A program made the position numbers and the translations under genes. Shown here one piece after another: positions 1-64,000 of a stretch of DNA of 64,000 nucleotides. The notes beneath the pieces were generated by a model. The model saw only the letters and a list, made by a program, of their open reading frames with translations, did no database searches and was not told where the DNA came from. Every line of letters begins with the position of its first letter. Positions within the stretch are counted from its first letter, which is position 1. This DNA comes from Piezodorus guildinii (lineage: Eukaryota; Arthropoda; Insecta; Hemiptera; Pentatomidae), in assembly GCA_023052935.1 (NCBI GenBank), contig CM041293.1, forward strand, positions 55,106,725-55,170,724, in the 5' to 3' direction.

Positions 1-304
1 TGTAAGTTTTACATCTCATTAAAGTAAGTGCATTAGAGTAAAATTCGCCTTACATAAGTTGGCATAATAAAACTTAGCTTACATCAGACTGAAGAGAAAG
101 GGGAGGAGGGATTGAAACGATGATAGGGAAGGAGCATGAAGGATGTTTGAAGATAAAGTATTCTTATACACAAAGCTCTAAAAAGTAATGCAGAAAGACC
201 AAAAGAGAATAGACTTACTTGAGTGATTATTCCAGATAATAATTTCTATTGTTGGATTATTTAATTAGAAAAACACATTTCCAAAGACTGAAAATAAATC
301 TTAA
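1..304. other. Unassigned AT-rich DNA
   Basis: No coding frame or repeat similarity to the rest of the window was recognised here. The family A copy starts just after it. Confidence 0.5.
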
Positions 305-804
305 AACTTATTAAAACCCTCACTTTAGTTTTTCGAAAATTTTCGAATTCCACTTTTCTACGTAAATAAACGTTTTAGGGTATCCTGAGTCCAAATAACC
401 AAGTCCCGAGAAGGACAAGTCATACGATACTGAAATTTCAGATTTAAAAAAAACTGTACAAGAGATATTACAGCAACTTTTTCACTAAAATGTGCTGTCC
501 GGTAGTGCTACTTTTTACCATGCATTTTGCACCTTTTTACGATTTTCTCAAAATCAGCTTTATCGATTTTGATTAAACTCGCTATATCGATGTAAAATAT
601 AGTGGACTTTAATACCATTTAGGTCTCATTCTAATTGAAATATTCTGGAGGGGCTTAAATGCCGATAGTTTAAATTATTTTATTCTGAAGTACCTTTAAT
701 TTTGTAGATTCTATAAAAATAACCATATCATCTGATTAGCGTTGCTAAAAACGGCTAAATATATAAGTTGAAGGAATTCGATAACCAAGTAAAGGAGAAA
801 AGAG

Positions 805-817
805 CAAAAATATTTTT
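805..817. repeat. 13-nt target-site duplication, left copy
   Basis: CAAAAATATTTTT, identical to 983-995 on the other side of the 165-bp insertion. Confidence 0.85.
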
Positions 818-982
818 GTTTCCATCCACCCACCATGCGCCCTGATGATGACCCACAAAGGGGGTCGAAACGTTGGCAAACAATAAATAGTTGAAACTAT
901 TTAGTTGTTTCGTTTAATGACCGCCACCCGGACTAATTCCTTCCAGTAATTCTCAACGGTCAACTAATTACATCCACAATGA
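818..982 (+). mobile_element. Family B short element with hammerhead-like core and 13-nt TSD
   Basis: A 165-bp insertion into family A, bounded by a perfect 13-nt duplication of CAAAAATATTTTT at 805-817 and 983-995; other family A copies have one such site here. Inside, CTGATGA (842-848) is followed by one T, a 5-bp stem GACCC/GGGTC, then GAAAC (867-871). The hammerhead ribozyme core is CUGANGA - stem II - GAAA. One extra base precedes the stem and I could not complete stems I and III, so catalysis is not shown. The distal end CTCAACGGTCAACTAATT recurs exactly, reversed, at 63571-63593. A long TSD without TIRs suggests retrotransposition; Penelope-like elements are known to carry hammerhead motifs. 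Confidence 0.75.
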
Positions 983-995
983 CAAAAATATTTTT
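983..995. repeat. 13-nt target-site duplication, right copy
   Basis: Identical to 805-817. Family A copies without the insertion carry one such block at this place. Confidence 0.85.
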
Positions 996-1300
996 AATGC
1001 ATTTTTTTTGTTTTTGAAATTAAGAACAGTAACATAAATGTATAATTTACCGTTGGAATGCTAAATATTTTAGAAAAAAATATTATCTTAACACAAGATT
1101 GTAAAATTAGAAATAGTGATGAAAAGCCGATAAAACTAAATTGTTATTTTAGATAATAATGTAATAGATTTTTTAATAAAACACTTGTTTCTATAGTATT
1201 TCAAATTAATTAATTCTTTAATGGTTTAACTTATGTTTATCTCTAACTGTATTTTAAAATTCTTTAATCGATTTTATCAACGGAGGATAGTATTTTTTTT

Positions 1301-2017
1301 TTATATTAATAATTGTTTTATATTCCTGATATTAATAGGATGTTTCATAATATTTTTACGGTAATCACCTCTTCCTTGTAAATATATTCTTTATAAATTT
1401 AATTATTTACTTTACTCTTTCCCTAAGAGAGGTAGTAGGCTAGACTACTAGAAAGGACCTTGATGAACGACCTAGGAGTAGATCCAACTGAAAGTGAGAT
1501 TGAGGTGGGCTGTTGACTTGGGCTAGGAATGCAAAAGGAAGTGTTATGGGACCGGTTGTGGTATCTCCTCACTGGGGCACTGTGCCTTCCACTCTCGCCT
1601 TCTTCCAGCTCCAATATTATTTAATATGTTTTTTATAAGCGCACCAATGCGATTTAAAACGTCTAAAAAGATGGTTAGTTATTCTATTCTATTCTATTCT
1701 ATAATTCCTAAAAATACATGTGTAATATTGGATTAAGGCTTGGATAATAGTCGTTGGATAGGATAGTGTATAGAAGATTGATAGCACCAATGTCAACTTT
1801 TTTGGTCCTCTTAGCTTACCATTATTGTTATTAACTTATTATATTCGTTAATTTGTAAATATATATAAATTAATTGTAGGCGAATCGTAGTTAATATCTA
1901 CTTGGAATTAAAGGGTTCGCTAAACCTATTATTGTTATAATATCCAGAAGTGCTCAAAGAATTCCTAAAAAAAGAATAAGTTGAACAATTGTGTATAAAT
2001 AATCATTAATCATTTTT
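1301..2017. other. Unassigned DNA with a GC-richer block
   Basis: Mostly AT-rich. Positions 1423-1614 are GC-richer and hold a 63-codon open frame on the minus strand (starts MELEEGESGRHS) that I do not recognise. It has no domain and no splice or promoter context that would support a gene. A short (ATTCT)4 run lies at 1681-1700. Confidence 0.4.
1681..1700. repeat. (ATTCT)4 microsatellite
   Basis: Four perfect ATTCT units. Confidence 0.9.
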
Positions 2018-2080
2018 AAAAAATCTGTTGCGCGCAACATACGACTTTACTTACTCCGTTGTTATAACCTATATAAGAAT
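2018..2080 (+). mobile_element. Family A 5' end fragment
   Basis: Begins AAATCTGTTGCGCGCAAC and continues into the ACGACTTTACTTACTCC block, matching the family A terminus with a few changes. LINE family 1 is inserted directly beyond it. Confidence 0.7.
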
Positions 2081-2096
2081 TTCTAAATATAGTAGA

Positions 2097-2400
2097 TAAT
2101 AATAATAGGCTTACCGAACCCGAAGGTTCGATGCCGATACCACCAAATTCCGTCTACACAGACTCGTCCAATGTTCTCCGTTCAAGCCCATGCCCCCAAG
2201 ATCAGCCTTAACGCAATCCTCCCATCGACGCTTCGGTCTACCTTTTGAACGCCTACCAGTTGGATCAGCAAATACCAACTTTCTCGGAATCCGTTCCTCA
2301 CCGAGCCCAACAATTTTACTCGCCCATCTGAGTCTCCGCGACGCTATCAACTCAATTATACTCGCAGGATACAAGTTCCGCAATTCCGCGTTGTGCAACC
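2097..2400 (-). mobile_element. LINE family 1, 5'-truncated insertion with 16-nt TSD
   Basis: A 304-bp minus-strand insertion. Its 3' end (left side) is the family's (TTA)n tail next to the GGTTCGGTAAGCC motif. Both sides carry the same 16 nt, TTCTAAATATAGTAGA, at 2081-2096 and 2401-2416. The truncation point lies just after the codons for HNAELRNLYPAS. A 5'-truncated body, simple-repeat tail and long TSD are the signature of target-primed reverse transcription. Confidence 0.9.
2111..2398 (-). pseudogene. C-terminal tail of a LINE reverse transcriptase polyprotein
   Basis: A 95-residue open stretch carrying only the end of the family 1 protein: NLYPASIIELIASRRLRWAS, then ERIPRKLVFADPTGRR, a basic GRPKRRWEDCVKADLGG segment, and the terminal NLVVSASNLRVR. 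The same residues recur at 47420-47803 and, with frameshifts, in the other family 1 copies. This region lies downstream of the reverse transcriptase catalytic domain in LINE proteins of this type; no endonuclease or catalytic YADD-like motif is present, so the copy cannot act alone. The start codon is only the first Met after the truncation point. The frame is undamaged, which suggests a fairly recent insertion. Confidence 0.8.
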
Positions 2401-2532
2401 TTCTAAATATAGTAGAGATGAATGAATCCGTTACGGATAAAACATAACTTTCATTTCAACAAAACAATTTAAGGACTATTAAATAAAGTTAAATTTTTCA
2501 AAAAGAATTGTGTCGAGTTTCGTTGGAAACAT

Positions 2533-3264
2533 CTGCTAGGTGAAGACACGGAAACCATACAACTAAATACAAGTGTGTTAATAAAAACCGGCAAAGAAAT
2601 AGTACTGGAATCAAATACCGATATGACGAAATATATGATTAGTTGCAGAAACGGTGGCGATCTTCGTGATATTGATATATCAGGATATACATTTGAACAC
2701 GTAGAGAAATTCAAGTATTTAGATTCCATGATAACAGTAAAAAATGAAATCCAGGAAGAAATAAAGTACCCGTTAAAGTTGGGAAATGCCTGTTATTATT
2801 CAGTTGCTAAGTTACTTAGCTAGCGGCGTCTATCTAAAAACTTAAAGGTTAGAATCTTTATAACTATTCTTCCGACGGTTCTTTACTTATGTGAAACGTG
2901 GCCGCTTACATTGAAGGATGAACAACGGCTTAAGGTTTTTGAAAATAAGTTACTGCGTAAAATGTTTGGTCCGAAGAGAGATAAGGCCACTGGGGAGTTT
3001 AGAAGGTTGCACAACGCGGAATTGCGGAACTTGTACCCGCAGTAAAGTTGTTGGGTTTGGTGAGGAACGGATTCAGAGAATGTTGTTATTCGCTGATACG
3101 ACTGATAGGCATCCGAAAGGTAGGCCGAGACGTTGATGGGAGGATTGCGTTAAGGCTGATCTCGGGGGCTTAGGCCTGAACGGTGAACGTTGGATGAGTC
3201 TGTGTTGGCGGAGTTTGGTGGTATCGGCATCGAAGCTTTGGGTTAGGTAAGCCTATTATTATTA
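2533..3264 (+). mobile_element. LINE family 1, 5'-truncated insertion with 14-nt TSD
   Basis: A 732-bp plus-strand insertion between perfect duplications of TTCGTTGGAAACAT at 2519-2532 and 3265-3278. The coding remnant runs from a segment with TGKEIVLESNTDMTKYMIS, through ISGYTFEHVEKFKYLDSMIT, PTVLYLCETWPLTLKDEQRL and ENKLLRKMFGPKRD, to the basic tail. Frames break near 2822 and after 3043. The 3' end reads GGGTTAGGTAAGCC and then (TTA)n. Compared with 47346-47822 this copy keeps about 250 more nucleotides upstream. Confidence 0.9.
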
Positions 3265-3289
3265 TTCGTTGGAAACATAGGTTATATTG

Positions 3290-3425
3290 AAAAATCTGGT
3301 GCGCGCAACACACGATTTTCACTTAGCTTAGTTCTTAAAATCAATTTAAGAATTTTTTAAAACATTTACAGATAAAAATATAATGTTAAAGAATTAATTT
3401 TATTGAGTTTCAATAGAAAATTGTT
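3290..3425 (+). mobile_element. Family A 5' end fragment
   Basis: Starts AAAATCTGGTGCGCGCAACA, then ACGATTTTCACTTAGC and the AAGAATTAATTTTATTGAG block, after which similarity stops. Only the outer part of the inverted repeat remains. Confidence 0.8.
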
Positions 3426-4557
3426 CTGAAATCCTCAGTTGTTTGAACTCGAACTCTGAGGTGATCCCTCTATTTATATTCGTACTTTTTCAACTTGCCT
3501 TTGGTGGTAAAAATCTTGCTGGTAATTGTTTTAGTATTATTACGAGTCAAATGCCAATAGAATGGTTATTTCCTCTGCCTGATGGATGAGATGGACAGGA
3601 TTTAGTGGCCAAAATTATAAAATATGCCTCTCATTTCATAATTTGTATTTTCTTTGTTCCATTGTAATAAAAAAAAAATTCACTGGATAAGTATCGAAAA
3701 TATATAATTTTTTTCAAGTTAATTTTGTAAATTGTTTGCCTTTAAACAAAATTGTCTTATTAATTCTGTATACGTCGTAAATTCTTGAGTAAGACTATTA
3801 TAAACGTAGAAAACTATAAAGAAGCGAATAATAGATCATTTCTGTCGATTCGAATGCTCCTATAGAGTAAATTGATCAAATAAGAAAAAATGTAGCCGTG
3901 GTATTTTTTTTTTTTTTTTTTTTTTTTTTACATTCACTAATAAAGGACATTCTCCCCTCACAAATGAAAAAGGAATTTTTTATTTATCTTGATTAGATCA
4001 AGAGTAAAAAAACTTTGGTCACAGAATTGTGATTTTTTTCCTCGACGCGTCGTCTTGATGGTCATAGATTTAATTTTTTTTTGCTTATCCTGAAAGTACC
4101 ACCCCTTTCTCTTATTATCCCTTAAATCCTTTTAAGTATTTTTCTTTCCTTGGTCTCTTGTTTCTTCTTGGGATTTTATCGGTTCTCATCGTTTCGCCGA
4201 AGGCCTTACAACTAACTAGCTTAGTGAGACATTATCATCATATAGCAGAACATTTTTCTCAAATCTTTAGCTTTCCAATAGTACGTCATACATCTACGCC
4301 TATAATTTAATATAAACTAAAGGAATAGATCAAATATGGAGTGTATCATAGTTTTGTTTAAAACATAATTATTTCTTTTGTTTTTTATTTTCATAAAGAT
4401 TATTTGCTTTTTTCATACTTATTGAAGATTTTTTTAAAAATCCATATATCATCGTTCGACTTGTTAAGTTTATTTATGATATAAAAGCGAACTTCATTAT
4501 GAAGTAATTTTTTTTTCTACGAAGTATCACATGTTCGCGTAGCGTTAACAAAAAAAA
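3426..4557. other. Unassigned AT-rich DNA
   Basis: No domain-bearing frame or recognised repeat apart from a poly(T) run at 3904-3929. Confidence 0.5.
3904..3929. repeat. Poly(T) run
   Basis: About 26 consecutive T residues. Confidence 0.9.
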
Positions 4558-5790
4558 CAACAACACACCACTGTCACTTACCTCCGTTTTTAAAATCAAT
4601 TAATGAATTTTCAAATAGAGTTAAAGATAAAAATCTGGTGCGGGCAACACACGACTTTCACTTACCTCCATTTTTAAAATCAATGAAAGAATTTTCAAAA
4701 ACAGTTAGAGATAAAAATACGTAAAACTATTAAGGAATTAATTACATTGAATATTTAATCTGATAATATTTTTTCTAAAATCTTTAGCTTTCCAACGGTA
4801 TATCATACATGTATATTACTGTTCTTATGTTCAAAAACGAAAAATTGCATTAAAAAAATATTTTTTCTGTTTTCTCTTTAGTTGTGTGTCGAATTTATTC
4901 AGTTTATATATTTACCTTTTTTTAACAAGATAATATAGGTATTTTTGTTGAATCTACAAAATTAAAGGTACTTTAGGGATAGAAAATACTTCCCCTTACT
5001 ATATATAGTAAGTGAAAGTAAAAATGAGTGAAACTACTAAAGAATTAATAAAATTTAATGTTTATAGACACATGTGTTTTATTAAAAAATCCATTATATT
5101 ACTGTCTAAAACAATCAATTAGTTTTGTCTACTTTTCATCACTCTCCGTTAACATTTACGAGCTGGTATATAAGATAATTTTTGTTTAAAACTCTTAAGC
5201 TTTCCAGCGGTATATTATACATGTATATTACTGCTCTTAATTTTTGCTCTTATCTCCTTTAGTTGATTATCAAATTCGTTGAACTTGTATATTTAGCCGT
5301 TTTTTTTTTAGCAATGCTTATCTGTTGATATGGTTACATATTTTATATTATACATACATATAATAGAATCTACAAAATTAAAGGTACTTAAGAAGAAGAA
5401 AATTTAAAATATCGGCATTTCATTCAGAATGAAATCTACATGATATTAAAGCCCATTAATTTTTACCTCGATTTAACGAGTTTAATCAAAATCGTTGTTA
5501 GTGCCGTTTTTGATAAAATCGTAAAAAGGCGCATAATTCTGTCAGCTGATATTGGTGAAAAAGTTGCTGTAACATCATAGGCGTGTACTTTGCTTAAATA
5601 TGAAATTTCAGTTTCATAGGCCTTTTCGTTTTTGCTTTAGACTTACCACACAGACCTTTTTAAGGGACTTGGTCATTTGGACTCAGGAGTTGAAAACTGG
5701 AAATCGAAAATTTTCACGATCAAAATATTTTCCCTTACTATATATTTTGTTTAAATATTCTATTTTTATTTCTAACTCCTATTATAATTT
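4558..5790 (+). mobile_element. Family A: three partial units head to tail
   Basis: Unit 1 (4558-4628) has only the CACTTACCTCC block through GAGTTAAAGATAAAAAT. Unit 2 (4629-5012) restarts with AAAATCTGGTGCGGGCAACA and is internally deleted, ending with the palindrome CTTACTATATATAGTAAG. Unit 3 (about 5005-5790) begins at that palindrome with GTGAAAGTAAAAATGAGTG and runs to a second TTCCCTTACTATATATTT end. The palindromic junction is shared between units 2 and 3, so they abut without any flanking DNA between them. Confidence 0.8.
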
Positions 5791-6148
5791 TGAAATTTCA
5801 TTTTTTTTTTATACATTCTAGATTTATATTATTTTATAGGTATCTGCGTCTTCTTTGATTCATATTACGTTTTAATAAATGATCTTGTCGGTTTTTTTTA
5901 TTTTTTTATTCGCAAATGATTAAGGGGTTGTTTTAGAATCCTTTATTTACTGATTTAGCTATTCAATACTTAAAAATAGTAGGAGCTATTTTGTACTTAA
6001 ATTTACATTGAGAGTGAAGATAATTTTTATAGTTGATATTAATATTTTACTAGTTAATTTTTTAAATATATTAAATAATAACCCGACTCTGCATGTTGGT
6101 TTGTTTTTTTAGTTGTGATATAATAAGGAGGAATTCTATGGCTCTAGA
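5791..6148. other. Unassigned AT-rich DNA
   Basis: Nothing recognised between family A and the LINE insertion. Confidence 0.5.
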
Positions 6149-6163
6149 GGGTTCCACTAATAT

Positions 6164-7291
6164 AATATATATATAATATAATGATATTTATTTGTTTTCG
6201 GGGTAATCCCTACACAAAAGGAGTTGGTCAGTACAGTTCATATGTTATAAATACAAAAAAAAAAAAAAACAATTGGAGATTATTTACAGGCATTGCGAAT
6301 ATACAATAAAAAAGTAAAGCGTATTTTTTTAAATCAAATACAAAAATGAAAAACAAAACAAAAAAATACACATACAAAACAAAAAAAAAAGAACAATTGA
6401 GGAATTTAAAGTTATCCTTAGTGAAAATATAAATGTTTCAAATTTATAATGTTGTGTAAATTATTCTAAACAATTAAAATTAAGTAAACAATTTTATTAA
6501 AACAAGTAAAATAAATAACAATTAAACACAAGTAATCTCACTTCACATTTTAATAAAAATTTAATAAGTCATTAACCAGAAAATCTATATCATGAACCTT
6601 ATTCATTTATTATAAACGATCTAATTTTTAAACTACCCACTGTATGGTGAAAAATGTCATTTAGTTTCTGCACAGTATCAATTGTTAGTACATTTCCTAA
6701 AATTGAATTATTGTTCTCATTTATATATTTATATATATATATTGCTTCCTAAGATCTTTATACATTGGGCATTCTATCAAAAGATGATATAGATTTTCCG
6801 GCTTTTGTAAATTACACACAGTGCAGTTTTCATCTCCCTCTAGTTTATAGGATTTCCCTTCACTGTACACTACCGGTCTTGTCAAGTTGGCTACCCTAAG
6901 CTGGCTCACTATTCGGGGCTTCTTGATTTTTGTTCTGAAATTTAGGTATTCTTCACCTTGGAAAAAGCTGCTGATGTTTCTGAATTCTGGGTTATATTTT
7001 GAGTTAAGCGCTGAGTTAATATCTATACTTAGGCAATGATTTTTAAATCTATTTGTTAGGTCTTTGAGATGCCGTTGGGCTTCTTCTGGTTTTAGATTAT
7101 CTTCTTCTAAAATCATCGATAAGTCTTCTATTGATAATTTTGTTCTTAATTGTGAGTACCAATTGCATATATTTTTGTTGCCTTCGAGTTCTCTTAGTCG
7201 GTCAAAACATACTTTAGGTAGCCTCTCATCTGGCATTTTTAATAGAGCAATCCACCATCTGAACATTCTTTTGACTACTTCTATTTCTAAT
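6164..7291 (-). mobile_element. 5'-truncated LINE insertion with 15-nt TSD
   Basis: A 1,128-bp minus-strand insertion between perfect copies of GGGTTCCACTAATAT at 6149-6163 and 7292-7306. It holds the C-terminal coding part, about 550 bp of AT-rich 3' untranslated sequence and an A/T-rich tail at its left edge. The reading frame stays open right up to the truncation point, as expected of a recent insertion from a working source copy. Confidence 0.9.
6721..7266 (-). pseudogene. C-terminal region of a LINE ORF2-like protein with zinc knuckle
   Basis: A 181-residue open frame that continues upstream without a Met to the insertion edge near 7291, so the listed start is only the first internal ATG (MFRWWIALLKMP). 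Near the C terminus CTVCNLQKPENLYHLLIEC forms a C-x2-C-x8-H-x4-C zinc knuckle typical of non-LTR retrotransposon proteins downstream of the reverse transcriptase. The protein ends KDLRKQYIYINI. There is no endonuclease or catalytic reverse transcriptase domain, so it is not autonomous. It differs from LINE family 1 and from the RNase H-bearing fragments elsewhere in the window. Confidence 0.85.
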
Positions 7292-7349
7292 GGGTTCCAC
7301 TAATATTCGAATCCTATCATGCAAAGTAATTTAAATATTTTTAAAGACT

Positions 7350-7643
7350 ATTAAAAAAAACAGGGAAGGTGAGAGGACACAGTCAGCTTATTGAGCACCT
7401 CAACGATATGGGTTTGGTAGCCTCACTGACTTGGAGATTCATTCTATCATGTGGTATGCAGTTGTGAAGAGATAGCCAGGATACGGTTTTAGCATATATC
7501 AGACCCTAAGCTCTTTGAACTGTTCAATCCTTTCAGTCTGGCCAGATTAACCAAGGCAATAAGTTTGTATCAACAGGATAATTTACGGCGCACAATAAGC
7601 CTACTTAAGGTTGCATTGCAATAAGAATAAGGTGGAGGGAAAA
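7350..7643 (+). pseudogene. Jockey-like LINE C-terminal fragment
   Basis: Broken coding sequence. It reads GHSQLIEHLNDMGLVASLTW, then in another frame FYHVVCSCEEIARIRF, then SDPKLFELFNPFSLARLTKA followed by ISLY. The same motifs occur at 42660-42935 (YHVICSCPEIARIR and SDPKLCELISPYSLVRFTKA), so both belong to one family. The H-x3-C-x-C pattern is the tail of the zinc knuckle after reverse transcriptase. Two frameshifts are visible. Confidence 0.7.
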
Positions 7644-7644
7644 A

Positions 7645-8095
7645 AAGTCGTACGAAACTGAAATTTCATATTTAAGATAACTCTACTATAAAATTTAATA
7701 GGCCTAATATCATGAAGCTTTTTTATTCTGATTGAAATGGTATTGTCAGATGTATTAAATGCCGAAATTTTAAATTTCCTTGCTCTAATGTACCTTTAGT
7801 TTTGTAGATTCGAAAAAATTAATCTTGCTAACGTTGATAAAGGACGGGTAAATATATTAGTTGAACGAATTCGGTATCCAACTAAAGGAAAAAATTAAAA
7901 ACATATATTTTTTTTTTTTAACATAAGTACAGTAATATAGATTTATAATATACCGTTGGCAAGCTACTGAATTAAGAAAAAATATTATCTTATGCAAAAA
8001 ATTGTAAAAGTTAATGGGGAGAGAAGAAAACCCGATAAAATTGAATGATTGTTGTAAATAGTAATATAATAGATTATTTTTTATTTTATTGTACA
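7645..8095 (-). mobile_element. Family A partial copy
   Basis: Reverse orientation, from GTCGTACGAAACTGAAATTT through TACCGTTGGCAAGC to AATAATATAATAGATT-type sequence. Both outer ends are missing. Confidence 0.8.
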
Positions 8096-8116
8096 GGCGT
8101 TCCAACTAGGGTTGCC

Positions 8117-8462
8117 TTTTCAAGTCAGTGCTGAGCTCCAGAGATCAAGATCAAGCCATTCCTCCTGAAGACCCCGGCCCGCCATCTCCTCTTCCACTCC
8201 GTATATCCACCTACTTCTAGATCGACTTCGTTTCCGCCTTCCCGGTGGCTGCCAATCTAAAACTCGGTTTGGCCGTCGTTCGGTAGACATTCGTTTTACA
8301 TAGCCGTACCATCTTAGCCTTTGCTGTCCTATCCGCTGGTTTACGGACCCAGGAGCCTCCATCCTGTCCCGAACAACCTCATTTCTAATTCGGTCCATCC
8401 TTGTGAAACGTAAACATCTTCTCCAAAAGTCCATCTCCACAGCTTGGACTTTCGAGCAGAGG
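8117..8462 (-). pseudogene. C-terminal tail of a second LINE reverse transcriptase family
   Basis: An open minus-strand frame of about 115 codons starting upstream of the first Met with CSKVQAVEMDFWRRCLRF, then RNEVVRDRMEAPGSV, QRLRWYGYVKRMSTERRP, a basic linker GRRKRSRSRSRWIYG, and LQEEWLDLDLWSSALT at the stop (8120-8122). This layout (WRR, RLRWYGHVxRM, basic GRPRxRW, final LDR) is the C-terminal region following reverse transcriptase in endonuclease-reverse transcriptase proteins common in insect genomes. No catalytic motif is included. It is distinct from LINE family 1, with no (TTA)n tail at its 3' side. Confidence 0.8.
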
Positions 8463-8640
8463 GTTATATATTATTTTTATTTTATTTTTTTTTTCCTCTG
8501 AAACAGTTGTTTATTGAGTAATATTACAATCACTCCAATTTAGAACATTTTTATAGTGATAAAGTACAACATTCATACTACATTCACACGATATATACAA
8601 AACAATAAATTTATGTAATAATAATACAATATACATATGT

Positions 8641-8720
8641 ACAAAACCAAATCAATTAAAATATTATACAAAACAAAATCAATAAAAATATTATACAAAA
8701 CAAATTCAATAAAAATATAT
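8641..8720. repeat. Tandem repeat, 27-nt unit, three copies
   Basis: Units start ACAAAACCAAATCAATTAAA, ACAAAACAAAATCAATAAAA and ACAAAACAAATTCAATAAAA, at 8641, 8668 and 8695. Confidence 0.8.
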
Positions 8721-8814
8721 ACAAAAGTCACTCATACCTATTGATTATTTAATAAATCACATGTTTATAAAACTCAGTGTCTTTAACTCCTTAACCTTTA
8801 TTCATTTTTAAATG

Positions 8815-8885
8815 TATTTAAAAATCCTTAAATTGATTTTAACAGAGGAGTTAAGAGAAAGTCGTTTGTTTCGTGCACCACAACT
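8815..8885 (-). mobile_element. Family A terminal fragment
   Basis: AAATTGATTTTAACAGAGGA, GAGAAAGTCG and CGTGCACCA match the reversed inverted-repeat end. Confidence 0.65.
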
Positions 8886-9049
8886 ATTTAGTATTCATTG
8901 TATTTTCGGAGTATGCTTTATTCGATATTCTACGTGTCTTGAAACATTTTTTACGTTACATATTAAGTTGTTAATACACGTAAGTAGAGAAATGAACGTA
9001 ATACTTTGTGATATTGATTTATTAACTGTCTATGTAATTAAATATTACA

Positions 9050-9690
9050 CGATTTCGAGAACGTCAATGAAAAGCGCTAAAGAGATAGGACTTAAAGTGA
9101 AAATTCTTATTTGGACATACATTTAAACAAGTAAGGAAATTTAGATATTTAGGTTTTATGATAACAATAAATGCGGGAATTAGTAAAGTCGCGGAATTAC
9201 TGAGCTCGCGGTTCTATCAAGAATCTTATATATTAGAATTTATAAAGTTATTATTCTTCCGGCAGTTCTATACGGATGTGTAAGGTGGCCGTTTACTTTG
9301 AAGGAGGAACGACGCATTAGGATTTTCGAGTGTGAGGTTCTACGTGGAATATTTGGTTTCCAGAGAGATGAAGCCGCTAGGAAATTTAGAATGTTACAGA
9401 ATTGGAGATTTGTGGTCTTGTATATTTTCAGTGTAATTAAGTTTATACCGCGTTTACTAATATAGGCGTGTAAAGCCGTTGGGCTGTGAAGAATCGATCC
9501 GAAAATGTTGATATGTACTAAATCTACTGATTGGCGTCCGACAGGTAGGCCGAAGGTTTGTGTGACGTCTGATCTCGGAGGGTTGTGCTGTTACACGAAG
9601 ATCTTTGGATGAATCTGGATTGGCAACATTAGGTTGTATTGACATTGAAACTTCAGGTTCGCTAAGCTCATTATTACTATTATTATCAAT
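9050..9690 (+). pseudogene. LINE family 1, heavily decayed copy
   Basis: Matches family 1 in pieces: AAAGAGATAGGACTTAAAGT, the CGGCAGTTCTATACGGATGT block, GGCCGTTTACTTTGAAGGA, TCCGACAGGTAGGCCGAAG, and the 3' end CTTCAGGTTCGCTAAGCTCA followed by an interrupted (TTA)n. Internal deletions and stops leave no frame longer than a few dozen codons. It is clearly older than the copies at 2097-2400 and 47346-47822. Confidence 0.75.
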
Positions 9691-10300
9691 ATTATAGATT
9701 TGTTAAATACAATTACATAATATAATTTGACATATCTATATTATGAATGCATAATTACCTGTTACTGAGTTTTTAGAAGTAGGTAAGCCCTTAATTCGCG
9801 AGTAGGATTTGGAGTTCCTCCGTGTATTCCAATCAGTTCCAGAGATTTATATCGTTTTGGAAAATCTTTTCTTCGCATTCGTCAGACTGTTTGCCCGGAT
9901 CGCCCTGACAGGGATTGTACGATAGCCCTGAGAGCGAACGGTGCAAAATGATATTTGTCAGAAAGCAGACATTTCCCACGGTGAGGGGGTGGTTGTGTTG
10001 GCACACCTGATCGGTCCACCTGGCATCCAGGTAAAGATCTAGGAGCTCTATAACAATAGCACATCCCCCCAGTACGAAACTTACTAGGTCACAGCCACTG
10101 ATTTTCACATTTTCTCTTCTTTCAGGCGTCCCCCATCCACCTTCTCTTAGTCCACTATTATTTATTACAGGTGAATCTCTCATTGTCGTTTTTAATAGTA
10201 CCTGCTAAGAAAGGGATGTGAAAGCAAATCCTGAAATCAATTTGTCCTTTGTTATTTTGTATGCAACGAGGAAGGGAGTGAGAGATAAAGAGAGTTTATA
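9691..10300. other. Unassigned, GC-richer block with an open frame
   Basis: The segment 9833-10183 has a 116-codon minus-strand open frame (starts MRDSPVINNSGLREGGWG, contains SYNPCQGDPGKQSDECEEK) overlapped in another frame by a second open stretch. I recognise neither. Base composition is less AT-rich than the flanks. It may be a remnant of an unrecognised element or an exon; no splice or promoter evidence decides. Confidence 0.3.
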
Positions 10301-10536
10301 ATTTTTAGGTTCTTTTTAAATAATAAAATTATCCATGTCTTTCGCTCAACAATCCTTTCATTTCTTTTTTCCCTCCAACGTTTCAGCAATTTGCCATTTT
10401 CAAGGATTTTTCAATCTACCCGGTGTCTTGTCAGCTTGTTTTTATTTAATATAAAACGTTGGAGGAGAAAAATAAATAAAACGATTGTTAAGTGAAAAAT
10501 ATGAATCATTTTTTTATTTAAAAAGAACCTAAAAAT
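10301..10536. mobile_element. 236-bp foldback element
   Basis: Two imperfect inverted arms of about 85 bp (10301-10386 and 10453-10536) end in ATTTTTAGGTTCTTTTTAAA and its complement and surround a 66-nt centre. Near the centre the minus strand reads TTGAAAATGGCAAATTGCTG then AAACGTTGGAGG, related to the CTGANGA...GAAAC motif of family B. No reading frame. Confidence 0.8.
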
Positions 10537-11461
10537 AAATTGATTCACTCAAATAAATACTAATATAATAAAATGAGTTTATAATGTTACGATATAATTT
10601 ATTAGTGTCTTGGAAAGGTTAGTAATATCATAAAATATGGTCTATCGCTATGTTCGTAGTTATTCGAATTTGTTTTACGTTTTGGTGCTGACATTTATCA
10701 TTTGTGTTGCAGGAAGCCAAGCCAAATATTTTTATTTTTACTCATGATTGTTTCTTTAATGAAAAATAATATTATCTACCACACTTAAAAGCTGGAAGAT
10801 ACTATCTGCATATATTTTTTTGTTTTTACATTAGCCATAGCCAATTAAGAGTATTTAGTTTTAGTCCCTTATATTTAATTTCTTCGGTGCAAATAATAAA
10901 GAAAGAAAGAAAGATATGGATTACAGTAATAAAATACAAATATAATAATTGAAAATCTTGTGCGCGAAACACACGATTTTCACTTACCTCCGCTGTTAAA
11001 ATCAAGAGCATGTGATATTCTATGTTTTTCCTGCTCAGAGCCACGTTAATGTATTTCAATTGATAATTAATTGAGTATACCCCTCAACTATTTTGTTTTT
11101 AGTCTTCTTTGCGGTCGGCTTGGGTACAGGGAGAAAGACAGTGTACAAACGATTTGATTTGCATGGTGATGAAAGTCCGTGAACGAAGCGTGTTTTATTT
11201 GCAGGGAATGTAAGAATTTACTGTTGGGATCTTTGTGTCATTGTGTACTGGGTGATTCCAATTACTCCAAGGTGTGTGGAAAATGTTTCGTTGAATTTTG
11301 TATTGAGTTATTTGTATTTTGTTTGTGTGAACGTGTTTTTTAGAACCCCTACGTTCTGTTCCTTATGTCCAGCCAATTCTCAGTTGAGTGGTGTATATTA
11401 TATGCTTGCTTCGTAAATTTAGTGTGAAAGTTGCTTGTAACATTTTTGGCGTATCGTTGTA
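10537..11461. other. Unassigned DNA
   Basis: Contains a small family A tip at 10948-11005. From about 11100 to 11460 the sequence is less AT-rich and matches nothing else in the window; no domain-bearing frame was found. Confidence 0.45.
10948..11005 (+). mobile_element. Family A terminal fragment
   Basis: AAAATCTTGTGCGCGAAACA, then ACGATTTTCACTTACCTCCG and TTAAAATCAAG: the family A tip only. Confidence 0.75.
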
Positions 11462-12280
11462 TTGGGTTGTGTCACATGAAATGTCCGTTATCAAGGTAAA
11501 GGATTTTTATTAAAAATACGATATGAAATCAAGATAATTTTATTTGAAGTATTTACCTTCTTTTTCTACACATTTTTCCCAACGTGACATCATTTTTTTT
11601 ATCCCCCAACTGAAAAACTCTGAGCTTTGAAGTGAAACAAAATCTGTAAACGCACTTTTCACTTGATCATCATTTTGAAAAAGATTTCCTTTGACGAAGT
11701 TGTCTAAATTCCTGAACAGGTGGTAATCTGTTAGGGATCAGTCTCATGAGGTACCCATGTATCGAGCTTTTTTACTTTCCCAATACACTTTAAATGTCTG
11801 GAAACGGTAGATGCACTTGCATTTAGTTGTGCTGAGAGTCCTTTAACTGTTTAGTAGAGGTTTCCTTCTACTGTATGTTTGAGGACATCGTTGTCTATTA
11901 CGGACGGAGGTCTTCCTCGGGGCAAGTTTTCCAAGTCGGTATCCCCAGCTGAAAACTTAGCAAACCAACGGCGAATGGTCCGTTCATTAACAATCCCTTC
12001 CCCAAACGGCTTGCAAATATTTCTAGCGGCCTCAGCTGCTGAATGGCCGAGTTTAAACTCGTACAAAAATATTACTCGAAAATCGCGTGTTTCCATGTTC
12101 TTATTCGGAGGTATACTAAAAAGAGGGTAATTGATTGGGAAGCTAATGTTTATAAAACAAAGGTTTAGTAACTGTTTAATTTAAATATGTAAACATTCGG
12201 AAGGAAACAACAGAGACCTGCAAAATCCTTTATGTATTTCAGAAACTATAAAAACGGACATTTCATGTGAAACAACCCAA
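11462..12280 (-). mobile_element. Mariner transposon, internally deleted (819 bp)
   Basis: Bounded by TA on both sides (11460-11461, 12281-12282), the mariner target duplication. The ends are inverted repeats of about 28 nt beginning TTGGGTTGT and including CACATGAAATGTCCGTT, with one mismatch. The coding strand is minus: an N-terminal part of the transposase (11851-12096), then a deletion to the segment LTDYHLFRNLDNF near 11700-11740. The central region with the first two catalytic aspartates of the mariner D,D(34)D triad is lost, and the Asp of the usual SPDL motif is lost too. A relative with a different, smaller deletion lies at 24579-25503. Confidence 0.93.
11851..12096 (-). pseudogene. 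Mariner transposase N-terminal DNA-binding region
   Basis: 81 residues. METRDFRVIFLYEFKLGHSA begins the first helix-turn-helix; NERTIRRWFAKFSAGDTDLE and NLPRGRPPSVIDND follow, including the linker GRP motif typical of mariner transposases. It then reaches a premature stop (NLY, where the 24.9-kb copy reads NPYQTVKGLSAQL). It could still bind transposon ends in principle but lacks all catalytic residues. The ATG at 12096 is the natural start, matching the start region of the second copy. Confidence 0.9.
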
Positions 12281-12286
12281 TATTTA

Positions 12287-12465
12287 ATATGAAATTTCCA
12301 TTTCCTAGGTTTTTTTTTCCTCTAGTGGCCTTACTCCAGACCTTTTCGCGCAACTTTATTTATTTTCGTTATTTCGACTCATGGTCTCCTAAAACGTGTA
12401 TTTCCGTTGGAAACTGGAATCGGAAAATATTTTACGATCGCAATTGTGTGAAAGTGAAAATAAGA
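12287..12465 (+). mobile_element. Family A 3' segment
   Basis: Begins ATGAAATTTCCATTTCC directly beside the mariner right end, includes CCTAAAACGTGTATTTCCGT and ACGATCGCAAT, and stops near GTGAAAGTGAAAATAAG. It corresponds to the last 180 bp of family A. Confidence 0.75.
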
Positions 12466-13719
12466 TATCGCTGCAAATTATTACGCAATGGTATATTCTT
12501 TTCAAATAACTATTTTAGGATATATCTGTTTATTGGTGCTAATCTTTTGGATTGTTATCCATTTCTACTAACCGACTTTTGGTTGAATTACATCTGCTAT
12601 AAGTTGTGACTTGAATATATAGTCTTTTTTTTTTTAGTTTCTTTTTTTTTTGTTATCGCGCTTTACTTATTCTAAAACTTGTGTTTCTCTATCCTCAAAA
12701 ATAACTGAGCTATGGGCTTATTTATGTGTGATTTTTTTTTTCTTGCTACCCAACTAACAACGGGTTGCTATCACACACAGGGAACTTATCAATCTTGATG
12801 ACATGTGATATTGACTTGAAAAGTTATAAATTTACCATACATTTTCTTCTTTACGAATAGCTTTCTATGTTATACATTATAATATGTATTATAGTTTACT
12901 AAAGTAAAAAGATATCAGTGCCTCTAGCTTTATTGATACCCACGACCCAGCTTGTTTGAAGGATATGGTCATGGCGACAACTCCTGTTTATTGGAGTTAA
13001 TAAACAGCTAATACAATACAGAAATTTATGAGCACGCCTTGTTTTAAAAAATATTTATGTACATTCCAATGAAGAAAAAGCATTTTAGTTATATATCATA
13101 TGTGATATTTACTTATAAAGAAATAAATTTGAGAAAACTTATTAATTTGAATAATTCCGAATTCGCAGAGAATTTGAAAAGTTTAATTTCGAATAACATA
13201 TTGTTATGGTTCATTGAAGAAATATAAATATTATTACCAAAATTGTTCATCGGAAAATATTTGTTTGTTTTTTATGTTAATGTTTCAATAAAGCGATATT
13301 GATGGTCACCATTCCTGATTGACTCAAATACATATATTTTTTATTGCACCACAAAAAAAATGATGAGAAAGGGTTTATGAAAGAACGCATTTCTTTGTGA
13401 TGGAGTATAAATATTGTATAATAATTTAATAGTGTTCAATGAGTGGATGTCAGATCGTGATCAAAAATAGTCTCCCATCTCATTTATTTACTATCAAAGG
13501 GTTGATAGTCAAGTAACCTAGGATATATTTACTGTCATCAGTGAATTGCCTGTCGCAATAATATTGTATTCGCCGCGTGTTTAGGCTGTTAAGAAAGGAT
13601 TCGAAAAAGAATGCATTCATTTTACCAGCTTTATCGTTCCTAAATCTTTATTTTTCTCTCTTTTTTTTATTTTTTGGTTTTTAGTTTTATCGCTTTTAAT
13701 TTTTTACCGTTTACCTAGT
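12466..13719. other. Mostly unassigned AT-rich DNA
   Basis: 12620-12745 resembles family C in reverse (TCTCTATCCTCAAAAATAAC then TGAGC). The rest shows nothing recognisable. Confidence 0.45.
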
Positions 13720-14730
13720 CTGGCACCCAGGACTCCTTTACGAACTTCGTCAATTCCTCCATTCTACATATTTCCTTATAATCCATTCCTCCCTCACTAA
13801 CAGAAAATTTGAAGCAAACCATAATTTTCCCTACTCTTCCATATTTCATCAGTCCGCCGCTGTACCTCAAGGTAGTGTCTTAGGTTCCATCCTTTATATG
13901 GTTTATACAGCTGATATTCCACTCCATCCTAGTACTCTCCTCAGTACTTACGCGGATGAAACATGTGTGTTATCCGTCCATAATGACGAAACCACTGCAT
14001 CCTAAATCCTTCACTCCCACGTTACAGCGATTGAGGAATGGTGTCAGAACTGGAGAATCAAGATAATTCCTAACAAATCCCAGAAAATTACCTTTACCTT
14101 TCGTCGAAAAGCGATGACCTCCTGTCCCACGGTATCCATAGTTACACCCCATTCGTTCCTGTTGAACAAATCCGATACCTAGAATCCATCTTGACAAACG
14201 CCTAACATAGAATCTTCATACAAGACTTTGAAGAAACTGCACGTAGATAACGACTACTAGAACACTTGCTTAGCAAACGTTTAAAACTTCCACTCTATAA
14301 CAAAAAGCACATATATGTTACCATTATCAGACCTATTTGGACATATGGAATCGAACTTTGGGACTCTAATTCCTCTAACCATCTAATTCATCCCGTATCC
14401 AATCCTTACAATCCAAAATCCTTATTCACAAATAAAATCATAAATAACGACCTTATTATCCATCTTTTGTAGACCTTTACAAGACTTACCACGTTCAATT
14501 CCAAACCCTCTTGTCCGCAACCTATCAACCTGTATATTCATCCTATATTCCTGACAACCTTCCGAGGCTATTGAAAAGAAGATGGCCTCGGGATCTACCA
14601 ACTTAAATAAACATCGAAGTTATACCGCTTATTCACAAGTCTTTTATTATAATTCGACACGTTTAATGGATATATTTATGTTATGTACAGTTGTAAAATT
14701 CTATAAAAATATTTTTTTTTTAAATGTCTA
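13720..14730 (+). pseudogene. Jockey-like LINE family 2 reverse transcriptase, decayed
   Basis: Reading the plus strand across frameshifts gives a reverse transcriptase: AAVPQGSVLGSILYMVYTAD, then STYADETCVLSVHND, EEWCQNWRIKI-NKS, and after further breaks TIIRPIWTYGIELWDSNSSN (14266-14472 open) and IPDNLPRLLKRRWPRDL. VPQGSVLG and YADD are conserved motifs of the catalytic palm; here the second catalytic Asp is Glu (YADE), so even a restored frame would probably be inactive. The end near 14690 (ACAGTTGTAAAATTC) matches the 3' terminus of family 2 copies at 19395-19840 and 32150-32594. Known relatives are Jockey-clade retrotransposons of insects. Confidence 0.85.
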
Positions 14731-14999
14731 TATATATTACTATATAATTATTGTTTCGTACCTTCTTTATTGCTCAAAATCTTAATTCATAATGACATAC
14801 ATTCCTGTTGAATTTTTACTGAGTATCTTTCAAATAGCCTATTAAGTAAAAAATAATATTTCTTCAAATTAAAAAAATTAATTATTTTATTCCTACTGTG
14901 GGACGTAATCATGTATTTAGCATATTAATTTAAGACTAAATAATGAAACTGATATTTCAGAATTTTAATTTTAACTAATGATGTATTATCTTACTAAAT

Positions 15000-15348
15000 A
15001 TATACTAATAGAAAAAATTTCGATCGTGAAAATTTTTAATTTCCGGTTTACAACGGAAATATAGGTTTTAGGGGTGGCCCCACTATGTCCAAATAACCAA
15101 GTCGCGCAAAAATTTGTGTGTGTGTATGTGTGTCCGTTATATTTTAGGAAAAATATTATCTTATACAAAACTAGTAAAAGTGAATGGAGAGTGAGGAAAA
15201 GCCGATAAAACTAACTGATTGTCGTAGATAATAATGTAATAAAACACATGTTTTATTTTAAACTTAATACTCGTATAATTAATACTTATGCAATTGATTT
15301 TAACAGCTGAGGTTAGTAAAAGTCGTGTTGCGCGCACCAGATTTTTAT
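15000..15348 (-). mobile_element. Family A, internally deleted copy
   Basis: Contains TTTCGATCGTGAAAATTTTT, GTCCAAATAACCAAGTC, GTGTGTGTGT, then jumps to ATATTATCTTATACAAAAC and ends GTCGTGTTGCGCGCACCAGA at the tip. Middle lost between about 15130 and 15150. Confidence 0.85.
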
Positions 15349-16050
15349 GAAGTATTTTTATTTGTTTATACCTGTCAATCTTTACATATTTCCATCATAT
15401 TTTCTGTGAATATGACTCGATCATCAAAGATAATTTAATTTTCCTTTAGGTTAAATATAGAAATAAATAAGTCTTTATCTAATATATTTTATTAAATTCT
15501 TTGTTTTGGGGATGCTTATTTTGTACATTGAAATTTAATTGTTATTTCTATTACGTATATAATAATCCTAATGCTTGTTACTTCTTTAGATTCTTACAAA
15601 AATAGATATAGTTTGATCTAGCGAAGTTTTTTCTATTCGCTTTGAAATTATGAAGTTTATTGGTGAGATTATCAACAAGATGTTTTTTTATTTATATTTA
15701 AATTTTAACGAAATTTTATAAAAATCTATAAGACAAATCTTGCCATTATATTTTAAATGTCAAGTCTGAACTTGTTATACAGTTGTAAATTCCAATAAAT
15801 AAATATACACGTAAACAAAATATTTAAATTAAAAAACATATTTTTTCCAGTTAGTTTTTTCTTAATAAATATAATCTTGTAATATTAATCCACTAAAGCA
15901 ACAATAATGTGATTAAATCCTAACAATCGCTGAATATTTTTTGAATATGAAATGTATTTCTGGGTGATGTATGTTTTGAATATAGTTTATCCATTAGTTT
16001 AGTTATAAAATTTAATATTTTATTTAAATCGCCTAATGTTACAAGCATGT
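15349..16050. other. AT-rich DNA with a LINE family 2 tip
   Basis: 15760-15805 (TATACAGTTGTAAATTCCAA then TAAATAAA) matches the 3' terminus of LINE family 2. The remainder is unassigned. Confidence 0.45.
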
Positions 16051-16310
16051 TTTTTGTAATCGAAATTGAAATTTTTATGTCATATTACGGTATTGAAAAA
16101 AAAATAATGTGTTATTCAAATCAATGATCAGTTTTTTCAATGCTAAATTATTATTATTATTCGCTTGCAGTTTTTTATATTAGTTGTCATATATATTATT
16201 ATTAGTTTTTGTAGTCGAAATTGAAAGTCCTGATTCATATTACGGTAATAAAAAAAATAACTTGTTCAAATCATTGATCAGTTTTTTTAATTTTAAATTA
16301 TTCAGTTAAA
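16051..16310. repeat. Direct duplication, period 155
   Basis: TTTTTGTAATCGAAATTGAA (16051) recurs as TTTTTGTAGTCGAAATTGAA (16206). About 100 bp, including ATATTACGGTA and TTGATCAGTTTTTT, match between the two units. Confidence 0.8.
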
Positions 16311-16494
16311 ATTAGTCGATTAGTTTACAATAATTATTTTCTTAAGTTTTGCAAAGTACATTGCTATATTTTTAGCTCCACTATTGGTTAAGTTTAGTTA
16401 TACGTGAGTTTACTATCTGAAATTTTGTTAATTTCATTCAATAATTTCTTAGATTTATGATAATTTAATAATGCATTATGTAGAGAATTCATTT

Positions 16495-16650
16495 TTTATT
16501 GAAGCTGCATGAAAAATGATGAATTTAAAAAAAATGGGTCCAGTAGTTAAGGAGAAAAGCCTTGTACTATAGACAGAATGATTTATTCATTATTCGTGTA
16601 TCTTGAAACGTAAGCCCTCAGATTTTGAAAATAATAATTAAATAATTATT
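16495..16650 (-). mobile_element. Helitron-like fragment
   Basis: The minus strand reads CGAATAATGAATAAATCATT, CTGTCTATAG, and AACTACTGGACCCATTTTTT, parallel to 17610-17690. The phrase 'TACTGGACC-ATTT' lies near the 3' end of many arthropod Helitrons. Confidence 0.5.
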
Positions 16651-17539
16651 ATTTATTTATAATTATAGTCACACCCGTTTATTAACCATAGTCCCATTTA
16701 TTGATTAGTTTTCTGTTATTTGAATCGTTTGCCCTTACTATTTTAAAAAATATTCGATTTACGAAAGAAGCCAATTGTTTAATAATGGATAATGTAAAGA
16801 CATCAATTTTTTTTTTTTTTTGAGCTATGTAGAGACTACTATAATTAGTTTACAATTTTGCGAACACATTTATTTATATATTATTAATTTATTTTTTATT
16901 CAGATGTTTTCCTCCTATAATAACCAAAAAGATGGAAAGTTTATTATATCATATTTCCAAATCCTATGCCTGTCACATTATGCACACTACACGCAATGCA
17001 TCCTATATTTACAGACATTTTATATTCAGAAATAATATTAAAATATTTTTATTCACGATGTCTCAAACAATAACATAATCAAAGAGAAAGGAAAATAATA
17101 CTAATTGTAAAATACTCAGGCGAGAAGAAAAATACTAAAAGAGAAATAATGTTACTTAACTCAATTCAAGTTAAAAAAAAAAAAAAAAAAAAAAAAATGC
17201 AGATAACTAAAGAATACTATTGTAGTACGAAGAGACAGCTCTAATTGCCTTTCAGTTTTGTGTTCTAGTAAAGCGCTGTATCAGTTTTTCTGAAATGATT
17301 TCTAATTGTTTTGAGGACTTGAACTGTGATGGACTGCCAAATTTCCTAATATCAAACGCATTCAATCTTTCCAATCCAAAGTCCTGCAAAATCTCCAATC
17401 TTCAATACAATTTCGTTAATTTTTTTTTTTACCTCTTAGCTGATTGCTGAGGTTTTATTTCATGTAGGGACTGTTATGATTTATTAAGTTTTAAGATATT
17501 TACAGTTCTTTGGAATTTTGAATTTGATAAAACGTTTTG
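16651..17539. other. Unassigned AT-rich DNA
   Basis: Only a poly(A) run at 17173-17197; open frames here are AT-rich and have no recognisable domain. Confidence 0.45.
17173..17197. repeat. Poly(A) run
   Basis: 25 consecutive A residues. Confidence 0.9.
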
Positions 17540-17753
17540 TTTTATTATTTTTAATAATGAACCTTTGTAATCAAACCAACAAAAATTATTACCTTCCCCC
17601 ACTCGAATGCTTGAACCCGAATAACGAATAAAAAAAAATCCGTCTGTTCGCCGTCCTCCGAAACTATTGGACCAATTTTTTTTTTTAATTCGCCACAATA
17701 ATACTTGAGCATGCAACGATGATCCGGACACCTAGGCATTGATATCAGCTAGT
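17540..17753 (+). mobile_element. Helitron-like non-autonomous 3' end
   Basis: Contains TCCGTCTGTTCGCCGTCC, GAAACTATTGGACCAATTTT and ends ATCAGCTAGT at 17744-17753, followed by T. Helitrons end in CTRR-type sequence (often CTAGT) and insert between A and T. The usual stem just before the end is not obvious, so I hold this at moderate confidence. Confidence 0.55.
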
Positions 17754-17809
17754 TTTTTTTTTTTTTTTTTTTTTTTTTTTGTTTTGTTTTTTTTTTTTGT
17801 TTTTTTTTT
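17753..17809. repeat. Poly(T)-rich run
   Basis: Nearly pure T with four G interruptions, directly after the CTAGT end. Confidence 0.85.
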
Positions 17810-17819
17810 AAATGGTAGC

Positions 17820-18013
17820 CGATTAAAAGTGATTTAATTCAATAACTCAGTTATTTTTGAAGATATAGAAAAAAGTTTTTTAACCAAAATACGCTTATAA
17901 TTATATAAATGAGAAAAAAAAAATTGAAATATTATTCATAAATACACTCACATCTCAGTTATTATTGACGATAGAGAAAAATATGTTGAGTGTTTTAGAA
18001 CCAGTAAAAGACG

Positions 18014-18068
<55 letters not shown>

Positions 18069-18400
18069 AAAATACTGAAATCTTGTGACTCCGTTATTTT
18101 CTCCTAATTAATAATTAAATAAATACAAGCAAAGTTTTATTCGATAGACAATTAAATTATCTATAAATAGAGAAGAAAAAAAATAATAGAAATTGAAATT
18201 ATTTCAGAGCTAGCAGAGATATGGCGTTTTGAAATTATCAGTGTTTATCAACATAATATGCCAATTTCCTTTGAATTTTTTACTATATTCCTTTTCATTT
18301 TACTTGATAGCCTATAATGAGCTATATAAACAGCTATACTGTAATATAGTTATTTGAAAACAATAAACCCTTGTGTAATAATTTGCAGCATTTTTTATTT
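17820..18400 (+). repeat. Family C dispersed repeat
   Basis: Shares with 29030-29480, and reversed with 51400-51910, the blocks AACTCAGTTATTTTTGAAGA, GCAGAGATATGGCGTTTTGA, AACAGCTATA and TGTGTAATAATTTGCAGC. It also has internal direct copies of CTCAGTTATT near 17845 and 17952. Interrupted by a 49-nt poly(A). No coding capacity; its class is unknown, perhaps Helitron-derived because Helitron-like sequence adjoins it in two places. Confidence 0.65.
18017..18065. repeat. Poly(A) run, 49 nt
   Basis: 49 consecutive A residues, the longest homopolymer in the window. Confidence 0.95.
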
Positions 18401-18924
18401 ACACACCCTATTAGTTAATTCTGAATATGTTTTAAAACTTTATGTATGATGAGGAGATCAAATCTGTAAATGCTTAGCGATTTAAGCAAAGCAGCCCTGG
18501 AACAAAAGCTTCTTGTCCTTTCTGATGTGTCTTTAGAAGTATTGAACTGGCACCTTATATTATTATTTATTTTATATTATATTATATTATTATATATATT
18601 ATATAATATTATCGTTCAGTTCTCTATCTGCGTAAGGGTGACTCTTTCTTTGCCTTCTGCTCTTAAGTATCCCTTGATTCACGTTATGGTAACTTTTCTG
18701 TTTTGAGTTTCGTAAATGCGGGCTACTTGTTCTGAATTTATGAGCTTTCAAAACCTTTTTTAAGATCTAGAGTACTCTAAATTTAGCTTTTGAAGTGGTA
18801 TGTTTTATTTATTTTTCAAAGTGGTATTTTCCTCTTTAATTTTCGTTTGCTTATATAATTAGGTTTAAGTATTGCAAGTCCTACAGAAAGGCCTGTTTGT
18901 GTAGGGGCAAGTCTAGTCTAGCTC
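18401..18924. other. Unassigned AT-rich DNA
   Basis: No recognised element; 18555-18610 is a low-complexity TTATA-rich stretch. Confidence 0.45.
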
Positions 18925-19385
18925 GAAATCAGAAAGTCGTAGGAAACTGAATTTTCATACCTAGATTAATTATATACTTGTCATGTTACAGCAATTGTTT
19001 CATTTAAATCACTACTATAGCCACTTTATACCGTGCGTTTGGGCCCTTTTACGGTTTTCTCAAAAACTGCTCTTACAATTTTGATCAAACTTGCTGTATC
19101 AATGTAAAATTGGATGTACTTTAATACAAAGTAGGTTTCATTCTAATTGCAATTTTCCGAGAGGGCTTCATTGCCGATATTTTAAAATTTTTTTTTTCTA
19201 AATTATCTTTAATTTTGTAGAATGTATAAAAACGACTATAATGTCATTTCGTTAGCATTGATAAGAAACGGATAAATACATTGGTTGAACGAAAAGTCTG
19301 ATTAAACTCGCTAAAATGTAATGTGCTTTAATATCATATTCTGGTTTTATTCCGATTGAAATAGTAATAGAAATTGAAATAGACT
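18925..19385 (-). mobile_element. Family A, two adjoining partial copies
   Basis: 18925-19290 runs from AGTCGTAGGAAACTGAATTT to TTGATAAGAAACGGATAAAT. At about 19297 the earlier block GATTAAACTCGCTAAAATGT starts again and continues to 19385, so a piece is duplicated in the same orientation. Confidence 0.75.
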
Positions 19386-19394
19386 GGGTTTAAT

Positions 19395-19840
19395 TGACCA
19401 TATTTAAATTTTACGTCGAGCTTTGGGGCTCTACTAAACCATCAAACTCTTCCCGTATCTAATCCTTACAATCCAAAATCCTTAACGCTCCTTACTTTGT
19501 CACCAACTAAATCATCCACAAAGACCTTAATGTTCCATATGTTGCTGATTTCCATATGTTGCTGATTTGGCCTGTACCAGGTATCACTCCTTCCATGAAA
19601 AACTCCACTCCCACTCTAATCCACTAGTTTCAATCCTTGCTTCCACTTCAATTCCTGACAATCCGCCGAGGCGTCTGAAAAGAAGATGGCTTCGAGACCT
19701 TCTTGTGTAGATTCACTACTAGAGTGCTGCCAATGGGCAGTTTCTCTTCATGTGTATTATTATTATAGCATATTTACTTGATGTATGAACATACAGTTGT
19801 AAATTTCAATAAATGAATTAAAAAAAAAAAAAAAAATTTA
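19395..19840 (+). mobile_element. LINE family 2, 3' end with poly(A) tail
   Basis: Coding residues VELWGSTKPSNSSRI, SLQSKILNAPYFVTN and RRGV-KEDGFETF (broken) lead into the 3' untranslated region and AACATACAGTTGTAAATTTC then AATAAA-like sequence and a poly(A) tail at 19820-19836. A 17-bp unit CCATATGTTGCTGATTT is tandemly doubled at 19535-19568. Confidence 0.85.
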
Positions 19841-20884
19841 CGTCACCTCTGTATGAAAAGCATAATAAAGTTAGTAAAATAATTTTAGGATCATCTGCCA
19901 GGGTTAACTTTAACTTTTAGTTATTTAATGTTTCGCGGATTAAAGTAAACGCCTAGTAACTGGATCTTTTTTCTTCATTTCTATTTTCCCAACTAGGGTG
20001 TTTCTATATTACACAGTTTCGGTGGAGATATTTCGTGTTTAAAAGTACAAATATTTAGGATTTAGGGGGTTCCTTACTAATGAAATGATTGTATGAAAGG
20101 GTACGCCGAAAATCTTTGTTTGGAAATACTGTCCTTGGTCAGTGATTATCAACAAACAATTATCAAAAAATATCAACAAACATATCTCGGGCAATAAGTA
20201 TTAGGGCTAAAATAATTCATTAATTTCCTATGTACAAAGTAGAACAAACAAATAATAAAATAAAATATGTAAACCTAAATAGCAAATGAAAAAAAATATA
20301 TATAAAAAATAAAGTAAATGAAATAAAATAAATTATAAAAAATAAAATAAATGAAATAAAATAAAATAACGTTAATAGAATGTTACCTTTCTCCGTGTAG
20401 AGCGGGCTATTTTAATTAAATGCCAAGGCTTCAAGAATTTTTATATTGAGGTAATTTAAAATTATTTCTTAATGACAACTTGCGGACCTCCTGAACATCG
20501 TCTGAGGACCCCCTGGGGTCTCTGGGCCACTAGTTGCGATACACTGTCCTAGACTATTATGAATGTGGATAAGTTTCTCGTTACCCGCTACCCAGCTAGC
20601 AAATCGCTTCGAGTATAAGGAAGCACTAAGATATTTAGAGGATATTTGGAAATTATTTTATTTTGGCGGACTATTTGTGCGGAAGCATACGGGCGAGGGT
20701 GGTTGGACGGTGGGAGGGGGTTGTGGACTCAAAGAGCTAAGTAGGGACTTCCTCTGGCCTTGGTCCCCTCCCCCTCCCTTCCCCCCCACTACAGGTGGGC
20801 TCTCTGATTTAGTTAGCTATCCTCTTCAAATCACCTCCATCTTTTATATATCTTCATCATTGATTTCGTTTTTTACTTTCACCT
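19841..20884. other. Unassigned DNA with a G/C-rich island
   Basis: 20270-20370 is a simple (AATAAA)-rich stretch. 20650-20810 is strikingly G- then C-rich (GGGAGGGGG, CCCCTCCCCCTCCC). A 125-codon plus-strand open frame (20563-20940) crosses it but runs into family A and has no recognised domain. Confidence 0.4.
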
Positions 20885-21500
20885 GCCTATATATGAAATA
20901 TATAGTAAGAGAAAGTATTGCGAACGTGAAAATTTTATAATTGGTGTTGTTACCGAAAATACATGTTTTAGGGTACCCTAAATCTAAATGACCAAGTCCC
21001 AAAATATTTGTGTGTGTGGTGTCCAGCGCGAAAACGAATAGTCGTATGAAACTGAAATTTCATATTTATACAACTATACGCCCGAGATGTCACAGCAACT
21101 TTTTCATCAAAATCAGCTGACCAAAATAGCCACTTTATACTATGCATTTTGCACCTTTTTACGATTTTGATTAAATTCGCTATAATGATATATAATTAAA
21201 TGGGCTTTATTATCATGTAGGTTTCATTCTGATTAAAATAATGTGACATTCCTTAATTGCCGATATTTTAAATTTTCTTCATCTAAAGTACCTTTTATTC
21301 ATCATTTATAAAAGTTAGCTTAATATAAATGTTGGACGAATTTTATAACTAACTAAATAAGCACAGAACAAATATATATATTTGATAGACCTTTTGAAAA
21401 TAAAAACTGTATCATAGGTATATAATATACCGTCGGGAAACTAAAGATTTTAGAAATAATATTATTTAATTAAGCTGTAAAAGGATTGTAAAGTGACAAG
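20885..21500 (-). mobile_element. Family A partial copy
   Basis: Starts at TATATAGTAAGAGAAAGTAT then TGCGAACGTGAAAATTTT, includes GGGTACCCTAAATC and TATGCATTTTGCACC, and stops near AAGCTGTAAAAGGATTG. The outer inverted repeat is missing. Confidence 0.85.
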
Positions 21501-21537
21501 TTGGGCATAGGTTTATAACTTATTATTATTATTATAT

Positions 21538-22712
21538 CTAAAAACTGGTGCGCGCAACACACGATTTACACTTACCTCCATTATTTATATAACTTCAAGA
21601 ATTTTTAAACAATTTTATTAACGAAAATATATTGTTAAAGAATTAATTAAATTCGATTTAAATAGAAACATGTGTTCTATTAAATAATCTATAATAGAGG
21701 TACTCACTACGTTTGCTATAGCATGCTATTTGTGTTATTTTGCTAAATGGGTTTAGCACAAATAGCATGCTATAGCAAACGTGGTGAGTACCCCTTATAT
21801 TATTATATACGACAGTCAGTTTTTTTTATAGGCTTTTCTTTTCATCACTCTCAGTTAACTTTTACAATAGTATGTATGAGATAATATTTATTCTTAAATA
21901 TTTAGCATTCCAACGGTATGTTATACATGTATATTACTATTCTTTAGTTCAAAAGCAAGAATATTGCATTAAAAAATTATTTTTCTGTTTCCTCGTTTAG
22001 TTTTATATCGTATTCGTTTAACTTATATTTTACCAGTTTTTTATCAATGGTGACGAGATCGTTTGGTTATTTTTATAGAATCAACAAAATTAAAGGTAGT
22101 TAAGAGGAAAAATTTTGTAATATCGCCACTTAAGCCCTGTCAGACTATTTCAATCAGAATGAAACCAATATGATATTAAAGCCCGTTCAAATTTACATCG
22201 ACATAGAGAGTTAAATCCAAACCGTTACTGCCGAATTTATAAAAATCGTAAAAAGGGTCAAAATGCAACGTATTAATACCTCTTCATGTACGCTAATTTT
22301 GATGAAAAAGATTTTGTGACCTCTCGGACGTATATTTGTCTTAAATATGAAATTTCAGTATCATAGGACTTTTCGTTCGAGTTACCGCACACACAGACCT
22401 TTTTGCGGGAATGGTCGTTTTGACTCAGGATACTCTAAAACGTGTATTTCCGTTGAAAACTGGAATTCAAAAGTTTTTACGATCGTAATATTTTCCCTTA
22501 ATATTTATTTTATATATAGGTTAGTGAAAGTAAAAATGTAATATTGTTAGATTATTTGATCTCAGTAACATGTTTCCAATGATGGATAATAAACTTCGTA
22601 TTTAAATTAACTTATATTTTTTTGTTCAACAGTTTTTTAACCATTGGGTTATTTAATAGTTTTTTAATTGATTTTAACTCCCGAGGTTAGTGAAAGATGG
22701 TGTTGCAAGCAC
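21538..22712 (+). mobile_element. Family A, full-length copy with both inverted ends
   Basis: Left end AAACTGGTGCGCGCAACACA; right end (reverse complement) AATCTGGTGCTTGCAACACC. The inner side of the right arm (22541-22690) mirrors the left arm more loosely. Removing the 98-bp hairpin at 21697-21794 leaves about 1.08 kb. This copy and 32729-34310 show that family A has long terminal inverted repeats rather than one defined end. Confidence 0.8.
21697..21794. mobile_element. 98-bp near-perfect hairpin element inside family A
   Basis: Arms from GAGGTACTCACTACGTTTGC through TATAGCATGCTATTTGTG fold on a right arm ending GTGGTGAGTACCCC. An inner stem GCTAAA-TGGG-TTTAGC closes the loop. Family A copies elsewhere lack it, so it is an insertion. 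A 4-nt or shorter target duplication cannot be resolved in the A/T flanks. Confidence 0.85.
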
Positions 22713-23084
22713 CAGATTGTTATTTTTTTTTTTTTTATAGAACTTATAACTATGTTAAAATTCGTCTGATTTATGACAGTAATATTAGTGCTAAATTTCC
22801 TAATTCATAGAATGTATACAAAATTATAAATTTATTTAAGTATTGATACTAAGTATATAAAATGAAAACTTAAAACACACTCATACGTATAATACCTATA
22901 GTTGATGAAAAAAAATTTTTTTTGCGCCTATTAATTTAAATGATTATTGTCTTCTCCAACCAACTGATGTTTGCTCAACTGTGCATTAGTCGAAGTTTTT
23001 AAAAGTTTATATAGAACTTAACAGACTTCATTCAGGTGAGTGAACTAATTTTATTTAAATGAATTTCAAAAATAGTTCTCCGTT

Positions 23085-23240
23085 GACAGATTGAGGAGAA
23101 AATTAGTCCGCGTGGCGGCCAGAGGAAGGAAAACAATGAAATAGTAATTGAATAAATATATATTTTGTTGCAACGTTTCGACCCATATTGTGGGCTATCT
23201 TCAGGGATCCTTTAGCAATGGCAGCTATAAAAATGAAAAT
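23085..23240 (-). mobile_element. Family B relative
   Basis: The minus strand reads CTGAAGA (23198-23204), then T, AGCCCA-CAATA-TGGGTC, then GAAAC (23175-23179). Further on, AATTAGTCCGCGTGGCGGCC (23101-23120) matches the reverse strand of 818-982 (AATTAGTCCGGGTGGCGGTC). The ends are not defined by a clear TSD. Confidence 0.6.
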
Positions 23241-23288
23241 GTAATTCGAGTCTATTCTTAGGCGCCTTTCCTGGAGTTTCTCTATGGG

Positions 23289-23330
23289 CCTCGAGGTTCA
23301 GTTAGAATTTAGACTGAACCTTGAGACACG
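23289..23330. repeat. Small hairpin
   Basis: CTCGAGGTTCAGT and ACTGAACCTTGAG pair across a 10-nt loop. Confidence 0.75.
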
Positions 23331-23429
23331 TTAGATAGTTTCCTATATTTATATATTATAATGTTAGTTAATTTAAATATTACAATTAGAATGAGGTGAT
23401 AAGTTTTAACATTTTAAGATGAGTTATGT

Positions 23430-24300
23430 TCTACATTAAGCCATAATTTTTCTTATCGTTTAATTTTTTTTTTTCTCAACTTGGACTAGTATTATTAGCT
23501 AGTTTAAGTATATGTAGACAAAATTTAAACATAATTTTCTTTAAAAGAATTTATATCGCATATATTTCAAAATTCATTTCTACATTAAGCTATTATTTTT
23601 CTTTTCTTTATTTACTTTTTCTTTTTATTTATTTTTTTCTTAACTTGAACCCGTATTATGCTTATTAATGTAGCGTTTAGCTGGTTAAACTATATGTAGT
23701 CAACATTTAACATGATTTTCCTTAAAGGAAATTATATAAATCCTTCTAAAGCTCTCCAATTATACTTTCTGTTCTTTTATTATGATTATATTTCAAAATT
23801 AATTTCTACGTTAGGTTTTAATTTTTCATTTCTTGATTTATTTTTTCTTCGTAAATATTTTGTCCTCGACTTGAACTCGTCTTACGCATATTAATTAACA
23901 TAATTTAAAAGAATTTATATTGTCTACTATTCTAAATATATTTCAAAATTCAGTTCTATATTAAGCTATAATTTTTCTTTAATTTTAATTTTTTTTTTCT
24001 TAAATCGAACTCGTATTATGCTTTTCGTATTAATGTAGCCTTTAGCTGGTTAAAGTTAATATAGTCAAAATTGTAACATAATTTTCCTTAAAAGAATTTA
24101 TATTGCCATATAATCCAAAACCTATTTTAAATTTTTTTTTTTGTTTTAATATATTTTTCTCAACTTTAACTTGTATTATGTTTTATTAATTTAGCTTTTG
24201 CTAATTAAAATATAAGTAGTCAATATTTTAACATATTTTTCCTCAAATGAAATTATATTCCAAATATATTTAATTATTTTAAACAAATTAAATTATATGA
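23430..24300. repeat. Diverged tandem array, unit about 160 bp
   Basis: The anchor CTTGAACTCGTATTATG-like sequence occurs near 23478, 23639, 23860, 23999 and 24158. Each is followed by TTAGCTGGTTAAA, ATGTAGTCAA, ACATAATTTTCCTTAAAAGA and TTTCAAAATT, and preceded by TCTACATTAAGC-type and ATTTTTCTTT blocks. Spacing is 139-221 nt. Units differ by small gaps, so the array is old. Confidence 0.8.
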
Positions 24301-24578
24301 GTTGATCTAAAGCTCCCCTATTACACTTCCTATTGTATCATACTTTTTTCTTTTTTTTTCTCCTGTATTATTTACATCATAATTAAATTTCCATTTATTA
24401 AATTAAATTCCTTTAAATTAAAATCCCATTAATTAGCTTTCTCATTACTTAAACTATGAACTGTTATTAGTTATATTTTTTTATAATTTAAGTCCTGTGT
24501 AAATATTGTATGAATGTTGTATTTCAACACCATTATTTATGTCTGAATTAGGTCATATTGTAATATAGCAAAATGCTA
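24301..24578. other. Unassigned AT-rich DNA
   Basis: Possibly the worn edge of the tandem array; nothing else seen. Confidence 0.4.
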
Positions 24579-25503
24579 TTGGGTTGTGTACCATGAAATG
24601 TCCGTTTTCAAGGTAAAGGATTTTTATTAAAAATACGATATGAAAACAAGATAATTTTATTCCAAGTATTTACCTTCTTTTTCTACACATTTTTCCCAAC
24701 GTGACACCAACTTTTTTTATCCCCGAACTGAAAAACTCTGAGCTTTGAAGTGAAACAAAATCTTAAAACGCAATTTTCACTTGATCATCATTTTCAAAAA
24801 GTTTTCCTCTGACGAAGTTGTCTAAATTCCTGAACAAGTGGTAATCTGTTGGAGACAAGTCGGGAGAATATGGTGGGTGCGGAAGAATTTCGTGGCCCGG
24901 TTCTTTCAATTTTTGCACGGTATGTTTTAAAACATGGGGTCTTGCTGCCGCTCTGTGAGATTATGAGGTACCGATGTATCGAGCTTTTTTACTTTACCAA
25001 TACACTTTAAATGTCTGGAAACGGTAGAAGCACTTGCATTTAGTTGTGCTGAGAGTCCTTTAACTGTTTGGTAGGGGTTTCCTTCTACTGTATGTTTGAG
25101 GACATCGTTGTCTATTACGAACGGAGGTCTTCCTCGGGGCAAGTTTTCCAAGTAGGTATCCCCAGCTGAAAACTTAACAAACCAACGGCGAATGGTCCGT
25201 TCATTAACACACCCTTCCCCAAACGCCTTGCAAACATTTCTAGTGGCCTCAGCAGCTGAATGGCCGAGTATAAACTCGTACAAAAATATTACTCGAAAAT
25301 TGCGTGTTTCTATGTTCATATTTGGAGGTATACTAAAAAGTGGGTAAATGATTGGGAAGCTAATGTTTATAATACAAAGGTAGAGGATTAGTAACTGTTT
25401 ACTTTAAATATGTAAACATTCGGAAGATAACAACAGAGCCCTGCAAAATCCTTTTTGTATTTCAGAAACTATAAAAACGGACATTTCATGTGAAACAACA
25501 CAA
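24579..25503 (-). mobile_element. Mariner transposon, internally deleted (925 bp)
   Basis: TA on both sides (24577-24578, 25504-25505), ends related to those of the copy at 11462-12280. The minus strand encodes the transposase N-terminal region to TERQQDPMF, then jumps to a C-terminal segment reading HTVQKLKEPGHEILPHPP, YSPDLSPTDYHLFRNLDNF, VRGKLFENDDQV and RFCFTSKLRVFQFGDKK. The third catalytic Asp (SPDL) is kept but the block with the first two is deleted, and the junction shifts frame. The two copies have different deletions, so they arose separately from a longer parent. Confidence 0.94.
24927..25319 (-). pseudogene. Mariner transposase N-terminal half
   Basis: 130 residues, start MNIETRNFRVIFLYEF. 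The first helix-turn-helix ends with NERTIRRWFVKFSAGDTYLE; then NLPRGRPPFVIDNDVLKHTV and the second helix-turn-helix PYQTVKGLSAQLNASASTVS plus RHLKCIGKVKKLD follow. PHNLTERQQ is the conserved stretch just before the catalytic core (usually WVPHxLTExQ; here the W is S). The frame then hits a stop right after the deletion junction. No catalytic triad, so only end-binding is conceivable. Confidence 0.9.
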
Positions 25504-26324
25504 TACATCGGGAAACTCGTTACATCTTATATCTGGGGATCGCCTGTATCAATAAAAATAAAATAACGTATATGTAAAACTTCAGGAAGAAACTGATTAG
25601 GTCAATTAATTTTATTATTGTTATTTATTATAACAGTTATTATTTAACTAGTTTCTCAAATTGTCGAATCATGTAATTTCCTTCATAAAATATCTTTTTA
25701 CTCTTACTTTTCATTTTTTTTTTTATTCATTTATCCAAAAAGTTTAGAAATGAACGAATTGGCAAAATATGACCTTTTTGCCATAAAGTTCTGGTTTTTT
25801 TTACGAATCACCTTTTTCAAAATGATTAAATGGGAGATTGTTTTTATTGTTGTAACACTTATAAGTAGCCCCAATTTTTATTTCAACTTCTTATTTCGAT
25901 TTCTTTCTTTTTTTTAAATCACATCATAAATTTAATTTTGATTTCCGAAATTACTAACTCAGTATGAGTTCTTAACTTTTATCATCAAATATCTTATTTT
26001 AAACTTTAACCTGAAATATTGTCCTAACTCCCCAAATGTTTTATAATAACTACTAAAAACAAGGCCCTAGAATATTGAAATTCCTAATACTTAACTAGTA
26101 TATGAAAAATCAATATAAATCAGTTTTTCTCATACACCCTCTATTTTGGATTTTAACAGCGATATTAATTAATTGATTTTAACCTAAGAAACTTTAAAAA
26201 TGTTTTTTTCTTTTAAAGCTTTCTTTTTAAGTTATTAACTTTATTAGCTCTGAAGTCTAAAATATAAGTTGGAACTAGACAATTTAAACAATGCGCATAT
26301 GAAAATAAAGATTGGTAGGATGAA
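25504..26324. other. Unassigned AT-rich DNA
   Basis: No domain-bearing frame or repeat recognised. Confidence 0.5.
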
Positions 26325-27365
26325 TAAAAAATCTGGTGGGCGTAAGCCACGTTTTCCACTTCTTAAAATCAAATTAAATAGTATTTAGTTAATACACTTA
26401 GAGATAAATTGTTAAAGAATTAATTGCATTGAATTTCAATAGAAACACGTGTATTTGTGTATTAAATAATTCATTATATTATTATTTTTGACAATCAGCG
26501 AGTTTTATCGGTTTTTCATCACTCTTCATTATTTTTTACAACTTTGCGGATAATAATATGGAAATAATAATTTTTAAGATAATAATTTTTTTATTTAATA
26601 AGTAATAAATAATTATCTATTAATTAATTATTTTTTATAATTATTATACCATGGTAGATAATTATTTTTTTATAGTTAATTATTTTTCTAAAATCTTTAG
26701 ATTTCCAACAGTATATTATACGTCTATATTACTGTTCATATTTTTGTTGTTATAGTATATTTTTGTTCATAAACACCAAAATTGCATAAAAAAGTTTTAG
26801 TCTTTTCATTTTGAGTATGATATCGTATTCGTTAAAATTATGTATTTATCCGTTTGTTAATAGTTCTAAATTCATGATATTGGTTTTTTTTTTCTAGATT
26901 CTACGAAATGAAAGGTACTGTAGAGGAAGAAAATTTAAATTATCGGCATTTTACCCCTGTCAGACTATTTCAATCAGAATGCAACCTACATGATATTAAA
27001 GCCCGTCCAATTTTACATCGATATAGCGAGTTCAATCAAAATAGTTTAAGCCGTTTTTGAGAAAATCGGAAATAGGTGCATAATGTATGGTATAAAGTGG
27101 CTCTTCTGCTTAGCTAATTTTGATGAAAATGTTGCCGTAACTTCTCGATTGTATTGCTGTTTTAAACATGAAATTTCAGTTTATAACGGCTTTTCATTTT
27201 AGCACTGGATCACGCTCACAGACTTTTTTTTGGGACTTGGTTACTTTGACTCAAGGAACCATAAAACGTTCATTTCCGTTAAAAGCTTAAATTCGAATAT
27301 TTTCACGATCGCAGTACTTTCCCTTATTATATATTTCATTTATAGGTAAGAGAAAGTAAAAATTA
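26325..27365 (+). mobile_element. Family A, near full-length copy
   Basis: Left tip AAAATCTGGTGGGCGTAAGC; includes ACAGTATATTATACGTCTAT, AAGCCCGTCCAATTTTACAT, ATGAAATTTCAGTTTATAA and the terminal CTTTCCCTTATTATATATTT then GGTAAGAGAAAGTAAAAAT. An AT expansion near 26540-26690 lengthens it. Confidence 0.88.
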
Positions 27366-28544
27366 AAACTAGGTATTAGGATGGAAATTCAGTCAAAGAA
27401 TGGTTTTTAACCAAAAAAAAAAAAAAAACCAAGCCCTTGATTAATTTTGATATTTAAATGCGTGTAGTGTTACAGGTAAACTAACTCCAATTTTTAATCT
27501 ATCTTCCGCTTTCCCTAATTTTCTCGACCAACAAGTATAATGGTAAACCATTTGTATAAATAACCACTTTTATTTAAAACATTAAAGAAAATACTTGTTT
27601 GAACTTGGTAGTCCCTTTTTTCCATCCTTTGTATTTTTCTTTTCTTTACTTTGAATACTCTGATCAATTATGTTACAATTAAATGTGAAGATTAAAAAAA
27701 AAAATCTTATAGTGGGTTGGTGTTTAGCTGTCAAGTAACAATCGAGTTTTAAAAAATTTATATTAAGTAGAGATACAATATGAAATCATGGCCATCATTA
27801 TTTCTAATTTACCAAATCATTATCCAAATTTCAATTGTAATAGTGAAGTTACATATCTATGACGTACAAAATGTCCATTCTTCCATAAGATGTGCAACAT
27901 TATAATATAAAATATTGTGAATACGTATGTATACATATCTCTATGTGATTTTATTTTCCCTTTAAATGGATTTAAATTTAAAGGGAAAAAACTATTTCAC
28001 AGAGAGATAAAGTTTATACTTAATTGTGTTCTATTGACTGCAACCTGAACCAACTTCTCCAAGAACATAGTGAATCTTTAATAGTTTATTCTGTTTTAAA
28101 TATGAAGGATTAGATAGTTCGTGTGGTGATCGAAATACGTTTCAAATTTTCACTACCGCGCGAATTATGTCATCTTACAGCGATATGTAGTTAATGTCTC
28201 CTCTCTTTACCTTCTCTTACATTTATACATTTCTAGTTGGCTACTATGTATCACGTAATTTTGCGAGAAATACATCTATTCTAACTATAATTCTAGAAAT
28301 GGTATTTTTGGAGAAGTGGGAATAAAGGAAAAAGAACCATGCACTGTACAAGTACACTTCAATCCGCGAAAAAATGAATCACTAACTTTTAATGTTGAAC
28401 CTGGCAGATGGTTCTAGAATGAAAAATCTTTGTACAGTCGTACTTCCGAGGGGACATAAATTGGTGGTCCAGAGCCTGGGCTAAGTCCCGTTAAATACGA
28501 GTATATCTATCCTAATTAACTTAGGAACTATTTAAGGCCTCCAC
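27366..28544. other. Unassigned DNA
   Basis: Contains a foldback at 27936-28008. At 28276-28420 an open stretch without a start reads NGIFGEVGIKEKEPCTVQ, then VHFNPRKNESLTFNVEPG; I do not recognise it. Confidence 0.4.
27936..28008. repeat. Foldback of about 30-nt arms
   Basis: TATCTCTATGTGATTTTATT then TTCCCTTTAAAT pairs with ATTTAAAGGGAAAAAACTAT then TTCACAGAGAGATA, with a few mismatches and a short loop. Confidence 0.7.
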
Positions 28545-29030
28545 TTTAATATCGTCCGGCTGATATCCCAACCCATCCTAACACATTCCTTTCTACCTAT
28601 GCCGATGACACTTGCGTGCTATCAGTTCATAATGATCCTAGTATTCCTCTCAAACTCTCCAATCCCACATCAGAGACCTTAAGGTATGGTGTCAGAATAT
28701 GAGAATTAAAATCAATGCCAATAAATCCCATCAAGTTACCTCTACCCTACTCTTAATCCTGTGGCATCCTGTCCTACAGTGTCCTTTAATGATATCCCGC
28801 TTGTTCCGGTTGAACAGATCCGTTACTTAGGCTTACTGCTTGACAAAAGTCTTAGAGTGAATCCGCAACAAGAAACAAAAGATAATATTGAACAAGACTG
28901 AAAAGACAAGAAACTGCTCGCCGATTTCGGTTACTTCAAAATTTACTTGACAGACGTTCAATCCTTTCACTTAACTACAAAAGACTCATTTACATGGCAA
29001 TTATAAGGCCTATCTGGAATGGCAACCGAT
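28545..29030 (+). pseudogene. LINE family 2 reverse transcriptase fragment
   Basis: Opens with ADIPTHPNTFLSTYADDTCV then LSVHNDPS, matching 13720-14730 but with the catalytic YADD intact. Frames break soon after. Later pieces RRFRLLQNLLDRRSILSLNY and KRLIYMAIIRPIW parallel the other copy, after which it is cut off. The upstream VPQGSVLG motif and all of the endonuclease are absent, so no activity is expected. Confidence 0.8.
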
Positions 29031-29480
29031 TCAAAATGATTTAATGTAATTACTCAGTTATTTTAGTTTTATATTTTTAATAATGAACCATTGTAAAAAA
29101 AAACAAAAGTTGCCCTAAAAATTTTAGGACTTACGTTTCAAGATACGTACAAACCTAGTAACGAATAAAAACAAAACAGTCTGTCCGCCGTACGAAATCA
29201 TAAATAACTCAATACAAAATAATAATAATATTTTGTATTCAATGACATTCGATATAGCATTTTTCCAGGCAAATTTCTATACAAAATTAATTAAGAAGCA
29301 TTGAAATCGAATTAGAAAAAGCAGAGATATATCTTTATGAAATAAGCAGTAGTGATTGGACATTTATCTTATTTATTGCTTTTCATATTAGTTAATTGCC
29401 TGTTAACAGCTATATAACCAGTTATGCCTTAACATAGATTTCTGGAAATAATTAACCATTATGCAATAATTTGTAGCGTT
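29031..29480 (+). repeat. Family C dispersed repeat with Helitron-like part
   Basis: ATTACTCAGTTATTTTAG, CGAATAAAAACAAAACAGTC then TGTCCGCCGTACGAAAT, GCAGAGATATATC, AAGCAGTAGTGATTGGACAT, AACAGCTATATAACC and GCAATAATTTGTAGCG occur in the same order as at 17540-18400. It directly follows the truncated LINE family 2 fragment. Confidence 0.65.
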
Positions 29481-29825
29481 TTTTTTTCGGACGACTCACA
29501 AATAAACATTTGAAACTCTCTTTTGTTAGGTATGGAAAGGAAAGCAATGAAGATAGAGCTAGTGATAGGTTTTTTTTTTAATTTACCTTGATTTCCTTAC
29601 CAATGCTTAGGTTTCCTCCCTACAACACCAAGAACTTGCTGTTGCTGGCAGCAACATTAATAAATCAATTGGTTAGTTTTCTCAGTAATTGAATTCTTTC
29701 CCCTCAATAACTGGAAAAATATTCCGTTTACGAATGAAGCTGATTTTTCGGCTAACCATTTTCCTTGAAGAGCTATTTAAAATTTCAACCCAGTGAGACT
29801 ATAGTTTAACTTATGTAAGAGAAAG

Positions 29826-30563
29826 TTTTTACAACAAACCATACAACTAAGTACAAGTGTTTTAATAAAAACCGGTAAAGAAATAGGACTCGAATTAAAT
29901 ACCGATGAGACGAAATATATGGTTAGTAGCAGAAACGGTGGCGATCTTGGTGATATCGATGTATCAGGGCATACTTTTGAACACGTAGAGAAATTCAAGT
30001 ACTTTGGCTAAATGATAACAAGAAAAAATTAAATCCAGGAAGAAATAATGTCCCGATTAAAGGTACGAAATGTGTGTTATTATTCAGTTGATAAGTTACT
30101 TAGCTCGCGGCTTCTATCTAAAAACTCAAAGGTTAGAATTTATAAAACTATTATTCTTCCAACTGATGTGAAACGTGGCCGCTTAATTTAAAGGTGAACA
30201 ACGGCTTAAGGTTTTCGAAAATAAGGTACTGCGTAAAATATTTGGTCCGAAGAGATAATAGGCCACTGGCTAGTTTAGAAGGTTGCACAACGCGGGATTT
30301 GTGTCCTATGGATATAATTGAGTTGATAGCATTGCGGAGGTCCAAATGGGCGCGTAAAGTGGTTGGGTCAGTGAGGAACGGATTCCGAGAAAGTTGGTAC
30401 TCTCTGAACTGACTGGCAGGCCGAAGCGTCGATGGGAGGATTGCTTTAAGGCTGATCTCGGGGGTTTGGGCTTGAACGGTGAACATTGGACGAGTCTGTG
30501 TAGGCAGACTTTGGTGGTATCGGCATCGAACCTTCGGGTTCGGTAAGCTTATTATTATTATTA
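29826..30563 (+). mobile_element. LINE family 1, 5'-truncated insertion with short TSD
   Basis: Plus-strand copy from TACAACAAACCATACAACTA to the CTTCGGGTTCGGTAAGC end and (TTA)n. TAAGAGAAAG flanks it at 29816-29825 and 30564-30573. Translation across breaks gives KTGKEIGLELNTDETKYMVS, DIDVSGHTFEHVEKFKY, a WPL-like segment, then ASLEGCTTRDLCPM-type frameshifted sequence and SVRNGFRESW in a wrong frame, so it is a pseudogene. Same truncation zone as 2533-3264. Confidence 0.85.
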
Positions 30564-30573
30564 TAAGAGAAAG

Positions 30574-31034
30574 AATTTATGCAGTGTTAATAAGAATTAT
30601 AGTTCTACGAAAGCTGTTCAACAATTTTATATTTTCCGTAGCATTTCTGTGCATTGTACTGTGCCACCGGTCATCTATCAGAAGGATTTCTCTTTTTTTT
30701 GTAATTTGGTTCCTGACTATACTTATTAATCTAGAATTAAAAAATAAATAAGTTTCTTACTTACTGCTGCGGCACTGGTGAGCCAGAACGAGTTTTCCAC
30801 CGCATTTCCTCCCCCACTCTCCTTCCTAATGACGTTATCTTGGCCCGAAATTCGTTTCCGTCAATAAATTTACAGATTCGTATATATCCTCGATCTTCGA
30901 GGGTTTCATCCTTATACGTTCGAGACTAAATAAATACCAGTTTTCCTTAGGTAATTGCTGTCATCGATATTACGTATTTCTGATATTGGACTTTTTCTAT
31001 AAACCAAATACTCGATGAGCTGTGTATTCAATAG

Positions 31035-31041
<7 letters not shown>
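30574..31041. other. Unassigned DNA
   Basis: No recognised element; the 30479-30751 open frame spans a LINE end and flank and is not a gene. Confidence 0.45.

Positions 31042-31068
<27 letters not shown>
31042..31068. repeat. Poly(T) run
   Basis: 27 consecutive T residues. Confidence 0.9.
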
Positions 31069-31072
<4 letters not shown>

Positions 31073-31079
31073 AATAATA

Positions 31080-31440
31080 ACAATTGTAATCGGCTTAGCG
31101 AACCCTAGGGTTCGATGCCCACATCCCCAATACACTGCCTACACAGACTCGCCCAATGATCACCGTTCAAGCCCGAACTCCCAAGATCAGCCTTGACACA
31201 ATTCTCCCATCGACGTTTCTGCTTACCTTTCGGAATTCGTTCCTCGATTAGTTGACAGAGTACAACTTTACACGAAAATTTGAGTCTCCGCGATGTTAGC
31301 AATTAAATTATATTCCCAGATTACGAGCTCCTCAATTCTGCTTTATACTTTGTACTGATTGTACATTTGAACTCCCCCGTGACCTCATCTATCTTTGAAC
31401 TAAATATTTTACGCAGTATCTTATTTTGGAATTCCTGTTG
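31080..31440 (-). pseudogene. LINE family 1 fragment
   Basis: On the minus strand, GGGTTCGCTAAGCC at the 3' side with a decayed (TTA)n, then codons for KGKQKRRWENCVKADLGSSG, LNGDHWASLCRQ in frame, and SRRLKFSCKVV upstream. Internal deletion of the FADPTGRR segment. Continues to about 31440 with the AGGTCACGGGGGAGTT block. Confidence 0.75.
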
Positions 31441-31459
31441 TTTTTTAGTCTAAGTTTTT

Positions 31460-32727
31460 ACATTCACTTACCTTATTTATATGAAAAAAATAGTGAGGAA
31501 AATTATTGCAACAGTTACATTTTTCCAGTTTGCAATGTAAGTTTTAGTGTCCCGTGAGTCCAAATAACCATTTTCCGGTTATACAACAGATACAAATAGG
31601 TCTTCGTGTGTGTATTTGTGTTTTTTGTAACTCTAGCACGAATACGGAACTAATATTTTTATATTTATGACAAGTATTAGACTAGATGTTATACAAACTT
31701 CTGACCAGAAGTGCTACTTTCTACCATGCATTATGCACTTTTTTACGATTTTATCAAAAACTGCCCTTAGCTATTTCGATTTAACTCGCTATATCGATGT
31801 ATAAAATTTAATCGGCTTAAATATCATGTATGTTTTATTCTGATTAAAATAGTCGGAATTCGTCAATTCGGCTTGAATGACGATATTATATATTTTATGA
31901 CACAAGTAACTTTAATTATGTAGGTTCTATTAAAATTACCATTACGCCTTTTTAGCATCGATAAAAAAACAAATTGAACTAATTTCGATATCTAACTAAA
32001 GGAGAAATGAGCAAACATGTTTTTCTGTGCAATATTTGTGCTTTTTAACATAAAAAAAGTCTTATAGATATATAATATACCGTTGGAAAGCTAATGATTT
32101 CAGAAAAAAATATTATGTTTTGCACAAAACTAAAACTTATTAAAACAACATTATTTATTTGTTATTATTTTATTATTATTTTTTTTAAACAAAAAAATAC
32201 ATCAAGTAAATGTGAACATTGAGATATGGACATAAGAGGCGTGAGAATTTACCCAGTGGTAGCACTTCAAGGATTATTCTGATAAGTACGTCTCGAGGCC
32301 ATCGTCTTTTCAGCCGCCTTGGAGGATGATAAGGAATAGTAGGAAATGAGAGATTGCGGACAAGTGGGTTCGGGTGGACTGGTAATTTGGAGTGAAAGGA
32401 AGTATATCTAATTCGGGCTTAGTCTGCAATTAATGGGGTATTTAGGTCTTTATGGATTATTTTATTGGTGACAAATTAAGGGGCATTTACGATCTTTCGG
32501 AGGATTTTGGATGCGAGAGAAATGTGATGGCTTGGTAGATACTCATAGTTCAATTCCATGTGTCCAAATAGGCCTAAGTAAAGTAAAACTTTGTTAAGGA
32601 AAGTGATGAAAATTAACTGATTGTCGTAGATAATACTATAACTAATTATTTATTTAAAACACATGTTTCTATTGAAACTCAATCTAATCCATTTTTAATT
32701 ATTTATTTTCATCTCTAACTATTAAAA
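31460..32727 (-). mobile_element. Family A copy split by a LINE family 2 insertion
   Basis: Left part 31460-32140 from the CACTTACC-type end through CATGCATTATGCAC to TATTATGTTTTGCACAAAAC; right part 32595-32727 resumes with GTGATGAAAATTAACTGATT and reaches AACTATTAAAAAAA. Another family A copy begins at once at 32729 in the opposite direction, so two tips meet. Confidence 0.8.
32150..32594 (-). mobile_element. LINE family 2, 3' end nested in family A
   Basis: Minus strand: codons for KAAEKTMASRRTY resemble RLKRRWPRDL in the 14-kb copy, followed by CATTTACTTGATGTATTTTT, the family 2 terminal phrase, and an A-rich tail. Upstream part gives AYLDTWN and PKSSERS. All frames are broken. Confidence 0.75.
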
Positions 32728-33208
32728 AAAATCTGGTGCGGGCAACACACGACTTTCACTTACCTCGACTGTTAAAATCATTGATTTTAACAAAACGTGT
32801 ATTCATTTTCGTTTGAAACGTATGATTTAGATGAAATAATATAACTATATTAAATTTTTTATTAGTAATAAGTTTATCCCCTATTCGTCACTTTATATTA
32901 CCTTTTTCAACTTTGTGTATCATATAATATTTTTTCTAAAATCTTTCTCTTTCCAACGGTATATTATACGTCTATATTAATGTTATCATTGTCAATAAAC
33001 CAAAAATTTCATATAAAAATAGTTTTGCTTTTTTTCCTTTAGTTGGTAATCAAATTCGTCCAACTGGTTTATTTAGCTGTCCTGTTTCAACGTCATTAAG
33101 ATGATATGGGTATCTCTTCTGAATATATAAAATTAAAGGTAGTTTAGAAAACAAATTTTAAATATCGGTATTTAAGCTTTGTTAGACTGTTTCAATCAGA
33201 ATGAAACT

Positions 33209-33560
33209 TTGATGGATGTTGGATAATAATAAAATAAATAAAAAGTTACTTTAATTAAATAAAAAACGATTAAAAACACAATTAAAATGATGAAAAATAA
33301 AAAATAAGCTTTTTCTCGATGATAAATTAAATTAAAAAAAAAAATTTTTTAAGTCCACACACACGATTTTTTTAACAATCTTACCACAAAACAACACAAT
33401 ACACACGATGCACACAATGCAGGTAATTGGTTGGTTACCTCAGTGTTGCAGGTAAAAAAATTAATATTAATAATTAAACTACTTTCCACCTGGCAACACT
33501 GAGGGACCTGAAAAACCGTCGTTTAACCTCCGTGTTGTGATTGACAGTGCAACCGTTACA
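33209..33560. mobile_element. 352-bp insertion with internal inverted repeat
   Basis: AAACT occurs on both sides (33204-33208, 33561-33565). The interior has CCTCAGTGTTGCAGGT and ACCTGGCAACACTGAGG as inverted copies about 50 nt apart, plus a CACACGAT-rich segment. No coding frame. Class unknown, probably a non-autonomous DNA element. Confidence 0.65.
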
Positions 33561-33826
33561 AAACTAATGAAATATTGAAGTCCATTAACTATTACATCGA
33601 TTCGGCGAGTTTAATCAAAATCGTAAGAGCTTTTTTTGAGAAAATCCTAAAAAGTCGCAAAATGCATGGTATAAAATCTCTTCCGGTATCCAGATTTTAG
33701 CGAAGAAGTGGCTGTAATTTCTCGGGTGTATAGTTGTCTTAAATATGAGATTTCTGTATTGTACGTCTTTTCGTTTTATGAAATTCGAAAGTCTTCACGA
33801 TCGTAATACTTTCCCTTACTATATAT

Positions 33827-34070
33827 CTGTGGCGGTCGTGAATAAGTGGTTAAGTCTTAATCTTTCATGTTGCAGGTGAGCGACTAAAGTTTTACGTAAT
33901 ACCAAAATAGAGTTATTGCTTACTGTTTTCTTTAAATATAAAATTTCTTCCATCAAGAAATTTTTTTGACCAATTTAACACGACTTAGAAGAAGGTCTGA
34001 GGGAGCTATACGTGAAGTTAACTCATTTTTTATATAACTCGAGTTTTCTAGTTTTTCACGACCGCCACAG
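33827..34070. mobile_element. 244-bp TIR element
   Basis: Perfect 16-bp terminal inverted repeats CTGTGGCGGTCGTGAA (33827-33842) and its complement (34055-34070). It sits in the ACTATATAT end of family A, apparently with an ATAT target duplication. CAGGTGAGCGACTAAAG inside resembles CAGGTGAGTGAACTAA near 23035. No transposase. Confidence 0.85.
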
Positions 34071-34103
34071 ATATTACATAATATGTAACTGAAAGTAAAT
34101 TTA

Positions 34104-34247
34104 TGAGAGAAATTCAGGGTGCAGTCAATATAACATGCAATTAAGCGTAAACTTAATTTATTGGTGGCGACGTTTCGGCCTAAATTATAGGCCTTCTTCA
34201 GGGTGATTGTGTGAGCTGAGAAACATGACAAGCTGAGAAATACTTAT
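34104..34247 (-). mobile_element. Family B short element with hammerhead-like core and 13-nt TSD
   Basis: 144 bp between perfect 13-nt copies of GAAAGTAAATTTA (34091-34103, 34248-34260). The minus strand has CTGAAGA (34195-34201), one A, a 6-bp perfect stem GGCCTA/TAGGCC with a 5-nt loop, and GAAAC (34172-34176) followed by GTCGCC. Same architecture and same TSD length as 818-982, although the sequences outside the core hardly align. The ends TGAGAGAAATTC and TACTTAT show no inverted repeat. Confidence 0.75.
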
Positions 34248-34310
34248 GAAAGTAAATTTAAAAAAAAAATTATTTTAACAATAATGTGTTGCGCGCACCA
34301 GATTTTTTAG

Positions 34311-35274
34311 ATGGTTGAGACCTATTTATGATTTATAGAAGTTTATAAAATCTTATCCCAAAAAGTAAATCTCTAATGACTTTTTAAGCTTTTGATAAGA
34401 TTTCTTATACTGTTTTAGTTCAATTATCACCGCCTCTGCTGTACACCAGGAGTTGCGAACAAATTGATTTATTTATTTATTCTCTTCAGATCATCTTTGG
34501 GCCATGATTCACAATATATGGGATTTATTTTTCTATTATTTTAAACGGCATATTCGTTGTCCTTAGTGCTTCATATGTGTTGGAAGCTATGTCTTTCTTG
34601 TTTTCAGTTACTATGCACGATGTTACACCACGTTCTGCTACTTATGTTATCATTTTGTGTCAGAGAATGGTGGTTTCCAGCCTCACATCGTCGTTTCATG
34701 AGTAAAATCTACGTGAGAAACATCGAGGCTTTTAAGAACTTCTTGCTTTCTGTTAATTTCTAAATGCTGTTTTTCATGGCCAAATTCATTGTACATTATG
34801 CACTTTATCCGCTAAAGTTATCCATTTTTCCTATCTACATTTTCATTATTCTAGAACCTACAAGATGTACTTATATTTGTGGAGTTTATAGGCATAAGCT
34901 TAGGTATAAATTACTTGAAATATTAAGTCAAATCACAATGCTTACAAATTTAGGGTTTAATAATTCCTATTAAATTAACGAATGATTTTCTTTATACACG
35001 TATATATTAGCAAACATATTCTCGGAACAACTTTTTTGGTTTCCTAGTCGTCCTCATTTCCGCATTCTCAGAATGTTGTTCTGTTAACCACTGTTTGATC
35101 TTTCTGTTTCTTAGCTAATTTCGGAGGTAATTTCTGAATTAGTGTTGCACCAGATAAAATGTTATAAGCATGTTCAGTGTCTCTTCCTCACGTTAACTAT
35201 AAAATTTTGAATGTTTAAAATAATAAAAAAAATTACCCGTTAGGAATCTATTTCTGGCTTTTCTTAAAGAGCTT
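34311..35274. other. Unassigned DNA
   Basis: Two consecutive unrecognised open frames lie at 34557-34763 (non-ATG start) and 34764-34973; both are rich in Leu, Phe, Ile and Tyr, as AT-rich noncoding DNA gives by chance. Confidence 0.4.
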
Positions 35275-35990
35275 ATTAACACATTCATTTATACTGATAG
35301 TTCCAAAATAAATGACTTAACGTCATATGTACTATTAGACGTTGACCGAATTCGCAAGTACACAATGTACAATCTCTTTCTTATCGCTACCAAACGCTGG
35401 TTGTAAAATATATCACATGAATGTACTCGCGATCAGGCAACTATATTTAACGATCCTTATTTCAACATGAAAATGCATAAAATATGGGAGATTAAATTAA
35501 AAAATTTCGTCTCGTCCTCTGGGACATGATAAATGACGTTGACCGAATTCGCAAACACAAAATGTCGTTTCGGAGTATCCTGTTGACAAAACAGCATCAG
35601 CGGCTCATCCTTTAGAAGAAATAACGCCCTGTTTTATTTCATCATTTGAGCTGTTTTAGCCAATTAACTCGAAGATCTCAAATGAATGACAACGGTCCTA
35701 GACTATATTGGAGAAAAATAAATTGAATAGCGTTAAACCGACCGTCAGCTACTGGGTCTCATCATTTTGAAAGTGCAGGCGTGAGGAGGTAGTTATTGCC
35801 TGAGTATAGGATAGATTTTCCTCAATCATGGCACGAATGGATCCACCTCGATGTCAATTGTGTAAAGCAAGTGACATTTTCAGTAGTCATATGTTTGAGG
35901 GGTGTCCTATGTATAGGAGAGAAATTTAAAATATTGCTGTAGAACGTCAGGTCTCTTAGGCATTGAGGTCCAATAAACAAATCATCAGTC
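35275..35990 (+). pseudogene. LINE with RNase H domain, decayed C-terminal part
   Basis: Plus strand. FIYTDSSKINDLTSYVLLD is the start of an RNase H domain (catalytic Asp in TDSSK). After a deleted and frameshifted middle, MARMDPPRCQLCKASDIF then SSHMFEGCPMYRRE forms the C-x2-C-x8-H-x4-C zinc knuckle at the protein's end; FLNHG occurs just upstream in another frame. The Glu and later Asp residues of RNase H are not preserved in one frame. A 20-nt phrase GACGTTGACCGAATTCGCAA occurs twice (35339, 35533), so the interior is partly duplicated. Related in kind to 52690-53640, 57285-57905 and 60290-61001. Confidence 0.75.
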
Positions 35991-36654
35991 ATAATCATTC
36001 AATTGATAAAGAATATTCCTTTATATCGGCTTATATAACACATTCGTCTTTCTTTCCAAATTATGTTGTGTATTTTTTACATTATTTACATATTTTAAAT
36101 TTTAAATGATATTTTTCTTTTTCTCATTATTTTATAATAAATAATTAGATGTTTCCTTAAACTTAAAAAAACAGTTAATTAAAAATGAAAACGAATCAAC
36201 CTTTCGGGGGCCTTCCCCATCATCAGGACTCACTAAAATACACTAACAAATTATCATTCAACATTATAAAATAACTTTTTTATATACTGATAAAAATCAT
36301 TATTACAATGTTACATAAAACTATATTTTCCTGAAAGTCATTTAAAAATTAAAAGAATATCCATTTTTAATTAAACTTTTGACATTAAAATTGTTTTTAT
36401 AAAAATTAACACTAAAGAAAATCACTAACAATTCATTTCAATTTTAAATGTCTTTCAGGTAAATTTAATTTTATATAATATTGTTATATGTTTTCTAATA
36501 ATGATTTTAATCTATATCATTATTATAAAGCTGAAGAGATTATTTGTTTGAACGCTCTAATCTCAGAAACTTCTGGGTTGAATTGAAAAATTATTTTTGT
36601 ATTGGATATTCCTTGGAATTCCTTGGTATTGGAAGGCTTTAGGCTATACCACGC
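35991..36654. other. Unassigned AT-rich DNA with a family B-like motif
   Basis: Only the CTGATGA motif at 36190-36245 stands out. Confidence 0.45.
36190..36245 (-). repeat. Hammerhead-like core motif
   Basis: Minus strand: CTGATGA (36220-36226), T, GGGG-AAGG-CCCCC stem, then GAAAGG (36200-36205). Same order as family B, but GAAAG instead of GAAAC. Confidence 0.6.
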
Positions 36655-37051
36655 TGCGACCAATAGGAGTGATGAAAGATCGGTGGAAAATCTGGAGGTA
36701 ACGGGAAAATAAACCTCGCATCCCAATGATTCCAAATGATTTACCTTATAATTTTAAAATCATTCAATTTCTCGTTAGGTTATCTTTTGCCGTAAGAATT
36801 AATAAATCATAGGGGAAAACATTTATACACGTAGAAATCGATTTACGTCAAGACAGCTTTTCCCATGGCCAACTATATGTCGCATTGTCAAGATCAGGTT
36901 GCGGAGAAAATCAGTATGTTCTTCTTCCACAAGAAAATAAAACTAAAAAAGAACTAGTAGAAGTACTTTAAAATATATCCTTTAAAAAACATCTTAATCG
37001 CGATCTTAATAACAGAAATTGGCGCAAAGGAAGTCACGGGCAACAGCTAGT
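36655..37051 (+). pseudogene. Helitron Rep/helicase C-terminal end and Helitron 3' terminus
   Basis: The plus strand reads PRIPMIPNDLPYNFKIIQF, LVRLSFAVRINKS, a stop in place of the expected Gln, then GKTFIHVEI-DLRQDSFSHGQLYVALSR and ENQYVLLPQENKTKKELVEV with a natural stop at 36969-36971. These are the last helicase motifs (SF1/PIF1 type, INKSQG and FSHGQLYVALSR) of a Helitron transposase. The element's 3' end follows at 37021-37051: GGCGCAAAGGAAGTCACGGG then CAACAGCTAGT, ending CTAGT and followed by T, as Helitrons do. The Rep nuclease and most of the helicase are missing. One in-frame stop shows decay, though the frame is otherwise well kept. Confidence 0.9.
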
Positions 37052-37218
37052 TTGTATATAAAAAATGTATTTATAATTTTATGTAACTTAGCTCTATAAT
37101 TCTTAATTATGATTTTAATAACTATATAAAAAAAATATATTTTATGTTAAATGATGATTTGGTAATGTATTTCAGTGAGTCTTTATGATAGGGAAGACCC
37201 CCGAACTTCTACTTTCAC

Positions 37219-38106
37219 TTACTATATATAGTAAGAGGAAGTATTGCGATCGTGAAAATTTTCGAATTCCAGTTTTCGACGGAAATATTCGTTTTAGGGT
37301 CCCCTGAGTCCAAATAACCAAGTCCCGCAAAAAGGTCTGTGTGTGTGTGTGCTAACTCCCGGGCGGAAAGGGTAAGTCCTATGAAACTGAAATTTCATAT
37401 TTAAGACAACTATACGCCCGAGACGGGACAAAACTTTTTTCATCAAAATGTGCTTACCAGAAGAGGCCACTTTATACCATGCATTTTGTACCTTTTTTCG
37501 ATTATCTCGAAAACGGTTCCGACGATTTTGATTAAACGCGATATCTTGATGTAAAATTTAATGGGCTTTAATATCATGTAGGTTTTATTCTGATTAAAAT
37601 AGTCTGACAGGGCTTAAATGCCGATATTTTAAATTGTCTTCCCCTTAAGTACCTTTACTTTTGTAGATTTATTAAAAATAACTAGATTATCTTTTTAACG
37701 CTGATGAAAAACAGGTAAATATATAAATTGAATAAATTCGATACCCAACTGAAGGAGAAAACAGAAAAAATATTTTTTAATGCAATTTTTCGTATTTGAA
37801 CATAAGAACAGTAATATACATGTATGATATACCGTTGGAAAGCTAAAGATTTTAGAAAAAATATTATCTTATACTCAAGCTTTTAAAAGTTAATAGCGAG
37901 TGATAAAAATACGATAAAACTAAGTCATTAATTTTGATAATAATATAATAGATTTTTTAATAAAACACATGTTTCTATATAAATTCAATTTAATTAATTC
38001 CTTAATAGTTTCACGTATTTTTATCTCTAACTGTTTTTGAAAATTCTTACATTGATTTTAAAAATGGAGGTAATTGAAAGTCGTTTGTAGCCAGCACCAG
38101 ATTTTT
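37219..38106 (-). mobile_element. Family A, well-preserved copy
   Basis: Starts at the palindrome CTTACTATATATAGTAAG, runs through GATCGTGAAAATTTTCGAAT, GGTCCCCTGAGTCCAAATAA, GGTCTGTGTGTGTGTG, TACCATGCATTTTGTACC, TACCGTTGGAAAGCTAAAG and ends GTAGCCAGCACCAGATTTTT. The best guide to the family's internal sequence. Confidence 0.9.
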
Positions 38107-38233
38107 CTATTATAATTTTATTTTATTTGTATTTATTTCTTCCCACTCTTTTAGAAAACTGGAAATATCTTTGCATTCTGGATAATAGCCGAGTATATAT
38201 ATATTTTTTTAGTTATTTTTATAGTTCTTTTTT

Positions 38234-38235
<2 letters not shown>

Positions 38236-38267
<32 letters not shown>
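38236..38267. repeat. Poly(T) run
   Basis: About 32 consecutive T residues. Confidence 0.9.
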
Positions 38268-38270
<3 letters not shown>

Positions 38271-38860
38271 TGTCTAGTAAAGATGTGTTAGCGATAATAA
38301 CCTATATCATTTAATTGTCCTCATATTCAAAACAAGAACAACCCCTGGCTGACAGTATAGTAATGATATATTTCTCTGAATTACAAAAATTTAAAGTTGA
38401 GAGGTCTACACTGGTAATAGTTCGCAGAAGCGGTCTGAGGAAAGACGCTAAGTAGCATGATTAAGGCGTAGCATCATAAACCGCGATTGTGTAATACCAT
38501 CCGCAGCGTGTGCCTTCTGATGAACTGCCGGAGCGATACCCCGTCCTCTCCGGATTAGTTCAACGTAGCACGCAGTCGTTAAGGCTAATTGATCGTAAAA
38601 ATAATATTGTATTAATTATACGTTCATGTATATCCAATACAGCTGGAGATAGACGGTGTCGGGAATCAGATTTCCAGAGTGGGTTTTTCATTTCGGTTGT
38701 GCTTTTTATGGGATATTATCCACTTTTCGCCGTTTATCTAGGGTTTTGTAACCAGAGAAAAAAAATCTGGGAGTGTGCGATGGCTTTGTATCTTCCTTTT
38801 TACGCTAAAAGAATGTAATTAAGAAATGATTAAATAATGCAAATTAATAAATAAAGGCAG

Positions 38861-38886
38861 TTTTTTTTTTTTTTTTTTTTTTTTTT
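38861..38886. repeat. Poly(T) run
   Basis: 26 consecutive T residues. Confidence 0.9.
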
Positions 38887-38999
38887 ACAATGCTTAAATA
38901 CTTATCAATTAAATTTTAAAATACTTTTAATTTTTATTTATTTGTTTTAGACCTAGTTCTTATTTATATTTATTTATTTTAGACCATTCAAATTTTTCA

Positions 39000-39359
39000 A
39001 ATTCTATTAGAACCTCGTTTATCATCCTAACCCTCTGGCAAAATCCCTATCCAGCTCCACCTACTCCCTACCATGCTCCTCGAAGATTTAAACAGCAGTG
39101 GTCTCGAGACGGTTTGTAAACATTTTTGCTGGAGTTCTGACACTGGTCAGATCCTCCACTCATATAATGTATGTATGTGGCTATTGCGCCCGAGCTCGGC
39201 CTCCACTGGCTTACACCAGAGAGAGAGGCGCTGGGATCTCTTGGATTCGCTTTTCCCTCCAGTTCCCATTCTGGGGTTCTTCAGCAGATTGTAAATATTG
39301 TATATAGTTATGTTTGAGCGTGTGATGTTCATTTTTTATTCAACTTTATATTTATTTTA

Positions 39360-39362
<3 letters not shown>
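39000..39362 (+). pseudogene. Possible Jockey-like LINE 3' end
   Basis: LPCSSKI-TAVVSRR in one frame and RRFKQQWSRDGL in another resemble the RRLKRRWPRDL end of LINE family 2. The following 39150-39300 is GC-richer than its surroundings with overlapping open frames in three frames, none recognised. The call rests on one short motif. Confidence 0.45.

Positions 39363-39409
<47 letters not shown>
39363..39409. repeat. (TA)n microsatellite
   Basis: About 23 uninterrupted TA units. Confidence 0.95.
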
Positions 39410-39411
<2 letters not shown>

Positions 39412-39416
39412 ACATT

Positions 39417-39595
39417 TGTTTCTTTTTTAATGTAGTTGGACTTTATCTGTGTTTGTTGTTAATACTGTATGGATGTGGTTTCATATCACTATTGCTATTG
39501 TTCATTTTGAAACAAATTGTACATATCTGAAACAATAAAATAAATTAAAAACAATTTTTATCTCACATAGTTTTTAGCTTAAGTAAGTTTAATCA
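39417..39595 (+). repeat. Direct repeat of about 180 bp, first copy
   Basis: Shares TTAATGTAGTTGGACTTTAT, TCATATCACTATTGCTATTG, TTCATTTTGAAACAAA and CAATAAAATAAATTAAAAAC with 40128-40312. It has a polyadenylation-like AATAAA and resembles a retroelement 3' end. Confidence 0.85.
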
Positions 39596-39766
39596 TATAT
39601 CATGGCTATGTGGGATAGCCTACTGGTTGCTACTCACTAAAATGGGTTTAGGGAGTGATGACCCTACTCTAAAAAATTTCATCGAGAAACGTAGTGAGTA
39701 AATTCTCCCAGGAGATTACTCCACGCGGCCAAGGGCTCACACGGCCTGTCGCGCCGGAAGAATATA
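39596..39766. other. Single-copy GC-richer spacer
   Basis: TAGCCTACTGG resembles a Pol III A box but no B box follows, so no tRNA or SINE is called. Confidence 0.4.
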
Positions 39767-39768
39767 TA

Positions 39769-40121
39769 CACTGCCGGACAAAATTAAGGATCACTTCAAT
39801 ATTTTAAAATTACTGAACTGTATAGGGTATTTTTGAAAATATTCTTTTTTCTTTAGAAGTCACACTTTATTATAAAGGTCATCAAAAATAAAAAATTCTT
39901 TTCTAGAAATTTTCAATAGGAAAACAAATCAAAAAATAAAAATGTCCTACAGTCTCAAAATGAAAAAAGTAAATCTTTGAAATGAAATGAAATAACAAAA
40001 CTGGAAAAAAAAAAAAAAAATAAGAAAGTCCTTTGTCCCAACAAAGAAATTCCTATTTTTATCTCTTATGCAATACTAATATAAATATTTGTTAGTGATC
40101 CTGTAATTTTGTCCGGCAGTG
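39769..40121. mobile_element. Tc1-type MITE, 353 bp
   Basis: TA flanks (39767-39768, 40122-40123). Inverted ends CACTGCCGGACAAAATTA and its complement, extending into AGGATCAC with one indel. Ends of this sort belong to the Tc1 branch of the Tc1/mariner superfamily. Interior is AT-rich without a transposase frame. Confidence 0.92.
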
Positions 40122-40127
40122 TATATA

Positions 40128-40312
40128 TGATTTTTTTTCTATTTTAATGTAGCTGGACTTTATTATTGTTTGTTGTAAATACTGTACGAAGTTGGTCTCA
40201 TATCACTATTACTATTGTTCATTTTGAAACAAAGTGTACATATCTCAGACAATAAAATTAATTAAAAATAATTGTTATCTCACATATTTTTTGGCCCAAG
40301 TAATTTTAATCA
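40128..40312 (+). repeat. Direct repeat of about 180 bp, second copy
   Basis: Second copy of 39417-39595, with about 85-90% similarity by eye (for example GTAGCTGGACTTTATTATTG). Confidence 0.85.
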
Positions 40313-40370
40313 CTCTGTAAAGTATTAATCGTAACAATATAATGCAGTATACAACATATTTAGGAATAAT

Positions 40371-40497
40371 AATAGGCCTATGGAACCCTCAAGTTCGATG
40401 CCGATATTACCAAATATCGCCTGCTCAGATTTGTTTTTACCTGCTATTTCAGGTTTGGTAACCTTCTAAATTCCCTACTTGCCTCATCTCTATTCGC
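40371..40497 (-). pseudogene. LINE family 1, 3' part split by an insertion
   Basis: Minus-strand copy: AATAATAATAGGCC with the family 3' end, a deleted middle, then AACCTTCTAAATTCCC and the TTCGCAACAAATATTTTAC block. It resumes at 41176-41240 with GAAAACCTTAAGACG and ATTTCACATTCTTCGG beyond the 632-bp insertion. Confidence 0.75.
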
Positions 40498-40520
40498 AAC
40501 AAATATTTTACTTTTTTCTC
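40498..40520. repeat. 23-nt duplication, left copy
   Basis: Begins AACAAATATTTTAC and is identical to 41153-41175. Taken as the target duplication of the insertion between them. Confidence 0.8.
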
Positions 40521-41152
40521 ATCATTGTCGTAATTGTTCTTTTGTTTGAATATTTGTTCGATAAATATTAGGCCGTTTTACAAAAGAAATTCTTGGATAT
40601 ATATATATTTTTTTTTTAAAACAATTTATTTAATTCAGTCATCGCAACGTTTCAGCCTCTAGGGCTATTCTCAAGCTTCTGTAATCAATTAAAGTTTCAT
40701 TGCATTTATACATTTTCAACAATTTAATTACAACACATAATAAATTATTTTTAATAATTATGTCACCTACTATGCATATCCATCTTAATTATCATTTCAT
40801 TTCACCGCTTTTCAGCAGCGTCGTCATAATTTTTTAAAAATATTATTTTTCAAAAAAACCTGTACTCAAAAATATCATATTATTTTTCATCATCAATTGA
40901 AAAAGGGATCTATTTATTCAAAAAAGAAAAGAAACATTTTTATCAACTTAGTCAACAGTTTTCGGCCGTCTTATAGGTGTTCTCCTGCGCAACTAAACTT
41001 GGGGTGGGGATGCCAAAGGATTTATATATTTACTCTGTCAATAGCACTTGCATAAAAGGTGTTCAGGTTGTCAACGTCTGTTTGCTGGTTAAAAAAAATA
41101 TATCCAAGAATTTCTTTTGTATTTATCGATATACTAATCCTAATATTTATCG
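40521..41152. mobile_element. 632-bp insertion with inverted ends and two hammerhead-like motifs
   Basis: Near its ends are inverted blocks: TATTTGTTCGATAAATATTA (about 40551) against TAATATTTATCGAACAAATA (41141-41160), and ACAAAAGAAATTCTTGGATA (40580) against its complement (41099-41119). Inside, minus-strand motifs at 40630-40690 (CTTGAGA, AGCC/GGCT stem, GAAAC) and 40950-40990 (CAGGAGA, ACACCTATAAG, CGGCCGAAAAC) resemble family B. The spacer frame 40977-41186 is not recognised. Confidence 0.7.
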
Positions 41153-41175
41153 AACAAATATTTTACTTTTTTCTC
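41153..41175. repeat. 23-nt duplication, right copy
   Basis: Identical to 40498-40520. Confidence 0.8.
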
Positions 41176-41240
41176 GAAAACCTTAAGACGTTTTTTATTC
41201 TTAAATGTAAGCTAACACATTTCACATTCTTCGGGTGACA
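41176..41240 (-). pseudogene. LINE family 1, 5' part of split copy
   Basis: Continues the copy at 40371-40497: the minus strand matches the GTGAAACGTGGCCGCTTAC to CTTAAGGTTTTCGA part of family 1 with substitutions. Confidence 0.7.
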
Positions 41241-42079
41241 TAGTTCCATAAATAATTTAATAGTGGAGCGCCGTAAGGTTTATATCATGGTACCCGGATC
41301 TAAGGAATGGATTATTGTGAAACTTATGGAATGTACTACCGACACTAGCACTAAAATTTCAATTTTTGTCGATATCGATTTTTTAATTATTAAAATAAAT
41401 AATTAATTTTTTTTTTTTTTGCTCCTGAAATCTTTGTTTTCTGGGTTTTTTTTGCTATATGGTTGGAAGTAGAATCTAAGAAGCTGTTATAACGATTGAA
41501 AATACAATATGACATATAATACATTAAAAGTGCATACGCTAGAGCTAGGCGATCGCATACATTTTTGGCTTTATGAAAATTAATATTTCTTTATCTCATG
41601 CAAAAAATCTTTGGTTGTACTTGTAGCTTTGGTTAACGACAAACGTTATTTTCGAAATGTTTATTTACCCTTAAATAATTGAAAATTTACCGTTTCTATG
41701 AATAAATAAAGAACTAGAAATGAAAAGCCATATGTTTCCCGGTCAGTTATTTTCGTATTGTTTGATCTTGTTAAACCTGATCGTACCTCACATCTCTCGA
41801 AGTAATTATGACTAATTCTGACTTATAGGTATTCTCTGTTCAATTATGTTGTTTGGCAGCTTCTGATGGTTTATGATAAGTTTTTTTAAAAATAAAGTTG
41901 ATGAATTGGCTGTCTCTGTGGCAATATTTTTGCAGAGATCTGACAGCATCAAGGTTGACTATCTTTGAGGGGAATATTAGGAGAGAGATCACAGTACGCT
42001 CTGGGTAGGAACTTAAGAGTCTGACTGCAGAGATGAAACGCGAAGGCGCCCTAATAAAATCATTGGACACTAAGGTGTT
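41241..42079. other. Unassigned DNA
   Basis: 41840-42079 is less AT-rich. A plus-strand reading includes ELKSLTAEMKREGALIKSLD and may be the upstream part of the LINE at 42080, but this is weak. Confidence 0.4.
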
Positions 42080-42940
42080 TTACAGGATCTGGAGTAACAT
42101 CAATAATAACCAGAGAGGTGATTGTTTATATATCTTATTCTCTATTAGAGTTTATCATAAGCAATGATCTTGGAATCCACAATAAGGGCAACGCTGCTAC
42201 TTTTTAAACAAAAACTGATCCGAGGTCATTCATATTACACTAAGCACCAATTATGCTAATGTTTTCATTAACGACTGGAATATGTCCGATGAGGAAACAT
42301 ACTTAGATCACAAATTTGATGTAGCTATTAATGACATGTCCGAGCCGGCGTACAGGAACCCCAAACTTACTGACTAGAATTCTTATTGCACCCAATTCAA
42401 ACAAGAAGTCAGGAGATGGGCCTAGCTAATTAGGGACATGTGGCAATTGGATTGCCTCAATGTATCACTTACTGACGCATTGATGAAATCCTACACTGAC
42501 AAAGTCATAATGTGTATAGTCAAATCCAAGTAAATCGTCCCCTGGTGGAATAGAGAACTTGGCAAATTGAGAGCTTCAACCAGGAAACTTCAACAAAGCC
42601 AAAACAACAGGCATTTTGGACGCATATAAGATAGCACTGACTTGCAGATTCTAAAAGAAGGAAGACGAAACTGCCTATCATGTGATTTGCAGTTGTCCAG
42701 AGATTGCTAGGATACGTATTTAACCATTTTGGCCATGACCTTTTTTCAGATCCTAAGCTGTGTGAACTGATCAGTCCTTACAGTTTGGTCAGATTCACTA
42801 AGGCAATAGGTCTGTATAATGATAGCATACAAGGATTAATGGAAGGTACACAATATGCCCTACTTGAGGCTGCCGTGCAATCCGGAAAAAAAATAAGGGA
42901 AAAAGTATATTGGACTGCTCCGTTGTATTAAATTGTGTTT
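42080..42940 (+). pseudogene. Jockey-like LINE with reverse transcriptase deleted
   Basis: The first part is the end of the AP-type endonuclease: IWSNINNNQRGDCLY, a broken stretch, ITLSTNYANVFINDWNMSDE and YLDHKFDV (normally SDH; the catalytic-site Ser is Leu). The linker to reverse transcriptase follows: WQLDCLNVSLTDALMK, then VPWWNRELGKLRASTRKLQQ. At about 42655 the sequence jumps straight to EDETAYHVICSCPEIARIR, then after a frameshift SDPKLCELISPYSLVRFTKA and IGLY (open 42704-42931). The whole reverse transcriptase, about 600 codons in relatives, is missing. The same C terminus occurs at 7350-7643. Confidence 0.85.
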
Positions 42941-44271
42941 TGTCTATCACTTGCCATAAGGTTGATATTTGATCAATACTGTTTATTATGATATGTTATT
43001 ATTATTACTTAAATGATTTTTGTTTTTTTCATTCTTCTGTGATTACCTTTCATTATATGTCATTTGACCACCGCATGTAGTCTAACTACTGAATTTTCTT
43101 GGCTGATAAACATTTTTAGGTTATCTTGTTTCAGCTATTATTCTAGTTTTAAATTTTCCCCTCTGATACCCTTGTTTCCACCTTGCAGAGTTAGCCTGAT
43201 TGTTTTTTTATTTTTCCTGACTGTCCATTAAAACCCATTTTATTTGTTTAGCGATTGCTGAAGCATTGATCATGAGAATAAAAAATAGGGACTGTAAGAC
43301 TATCTAAATATGAACAGTAAGTTATTTTCAGTATTTTATAAAATCATATAATTTTTTTATTCAATATGTTTTTTGTTTTTTAACTGAATTTTTAATCGTT
43401 TCTTAGATTCCTTTTCTACATAATTACTAATCTTCACTTATACATACTTAAGAATTGAGTATGGTGAAACTTCATTCACCCCAGTATTAGTTTATTTTCT
43501 ATGAAAATGTATAGTTCTTTTAACGGATTGATCTCTTATTTATTTTATTCACAATCTCACCGCTTTCAATTTTAATTCTATCAATTTCTTTAGCTTTTTA
43601 TATATTTTTTTTACCTGCTATTGTTGATTTTACTTTTACTTACGTATTATGAAATTATAATAAGGAAAGTATCATGATCATTAAAATTTTTGTGTCCCAG
43701 TATTTCAACGAACTTAGGCGTTATAGCATTGATTTCGATGGGTATGCGAAAATTTCCGGTGCTGAGATCACATAACGATGAGATTTCTAGATAACATAAA
43801 TTATATAAGTTTACTTTTAGTAGCGACGTTAATTTTAAAGGTTTGTTCTAGTTTTAAAACATTCTACCCATAAAAAAGTATGGAAATAATCTGAAAATAA
43901 TTACTAAATATAACAATTATCTATGTTTATCGTTCTTTTTTCACAGTATAATAACTCTGTTATTTTTCTTATTTTTGTGTTATCTATATAAAAATTGTTT
44001 TTCTGTGTATGTGTTGTTGTTTTGTTTTTTATTTGTTATCAAAATTTACAACTGTATTGGTTAATTTATCAAGAAAATTAGCTCTCAGATAAAATACATA
44101 AAAAAGACATTAAGAATAATACCAATTTGTAACAAGCACTCTACTATTGGTAATCTAAACTGGAAGGTCTTGAGGATTAATCTATAGTCCTCTATTTGTA
44201 GATCTATAGATACCAAATCTACAGCTATTTTTATCGTGCAAAAATATTAATCATTTTTCTGCTTAAGGTTT
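42941..44271. other. AT-rich DNA with a diverged family A end
   Basis: 43629-43800 (CTTTTACTTACGTATTATGA, AAGGAAAGTATCATGATCAT) looks like a distant family A terminus. 44030-44170 weakly resembles a reversed LINE family 2 3' end (TTTACAACTGTATTGG). Otherwise nothing. Confidence 0.45.
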
Positions 44272-44540
44272 TTCTTTGTTTGTTTCTTTATTCATTTAAC
44301 GTCACAATTTATGCTACAGTGGGAGTCCTAAATTTCGCATACCCAGGTTTGGTTAGTATAAGGATGTTTAAGGAGTTCCTGACATAGCACAGGGTCGGGA
44401 CCACTATTTTATCTCCCCTCTGAAGGATGGCATAACTGCGAATTTTCCCTGTCTTTGAAAAATCCGATAGTCATCTACCTGGGTTGAACTTGAGACCTTT
44501 GGCATAGAATGGTATTATGCTAACCACTACACCACTCTTT
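44272..44540 (-). mobile_element. tRNA-derived SINE
   Basis: The minus strand starts AGTGGTGTAGTGGTTAGCAT: a Pol III A box TGGTGTAGTGG (complement of 44524-44534) followed about 35 nt on by a B box-like AGTTCAACCC (complement around 44481-44490). This is a tRNA-like head. A tRNA-unrelated body of about 180 bp and an A-rich tail (AAAGAAACAAACAAAG) follow. Such elements are transcribed by RNA polymerase III and moved by a LINE. The tail resembles none of the LINE 3' ends here, so the partner is unknown. Confidence 0.8.
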
Positions 44541-45019
44541 TTTTTATTTTAGTAATTAATTAATTTTGGATGGTAACTCTTCGATTCAACTAAGTTTATG
44601 GTATTTAAGAGATAATAACATTTTTAAGTTTGGCATTTAAGCAGTGTTAGACTAATGTAATGAGAAGAAGTATTACTTCCCATTTATTTTTTTTTTTTAT
44701 TTTTTTTTTTAATCGTGATAGCGATTATAATTAATATATTAAGAAGTTTTTTAGCAGGATAATCTTTGGAATAAAACTTAAAATTTATGGTATAGAGTCG
44801 CACTTTAGGTCAGCCGTTTTTCGTTAAAAATAGTTCCTCTGACATAAGCCTGGAATACAAATGTGAAATAAAGTAAATGTGAAAAGCGTTCTTTTTTATT
44901 ATTTCATTTATTTATTTTTTTGGAGTTGGATAAAATATTTAGTTTTTAATTGTTTTTTGTTTTATAAAAATCAGTTATAAAAGTTTTATGAAGTATATAA
45001 TCTTAATTCTTAAAGGAGA
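44541..45019. other. Unassigned AT-rich DNA
   Basis: No recognised element or frame. Confidence 0.5.
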
Positions 45020-45961
45020 TGTAAGTAAAAATTGAATTTCATTCTGTTATATTTTGAGATAATGTAGGTACTTAATAACATTACATTATCTTAAATAGGT
45101 AGTTGAATGTCATATAATAGTAAATAGACCAACATATATCTAATGGTTTACTCTCCGTTTATTTCAGGAAAAACGTTTGTAGGTTTCATGTATTTTTACG
45201 TACCTACAAGAAAGTAGTGCGGAACTATTTTTGGAATAACAACTTAAATAATATTATACATAAATACGTATTATACATATTAATTTTCCCTTTCGGTTAG
45301 TTTAGTGAGTAAATAAGCTTTTTATTACCAACCTTGTGACGGAATACCAACCAAAATTTGTTTCAATATACCTTTAGGTTTCTTCATGCATAGGTTATTT
45401 TTGAACGACTATATTCTCATATTGAAAAAATGAATGTTTATGCACATACATCCATGCACATATATATTTTTATGTTTTCTATTAAATTAGTAAGGAAATA
45501 CAATTTTATTTAATTGTTTTCTAATATGTAGAATTTGTATATGATAGGGAGACTATTTTAGTAATAAAAGCTTTTAGTATATTTTATAAAATTCATATAT
45601 ATTCATGTTACCTCACATTTTCGGTTAGTTCAGTAAGTAAATAAAATTGTAATTACAAGCATATACTGTATGATAGATATACTTATAAACTTTGATGTAT
45701 AATCGGTTATTTTGGAGGGCTAAATTTATGTAAAATATTACTTTACCTTTTCGATTAGTAAGATAGTAAGTATATTAATTATATCCCAAATTACGATATG
45801 TTTCATTAAGTTTGTGATTTGCAAAATAATTCTCATTCATTGTTTTAAAAATACGGACTGTATTCTAGAGCGAAACATCTTCGGTTAGTATTAAAGAAGT
45901 ATTAGTGTTAAAATAAACTTTTAATGCAACAAAATGATTTGTGTGATAGATAATTTTTTTT

Positions 45962-46085
45962 TTAAATTTATTTAATGAAATTTACAGCTGTATTGAATAA
46001 ATACAACAAGTAAATAGGCTTTATATATGATTATAACACATGGTAGTCCTGAGAAAAAACTACCTATTGGTAGCACTGCATTGTC
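45962..46085 (-). mobile_element. LINE family 2, 3' terminal fragment
   Basis: The minus strand reads GCAGTGCTACCAATAGGTAG, GCCTATTTACTTGTTGTATT and ATACAGCTGTAAATTTCATT, matching the 3' end of the 19.4-19.8 kb copy. Confidence 0.75.
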
Positions 46086-46339
46086 TAATGTGACAAATAT
46101 TAAGTTTTATGTTCGTAGAATTACCACCATATTTTGAGTAATATATTCTTCCCGTGATTTCTTGTTGCTTCAGTTTTTTTTTGAAGGACTAAACTAATAA
46201 AAATTGTTCTTGCATTTTCTGTTAGTTAAATAAAATTTAATTTAGCAAACTATTTTTTTTTTATATATATATATATATATATATATCATGCCTTAATATT
46301 TTTTTTTTCTATGGCTCTTTTTTTAACAATTTAATTTGT

Positions 46340-47145
46340 ATAAAAAAAAGTCTGAGGCGCGAGACACACCACTTTTACTTACCTCCTTTGTTAAAATTAA
46401 TTTAAGAATTTTCAAATACAGCTTGAGTTATCAATAAATTGTTAGATAATTAACTAGGTTGAGTTTCGTTAAAAACATGTGTTTAAAATAATCTATTATT
46501 TTATTATTTACAATAATCGGCCTCCTTTATACTTTTATTGGCTTTTCATCACTCTGTATTAACTTACATAATTTTCTTTACAAAATAATTTTTTATTTCT
46601 AAGATCTTTAGCTTTGCGTCGGTATATTATACATATGTACATATGGTATGTTCGTATGATCAAAACCAAAATATTGCATTGATAAATATATGTTTGCTCT
46701 TTTCTTCTCTGGTTGTGTATCTAATTCTTTTAAATTGCATATTTACGTGATATTTTTGTTAAATTTACTAATTTAAAGGTAGAAAATACAACAAATCGGC
46801 ATTTAAGCCCGGTCAGACTATTTCAATCAAAATGAAACCTATCTTATATTAAAACCCATTAAATTTTACATGGATACAGGGGGTCTAATAAAAATCATTA
46901 GGGCCGCTTTTAAAAAACTACGAAAAAAGGTGCAAAATTTTTTAATTCAATCTGTAACATCTTAGTTGTCTTTAGTATGAATTTTTAATTACGTACGAAT
47001 TTTCGTTTTTGTTCTACTTGGTTATTTGTACTTATGGGATCCTTAAACGTGTATTTCCGGTAAAAACTCGACTTCAAAAATGTTCACGACCGCAATACTT
47101 TTTCCTTATTATTTATTTAATACATAGATAAGGGAAAGTAAAAAT
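46340..47145 (+). mobile_element. Family A partial copy
   Basis: AAAAGTCTGAGGCGCGAGAC at the left, then CTTTTACTTACCTCC, CGGCATTTAAGCCCGGTCAG, and GACCGCAATACTTTTTCCTT near the right end. Inserted inside the tandem array. Confidence 0.82.
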
Positions 47146-47345
47146 TCAAATATACGCATATTACCTCACTTTATCGATTCAATCAGTAACTTAATAAAAA
47201 AAAAATTGTGGCATATATTAACTTGTTATTTTTCATGTTATTCAAGGTTTCATGTTATTTTTGGACAAATAAACTTAAATAAAATATTATTTTACCTTTT
47301 GAATTAGTTGCCTAAAATAAAACCATAACTAAAATAAAACCAAAA

Positions 47346-47822
47346 ACCTAAAGATAAGAATTTATAAAACTATTATTCTTCCGACGATTCTTTACGGATG
47401 TGAAACGTGGCCGCTTACTTTGAAGGATGAACAACGGCTTAAGGTTTTCGAAAATAAGGTATTGCGTAAAATATTTGGTCCAAAGAGAGATGAGGCCACT
47501 GGGGAGTTTAGAAGGTTGCACAACGCGGAATTACGGAACTTGCATCCTGTGAATATAATTGAGCTGATTGCATCGCGGAGACTCAAATGGGCGAGTAAAG
47601 TTGTTGGGCTCGATGACGAGCGGATTCCGAGAAAGTTGGTATTTGCTGATCCGATTGGTAGGCGTCCGAAAGGTAGGCCGAAGCGGACATGGGAGGATTG
47701 CGTTAAGGCTGATCTCGGGGGCTTGGGCTTGAATGGTGAACATTGGACGAGTCTGTGTAGGCGGAACTTGGTGGTATCGGCATCGAACCTTCGGGTTCGC
47801 TAAGCCTATTATTATTATTATT
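47346..47822 (+). mobile_element. LINE family 1, youngest-looking copy
   Basis: 5'-truncated plus-strand copy ending CTTCGGGTTCGCTAAGCC and (TTA)n. It sits within the tandem array. I could not define a TSD in the AT-rich flanks. Confidence 0.88.
47420..47803 (+). pseudogene. Intact C-terminal frame of LINE family 1
   Basis: 127 residues open to the natural stop, continuing upstream without a Met to about 47352 (RIYKTIILPTILYGCETWPL, then TLKDEQRLKVFENKVLRKIF). The parts are: GPKRDEATGEFRRLHNAELR, NLHPVNIIELIASRRLKWAS, ERIPRKLVFADPIGRRPKGR, PKRTWEDCVKADLGGLG and a terminal NLVVSASNLRVR. This is the region downstream of the reverse transcriptase palm in endonuclease-reverse transcriptase proteins; no catalytic residues are present. 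It is the reference for reading the ten decayed copies. The listed ATG is an internal Met, not a real start. Confidence 0.85.
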
Positions 47823-48660
47823 AATATTTGAAATAGTTGAATATGTAAATAAAATTCTAATCCCCTACCTACCATCTGACACATTGTACGTGCCAGTTTC
47901 TTCTCTCATTGGTTATTTTTCACGATTAAATTTTGACATGGAAAAGATTAAAGTATTATATATATAGATATATGCATATTACTTTATCTTTTCGGTTAGT
48001 TCAGTGAGTAAAATTTTTATTTTATTTTGTAATTTTCGTTCTTTTTAAGAAACTAAACTTTTAATTTAAAAAAAAAAAAAAATTATATTTCATTGAATTA
48101 AAAGCTGTTTATACAATAGTATAAAGTAATTTACAACATTTAAAGTAATGAATTATGATAAACGCCGTTTAACGACTTGTACAGAAATTACCCAGCGATA
48201 GAACTGTTTATTTAAGTAGATACCTAGGTAATCTTCTTTTCAAGGACTAAACTTAAATACATTTTGATTCTTTTTTCGATGCATGAGCCATTTTTGTTTT
48301 TCTGTTAGTACAGTCTCGAAATTATCAGAAATAGCTGCACAATTTTTCAGGTCATACAATGCCATTTTTTAAAAGAGTTTATATAGATTATATTATGCAA
48401 TTTAATTATATAACCAATGAGCATTTACGCTTGAATTATGAAACTATAATGTTCCCCAATTCCTTCATAGCATTCATAAGCGAAGAGTGTATCGCATATT
48501 ATTGGCAATTAACATATTCCTTACTCACTGGACTCAATGTCCTGATAGAGAATTATGTGGTCTCCAAGAATGTATTTTTAGTTCGTCAGGAGTGTAGTAT
48601 ATCTGAGAAAAAATAAGTAATAACCGAAAGTTGTGTATATGGAATATATTGTAAGGGTAT

Positions 48661-48869
48661 AATAGATGAGGAATATAGTTGGGGTGAGGTCATCAGAAAG
48701 AAACACACATTGAAAAGTAGTACTTATTTTAATTGTGTGCCGACGTTTCGGTGACTTACAGACGGTGTCTAAAGTAGGCCGAAATGTCGGCACACAATTA
48801 AAATAAGTACTACTTTTTAATGTGTGTTTCTTTCTGATGACCTCACCTCAACCATCTTCCTCATCTAAT
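48661..48869. mobile_element. 209-bp near-perfect palindrome (family B related)
   Basis: Arms of about 91 bp (48661-48751, 48779-48869) differ at only a few positions and enclose a 27-nt loop. Both inner arm ends carry CCGAAAYGTCGGCACAC-type sequence (CCGACGTTTCGG at 48740-48751, CCGAAATGTCGG at 48779-48790). Right of the palindrome, CTCAACGGTCAGTTAA (48873-48888) parallels CTCAACGGTCAACTAA of the 165-bp family B copy, and ATGACC lies at a similar place in both. Confidence 0.85.
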
Positions 48870-49224
48870 CTCCTCAACGGTCAGTTAAACTCCATCATTA
48901 TAGTTAGGAAAAGTGAAACACGATTGTGAAACACCACCTACAAGTAATTCTCGAAACATAATTTGACTTCATCTGGGCGACCACACTCCTTCCTCTGGAG
49001 GTTATAAAATGTTATTATTTTTGGTTTATATAATGTTCCCATCTCTTCATCTATATTTCCATTGTCATGACTTGTTGAATATATTATGAAATTTTTCGGT
49101 ACATGTGATGCTAGTATCTCAGTACCGGGGGTAAACCAGTTATTGTACTAAACCAGGGCCTTTCCTTACTGAAAAATATTGTTGGGATTTCCTTTTCGAA
49201 ACATATTTCTAAAAAAAATGGTCT
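48870..49224. other. Family B-like tail and unassigned DNA
   Basis: CTCCTTCCTCTGG near 48988 resembles the complement of CCAGAGGAAGGA in the 23.1-kb family B relative. No frame recognised. Confidence 0.45.
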
Positions 49225-49822
49225 TAAGTGAGAATATATATATTATATGTCAACATTACTGTTTTATGTTCAAAAACACAAAAATTGCACAAACATGTTT
49301 TTTCTCTCTTTTCTCCTTTAGTTGTTTATCGAATTATTTTGTCCTTTAGTTGTTTATCTGTTATTTATCAATGCTAAATAGATAATATAGTTATTTATAT
49401 AAAATCTGTAAAATTAATTGTACTTTAGATGAAGAAAATTTTAAATATCGCCATTTAAGCCCTGTCATGCTATTTCAATCAGAATAAGACCTGCATCCAT
49501 ATCAACGCCCATCAAATTTTACATCGATATCTAGAGTTTAATCAAAATGCACAGTGCTGTTTTTGAGAAAATCTTAAACAGGTGCAAATTGCATGGCATA
49601 AAGTAGATCTTTCAGTCAGCTGATTTTGATGAAAAAATTGCTGTAACATTTCGGACGTATATTAGTGTTAAATATGAAATTTCAGTTTCGTATGTCTTTT
49701 CGTTTTTGGGACTTGGTCATTTGGACTTGTGTATTTCATTCAAAATCTGAAATTCGAACATTTTCACGATCGCGATACTTTTCCTTAATATATATTTCAT
49801 ATATAGGTAAGTGAAACTAATA
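49225..49822 (+). mobile_element. Family A, 3' two-thirds
   Basis: From TAAGTGAGAATATATATATT and TGTTCAAAAACACAAAAATT through AAGCCCTGTCATGCTATTTC to CGATCGCGATACTTTTCCTT and GGTAAGTGAAACTAATAATA. Confidence 0.82.
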
Positions 49823-50439
49823 ATAGCGTAAAATAGTAGGTGAAATCCGCGAAAGGGTGAATTTTGTAATAGACCTGTCTTCTCTCACCGTTTAGCGCCG
49901 CCTTTCGATAGTTCAGGAAGTGAAGGACTATTCCGTGATTTTTTTCATCCCTTCTAATAGTTGCTTGTTTCTTAATTCTTCAGATTTTGCTCAGTGAATT
50001 ATAATGCCTTATCCTTTAAGTGGATAAGACGAAGAAGATGAAAGTTATTAAAAGATAGCTCTTTGAGAGGGAGAAGAAAGAAGGTGAAGAATGGCGCAGA
50101 GGGAGGATGTTAATTGCCGAAGGAGGAGCAACAAGTGGGCCGATGTTCCTCAGGACAGGTAGTAGGGTTGTGGTGAGCTTTTGGAACGGCTAGTACAGAG
50201 GGTTGCAGCGCCTCACCCCCTCGGCGCTCCAGTCGGGGAGAAATATTTTTCCCCACTTAACATCCCTTCTACTTTTATCTAGCTCTTTATCTTCATTTCT
50301 CTAGACGTAATTTCTCTTTATATCTGTATTAATTACCGAACGATAGTCGTCTAATTTATCGTACGTATATATGGATGCCTCTCCTTGTTTTCCGTCATTA
50401 CATTGCTTAAAATCTAGAAAACCTTCAAAACTTAGAACT
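49823..50439. other. Unassigned, GC-richer island
   Basis: 50010-50240 is purine-rich then GC-rich (GAGGGTTGCAGCGCCTCACC). A minus-strand open stretch (GVRRCNPLY, then FQKLTTTLLPVLRNIGPLVA) is unrecognised. Confidence 0.35.
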
Positions 50440-51183
50440 AGGGCGTGAATTAAGAGAGCTATGAATCTGAAATTTCACATGTAAGACAAATATACGCCCG
50501 AGGCGTGACAAAACATTTTTCATCAAAATGAGCTCACCAGTAAGCACTTTATACCATGCATTTTGCACCTTTTTACGATTTTCTCAAGAAGGGTTCCGAC
50601 GATTTTTATTAAACTCTTTATACCGATGTGAAATTTAATCGGCTTTAACATCGTGCTGGTTTCATTCTGATTGAAATAGTATGACAGGGCTTAAATACCG
50701 ATATTTTAATTTTTTCTTCCTCTAAAGTACCTTTAATTCTGTAGATACTATAAAAATAACTATATTATCTTGTTACCATTGATAGTTAACAGTTAAATAT
50801 TTAAGTTGAGCGAATTTGATGAGCAACTAAAGGAGAAAACTGAAGAAATATTATTTTAATGCAAATATTTGTTATTGAACATAAGAACAGTAATATAGAT
50901 GTATAATATACCGTTTTTGAGCTGAAGATTTTTGAACAAATATTATCTTATACACAAGCTTGCAAAAGTTAATTAAGAATGATGAAAAGCCTATAAAACT
51001 AACGAATAAATTTAGATAATAATATAATAGATTTTTTAATAAAATACATGTTTCTATACGGATTTAATTTAATTAATTCTTCAATGGTTTCACTGATTTT
51101 TATCTCTAACTGTATTTGAAAATTCTTTAATCGATTTTAAAAACGGTGGTTAGTGAATGTTGTGTGTTGCCCGCTCCATATTT
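50440..51183 (-). mobile_element. Family A copy
   Basis: From GAATCTGAAATTTCACATGT through CATGCATTTTGCACC, TAATATACCGTTTTTGAGC to GTTGTGTGTTGCCCGCTCCA at the tip. The outer 100 bp at the palindromic side are missing. Confidence 0.87.
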
Positions 51184-51910
51184 GGAACACTATATCAGAT
51201 GTGAAGTACTAAAATATTAGAACTAGGAACAGTTTTGAGAAAGCATCAAGAAACAAATTTTAATATGATATTCTGAAGATGGTGTGATAAGCCAATAAAA
51301 CGTGAAAAAGGTATAATTGGTGTGAGATTAAATATATTAATGTAGAAGAGATTGTTCTAATTTGTATATATTAAAAAATAATTATATGTTTGAAACGATT
51401 GAAGCAATCTTAAGCATGAGTTACTTAAATTATTGCGATCATTCTGGTGCATTTGGAATCTTGCATATCTAGAGATAGATTCGTATGACATTTATATCAC
51501 TCTAACTGCAAAGTACTGTCTACATTAATGTGAAAAATTGCTCATGTCAAACATTTCTAAGGCTTTATTTTGGAATTATGTTATTTATTAACTAAAATCG
51601 CTCCAAATTATACAGAATGGTTTATTATATCCAACTTACTATATTAGAGTAAATAAGTTTATATAGCTGTTTAAATGTGATTAACTAATATAAAAAGCAA
51701 AATGTTACTGAATGGAAAATGGTCCATCACTACTGTCAATTTTAAAACGCTATTAGCTCTTCCATTTCTCAAGTGATTTATATGATTTTTTAAATGTTTT
51801 GTAGGGAATGTAATTATCAATTTATTATTATGAGACGGATTTTTTTTTTCTTACGAATGCTCATTTATGATTTTCAATACTGAAAAATTATATAGATTAT
51901 CGACCGAAAA
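51184..51910 (-). repeat. Family C dispersed repeat
   Basis: Reverse copy of the repeat at 17820-18400 and 29031-29480: GAGCTAATAGCGTTTTAAAA, CAGTAGTGATGGACCA, AACAGCTATATAAAC, and CATTCGTAAGAAAAAAAAAA then TCCGTCTCAT near its edge. 51250-51310 also has CTGAAGATGGTGTGATAAGC then AATAAAACGTGAAAAAG, a weak family B-like motif. Confidence 0.6.
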
Positions 51911-51924
51911 AAAAAAAAAATCGT

Positions 51925-52240
51925 CCTTACACTAACTCGAGCAATGATCACCGTTTAAACCCAAGCCCCCGAGATCAGACTTAAAATAATCCTTTAATCG
52001 ACGCTTCAGCCTACCTTTCTGACGCCTACCAGACGCTTCAGCGAATACCAACTTTCTCGGAATTCGTTCCTCAATTATGCTATCAACTTAATTATATTCA
52101 CAGGGTACAAGCACCATGATTCCGCGTTGTGCTACCTTCTAAACTCCCAACTGGCATCATCTCTCTTTGGACAAAATATTTTGCACAGTACCTTCTTTTC
52201 GTAAACCTTAATACGTTGTCGACCCTCAAAGAAAGCTGTC
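51925..52240 (-). pseudogene. LINE family 1 fragment
   Basis: Minus-strand codons for ERIPRKLVFA-ASGRRQKGRLK, LGLNGDHC and KVLCKIFCPKRDDASWEFRR across breaks match the family. The 3' (TTA)n end is missing and a poly(A) stretch adjoins instead. Confidence 0.75.
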
Positions 52241-52689
52241 ACATAACACATCCACGTTTGTAGTGAAAAGGAGAGTTAAGCACTCCCCTTGACAAGGATA
52301 ATCATATAAATCGGTTAAGAAATAGCAGAGCTAATAGCGTTTGAAAATTGGTAGTAGTTATAGGCCATGTCCCTTTGTCTAATTTATTGTTATTCAAATT
52401 AGTTAATTGGATAAAAAAAATTAACCTTATTATTTAAATAATGTTTTTATATGTCTCTTTCTCGTATTTTTCCAACTTTAGTAACCATCTCCAGATCTCA
52501 ATCACCTAAGCATGAGTGTTAACGTATCAACACATATTGAGTTTTTTTTTCTTCATATTCATTCTACTTCATACCTTGGATGGAAGTTTAAAATTTAAAC
52601 CTCTTCAAGTCATTTAATATTACTATACTGGGGTTTACATGAAAAAAAAAAAAAAAAAAAAAAAAAAAACATGACAGTGGCAGTCCATG
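52241..52689. other. Family C fragment, poly(A) and unassigned DNA
   Basis: 52285-52400 (AATCATATAAATCGGTTAAG, GCAGAGCTAATAGCGTTTGA) is family C, plus strand. 52642-52669 is a 28-nt poly(A). Confidence 0.55.
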
Positions 52690-53640
52690 GATTATTTTTG
52701 ACTTCCCAATTGAATTCCCATCCCTAAAAACATTAGTATAGACACTACCCTTACAAATAGAAGGAAATCTTTTGAAGATCGCGTCTTTATGAAATGCTAT
52801 TTTCTGGAATTCAAAGAAAAATATAATAATTTTCCTCTAATATATACGGATGCATCAAAAGTAAGTGATGAAGTTGGCTGTGCTGTGTTAAGTGAGACAA
52901 TTAATCTCAGGTTCATATTACCCGGAATGAACAGCATATTTACTGGAGAACTGTTTGCAATATACGAGTATTAAGCCTTGAAGCTAGTCAAGTCAATGAA
53001 CGACAACTACTTGCTCATAATGACGGACTCGTTAAGTTCAAATCATACAAGTTGTAACCCTGCTTGGGTTCCGTTACATGCAGTATTGTGGGAAATGATG
53101 TAACCGACAGAGAAGCAAATAGGGCGAGGCTGAATGAACCTGCGACTGAAAATGTGAACATAACCACAGCAGAAGAGTGGAAGAGCATTGCAGGAAGGCC
53201 ATTATTTACAAGTGGAAAACTGAATGGGCCACTTCCAGTACTAAGCTGAAAGAGCAAGAAGTATCTTACCTTGGACCACATCATGCAGGAAAAGTAGAAA
53301 GGAAGAGGTAGTGCTAGCAAGGCTGAGGATAGGCCGTACAGCCTTTACGTACGGGTATTTAATGAGAGGCCTGGATCCGCCATTCTGTGATACATGTAAC
53401 ACAACACTGACCATAAAACACATTGTAACATCATGCACACTGTACACTGACACCAGAACAAGACATAACATACCTCCAAACTTAAAAGAATCATTAAGAA
53501 ATGATGAGGACACAATTTTAAGTCTTTTTGAGTTTTTTAGAGACCTTGATCTGTTTAACTCAAACTAAACGTAAACGTAGCGAATCAAGACCCGCTAATA
53601 CCCCGAAAGGGTAGAGGCGGAATAACAAATAAATAAATAA
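52690..53640 (+). pseudogene. LINE with RNase H domain and zinc knuckle, 3' part
   Basis: RNase H starts at LIYTDASKVSDEVGCAVLSE (catalytic Asp in TDASK), with the Glu in FTGELFAIYEY at the first stop (52972-52974), then LIMTDSLSSN (third acidic residue) and, after a deletion, VGNDVTDREANRAR with the last conserved Asp. After another frame change ARLRIGRTAFTYGYLMRGLD, then PPFCDTCNTTLTIKHIVTSC, gives a C-x2-C-x8-H-x4-C zinc knuckle, and the protein ends EFFRDLDLFNSN (53311-53568 open). The 3' untranslated region has ACCCCGAAAGGGTAGAGGCG and an (AATAAATA) tail. All four RNase H acidic residues remain though the frame is broken twice. Jockey/I-type LINE; the reverse transcriptase is absent. Confidence 0.88.
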
Positions 53641-53826
53641 AAACATTCGTATGTTCATTCAAATATTGTTAGAAAACATTAAGCTGGTATTTAACTCATT
53701 ACAAACTAGTTTGAATTTCAATTATTATTATTTTAACATATTATTTAATATTATTATTTTAATAGCGTAATTTTTTTTTTTATGATTCACCACCTGTAAC
53801 TGTGCCCTAGCCCGTGGGTGATGTAA

Positions 53827-54651
53827 AAAAATCTGGTGCGGGCAACACACGACTTTCACTTACCTCGATTTTTAAAATCATTGAACGAATTTTCAAATAC
53901 AGTTAGAGTTAAAAATACGTGAGACTATTAAAGAATTAATTAAATTTAATTTATATAAAAACATGTGTTTTATTAAAAAATCTTTTATTTTATTATCTAA
54001 AATAATCAGTTAGTTTTATGTTCATTTCATCACTTTCTATTAACTTTTAAAAGCTTGTGTATGAGATAATATTTTTTCTAAAATCTTTAGCTTTCCAACG
54101 GTATATCATACATATTTTTTCTGTTTTCTCCTTTAGTTGGGTATCGAATTTATTCAATTTATATATTTACCTGTTTTTCATCCGCAATAACAAGAAAATC
54201 TAGTTATTATTATTGAATCTACAAAATTAATGGTACTTTAAAATATCGGCATTTAAGCCCTGTCAGACCATTTTTATCCAAATAAAACCTACATTATATT
54301 AAAGCCCATTAAATTTTACATCGATATAGCGAGTTTAATCAAAATCGTCGGAACCGTTTTCGAGAAAATCGAAAAAAGGTGCAAAATGCATGGTATAAAG
54401 TGCCTCTTCTGGTAAGCTCATTTTGATGATAAAAGTTTTGTCACGTCTCGGGCGTATAGTTGTCTTAAATATGAAATTTCAGTTTCATAGGACTTACTGT
54501 TTCCGCCCGGGAGTTACCACACACACAGACCTTTTTGCGGGACTTTTGGACTCAGGGGACCCTAAAACGTGTATTTCCGTTGAAAACTGGAATTCGAAAA
54601 TTTTCACGATCGCAATACTTCCCCTTACTATATATAGTAAGTGAAAGTAAA
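53827..54651 (+). mobile_element. Family A, well-preserved copy
   Basis: Left tip AAAATCTGGTGCGGGCAACA, right end TTCCCCTTACTATATATAGT then AAGTGAAAGTAAAAAAC. Shares nearly every block with 37219-38106 in the opposite orientation, including ACCGTTTTCGAGAAAATCG and CCCGGGAGTTACCAC. Confidence 0.92.
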
Positions 54652-55436
54652 AAACAAAAGGCTAAATTTAGAAAATAACATTTTTCTAATTTTCGCCCGG
54701 TTTATTTTACATCCTTTTTTATGTTCTCCCGATTCTTCACAATTTCAGGTCTCTGCAATGATATTTACATGTTGCTGTGAGAATTGTCTCTTTTCAAATC
54801 GGAATGATATGGAACTTGATGAATATTATTCAATAGGCTTTAAATATTTATGTTGTTTTTCAATTACTTTTTTCAACATTAATTATATCATATTTTAAAT
54901 GATTAATAATGTTTTTTTTTTTTTTTTACTGGCACTATGCCTTGTGCGCAATACTTGCATATTTGGGATACCGCTTACATAACCATTATTTATTATTTCT
55001 TTAATTACTGTCGTTTTAATGAAGGATAGCTATCGAAGAAATTAGCCTATTAAATTTGTATAGTTGTCTTCAACCAGTTTAAATTTTCTTAATTAAATAA
55101 ATCGCTAATACAGCTTTTAAATTTTCTAAGGATTCATTGCTCAATTTTTAATTTTCGGTGATTATTTTAACATGAAGTTTAATTGATGATAAAGCCACGT
55201 TCAATGGAATTATTTTTCAGAAATTAAAAATATTAATTAAAATTCCTAATGATTAGAGTTTATATAATGAGATATTCCTATCTATTTTCGGTACAATACG
55301 GAACGGTGAAAACTAAAAACCTTTTAATTAATTGTATTTTAATTTTTATATTTCATATGTAAGTTGCAAAATTTGCTTTCATAGAAGATTTGAGTCTATT
55401 TTTATGCAATAATAAAATATAATTAATACAAAGAAA
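54652..55436. other. Unassigned AT-rich DNA
   Basis: No recognised element; the 54641-54898 frame begins in family A and is not a gene. Confidence 0.45.
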
Positions 55437-55562
55437 ATTATAGGTGGAATAAATAGGATCGGTGATTTTTTGAAATTTTTCAAGTTTGTGAGCCATCATC
55501 AGGGCATTACTGAGCCATGTCCAAGCATAAACTCGGAGTTCCTGATTATTCCACCTATAATA
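55437..55562. mobile_element. 126-bp element with inverted ends and hammerhead-like motif
   Basis: Ends ATTATAGGTGGAAT (55437-55450) and ATTCCACCTATAAT (55548-55561) are inverted copies. The minus strand inside has CTGATGATGGCTCACAAACT then TGAAAAATTTC, i.e. CTGATGA with a later GAAA but without a clean stem. Possibly a short family B relative. Confidence 0.6.
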
Positions 55563-56073
55563 GTTTCTACAGTCGACTATACGTCCTCAATATAATGCAA
55601 ATAAAAGTCTATATCTGTTTGTATTTGTTAAAAGAAATGATATTTTAATTTACTTACGGTTAATTTAGACAATAACCCTGTTTTAATTAATACTACGAAT
55701 ATTGCTTATGGGGTGGGATCAGTTTATTCTCAATTTCAGAAAATACTTTTAATCGTGGAATGCCAAATTTCCCATACAGTCTATACAATTTTTCTTCTCA
55801 AATTAATTCACTAGATCTTCATCCTTCTATTGTTGTTTACGTATTTGAAGAGGTTTCGTGATTTTTCATTTTACTAACACAATTTTACCAGAAGCCCATG
55901 TAAAGTTCGACATCCCCCATCTTTCTTTTTTCATAGTTCAGTAATTTTCCATTTGGGTAAAGAACCTATGTCAAATCGAATTACCCTACCTAGCCCTTGT
56001 ACGCAAAAACACATATCTTTATACATTTTTAAGATCACTCCTTAAAACTGTCCTTGAATAATAATATTTGGCC
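55563..56073. other. Unassigned AT-rich DNA
   Basis: Nothing recognised. Confidence 0.5.
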
Positions 56074-56725
56074 ATACGGACTGGAATGTTCAATGCCGAA
56101 ACCACTAAATACTGCCTACACAGATTCGTCCAAAGATAACCTTTCAAGTTCAAGCCCCCGATATCAGACGACGCTTCGCCCGAACTCTCGGACGCTTACC
56201 AGTCAGTTCAGCGAATACTAACTTTTTCAGAATTCGTTCTTTACTAAGCAACTTTACACGCCTATTTGAGTCTCCTCTATGCTATAAACTCAATTATACT
56301 CAGAGGATACAAGCTCCGCAATTCCGCGTTGTGCCACCTGAATTCCAGAGTGGTCTATTTTCTCTTTGGACCAAATATTTGACGTAGTACCTTATATCCG
56401 AAAAACCTTAAGGTGTTGTTCATAGTTAAAGTAACCGGCCTTGTTTCTACATTTTTGAGAACAGTCGGAAGAATAATAGTTTTATAAAAAAATAAAATAA
56501 AACCTTCAAGTTTCTAGACCGAATTCCCCAGGCTTGGTAATTTCGCAACGGAATAGTAGCACTCGTCTGCCTGACTCTATTCCCTTCCGGATTTCGTTGT
56601 TTCTTGTCATTGAACCAAAATATTTAAATTGCCCTACATGTTTAAACGCATCTCCTGATATATCAATATCACGTTTCTGCTACTTATCACATATTATGCA
56701 ATTTTCATGGAAATGCCTTTAGTGC
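56074..56725 (-). pseudogene. LINE family 1, long decayed copy
   Basis: Minus strand, from ISGDAFKHVGQFKYFGSMTR (about 56600-56680) through KTIILPTVLK, VLRQIFGPKR, NAELRSLYPLSIIEFIA, RRLK and KVSIR to LNLKGYLWTNLCRQ and YLVVSALNIPV. Several stops and a deletion. The (TTA)n tail is only ATTATTATTC. Confidence 0.78.
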
Positions 56726-57284
56726 TCCCAGAATGATCCTACTAACAGTCATAAGTTTGATTTATCGAGTTTATGGTCACCATTTCTCGTTTGAAGGATG
56801 TAAAATTTCTTGTCAGATTTTCCGAATAGTTGTCATTTGTATAAGATAGAATATTTACTTCTTAAATTATTGAAGCTTTAAACAGCTATCAGCATGTTTC
56901 GTTATAGCTCTTTACCGAACAATGAAAGAAATTTAATGAAATTCGCCGTGGATTTGTTCCTACATAAATTCCTAATTATCTGAGGATTGCTCATGTTCCA
57001 AAATGATGACTGTTGCCAGCTGCAGCCAGTATGGTCCTGCTGAACGTTGTCATTTCCTGGTCAGAAGAAAGGAAGTGGGAAAGCACTAAAAGGGTAGGTC
57101 CCTTGAGCGCTTCTAGGAAAGGCCTTTCTTCTGAGTCCACCCTCCTCTATAACACCATTTGATAGTTCCGGTCCCAAACAGCAAGTGTGGAAAAATATAG
57201 GTTTGATTATATCCTATATTTAATTTAATTTTTTTTAACCCTATCTGACTTGTTTATATAAACAGTATTAATATATTACTTCAA
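56726..57284. other. Unassigned DNA
   Basis: 57000-57170 is less AT-rich but no domain-bearing frame was found. Confidence 0.45.
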
Positions 57285-57905
57285 TTTATTTTATTTTTTT
57301 GCCTCTACCCCAGAGGTTCATTGGCATCTTATGAAAATTAAACTATATTATAATGTTTCGTTTCTTTGAGAAACTTGAACAGTTTCATTGGTGATTCTTC
57401 GTTGTCTTCTAAAATTTTCGCTATAGTCTCCGGTAAGTCTAATTTTCGTCGACTTGGTTCTATTAGGGTATACTCTAGTAGGACATGTTTTAACTGATTG
57501 TAACGTGTTGATGCAATGTTCACGTGTTGGAGCCTCCAGACCTCTGAGGAGATAACTATGAGTGAATTTACAGTGTCCTATTCGAAATCAGCATAATATA
57601 GTTTGTTCCCTGTTTGATTTTCTTGAGCTGGTGGTCCAGTTTTTACAATCTTTGTTTGATTTATTTCCCGAAATTCCGCATTGGGCTGGGATCAAGGTGA
57701 AGACTTCATTCAATCCTTTCATTTTCGCTTCCCACCATGTGTTTAATATTTTCCGTGTTGTGGAGTCAATCCGATGTGGACTGTCTATGGCTTCTTGAAC
57801 GCTCTTTTGCGGTTTGCGGCAATTACCCAATTTCTTGCTCAGGGACTTTGTACTCAATGAAGAATCTTCAAGATAGCTGTAATTTCTCTTGTGTAGACAG
57901 AGCAT
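57285..57905 (-). pseudogene. LINE with RNase H tail, C-terminal part
   Basis: On the minus strand, QEAIDSPHRIDSTTRKILNT and VFTLIPAQCGISGNKSNKDC are the end of an RNase H domain (normally HCGISGNExAD; the catalytic Asp appears lost). Then, in another frame, RIGHCKFTHSYLLRGLEAP is the conserved step before the zinc knuckle, whose cysteines are damaged. The terminal part is HVNIASTRYNQLKHVLLEYT, then LIEPSRRKLDLPETIAKILE and FKFLKETKHYNIV (57338-57523 open). The 3' untranslated region has GAACCTCTGGGGTAGAGGCA and an A-rich AATAAAATAAA tail. Same general type as 52690-53640 but a different family. Confidence 0.83.
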
Positions 57906-58057
57906 TCCTCTGGTAAGTGGAACAAATTTTTGTCATCACAAAACCATCGTTTATAGTCATGGCGCAGCCTACATTGTTTTCCATTTTGGAAGCGTCAGTG
58001 TATATCACTTTAAAAGTGTTATGTCGTTCTTATAGTTCTATGAACGAATTCAGTTCT

Positions 58058-58448
58058 ATGAATGAAAAAGTTGCTGTAACATCGCGGGCGTGTAATTGTC
58101 TTAATATGAAATTTCAGTTTCGTACACTTTTTTAGTTCTTGCGCAAGACTTACCTCCACACACACTCACAAGCTTTTTGCGGGATTTGGTACTCAGTGGA
58201 CCCCAAAACGTGTATTGCCGGTGAAAACTTTTTCGAAAAATTCGATCGCAATGCTTGCCCTTACTATATATTTCATTTATAGTTAAGTGAAAGCAATAGT
58301 AACATATATGATAATAATAAATAGATTATTAATAAACGCATGTTCTGTTGAATTCAATTTAATAGTTCCATAGCAATTATTTATCTTTAAATCATTTGAA
58401 AATTCTGAAATAAATAAGTTAAAGTCGTGCCTTGCGCGCATCCGATTT
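58058..58448 (+). mobile_element. Family A, right-hand end with inverted tip
   Basis: 58058-58300 is the usual 3' segment (GTTGCTGTAACATCGCGGGC, CCCCAAAACGTGTATTGCCG, TATATATTTCATTTATAG). 58300-58448 then runs into the reversed terminal repeat, ending CTTGCGCGCATCCGATTTTT. This is the third copy showing the complete right end (with 21538-22712 and 32729-34310). Confidence 0.82.
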
Positions 58449-58987
58449 TTTTATTTGTACAAGTGGAATGATTAAGTTCTATTCGCCGTTATACTAATTG
58501 CCAAAGTAGAATAAAAAAAAAAATCATTTTTGTGACTTGAAATTATTGTTTTCGTATTGTTAATAGAAATATCATATAATACGAATATGTTTTTAATAAT
58601 ACTGTTTTTTTATCTTCGTTTGTTTAATTCAGGATCCGCTGGTAGAGTATATTTCACTCTAAGCAAATAATGCACAATAAGTATGGCATTTAATTACATT
58701 TTCTATATAACCCAGGATGACAAAAATAATAAATAAAGAATAAGTATGCGCTTATATTTACTCAAAAATCAATGTTTTACATTTTATAAACAATTAATGA
58801 TACAGTACGCTAATAAGCCAATTGATTTGATCTGAGAATATGTTTTTCTCCCTAAATATGGTATGAATGCTTCTTTTTTTTTCAAAACAAAAGTCTTATT
58901 AAGTTATTTTGTTTTGTTTTTCTATTATATTAAAATTAAATATATTTTTTTTGGCCATTTTCGCCGATATAATACTACCAGACGTTA
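58449..58987. other. Unassigned AT-rich DNA
   Basis: No recognised element. Confidence 0.5.
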
Positions 58988-59740
58988 ACAACTGAAACCT
59001 ATACAACTAGATACAAGTGCGTTAATAAAATCCGTAAATAGGTAGATCGAAATAAATACGGATAAGATATATATATATATATACTATATATATATATATA
59101 TAATATATATATTATATATATTATATATATAATAAATAGAAGTGGAAAAATTGACAATCTTGGTGGGGTGACGTTAATATATGAGGACTTACAAACACGC
59201 AGATCAATTTAAGTATTTATGTTAAATGATAACAAAAAAACGAAATCCAGGAGGAAATGAAAACGGGAGGTGGGTGATATTATTTAATTGCGAAGTTTCT
59301 TATATTGCGGCTTTTATCTATAAACATAATGATTAGAATTTATGAAACTACTATTCTTCCGACAGTACTTTACGGATGTAAAACGTGGCCGCTTACTTTG
59401 AACGATGAACAACTCCTTAAGGTTTTCTAAAATAAGGTACTGTTTAAAATATTTGGTCCATAGAGATGATGGCACTGGAGAATTCAGAAGGTTGCACAAA
59501 ACGGAGTTGCGGAGATTGTAATCTGTGTTAGAATTGAGTTGATAGCAACGTGTAAAGTTGTTGGCCCTTGTGAAGAACTAATACCTAAAAAGTTGGCATT
59601 CGCCGAACCGATCGGCAGGCCTCAGAAAGGTATGCCGAAGTGTTGATGGGAAGATTTTGTCGAGTTTGAGCTCGGGGGCCTAGGCTAGAACGATGATGGT
59701 TGGATAAATACTCGTAGGTAGATCTGTTATTATTATTATG
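58988..59740 (+). pseudogene. LINE family 1 copy with TA expansion
   Basis: Begins ACAACTGAAACCTATACAAC like the other long copies. A (TA)n block (59068-59132) lies where others encode TDKTKYM. It continues with TATTCTTCCGACAGTACTTT, GTAAAACGTGGCCGCTTACT, GTACTGTTTAAAATATTTGG and GATCGGCAGGCCTCAGAAAG to a worn (TTA)n end. No usable frame. Confidence 0.8.
59068..59132. repeat. (TA)n-rich microsatellite
   Basis: TA/AT repeats with a few interruptions, inside the LINE copy. Confidence 0.9.
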
Positions 59741-60289
59741 TCCATTTGAGTTCTGAAGAATGACGAGTTTAATTAAATTGTGTTATACGTTTTTTTTACC
59801 AATCGAAAATCTTGTCCGAAGTTGGATTGTTTCAATGTTTGAGAGCGAAACCTTATGGTTGTGATGTTACTAGGGTGTTGTGGGTTGCAGCATGAGGTTT
59901 TACTTGTTAATATATCGAAATGAATTATTGAAGAATAGGCGATGTGAAATTTTAATTGAATTTTTAGCAAAATACAAGGTATAAAATAATTGTATTGATG
60001 AGAACTAATAATCATTTCATTCAAACTCTCTACGTATTCCAATTAGAATTTCACAGTGTCGATCATTACCAACTACTAAATGAATAAGGGAGATATTTCA
60101 ATAATAACCTCAATTTCATCATATTCGAATGGACCCAATTACCGGCAATAACTAATAATAATATTACCTTTCAATTGATAAACGTTTAAGGGAATTTCGT
60201 TTCATACATTGCATCTCATAAATATCTCGTCATATCGTGGAAGCAGATAGAAGACATCAAGTCAATAATAGACAGCAATAAGGTTTTTT
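59741..60289. other. Unassigned AT-rich DNA
   Basis: An 89-codon minus-strand frame (59773-60042) has no recognised domain. Confidence 0.45.
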
Positions 60290-61001
60290 TTTTCTATGCT
60301 GGCAAGGGGTTACACCGCGACCAGTCGGTCTATAGAATCATACGGTGGTAGATTTAAAACATGAGTTTTGTTGCAAAAGCAAATTTCAAAAGGTTGTTAG
60401 GATTAAAAAGTTTGTTGTTTATAGTATGTTCTAGGCGGACTTCACCAAATTGAATGAATCTTAACTTAAGCTAGCCTGTCACAGTGACAGACTATATGGA
60501 ACGATGTTTCGTCCTCCTTTCTACTTAGTCTGCATAAAGGGGTGTTAGAGATACCAAATTTAAACATGTGGTAATTAAGTTTGCCGTGTCTTGTTTTGAT
60601 AGCAGTTAAGGTTTTTTTTAGGCATGACCTACTTATACCAAGTAGACACTTCCTTCTGCTTTAAGTCCTTTATTTAACCAAAGTTGTTTAATTTTAATCT
60701 AGTAGGATTGATTTATATTCTTAAAGGCAGAATATAAGCTAAGTCCACATAGAGGTTCTGGTGTGATGGGAATTATTGCTGATCCCTTCCTAGCTAGTTC
60801 ATCAGTTTTTTCGTTTCCACTGAAACCAGTGTGTCCAGGTACCCATTTGATGCTAACGATATTGTTCCTAGCAAGATTGTTTAGGGTCAGATTGCATGCC
60901 TCAACGAATTTTGAGGTAGTTGTGTAATTGTTCAAGGCCCCAAGTGCCGCCTGACTACCAGTATAGATATATAACTTTTTAGCCACTAGTATTTTCAGCA
61001 C
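60290..61001 (-). pseudogene. LINE RNase H domain and C-terminal tail
   Basis: Open part 60699-61001 (100 residues): YIYTGSQAALGALNNYTTTS, then FVEACNLTLNNLARNNIVSI and KWVPGHTGFSGNEKTDELAR. These are the third and fourth acidic motifs of RNase H. The third is normally TDSQAAL; here Asp is Gly, which should abolish activity. The final Asp in NEKTDELA is kept. After a frame break the minus strand reads LTAIKTRHGKLNYHMFKFGI, then SNTPLCRLSRKEDETSFHIV and CHCDRLA, a C-x8-H-x3-C-type knuckle. The first two RNase H motifs and the reverse transcriptase upstream are absent. Confidence 0.87.
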
Positions 61002-61286
61002 ATAGGCCCAATAAGTTCATTTTTCTCATATATTAAATATTGGGTCGTAAAATAAGTTTGATGCGTCTTTCAATACCTCAATTTAATCCTCTATGTCTTT
61101 ATAAAATCATGTTTACCTGGTCAATAATGTTCACATATTCTAATGAATAATTCGTTAAGGTGCTTTTATGCATCAGTTTCAACTGAAATTCCTTATCTTT
61201 AAGCGGTATTTTTCTTCATTGAAATAAAAGATAAAATAATTCATATTCGTCATTCAATGTATTTTTATTTCCGAAAAAAAATCCGC
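61002..61286. other. Unassigned AT-rich DNA
   Basis: Nothing recognised. Confidence 0.5.
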
Positions 61287-61440
61287 TGCATAGAAGGTTT
61301 GCAAAATTTGCAGTGTGTATGGCGATGATACTTCAGGAGATTTCACCGTCCGTAAGTGGTTTGCTCGGTTCAGAATTTGACTTGGTCGTCCTTTAACTTT
61401 CGATGATGACCAAATTCCAGAAATTACCTGAAAGATGGTA
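61287..61440 (+). pseudogene. Mariner transposase fragment, second subfamily
   Basis: Reads VYGDDTSGDFTVRKWFARFR, I, stop, LGRPLTFDDDQIPEIT. VRKWFARF ends the first helix-turn-helix and GRPLTFDDDQI is the linker of a mariner transposase. It differs clearly from the INERTIRRWFAKFSAGD type at 11.9 and 25.2 kb, so a second mariner lineage is present. No terminal repeats were found; very short remnant. Confidence 0.75.
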
Positions 61441-62269
61441 TGTATTTGATCAGAATGGGTAATACGTAATTTACTAGAAAGATTTACAAGAATCTTAAGT
61501 TTTTATTGAAATCACCAATAAAAATTTCTACGAACTATTTTCATGACAAAATACGTTGAGTGATGAAGTATTTTAGTTGTTTCTTTAACCCCTTGTGGAG
61601 CATCTGTTGATGTAAGAGATACTTTCATTTTTATTTTGTTAGAAAAAAATCATTCCTTGCTTAAGTTCTCTTTAACACGTGAATTAATATTCATTACTAG
61701 AGGCTTTTATAGGAATATCGTTCGTATGTGGCGCGTTATTTTCCTTGAAATACTACAAGGTCTTCAAAAGAAAAAAGCATTTGTGATCTAATGCATGAGT
61801 TTAGTCGTTGTTAGTAAATTCGTGGTGGTATTATATTTCAAAATATCAGGTTTATTGTATTGTTGGTTATATTGGAGAAAACTATTCAGGAAATTCCTGA
61901 GGCGATAGTTATTTCCTGTGAGCTGATGACCTTTAGATCCATTTGAATTAAGATTACTTTCCAATAGCGCCAAGGAGATTCAGTGTATGTGTTTCTTCTT
62001 GACTGTGTGTGTATATGTTTCATATATATATTAACCCTTAATACTAGTTTAATTCAGAAATACCCCAGAACTCTCATATTGCATTTAATAAATCATTTAT
62101 TTTTACAATTCCTGTTGAATTTTTTTTTTTGTTTATATATAAAATTTTAATTATACATCTCTTGTTTATTTATAGTAATTCACATTACATTTATGTGCGA
62201 ATTGATCATGCATTGATCATATATTTACGCTAACGTAATTAATTGAAAAAGAAAAAACCTGTGACTGAG
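61441..62269. other. Unassigned AT-rich DNA
   Basis: No recognised element or frame. Confidence 0.5.
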
Positions 62270-63235
62270 AGAAAGCATGGTTTTTATAGATTTGCAGAAA
62301 GCCTGTGATGCGTTTCCATTGTGCAGACTATGGGAATCCCTATAAAACATAGGGATAAGAAATTATTTAATTAATACCATCAAAAGTTTGTATAATGGTG
62401 CTTGAACGAGGATAAATGAGAAATATGCAAAGAAACCGCTTCCGAATCACTTAAGTGCTCTAACAAGGGTGGTCTCTATCTCCACTGATGTTCAATCTCT
62501 TGTTTAAGAGGTTCTAAAACAATGTAACAAGAAATACCCGGGGATGGGAATGATGATAACCAAGAAATACTTTTATACCCTGCATTTTGCAGTCGACCAG
62601 GTAATAATAGCTAACAACAATGAAGATGCCAACTACATGCTATGGAAGCTCCTGGAGAAGTACAGAGTATGGGGCCTGGAAGTAAATGAAGAACACACCA
62701 AATATATGGCATTTAATGGGAAATTAGGTGCCTTACCCCTAGAAATTTGGGAATTACAAAGGATAAATGTGTTTAAATATCTTGGCAGATAGGTAACTGA
62801 AGCCGGCAGCTCTTCCAAGGACATCATGGAAAAAATTCAAAGACGATGGCGGGTAACGGATCGGACCTAGAACTCTATTCAGGAAAAGTCACGAAATTAT
62901 AGAGCTTGTGTTTCGACCTCAGAAACTTCTACAGCAAAAAGAATCTATCCACCAAAGCCAAAATCATCAAACCCTTGATACTCTATGGTACAGTGACCTT
63001 CTGTCTCCCCAGCATAGAATAGCTTTTAAGGTAGAAAGAAAAGTACTTAGGAAAATCTATGGGCCCAAAAAGACCTCCCAAGGATACAGGCTAATGTCCA
63101 ACAATGAAATATACGCTGACAACAAAAGCCTGGAGACCTATCTCAGGGTAAGAAGAATTAAATTCTATGGAAACATGATGAGGATGAGTCCTGAGAGATT
63201 AAACCGGTAAATCTTCCTTCGATTCCACCAGTGCA
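62270..63235 (+). pseudogene. Reverse transcriptase of another LINE family, decayed
   Basis: ESMVFIDLQKACDAFPLCRL begins the palm (first catalytic Asp in FIDLQKA); YLINTIKSLYNGA follows. The open part 62544-62792 has YTLHFAVDQVIIANNNEDAN, where the expected FADDQ is FAVDQ: one catalytic Asp is replaced by Val. Then KYRVWGLEVNEEHTKYMAFN and NVFKYLGR. After frame breaks STKAKIIKPLILYGTVTFCL, and from 62986 ERKVLRKIYGPKKTSQGYRL then LETYLRVRRIKFYGNMMRMS. The last part resembles the family 1 tail in layout but not sequence. Both the 5' half and the 3' end are missing. Confidence 0.85.
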
Positions 63236-63308
63236 AAATACAACTGTTTTTTTTCCCAACCGATTAGGGTTGACATGTATTCAGCTGGACTGAAGGATTA
63301 GACTCTTA

Positions 63309-63500
63309 GGCCCGGTTGCACCAACAGCCTGTGTTAAAGTTAACTTTTGCTGTTAACTAACCCGGGTTAAAAGCTAATCATGATTAAAGTTTTTGTCCAG
63401 TTGCACCCACAAATTTTTAATTCGAGTTAGTTAACATGGGTTAGCGCGGGACGTCATCATATTCGTGACGTATTTAACAACTCCAAACCCTCTAGACAGA
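63309..63500. mobile_element. MITE end of the GGCCCGGTTGCACC type
   Basis: GGCCCGGTTGCACCAACAGC is followed by repeated GTTAAC/GTTAAA words and a second AGTTGCACCCAC at 63402. Short non-autonomous DNA elements with this kind of end and internal GTTAA words are common in insects. The right end was not found, so it may be truncated. Confidence 0.6.
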
Positions 63501-63562
63501 GACAGTTAGCTTATATTGAAATGATTGTTTTACTCTGCCGATTAATATATATTAATACAATA

Positions 63563-63593
63563 ATGGATATAATTAGTTGACCGTTGAGAATTA
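63563..63593 (-). mobile_element. Family B terminal fragment
   Basis: The minus strand contains TAATTCTCAACGGTCAACTA then ATT, identical over 23 nt to 947-969 in the 165-bp element. Confidence 0.7.
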
Positions 63594-64000
63594 ATAATGA
63601 AACATTTTAAGATCTATTGAATATCAAGGAAGCTGGATTGTATAGTGAAACCAGACAGACAATGAGTATCTAAATGGAATAAAAACTATAGTATATAAAA
63701 TGTTATTAGATGTATTCGAAAAAAATAATAAATTAAATCAAGTACAATGAAATTAAAAATGAACCCAGGACAAAAAACCTTAACGTTAATAACAATAAAT
63801 TGATCAATAATAAACCAAAAATTGATGACAATAAATAGTAAAACCTAAATAAAAAAACTATAACAGATCTTTACCAGAATGAAAATAATAAAAAAACAAT
63901 TATAGGTAATATCAATAATGCGATAAATATAGACATGATAAGTGGAAGAAATAGAAATATATACCATAATCAAAAAATGCAATTTATACCTCATCTATCC
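63594..64000. other. Unassigned A-rich DNA
   Basis: Very A-rich on the plus strand (many AATAAA words), no recognised element. Confidence 0.5.

What the first reader, a model, noticed from the sequence alone, without database searches (positions are those of the whole stretch)
34091..34260. Second family B insertion, also with a 13-nt TSD
A 144-bp insertion in a different family A copy has the same CTGANGA - N - stem - GAAAC order and the same 13-nt TSD length, while the rest of its sequence is almost unrelated to 818-982. Conservation of the core with loss of everything else suggests that the RNA structure matters for mobility.
Basis: partly seen in the sequence, partly recalled or inferred. 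Interest (0 to 1): 0.8.

Follow-up and report, generated by a model that had tools for sequence, protein, structure and literature searches.

The report
Penelope retrotransposon fragment with hammerhead motif
This 144-base insertion is a small leftover of a known class of jumping gene (Penelope-like elements) that carries a shortened hammerhead ribozyme; it is one of many thousands of similar copies in this probably insect genome, so the kind of thing is already known.

Summary
A 144-bp insertion (34104-34247) lies between 13-nt target-site duplications (34091-34103, 34248-34260; maximal repeat 14 nt) in a multi-copy repeat. On the minus strand it carries CTGAAGA - stem II (6 bp) - GAAAC. It is best read as a short copy of a Penelope-like element (PLE) end repeat ("pLTR") with the minimal, helix-III-less type I hammerhead already described for PLEs. 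Its motif has 11,688 places in the host genome (up to 3 mismatches); a pattern catching mainly the other family (818-982) has 11,394, and that family is physically joined to a reverse transcriptase/GIY-YIG protein. Relatives show PLE hallmarks: head-to-head inverted pairs, an optional 3' tail, 13-nt TSDs. A covariance model finds the motif 400-830 bp downstream of the GIY-YIG domain in 19 of 20 loci. Between families, stems I and II and the core C3-G8 pair covary. In this copy stem I is broken, so it is predicted inactive. That RNA structure is conserved is supported; that it matters for mobility is not shown. New: abundant non-autonomous families, some in 172- and 296-bp tandem arrays resembling retrozymes. 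Known kind, modest interest.

The parts
34104..34247 (-). Inserted element: short copy of a PLE pLTR of the 'GGCCTA/TAGGCC' family (fam2); its 3' end is at 34104
   Evidence: 22 BLAST matches in L069-L079: 20 are 85.7-95.6% identical over 78-123 bp, the two in L074 are 70 and 78%; 3' end ...CTCTCA shared
34091..34103 (.). Target-site duplication, first copy (GAAAGTAAATTTA)
   Evidence: maximal repeat 14 nt from 34090
34248..34260 (.). Target-site duplication, second copy
34169..34201 (-). Minimal hammerhead motif: CTGAAGA (34195-34201), stem II GGCCTA/TAGGCC (34188-34193 / 34177-34182), GAAA (34173-34176), then C-GT-C; putative cleavage after C34169
   Evidence: sequence; CM R1 54.4 bits, but this copy was in the model's training set
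34202..34204 (-). Stem I 5' strand (ACC)
   Evidence: pairs with 34166-34168 (GCC) by 1 of 3 bp; 13 of 17 fam2 copies pair by the first 2 or 3, 3 more have a U-G in the middle, 1 lacks the first
34166..34168 (-). Stem I 3' strand (GCC)
   Evidence: GGC in 18 of 21 fam2 copies printed; the search pattern that led to them favoured GG
818..982 (+). Insertion of the other PLE family (fam1, GACCC/GGGTC), hammerhead motif 842-871, TSD 805-817 / 983-995
23166..23210 (-). Third, older hammerhead-bearing PLE remnant, 70% identical to fam1 over 137 bp
28007..28049 (-). 43-bp fragment 84% similar to the 3' part of the insert, without the hammerhead

Best explanation
The insertion is a short, non-autonomous copy of the end repeat (pLTR) of a Penelope-like retroelement carrying the minimal type I hammerhead of that group (stems I and II, core, a self-complementary ACGU where helix III would be). 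Shown: class of motif, number of places, PLE-type anatomy of relatives, and 13-nt TSDs. Inferred: a PLE reverse transcriptase with a GIY-YIG endonuclease acting in trans made a staggered cut at an A+T-rich site, copied the pLTR-bearing RNA and stopped about 45 nt upstream of the motif, giving a short solo copy. Also inferred: in transcripts holding two tandem pLTRs the hammerheads pair through ACGU as a dimer and cut at GUH to unit length. This copy, single and with a broken stem I, is most likely an inert remnant.
For: Motif and TSD. 11,688 places within 3 mismatches of the fam2 motif, reversed control 0; 11,394 exact places of a pattern that catches mainly fam1 (93 of the 100 listed begin CTGANGATGAC), control 0. 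Fam1 motif downstream of ORFs with RVT_1 and GIY-YIG matches in L018 (all four matches under the Pfam cut-offs); of 82 proteins similar to one of these ORFs, 80 carry RVT_1, PF26215 or GIY-YIG, and 14 of the 15 with a species name are from insects, one from a coral. CM R1 hits on the same strand, 400-830 bp downstream of the GIY-YIG domain, in 19 of 20 loci at E 0.02 or better; two (L042, L043) were in the training set. The same 19 of 20 match the L018 PLE protein. Head-to-head pairs, one partner with and one without a tail, in 6 of 6 fam2 pairs L070-L072 and L075-L077 (by eye). TSD: 8 of 17 inverted pairs have an exact repeat of 13-15 nt against 1 of 272 mismatched flank pairings. Covariation: 25 doubly changed cells against 7.8 shuffled and 1-6 when slid. 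PLE minimal hammerheads without helix III are described in PMC6155905 and PMC7761336; inverted pLTRs, palindromes and tails in PMC3846280; passages read.
Against: No protein-coding PLE carrying the fam2 motif was found among the 20 GIY-YIG loci cut out (of 103 matches), so the direct physical link is shown for fam1 and other PLE families, not for the finding's own. Rfam's hammerhead models match neither this region nor 818-982 even at E 10. Stem I of this copy has 1 of 3 bp. 9 of the 17 inverted pairs lack an exact 13-nt repeat: two lie inside tandem arrays, three reach 12 of 13, a level that 11 of 272 control pairings also reach. In one search two measures do not stand out from shuffles (pairs with a double change, 58 of 500 as high; pair types, 280 of 500). 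The weakest of the 19 CM hits (L048, 19.0 bits) scores below an unexplained window hit (10371, 20 bits).
Confidence: 0.92

Rival explanations
1. It is a member of the metazoan non-LTR retrozymes: a small circular-RNA retrotransposon with a full type I hammerhead, mobilised in trans.
For: Fam2 also occurs as tandem units of about 172 bp with one hammerhead each (L069) and fam1 as 296-bp units (L010), sizes inside the published 150-450 bp range (PMC7229834, passages); the short copies are non-coding and mobile.
Against: No helix III; pLTR hallmarks (tail, inverted pairs); fam1 is joined to a PLE ORF. The window copy is single, not tandem.
Confidence: 0.2
2. Two unrelated elements that share the core only by chance.
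For: The two inserts have no nucleotide similarity detectable by BLAST.
Against: 3 matches against 0.05 expected in the window; thousands of places of each with reversed controls 0; other families with other stem II sequences around the same core; covariation.
Confidence: 0.01
3. The motif is only a coding or DNA-level signal of PLEs (for example at the start codon or a nuclease recognition site), not a ribozyme.
For: Some PLE copies with open frames over 900 aa carry a U4A change in the core (L035/L049, L050); L046 has G at the cleavage position; a PLE hammerhead mutated in vitro did not change insertion (PMC11167929).
Against: Double changes in stems I and II and at C3-G8 preserve pairing (C-G 12, U-A 5, other 0 of 17 chosen sites); the 100 places listed have C (92), T (5) or A (3), never G, at the cleavage position that the pattern left free, though they are related copies on one contig.
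Confidence: 0.1

Closest known systems
Minimal type I hammerheads of Penelope-like elements (Cervera and de la Pena 2014; Luense, Weinberg and Breaker 2017; both seen only as citations and as described in reviews PMC6155905 and PMC7761336, passages)
   Same: Core, stems I and II, no helix III, tandem or dimeric arrangement, location in pLTRs, thousands of dispersed copies in non-coding DNA
   Different: Two further sequence families, in a genome whose PLE protein has its nearest named match in a stink bug (57%); this copy has a broken stem I. Whether these families are in print I could not check in those two papers
PLE of Anolis (PAc), PMC11167929 (passages read)
   Same: Hammerhead with stems I and II at the pLTR-ORF junction; A+T-rich target
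   Different: Autonomous vertebrate element; here the copy is short and non-autonomous
Penelope elements of Adineta vaga, PMC3846280 (passages read)
   Same: pLTR about 200 bp, head-to-head inverted pLTRs, palindromic junction, optional tail, solo pLTRs
   Different: TSDs given in the passages read are 8-10 bp, here mostly 13; the word hammerhead does not occur in that paper
Metazoan non-LTR retrozymes, PMC7229834 (abstract and passages read)
   Same: Non-coding, tandem units of a few hundred bp with hammerheads, TSDs longer than 4 bp
   Different: Those have canonical type I hammerheads; here helix III is absent

Membership tests
Penelope-like elements | RT plus GIY-YIG endonuclease in complete copies | tested here: inconclusive
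   Met for the sister family fam1 (L018, Pfam scores under the cut-offs; protein search); no complete copy of the finding's own family was found among the 20 loci cut out
Penelope-like elements | Inverted pLTRs with palindromic junction | tested here: met
   By eye: fam2 pairs such as L070 and L072, fam1 pairs L003, L005, L007. The window copy itself is single
Penelope-like elements | Optional 3' tail on one pLTR | tested here: met
   6 of 6 fam2 pairs read (L070-L072, L075-L077) have one copy with and one without the tail; the array L069 and the cut-off pair L073 were not counted; the window copy has the short end
Penelope-like elements | Target-site duplication | tested here: met
   13 nt at the finding; 8 of 17 inverted pairs exact 13-15 nt, control 1 of 272
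Minimal PLE hammerhead | Core CUGANGA ... GAAA and an N-U-H site | tested here: met
Minimal PLE hammerhead | Stem II | tested here: met
   6 bp in this copy, covarying between families
Minimal PLE hammerhead | Stem I | tested here: not met
   1 of 3 bp in this copy; 13 of 17 fam2 relatives form the first 2 or 3. The family meets it, this copy does not
Minimal PLE hammerhead | Self-cleavage, as dimer | not testable with these tools
   Needs RNA
Rfam hammerhead families | Match to a hammerhead model | tested here: not met
Non-LTR retrozyme | Canonical type I hammerhead with helix III | tested here: not met
   GAAA is followed directly by C-GUH with no room for helix III
Non-LTR retrozyme | Tandem unit repeats of about 150-450 bp | tested here: inconclusive
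   Present for relatives L069 (about 172 bp) and L010 (296 bp); absent at the finding
Non-LTR retrozyme | Circular RNA expression | not testable with these tools
   No RNA data

The most novel reading that the evidence does not exclude
The two families, each with around 11,000 motif places, are largely protein-less passengers of PLEs that spread through unit-length, possibly circular RNA cut out by paired minimal hammerheads; the 172-bp and 296-bp tandem arrays would be products of reverse transcription around such circles. That would make them PLE-type retrozymes, bridging two groups that the reviews read here treat as separate.
Probability: 0.28. Interest if true: 0.5.

Novelty: new member of a known kind. 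Interest (0 to 1): 0.24.

Why it matters
A genome with two abundant minimal-hammerhead families, several PLE families with different core variants (normal, U3-A8, U4A) and tandem arrays is a good natural system in which to ask what the PLE ribozyme does, a role that a review calls unknown (PMC7761336, passages). The finding itself is an ordinary copy and probably dead.

Tried and rejected
Rfam scan of the window, and of the two elements alone with lax thresholds: no hammerhead match. Chance origin: rejected. A LINE or DNA transposon as carrier: rejected for fam1 by L018; for fam2 no carrier was found. L045 was considered as the complete fam2 element because a fam2-like motif lies 1.4 kb upstream of a GIY-YIG ORF; dropped because that endonuclease is 94% identical to the L068 family and has a different, weaker motif downstream (L045:2168-2209). 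tblastn of six PLE proteins against the window: no hit at E 0.01. RNA fold of the insert: MFE -27.4 kcal/mol, z -2.05, 7 of 200 shuffles as low; its stem II forms but the fold shown is not the hammerhead fold. Literature searches for a 13-bp Penelope TSD (3 papers, listing only) and for stink bug Penelope elements (none) gave nothing useful; one search was seen as a listing except PMC3088659, of which I read passages.

Rows left out. Scripts that count sites or pairs dropped L004, L006 and L008 as overlapping cuts of L003, L005 and L007, or dropped duplicates by sequence. The pair count used L001-L028 and L069-L079, not L029-L068. A1 has 14 sites and A2 17, chosen by me from the sites found. 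A1 rows not carried into A2: L028_620, L015_1066 (stem I unpaired), L068_4670, L010_862 and L065_8802; the last two break the ACGU (kept in 12 of 14 rows of A1, 17 of 17 of A2). Most rows came from patterns that required GAAAC or GAAACGT, so conservation of those letters is partly by construction; stem letters were required only in patterns for fam1 and fam2.

Full report
What is there. On the minus strand the sequence at 34172-34201 reads CTGAAGA-A-GGCCTA-TAATT-TAGGCC-GAAAC, followed by GTC. The loose pattern occurs 7 times in the window against 0.48 expected; a tighter pattern with parts of stem II and up to 3 mismatches occurs 3 times against 0.05 expected. The insertion lies between a direct repeat of 14 nt at most. 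The flanking repeat (family A) has many other partial copies in the window. Of eight whose continuation I printed, six show the same GTGAAAGTA-like end without the insert; the other two diverge before it. The insert has no BLAST similarity to 818-982.

The genome. The window lies in contig C2 of a 1.2-Gb assembly of 434 contigs. The nearest named protein match of its PLE is from Halyomorpha halys, 57% identical, so an insect, perhaps hemipteran, host is likely but not proven. A pattern catching mainly fam1 has 5,740 + 5,654 exact places (93 of the 100 listed begin CTGANGATGAC, the others are variants or other families), and the fam2 pattern has 5,816 + 5,872 places with up to 3 mismatches. The reversed controls gave 0 both times. 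Only 100 places are listed in each case, all on contig C1.

Link to Penelope-like elements. In L018 the fam1 motif follows, on each side of a head-to-head pair, an ORF with matches to RVT_1 and GIY-YIG. The four scores lie under the Pfam cut-offs (27.4 and 22.2 against 29.6; 21.4 and 21.9 against 22.6). Of 82 proteins similar to one of these ORFs at E 1e-10 or better, 80 carry RVT_1, PF26215 or GIY-YIG; 15 have a species name, 14 of insects and one of a coral. Of 103 GIY-YIG matches reported, the best 20 were cut out as loci. A covariance model of the motif found it on the same strand, 400-830 bp downstream of the endonuclease, in 19 of 20 at E 0.02 or better; L042 and L043 were in the training set, and several loci are members of one family or neighbours, so they are not independent. 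The one miss, L032, is also the only one of the 20 that does not match the PLE protein. For the finding's own family no coding copy was found.

Anatomy of relatives. The window copy has 22 BLAST matches in L069-L079, 20 of them 85.7-95.6% identical over 78-123 bp and two (L074) at 70 and 78%. Fam2 copies form head-to-head pairs; in 6 of 6 pairs read by eye (L070-L072, L075-L077) one partner carries an extra tail and the other does not. This is the organisation described for Penelope in Adineta vaga (PMC3846280, passages). Among 17 inverted pairs of both families, 8 have an exact flanking repeat: 13 nt in L003, L007, L018, L075 and L076, 14 in L077, 15 in L005 and L012. One of 272 pairings of flanks from different loci reaches 13. 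Two of the 17 (L010, L069) lie inside arrays, where no duplication is expected at the flanks examined; L011, L071 and L072 reach 12 of 13, as do 11 of the 272 controls; the remaining four (L017, L019, L026, L070) do not. Tandem arrays occur: about 172 bp per unit in L069 and 296 bp in L010.

On 14 chosen sites, stems I and II give 88.3% paired cells against 67.9% after shuffling, and 25 doubly changed cells against 7.8 shuffled and 1-6 when partners are slid. The number of pairs with a double change (7 against 5.1; 58 of 500 shuffles as high) and of pair types (12 against 11.8) do not stand out in that set. On 17 sites including core variants there are 43 doubly changed cells against 13.6 shuffled and 5-14 when slid, 10 of 10 pairs with a double change (4 of 500 shuffles as high), and the tertiary core pair C3-G8 is C-G in 12, U-A in 5 and unpaired in 0. 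Natural U3-A8 covariation in hammerheads was reported in PMC3088659 (passage read). Three of the five U-A rows are one PLE family and the other two are weak window hits, so at most three independent events are seen.

This copy. Stem II is intact with 6 bp, but stem I has one pair: ACC against GCC. Of 17 fam2 relatives, 13 form the first two or three pairs, 3 have a U-G in the middle and 1 lacks the first pair. GAAA is followed by C-GUC with no helix III. PLE hammerheads of this form are known, and may act as dimers according to a review and a cited title (PMC6155905; PMC7761336; the original papers are not held). The self-complementary ACGU that a dimer would use is present in 12 of 14 rows of A1 and 17 of 17 of A2, though for many rows the search pattern required it. 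I therefore expect this copy to be inactive.

How it works, step by step. Shown: the motif, its families, PLE-type arrangement, 13-nt duplications. Inferred: cutting by a GIY-YIG endonuclease, copying of the RNA by the PLE reverse transcriptase with an early stop, and cleavage of tandem transcripts by dimeric hammerheads. The PAc study reports that hammerhead mutants did not affect insertion in vitro and that the ribozyme cut only with protein present (PMC11167929, passages), so a role in mobility is open.

Verdict. A real, correctly described feature; a new member of a known kind; low to moderate interest. The most novel reading is that the tandem families are PLE-type retrozymes.

Noticed in passing
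L029, L031, L033, L041, L046, L048, L054 (read); equal or like model scores suggest L030, L034, L037, L044, L045, L047: A PLE family whose hammerhead core reads UUGAAAA (C3 to U and G8 to A, keeping the pair) with stems I and II mostly intact; L046 has G at the cleavage position.
   Followed up: partly
L035, L049, L050 (read); equal scores in L036, L038, L039, L040: PLE copies, some with open frames over 900 aa, whose core has U4 changed to A, expected to weaken the ribozyme.
   Followed up: partly
window 10371-10409 (-), 40640-40680 (-), 36192-36232 (-): Three weaker covariance-model hits, E-values 0.01, 0.19 and 0.0023; the first two have the U3-A8 type core. A genome count for the second stayed unanswered.
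   Followed up: partly
L010:1240-4560: Head-to-head array of 296-bp units, each with a hammerhead and, by eye, an open start ATGATGAAAAGAACACGG.
   Followed up: partly
L018, L045, L065, L075, L079: The motif is preceded by a T-rich stretch ending in TAG, like a 3' splice site, in copies of both fam1 and fam2 (by eye).
   Followed up: no
window 33827-34073: Separate inverted-repeat element (CTGTGGCGGTCGTG...) inserted in the same family A copy; its ends share GACCGCCAC with the fam1 3' end (by eye).
   Followed up: no
window 21694-21798: Near-perfect palindrome matching Rfam MIR7127 on both strands (64.3 and 60.6 bits, gathering 100), probably a MITE.
   Followed up: no
window 24927-25403 (-): Open frame that looks like a mariner-type transposase start (recalled, by eye, no search).
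   Followed up: no
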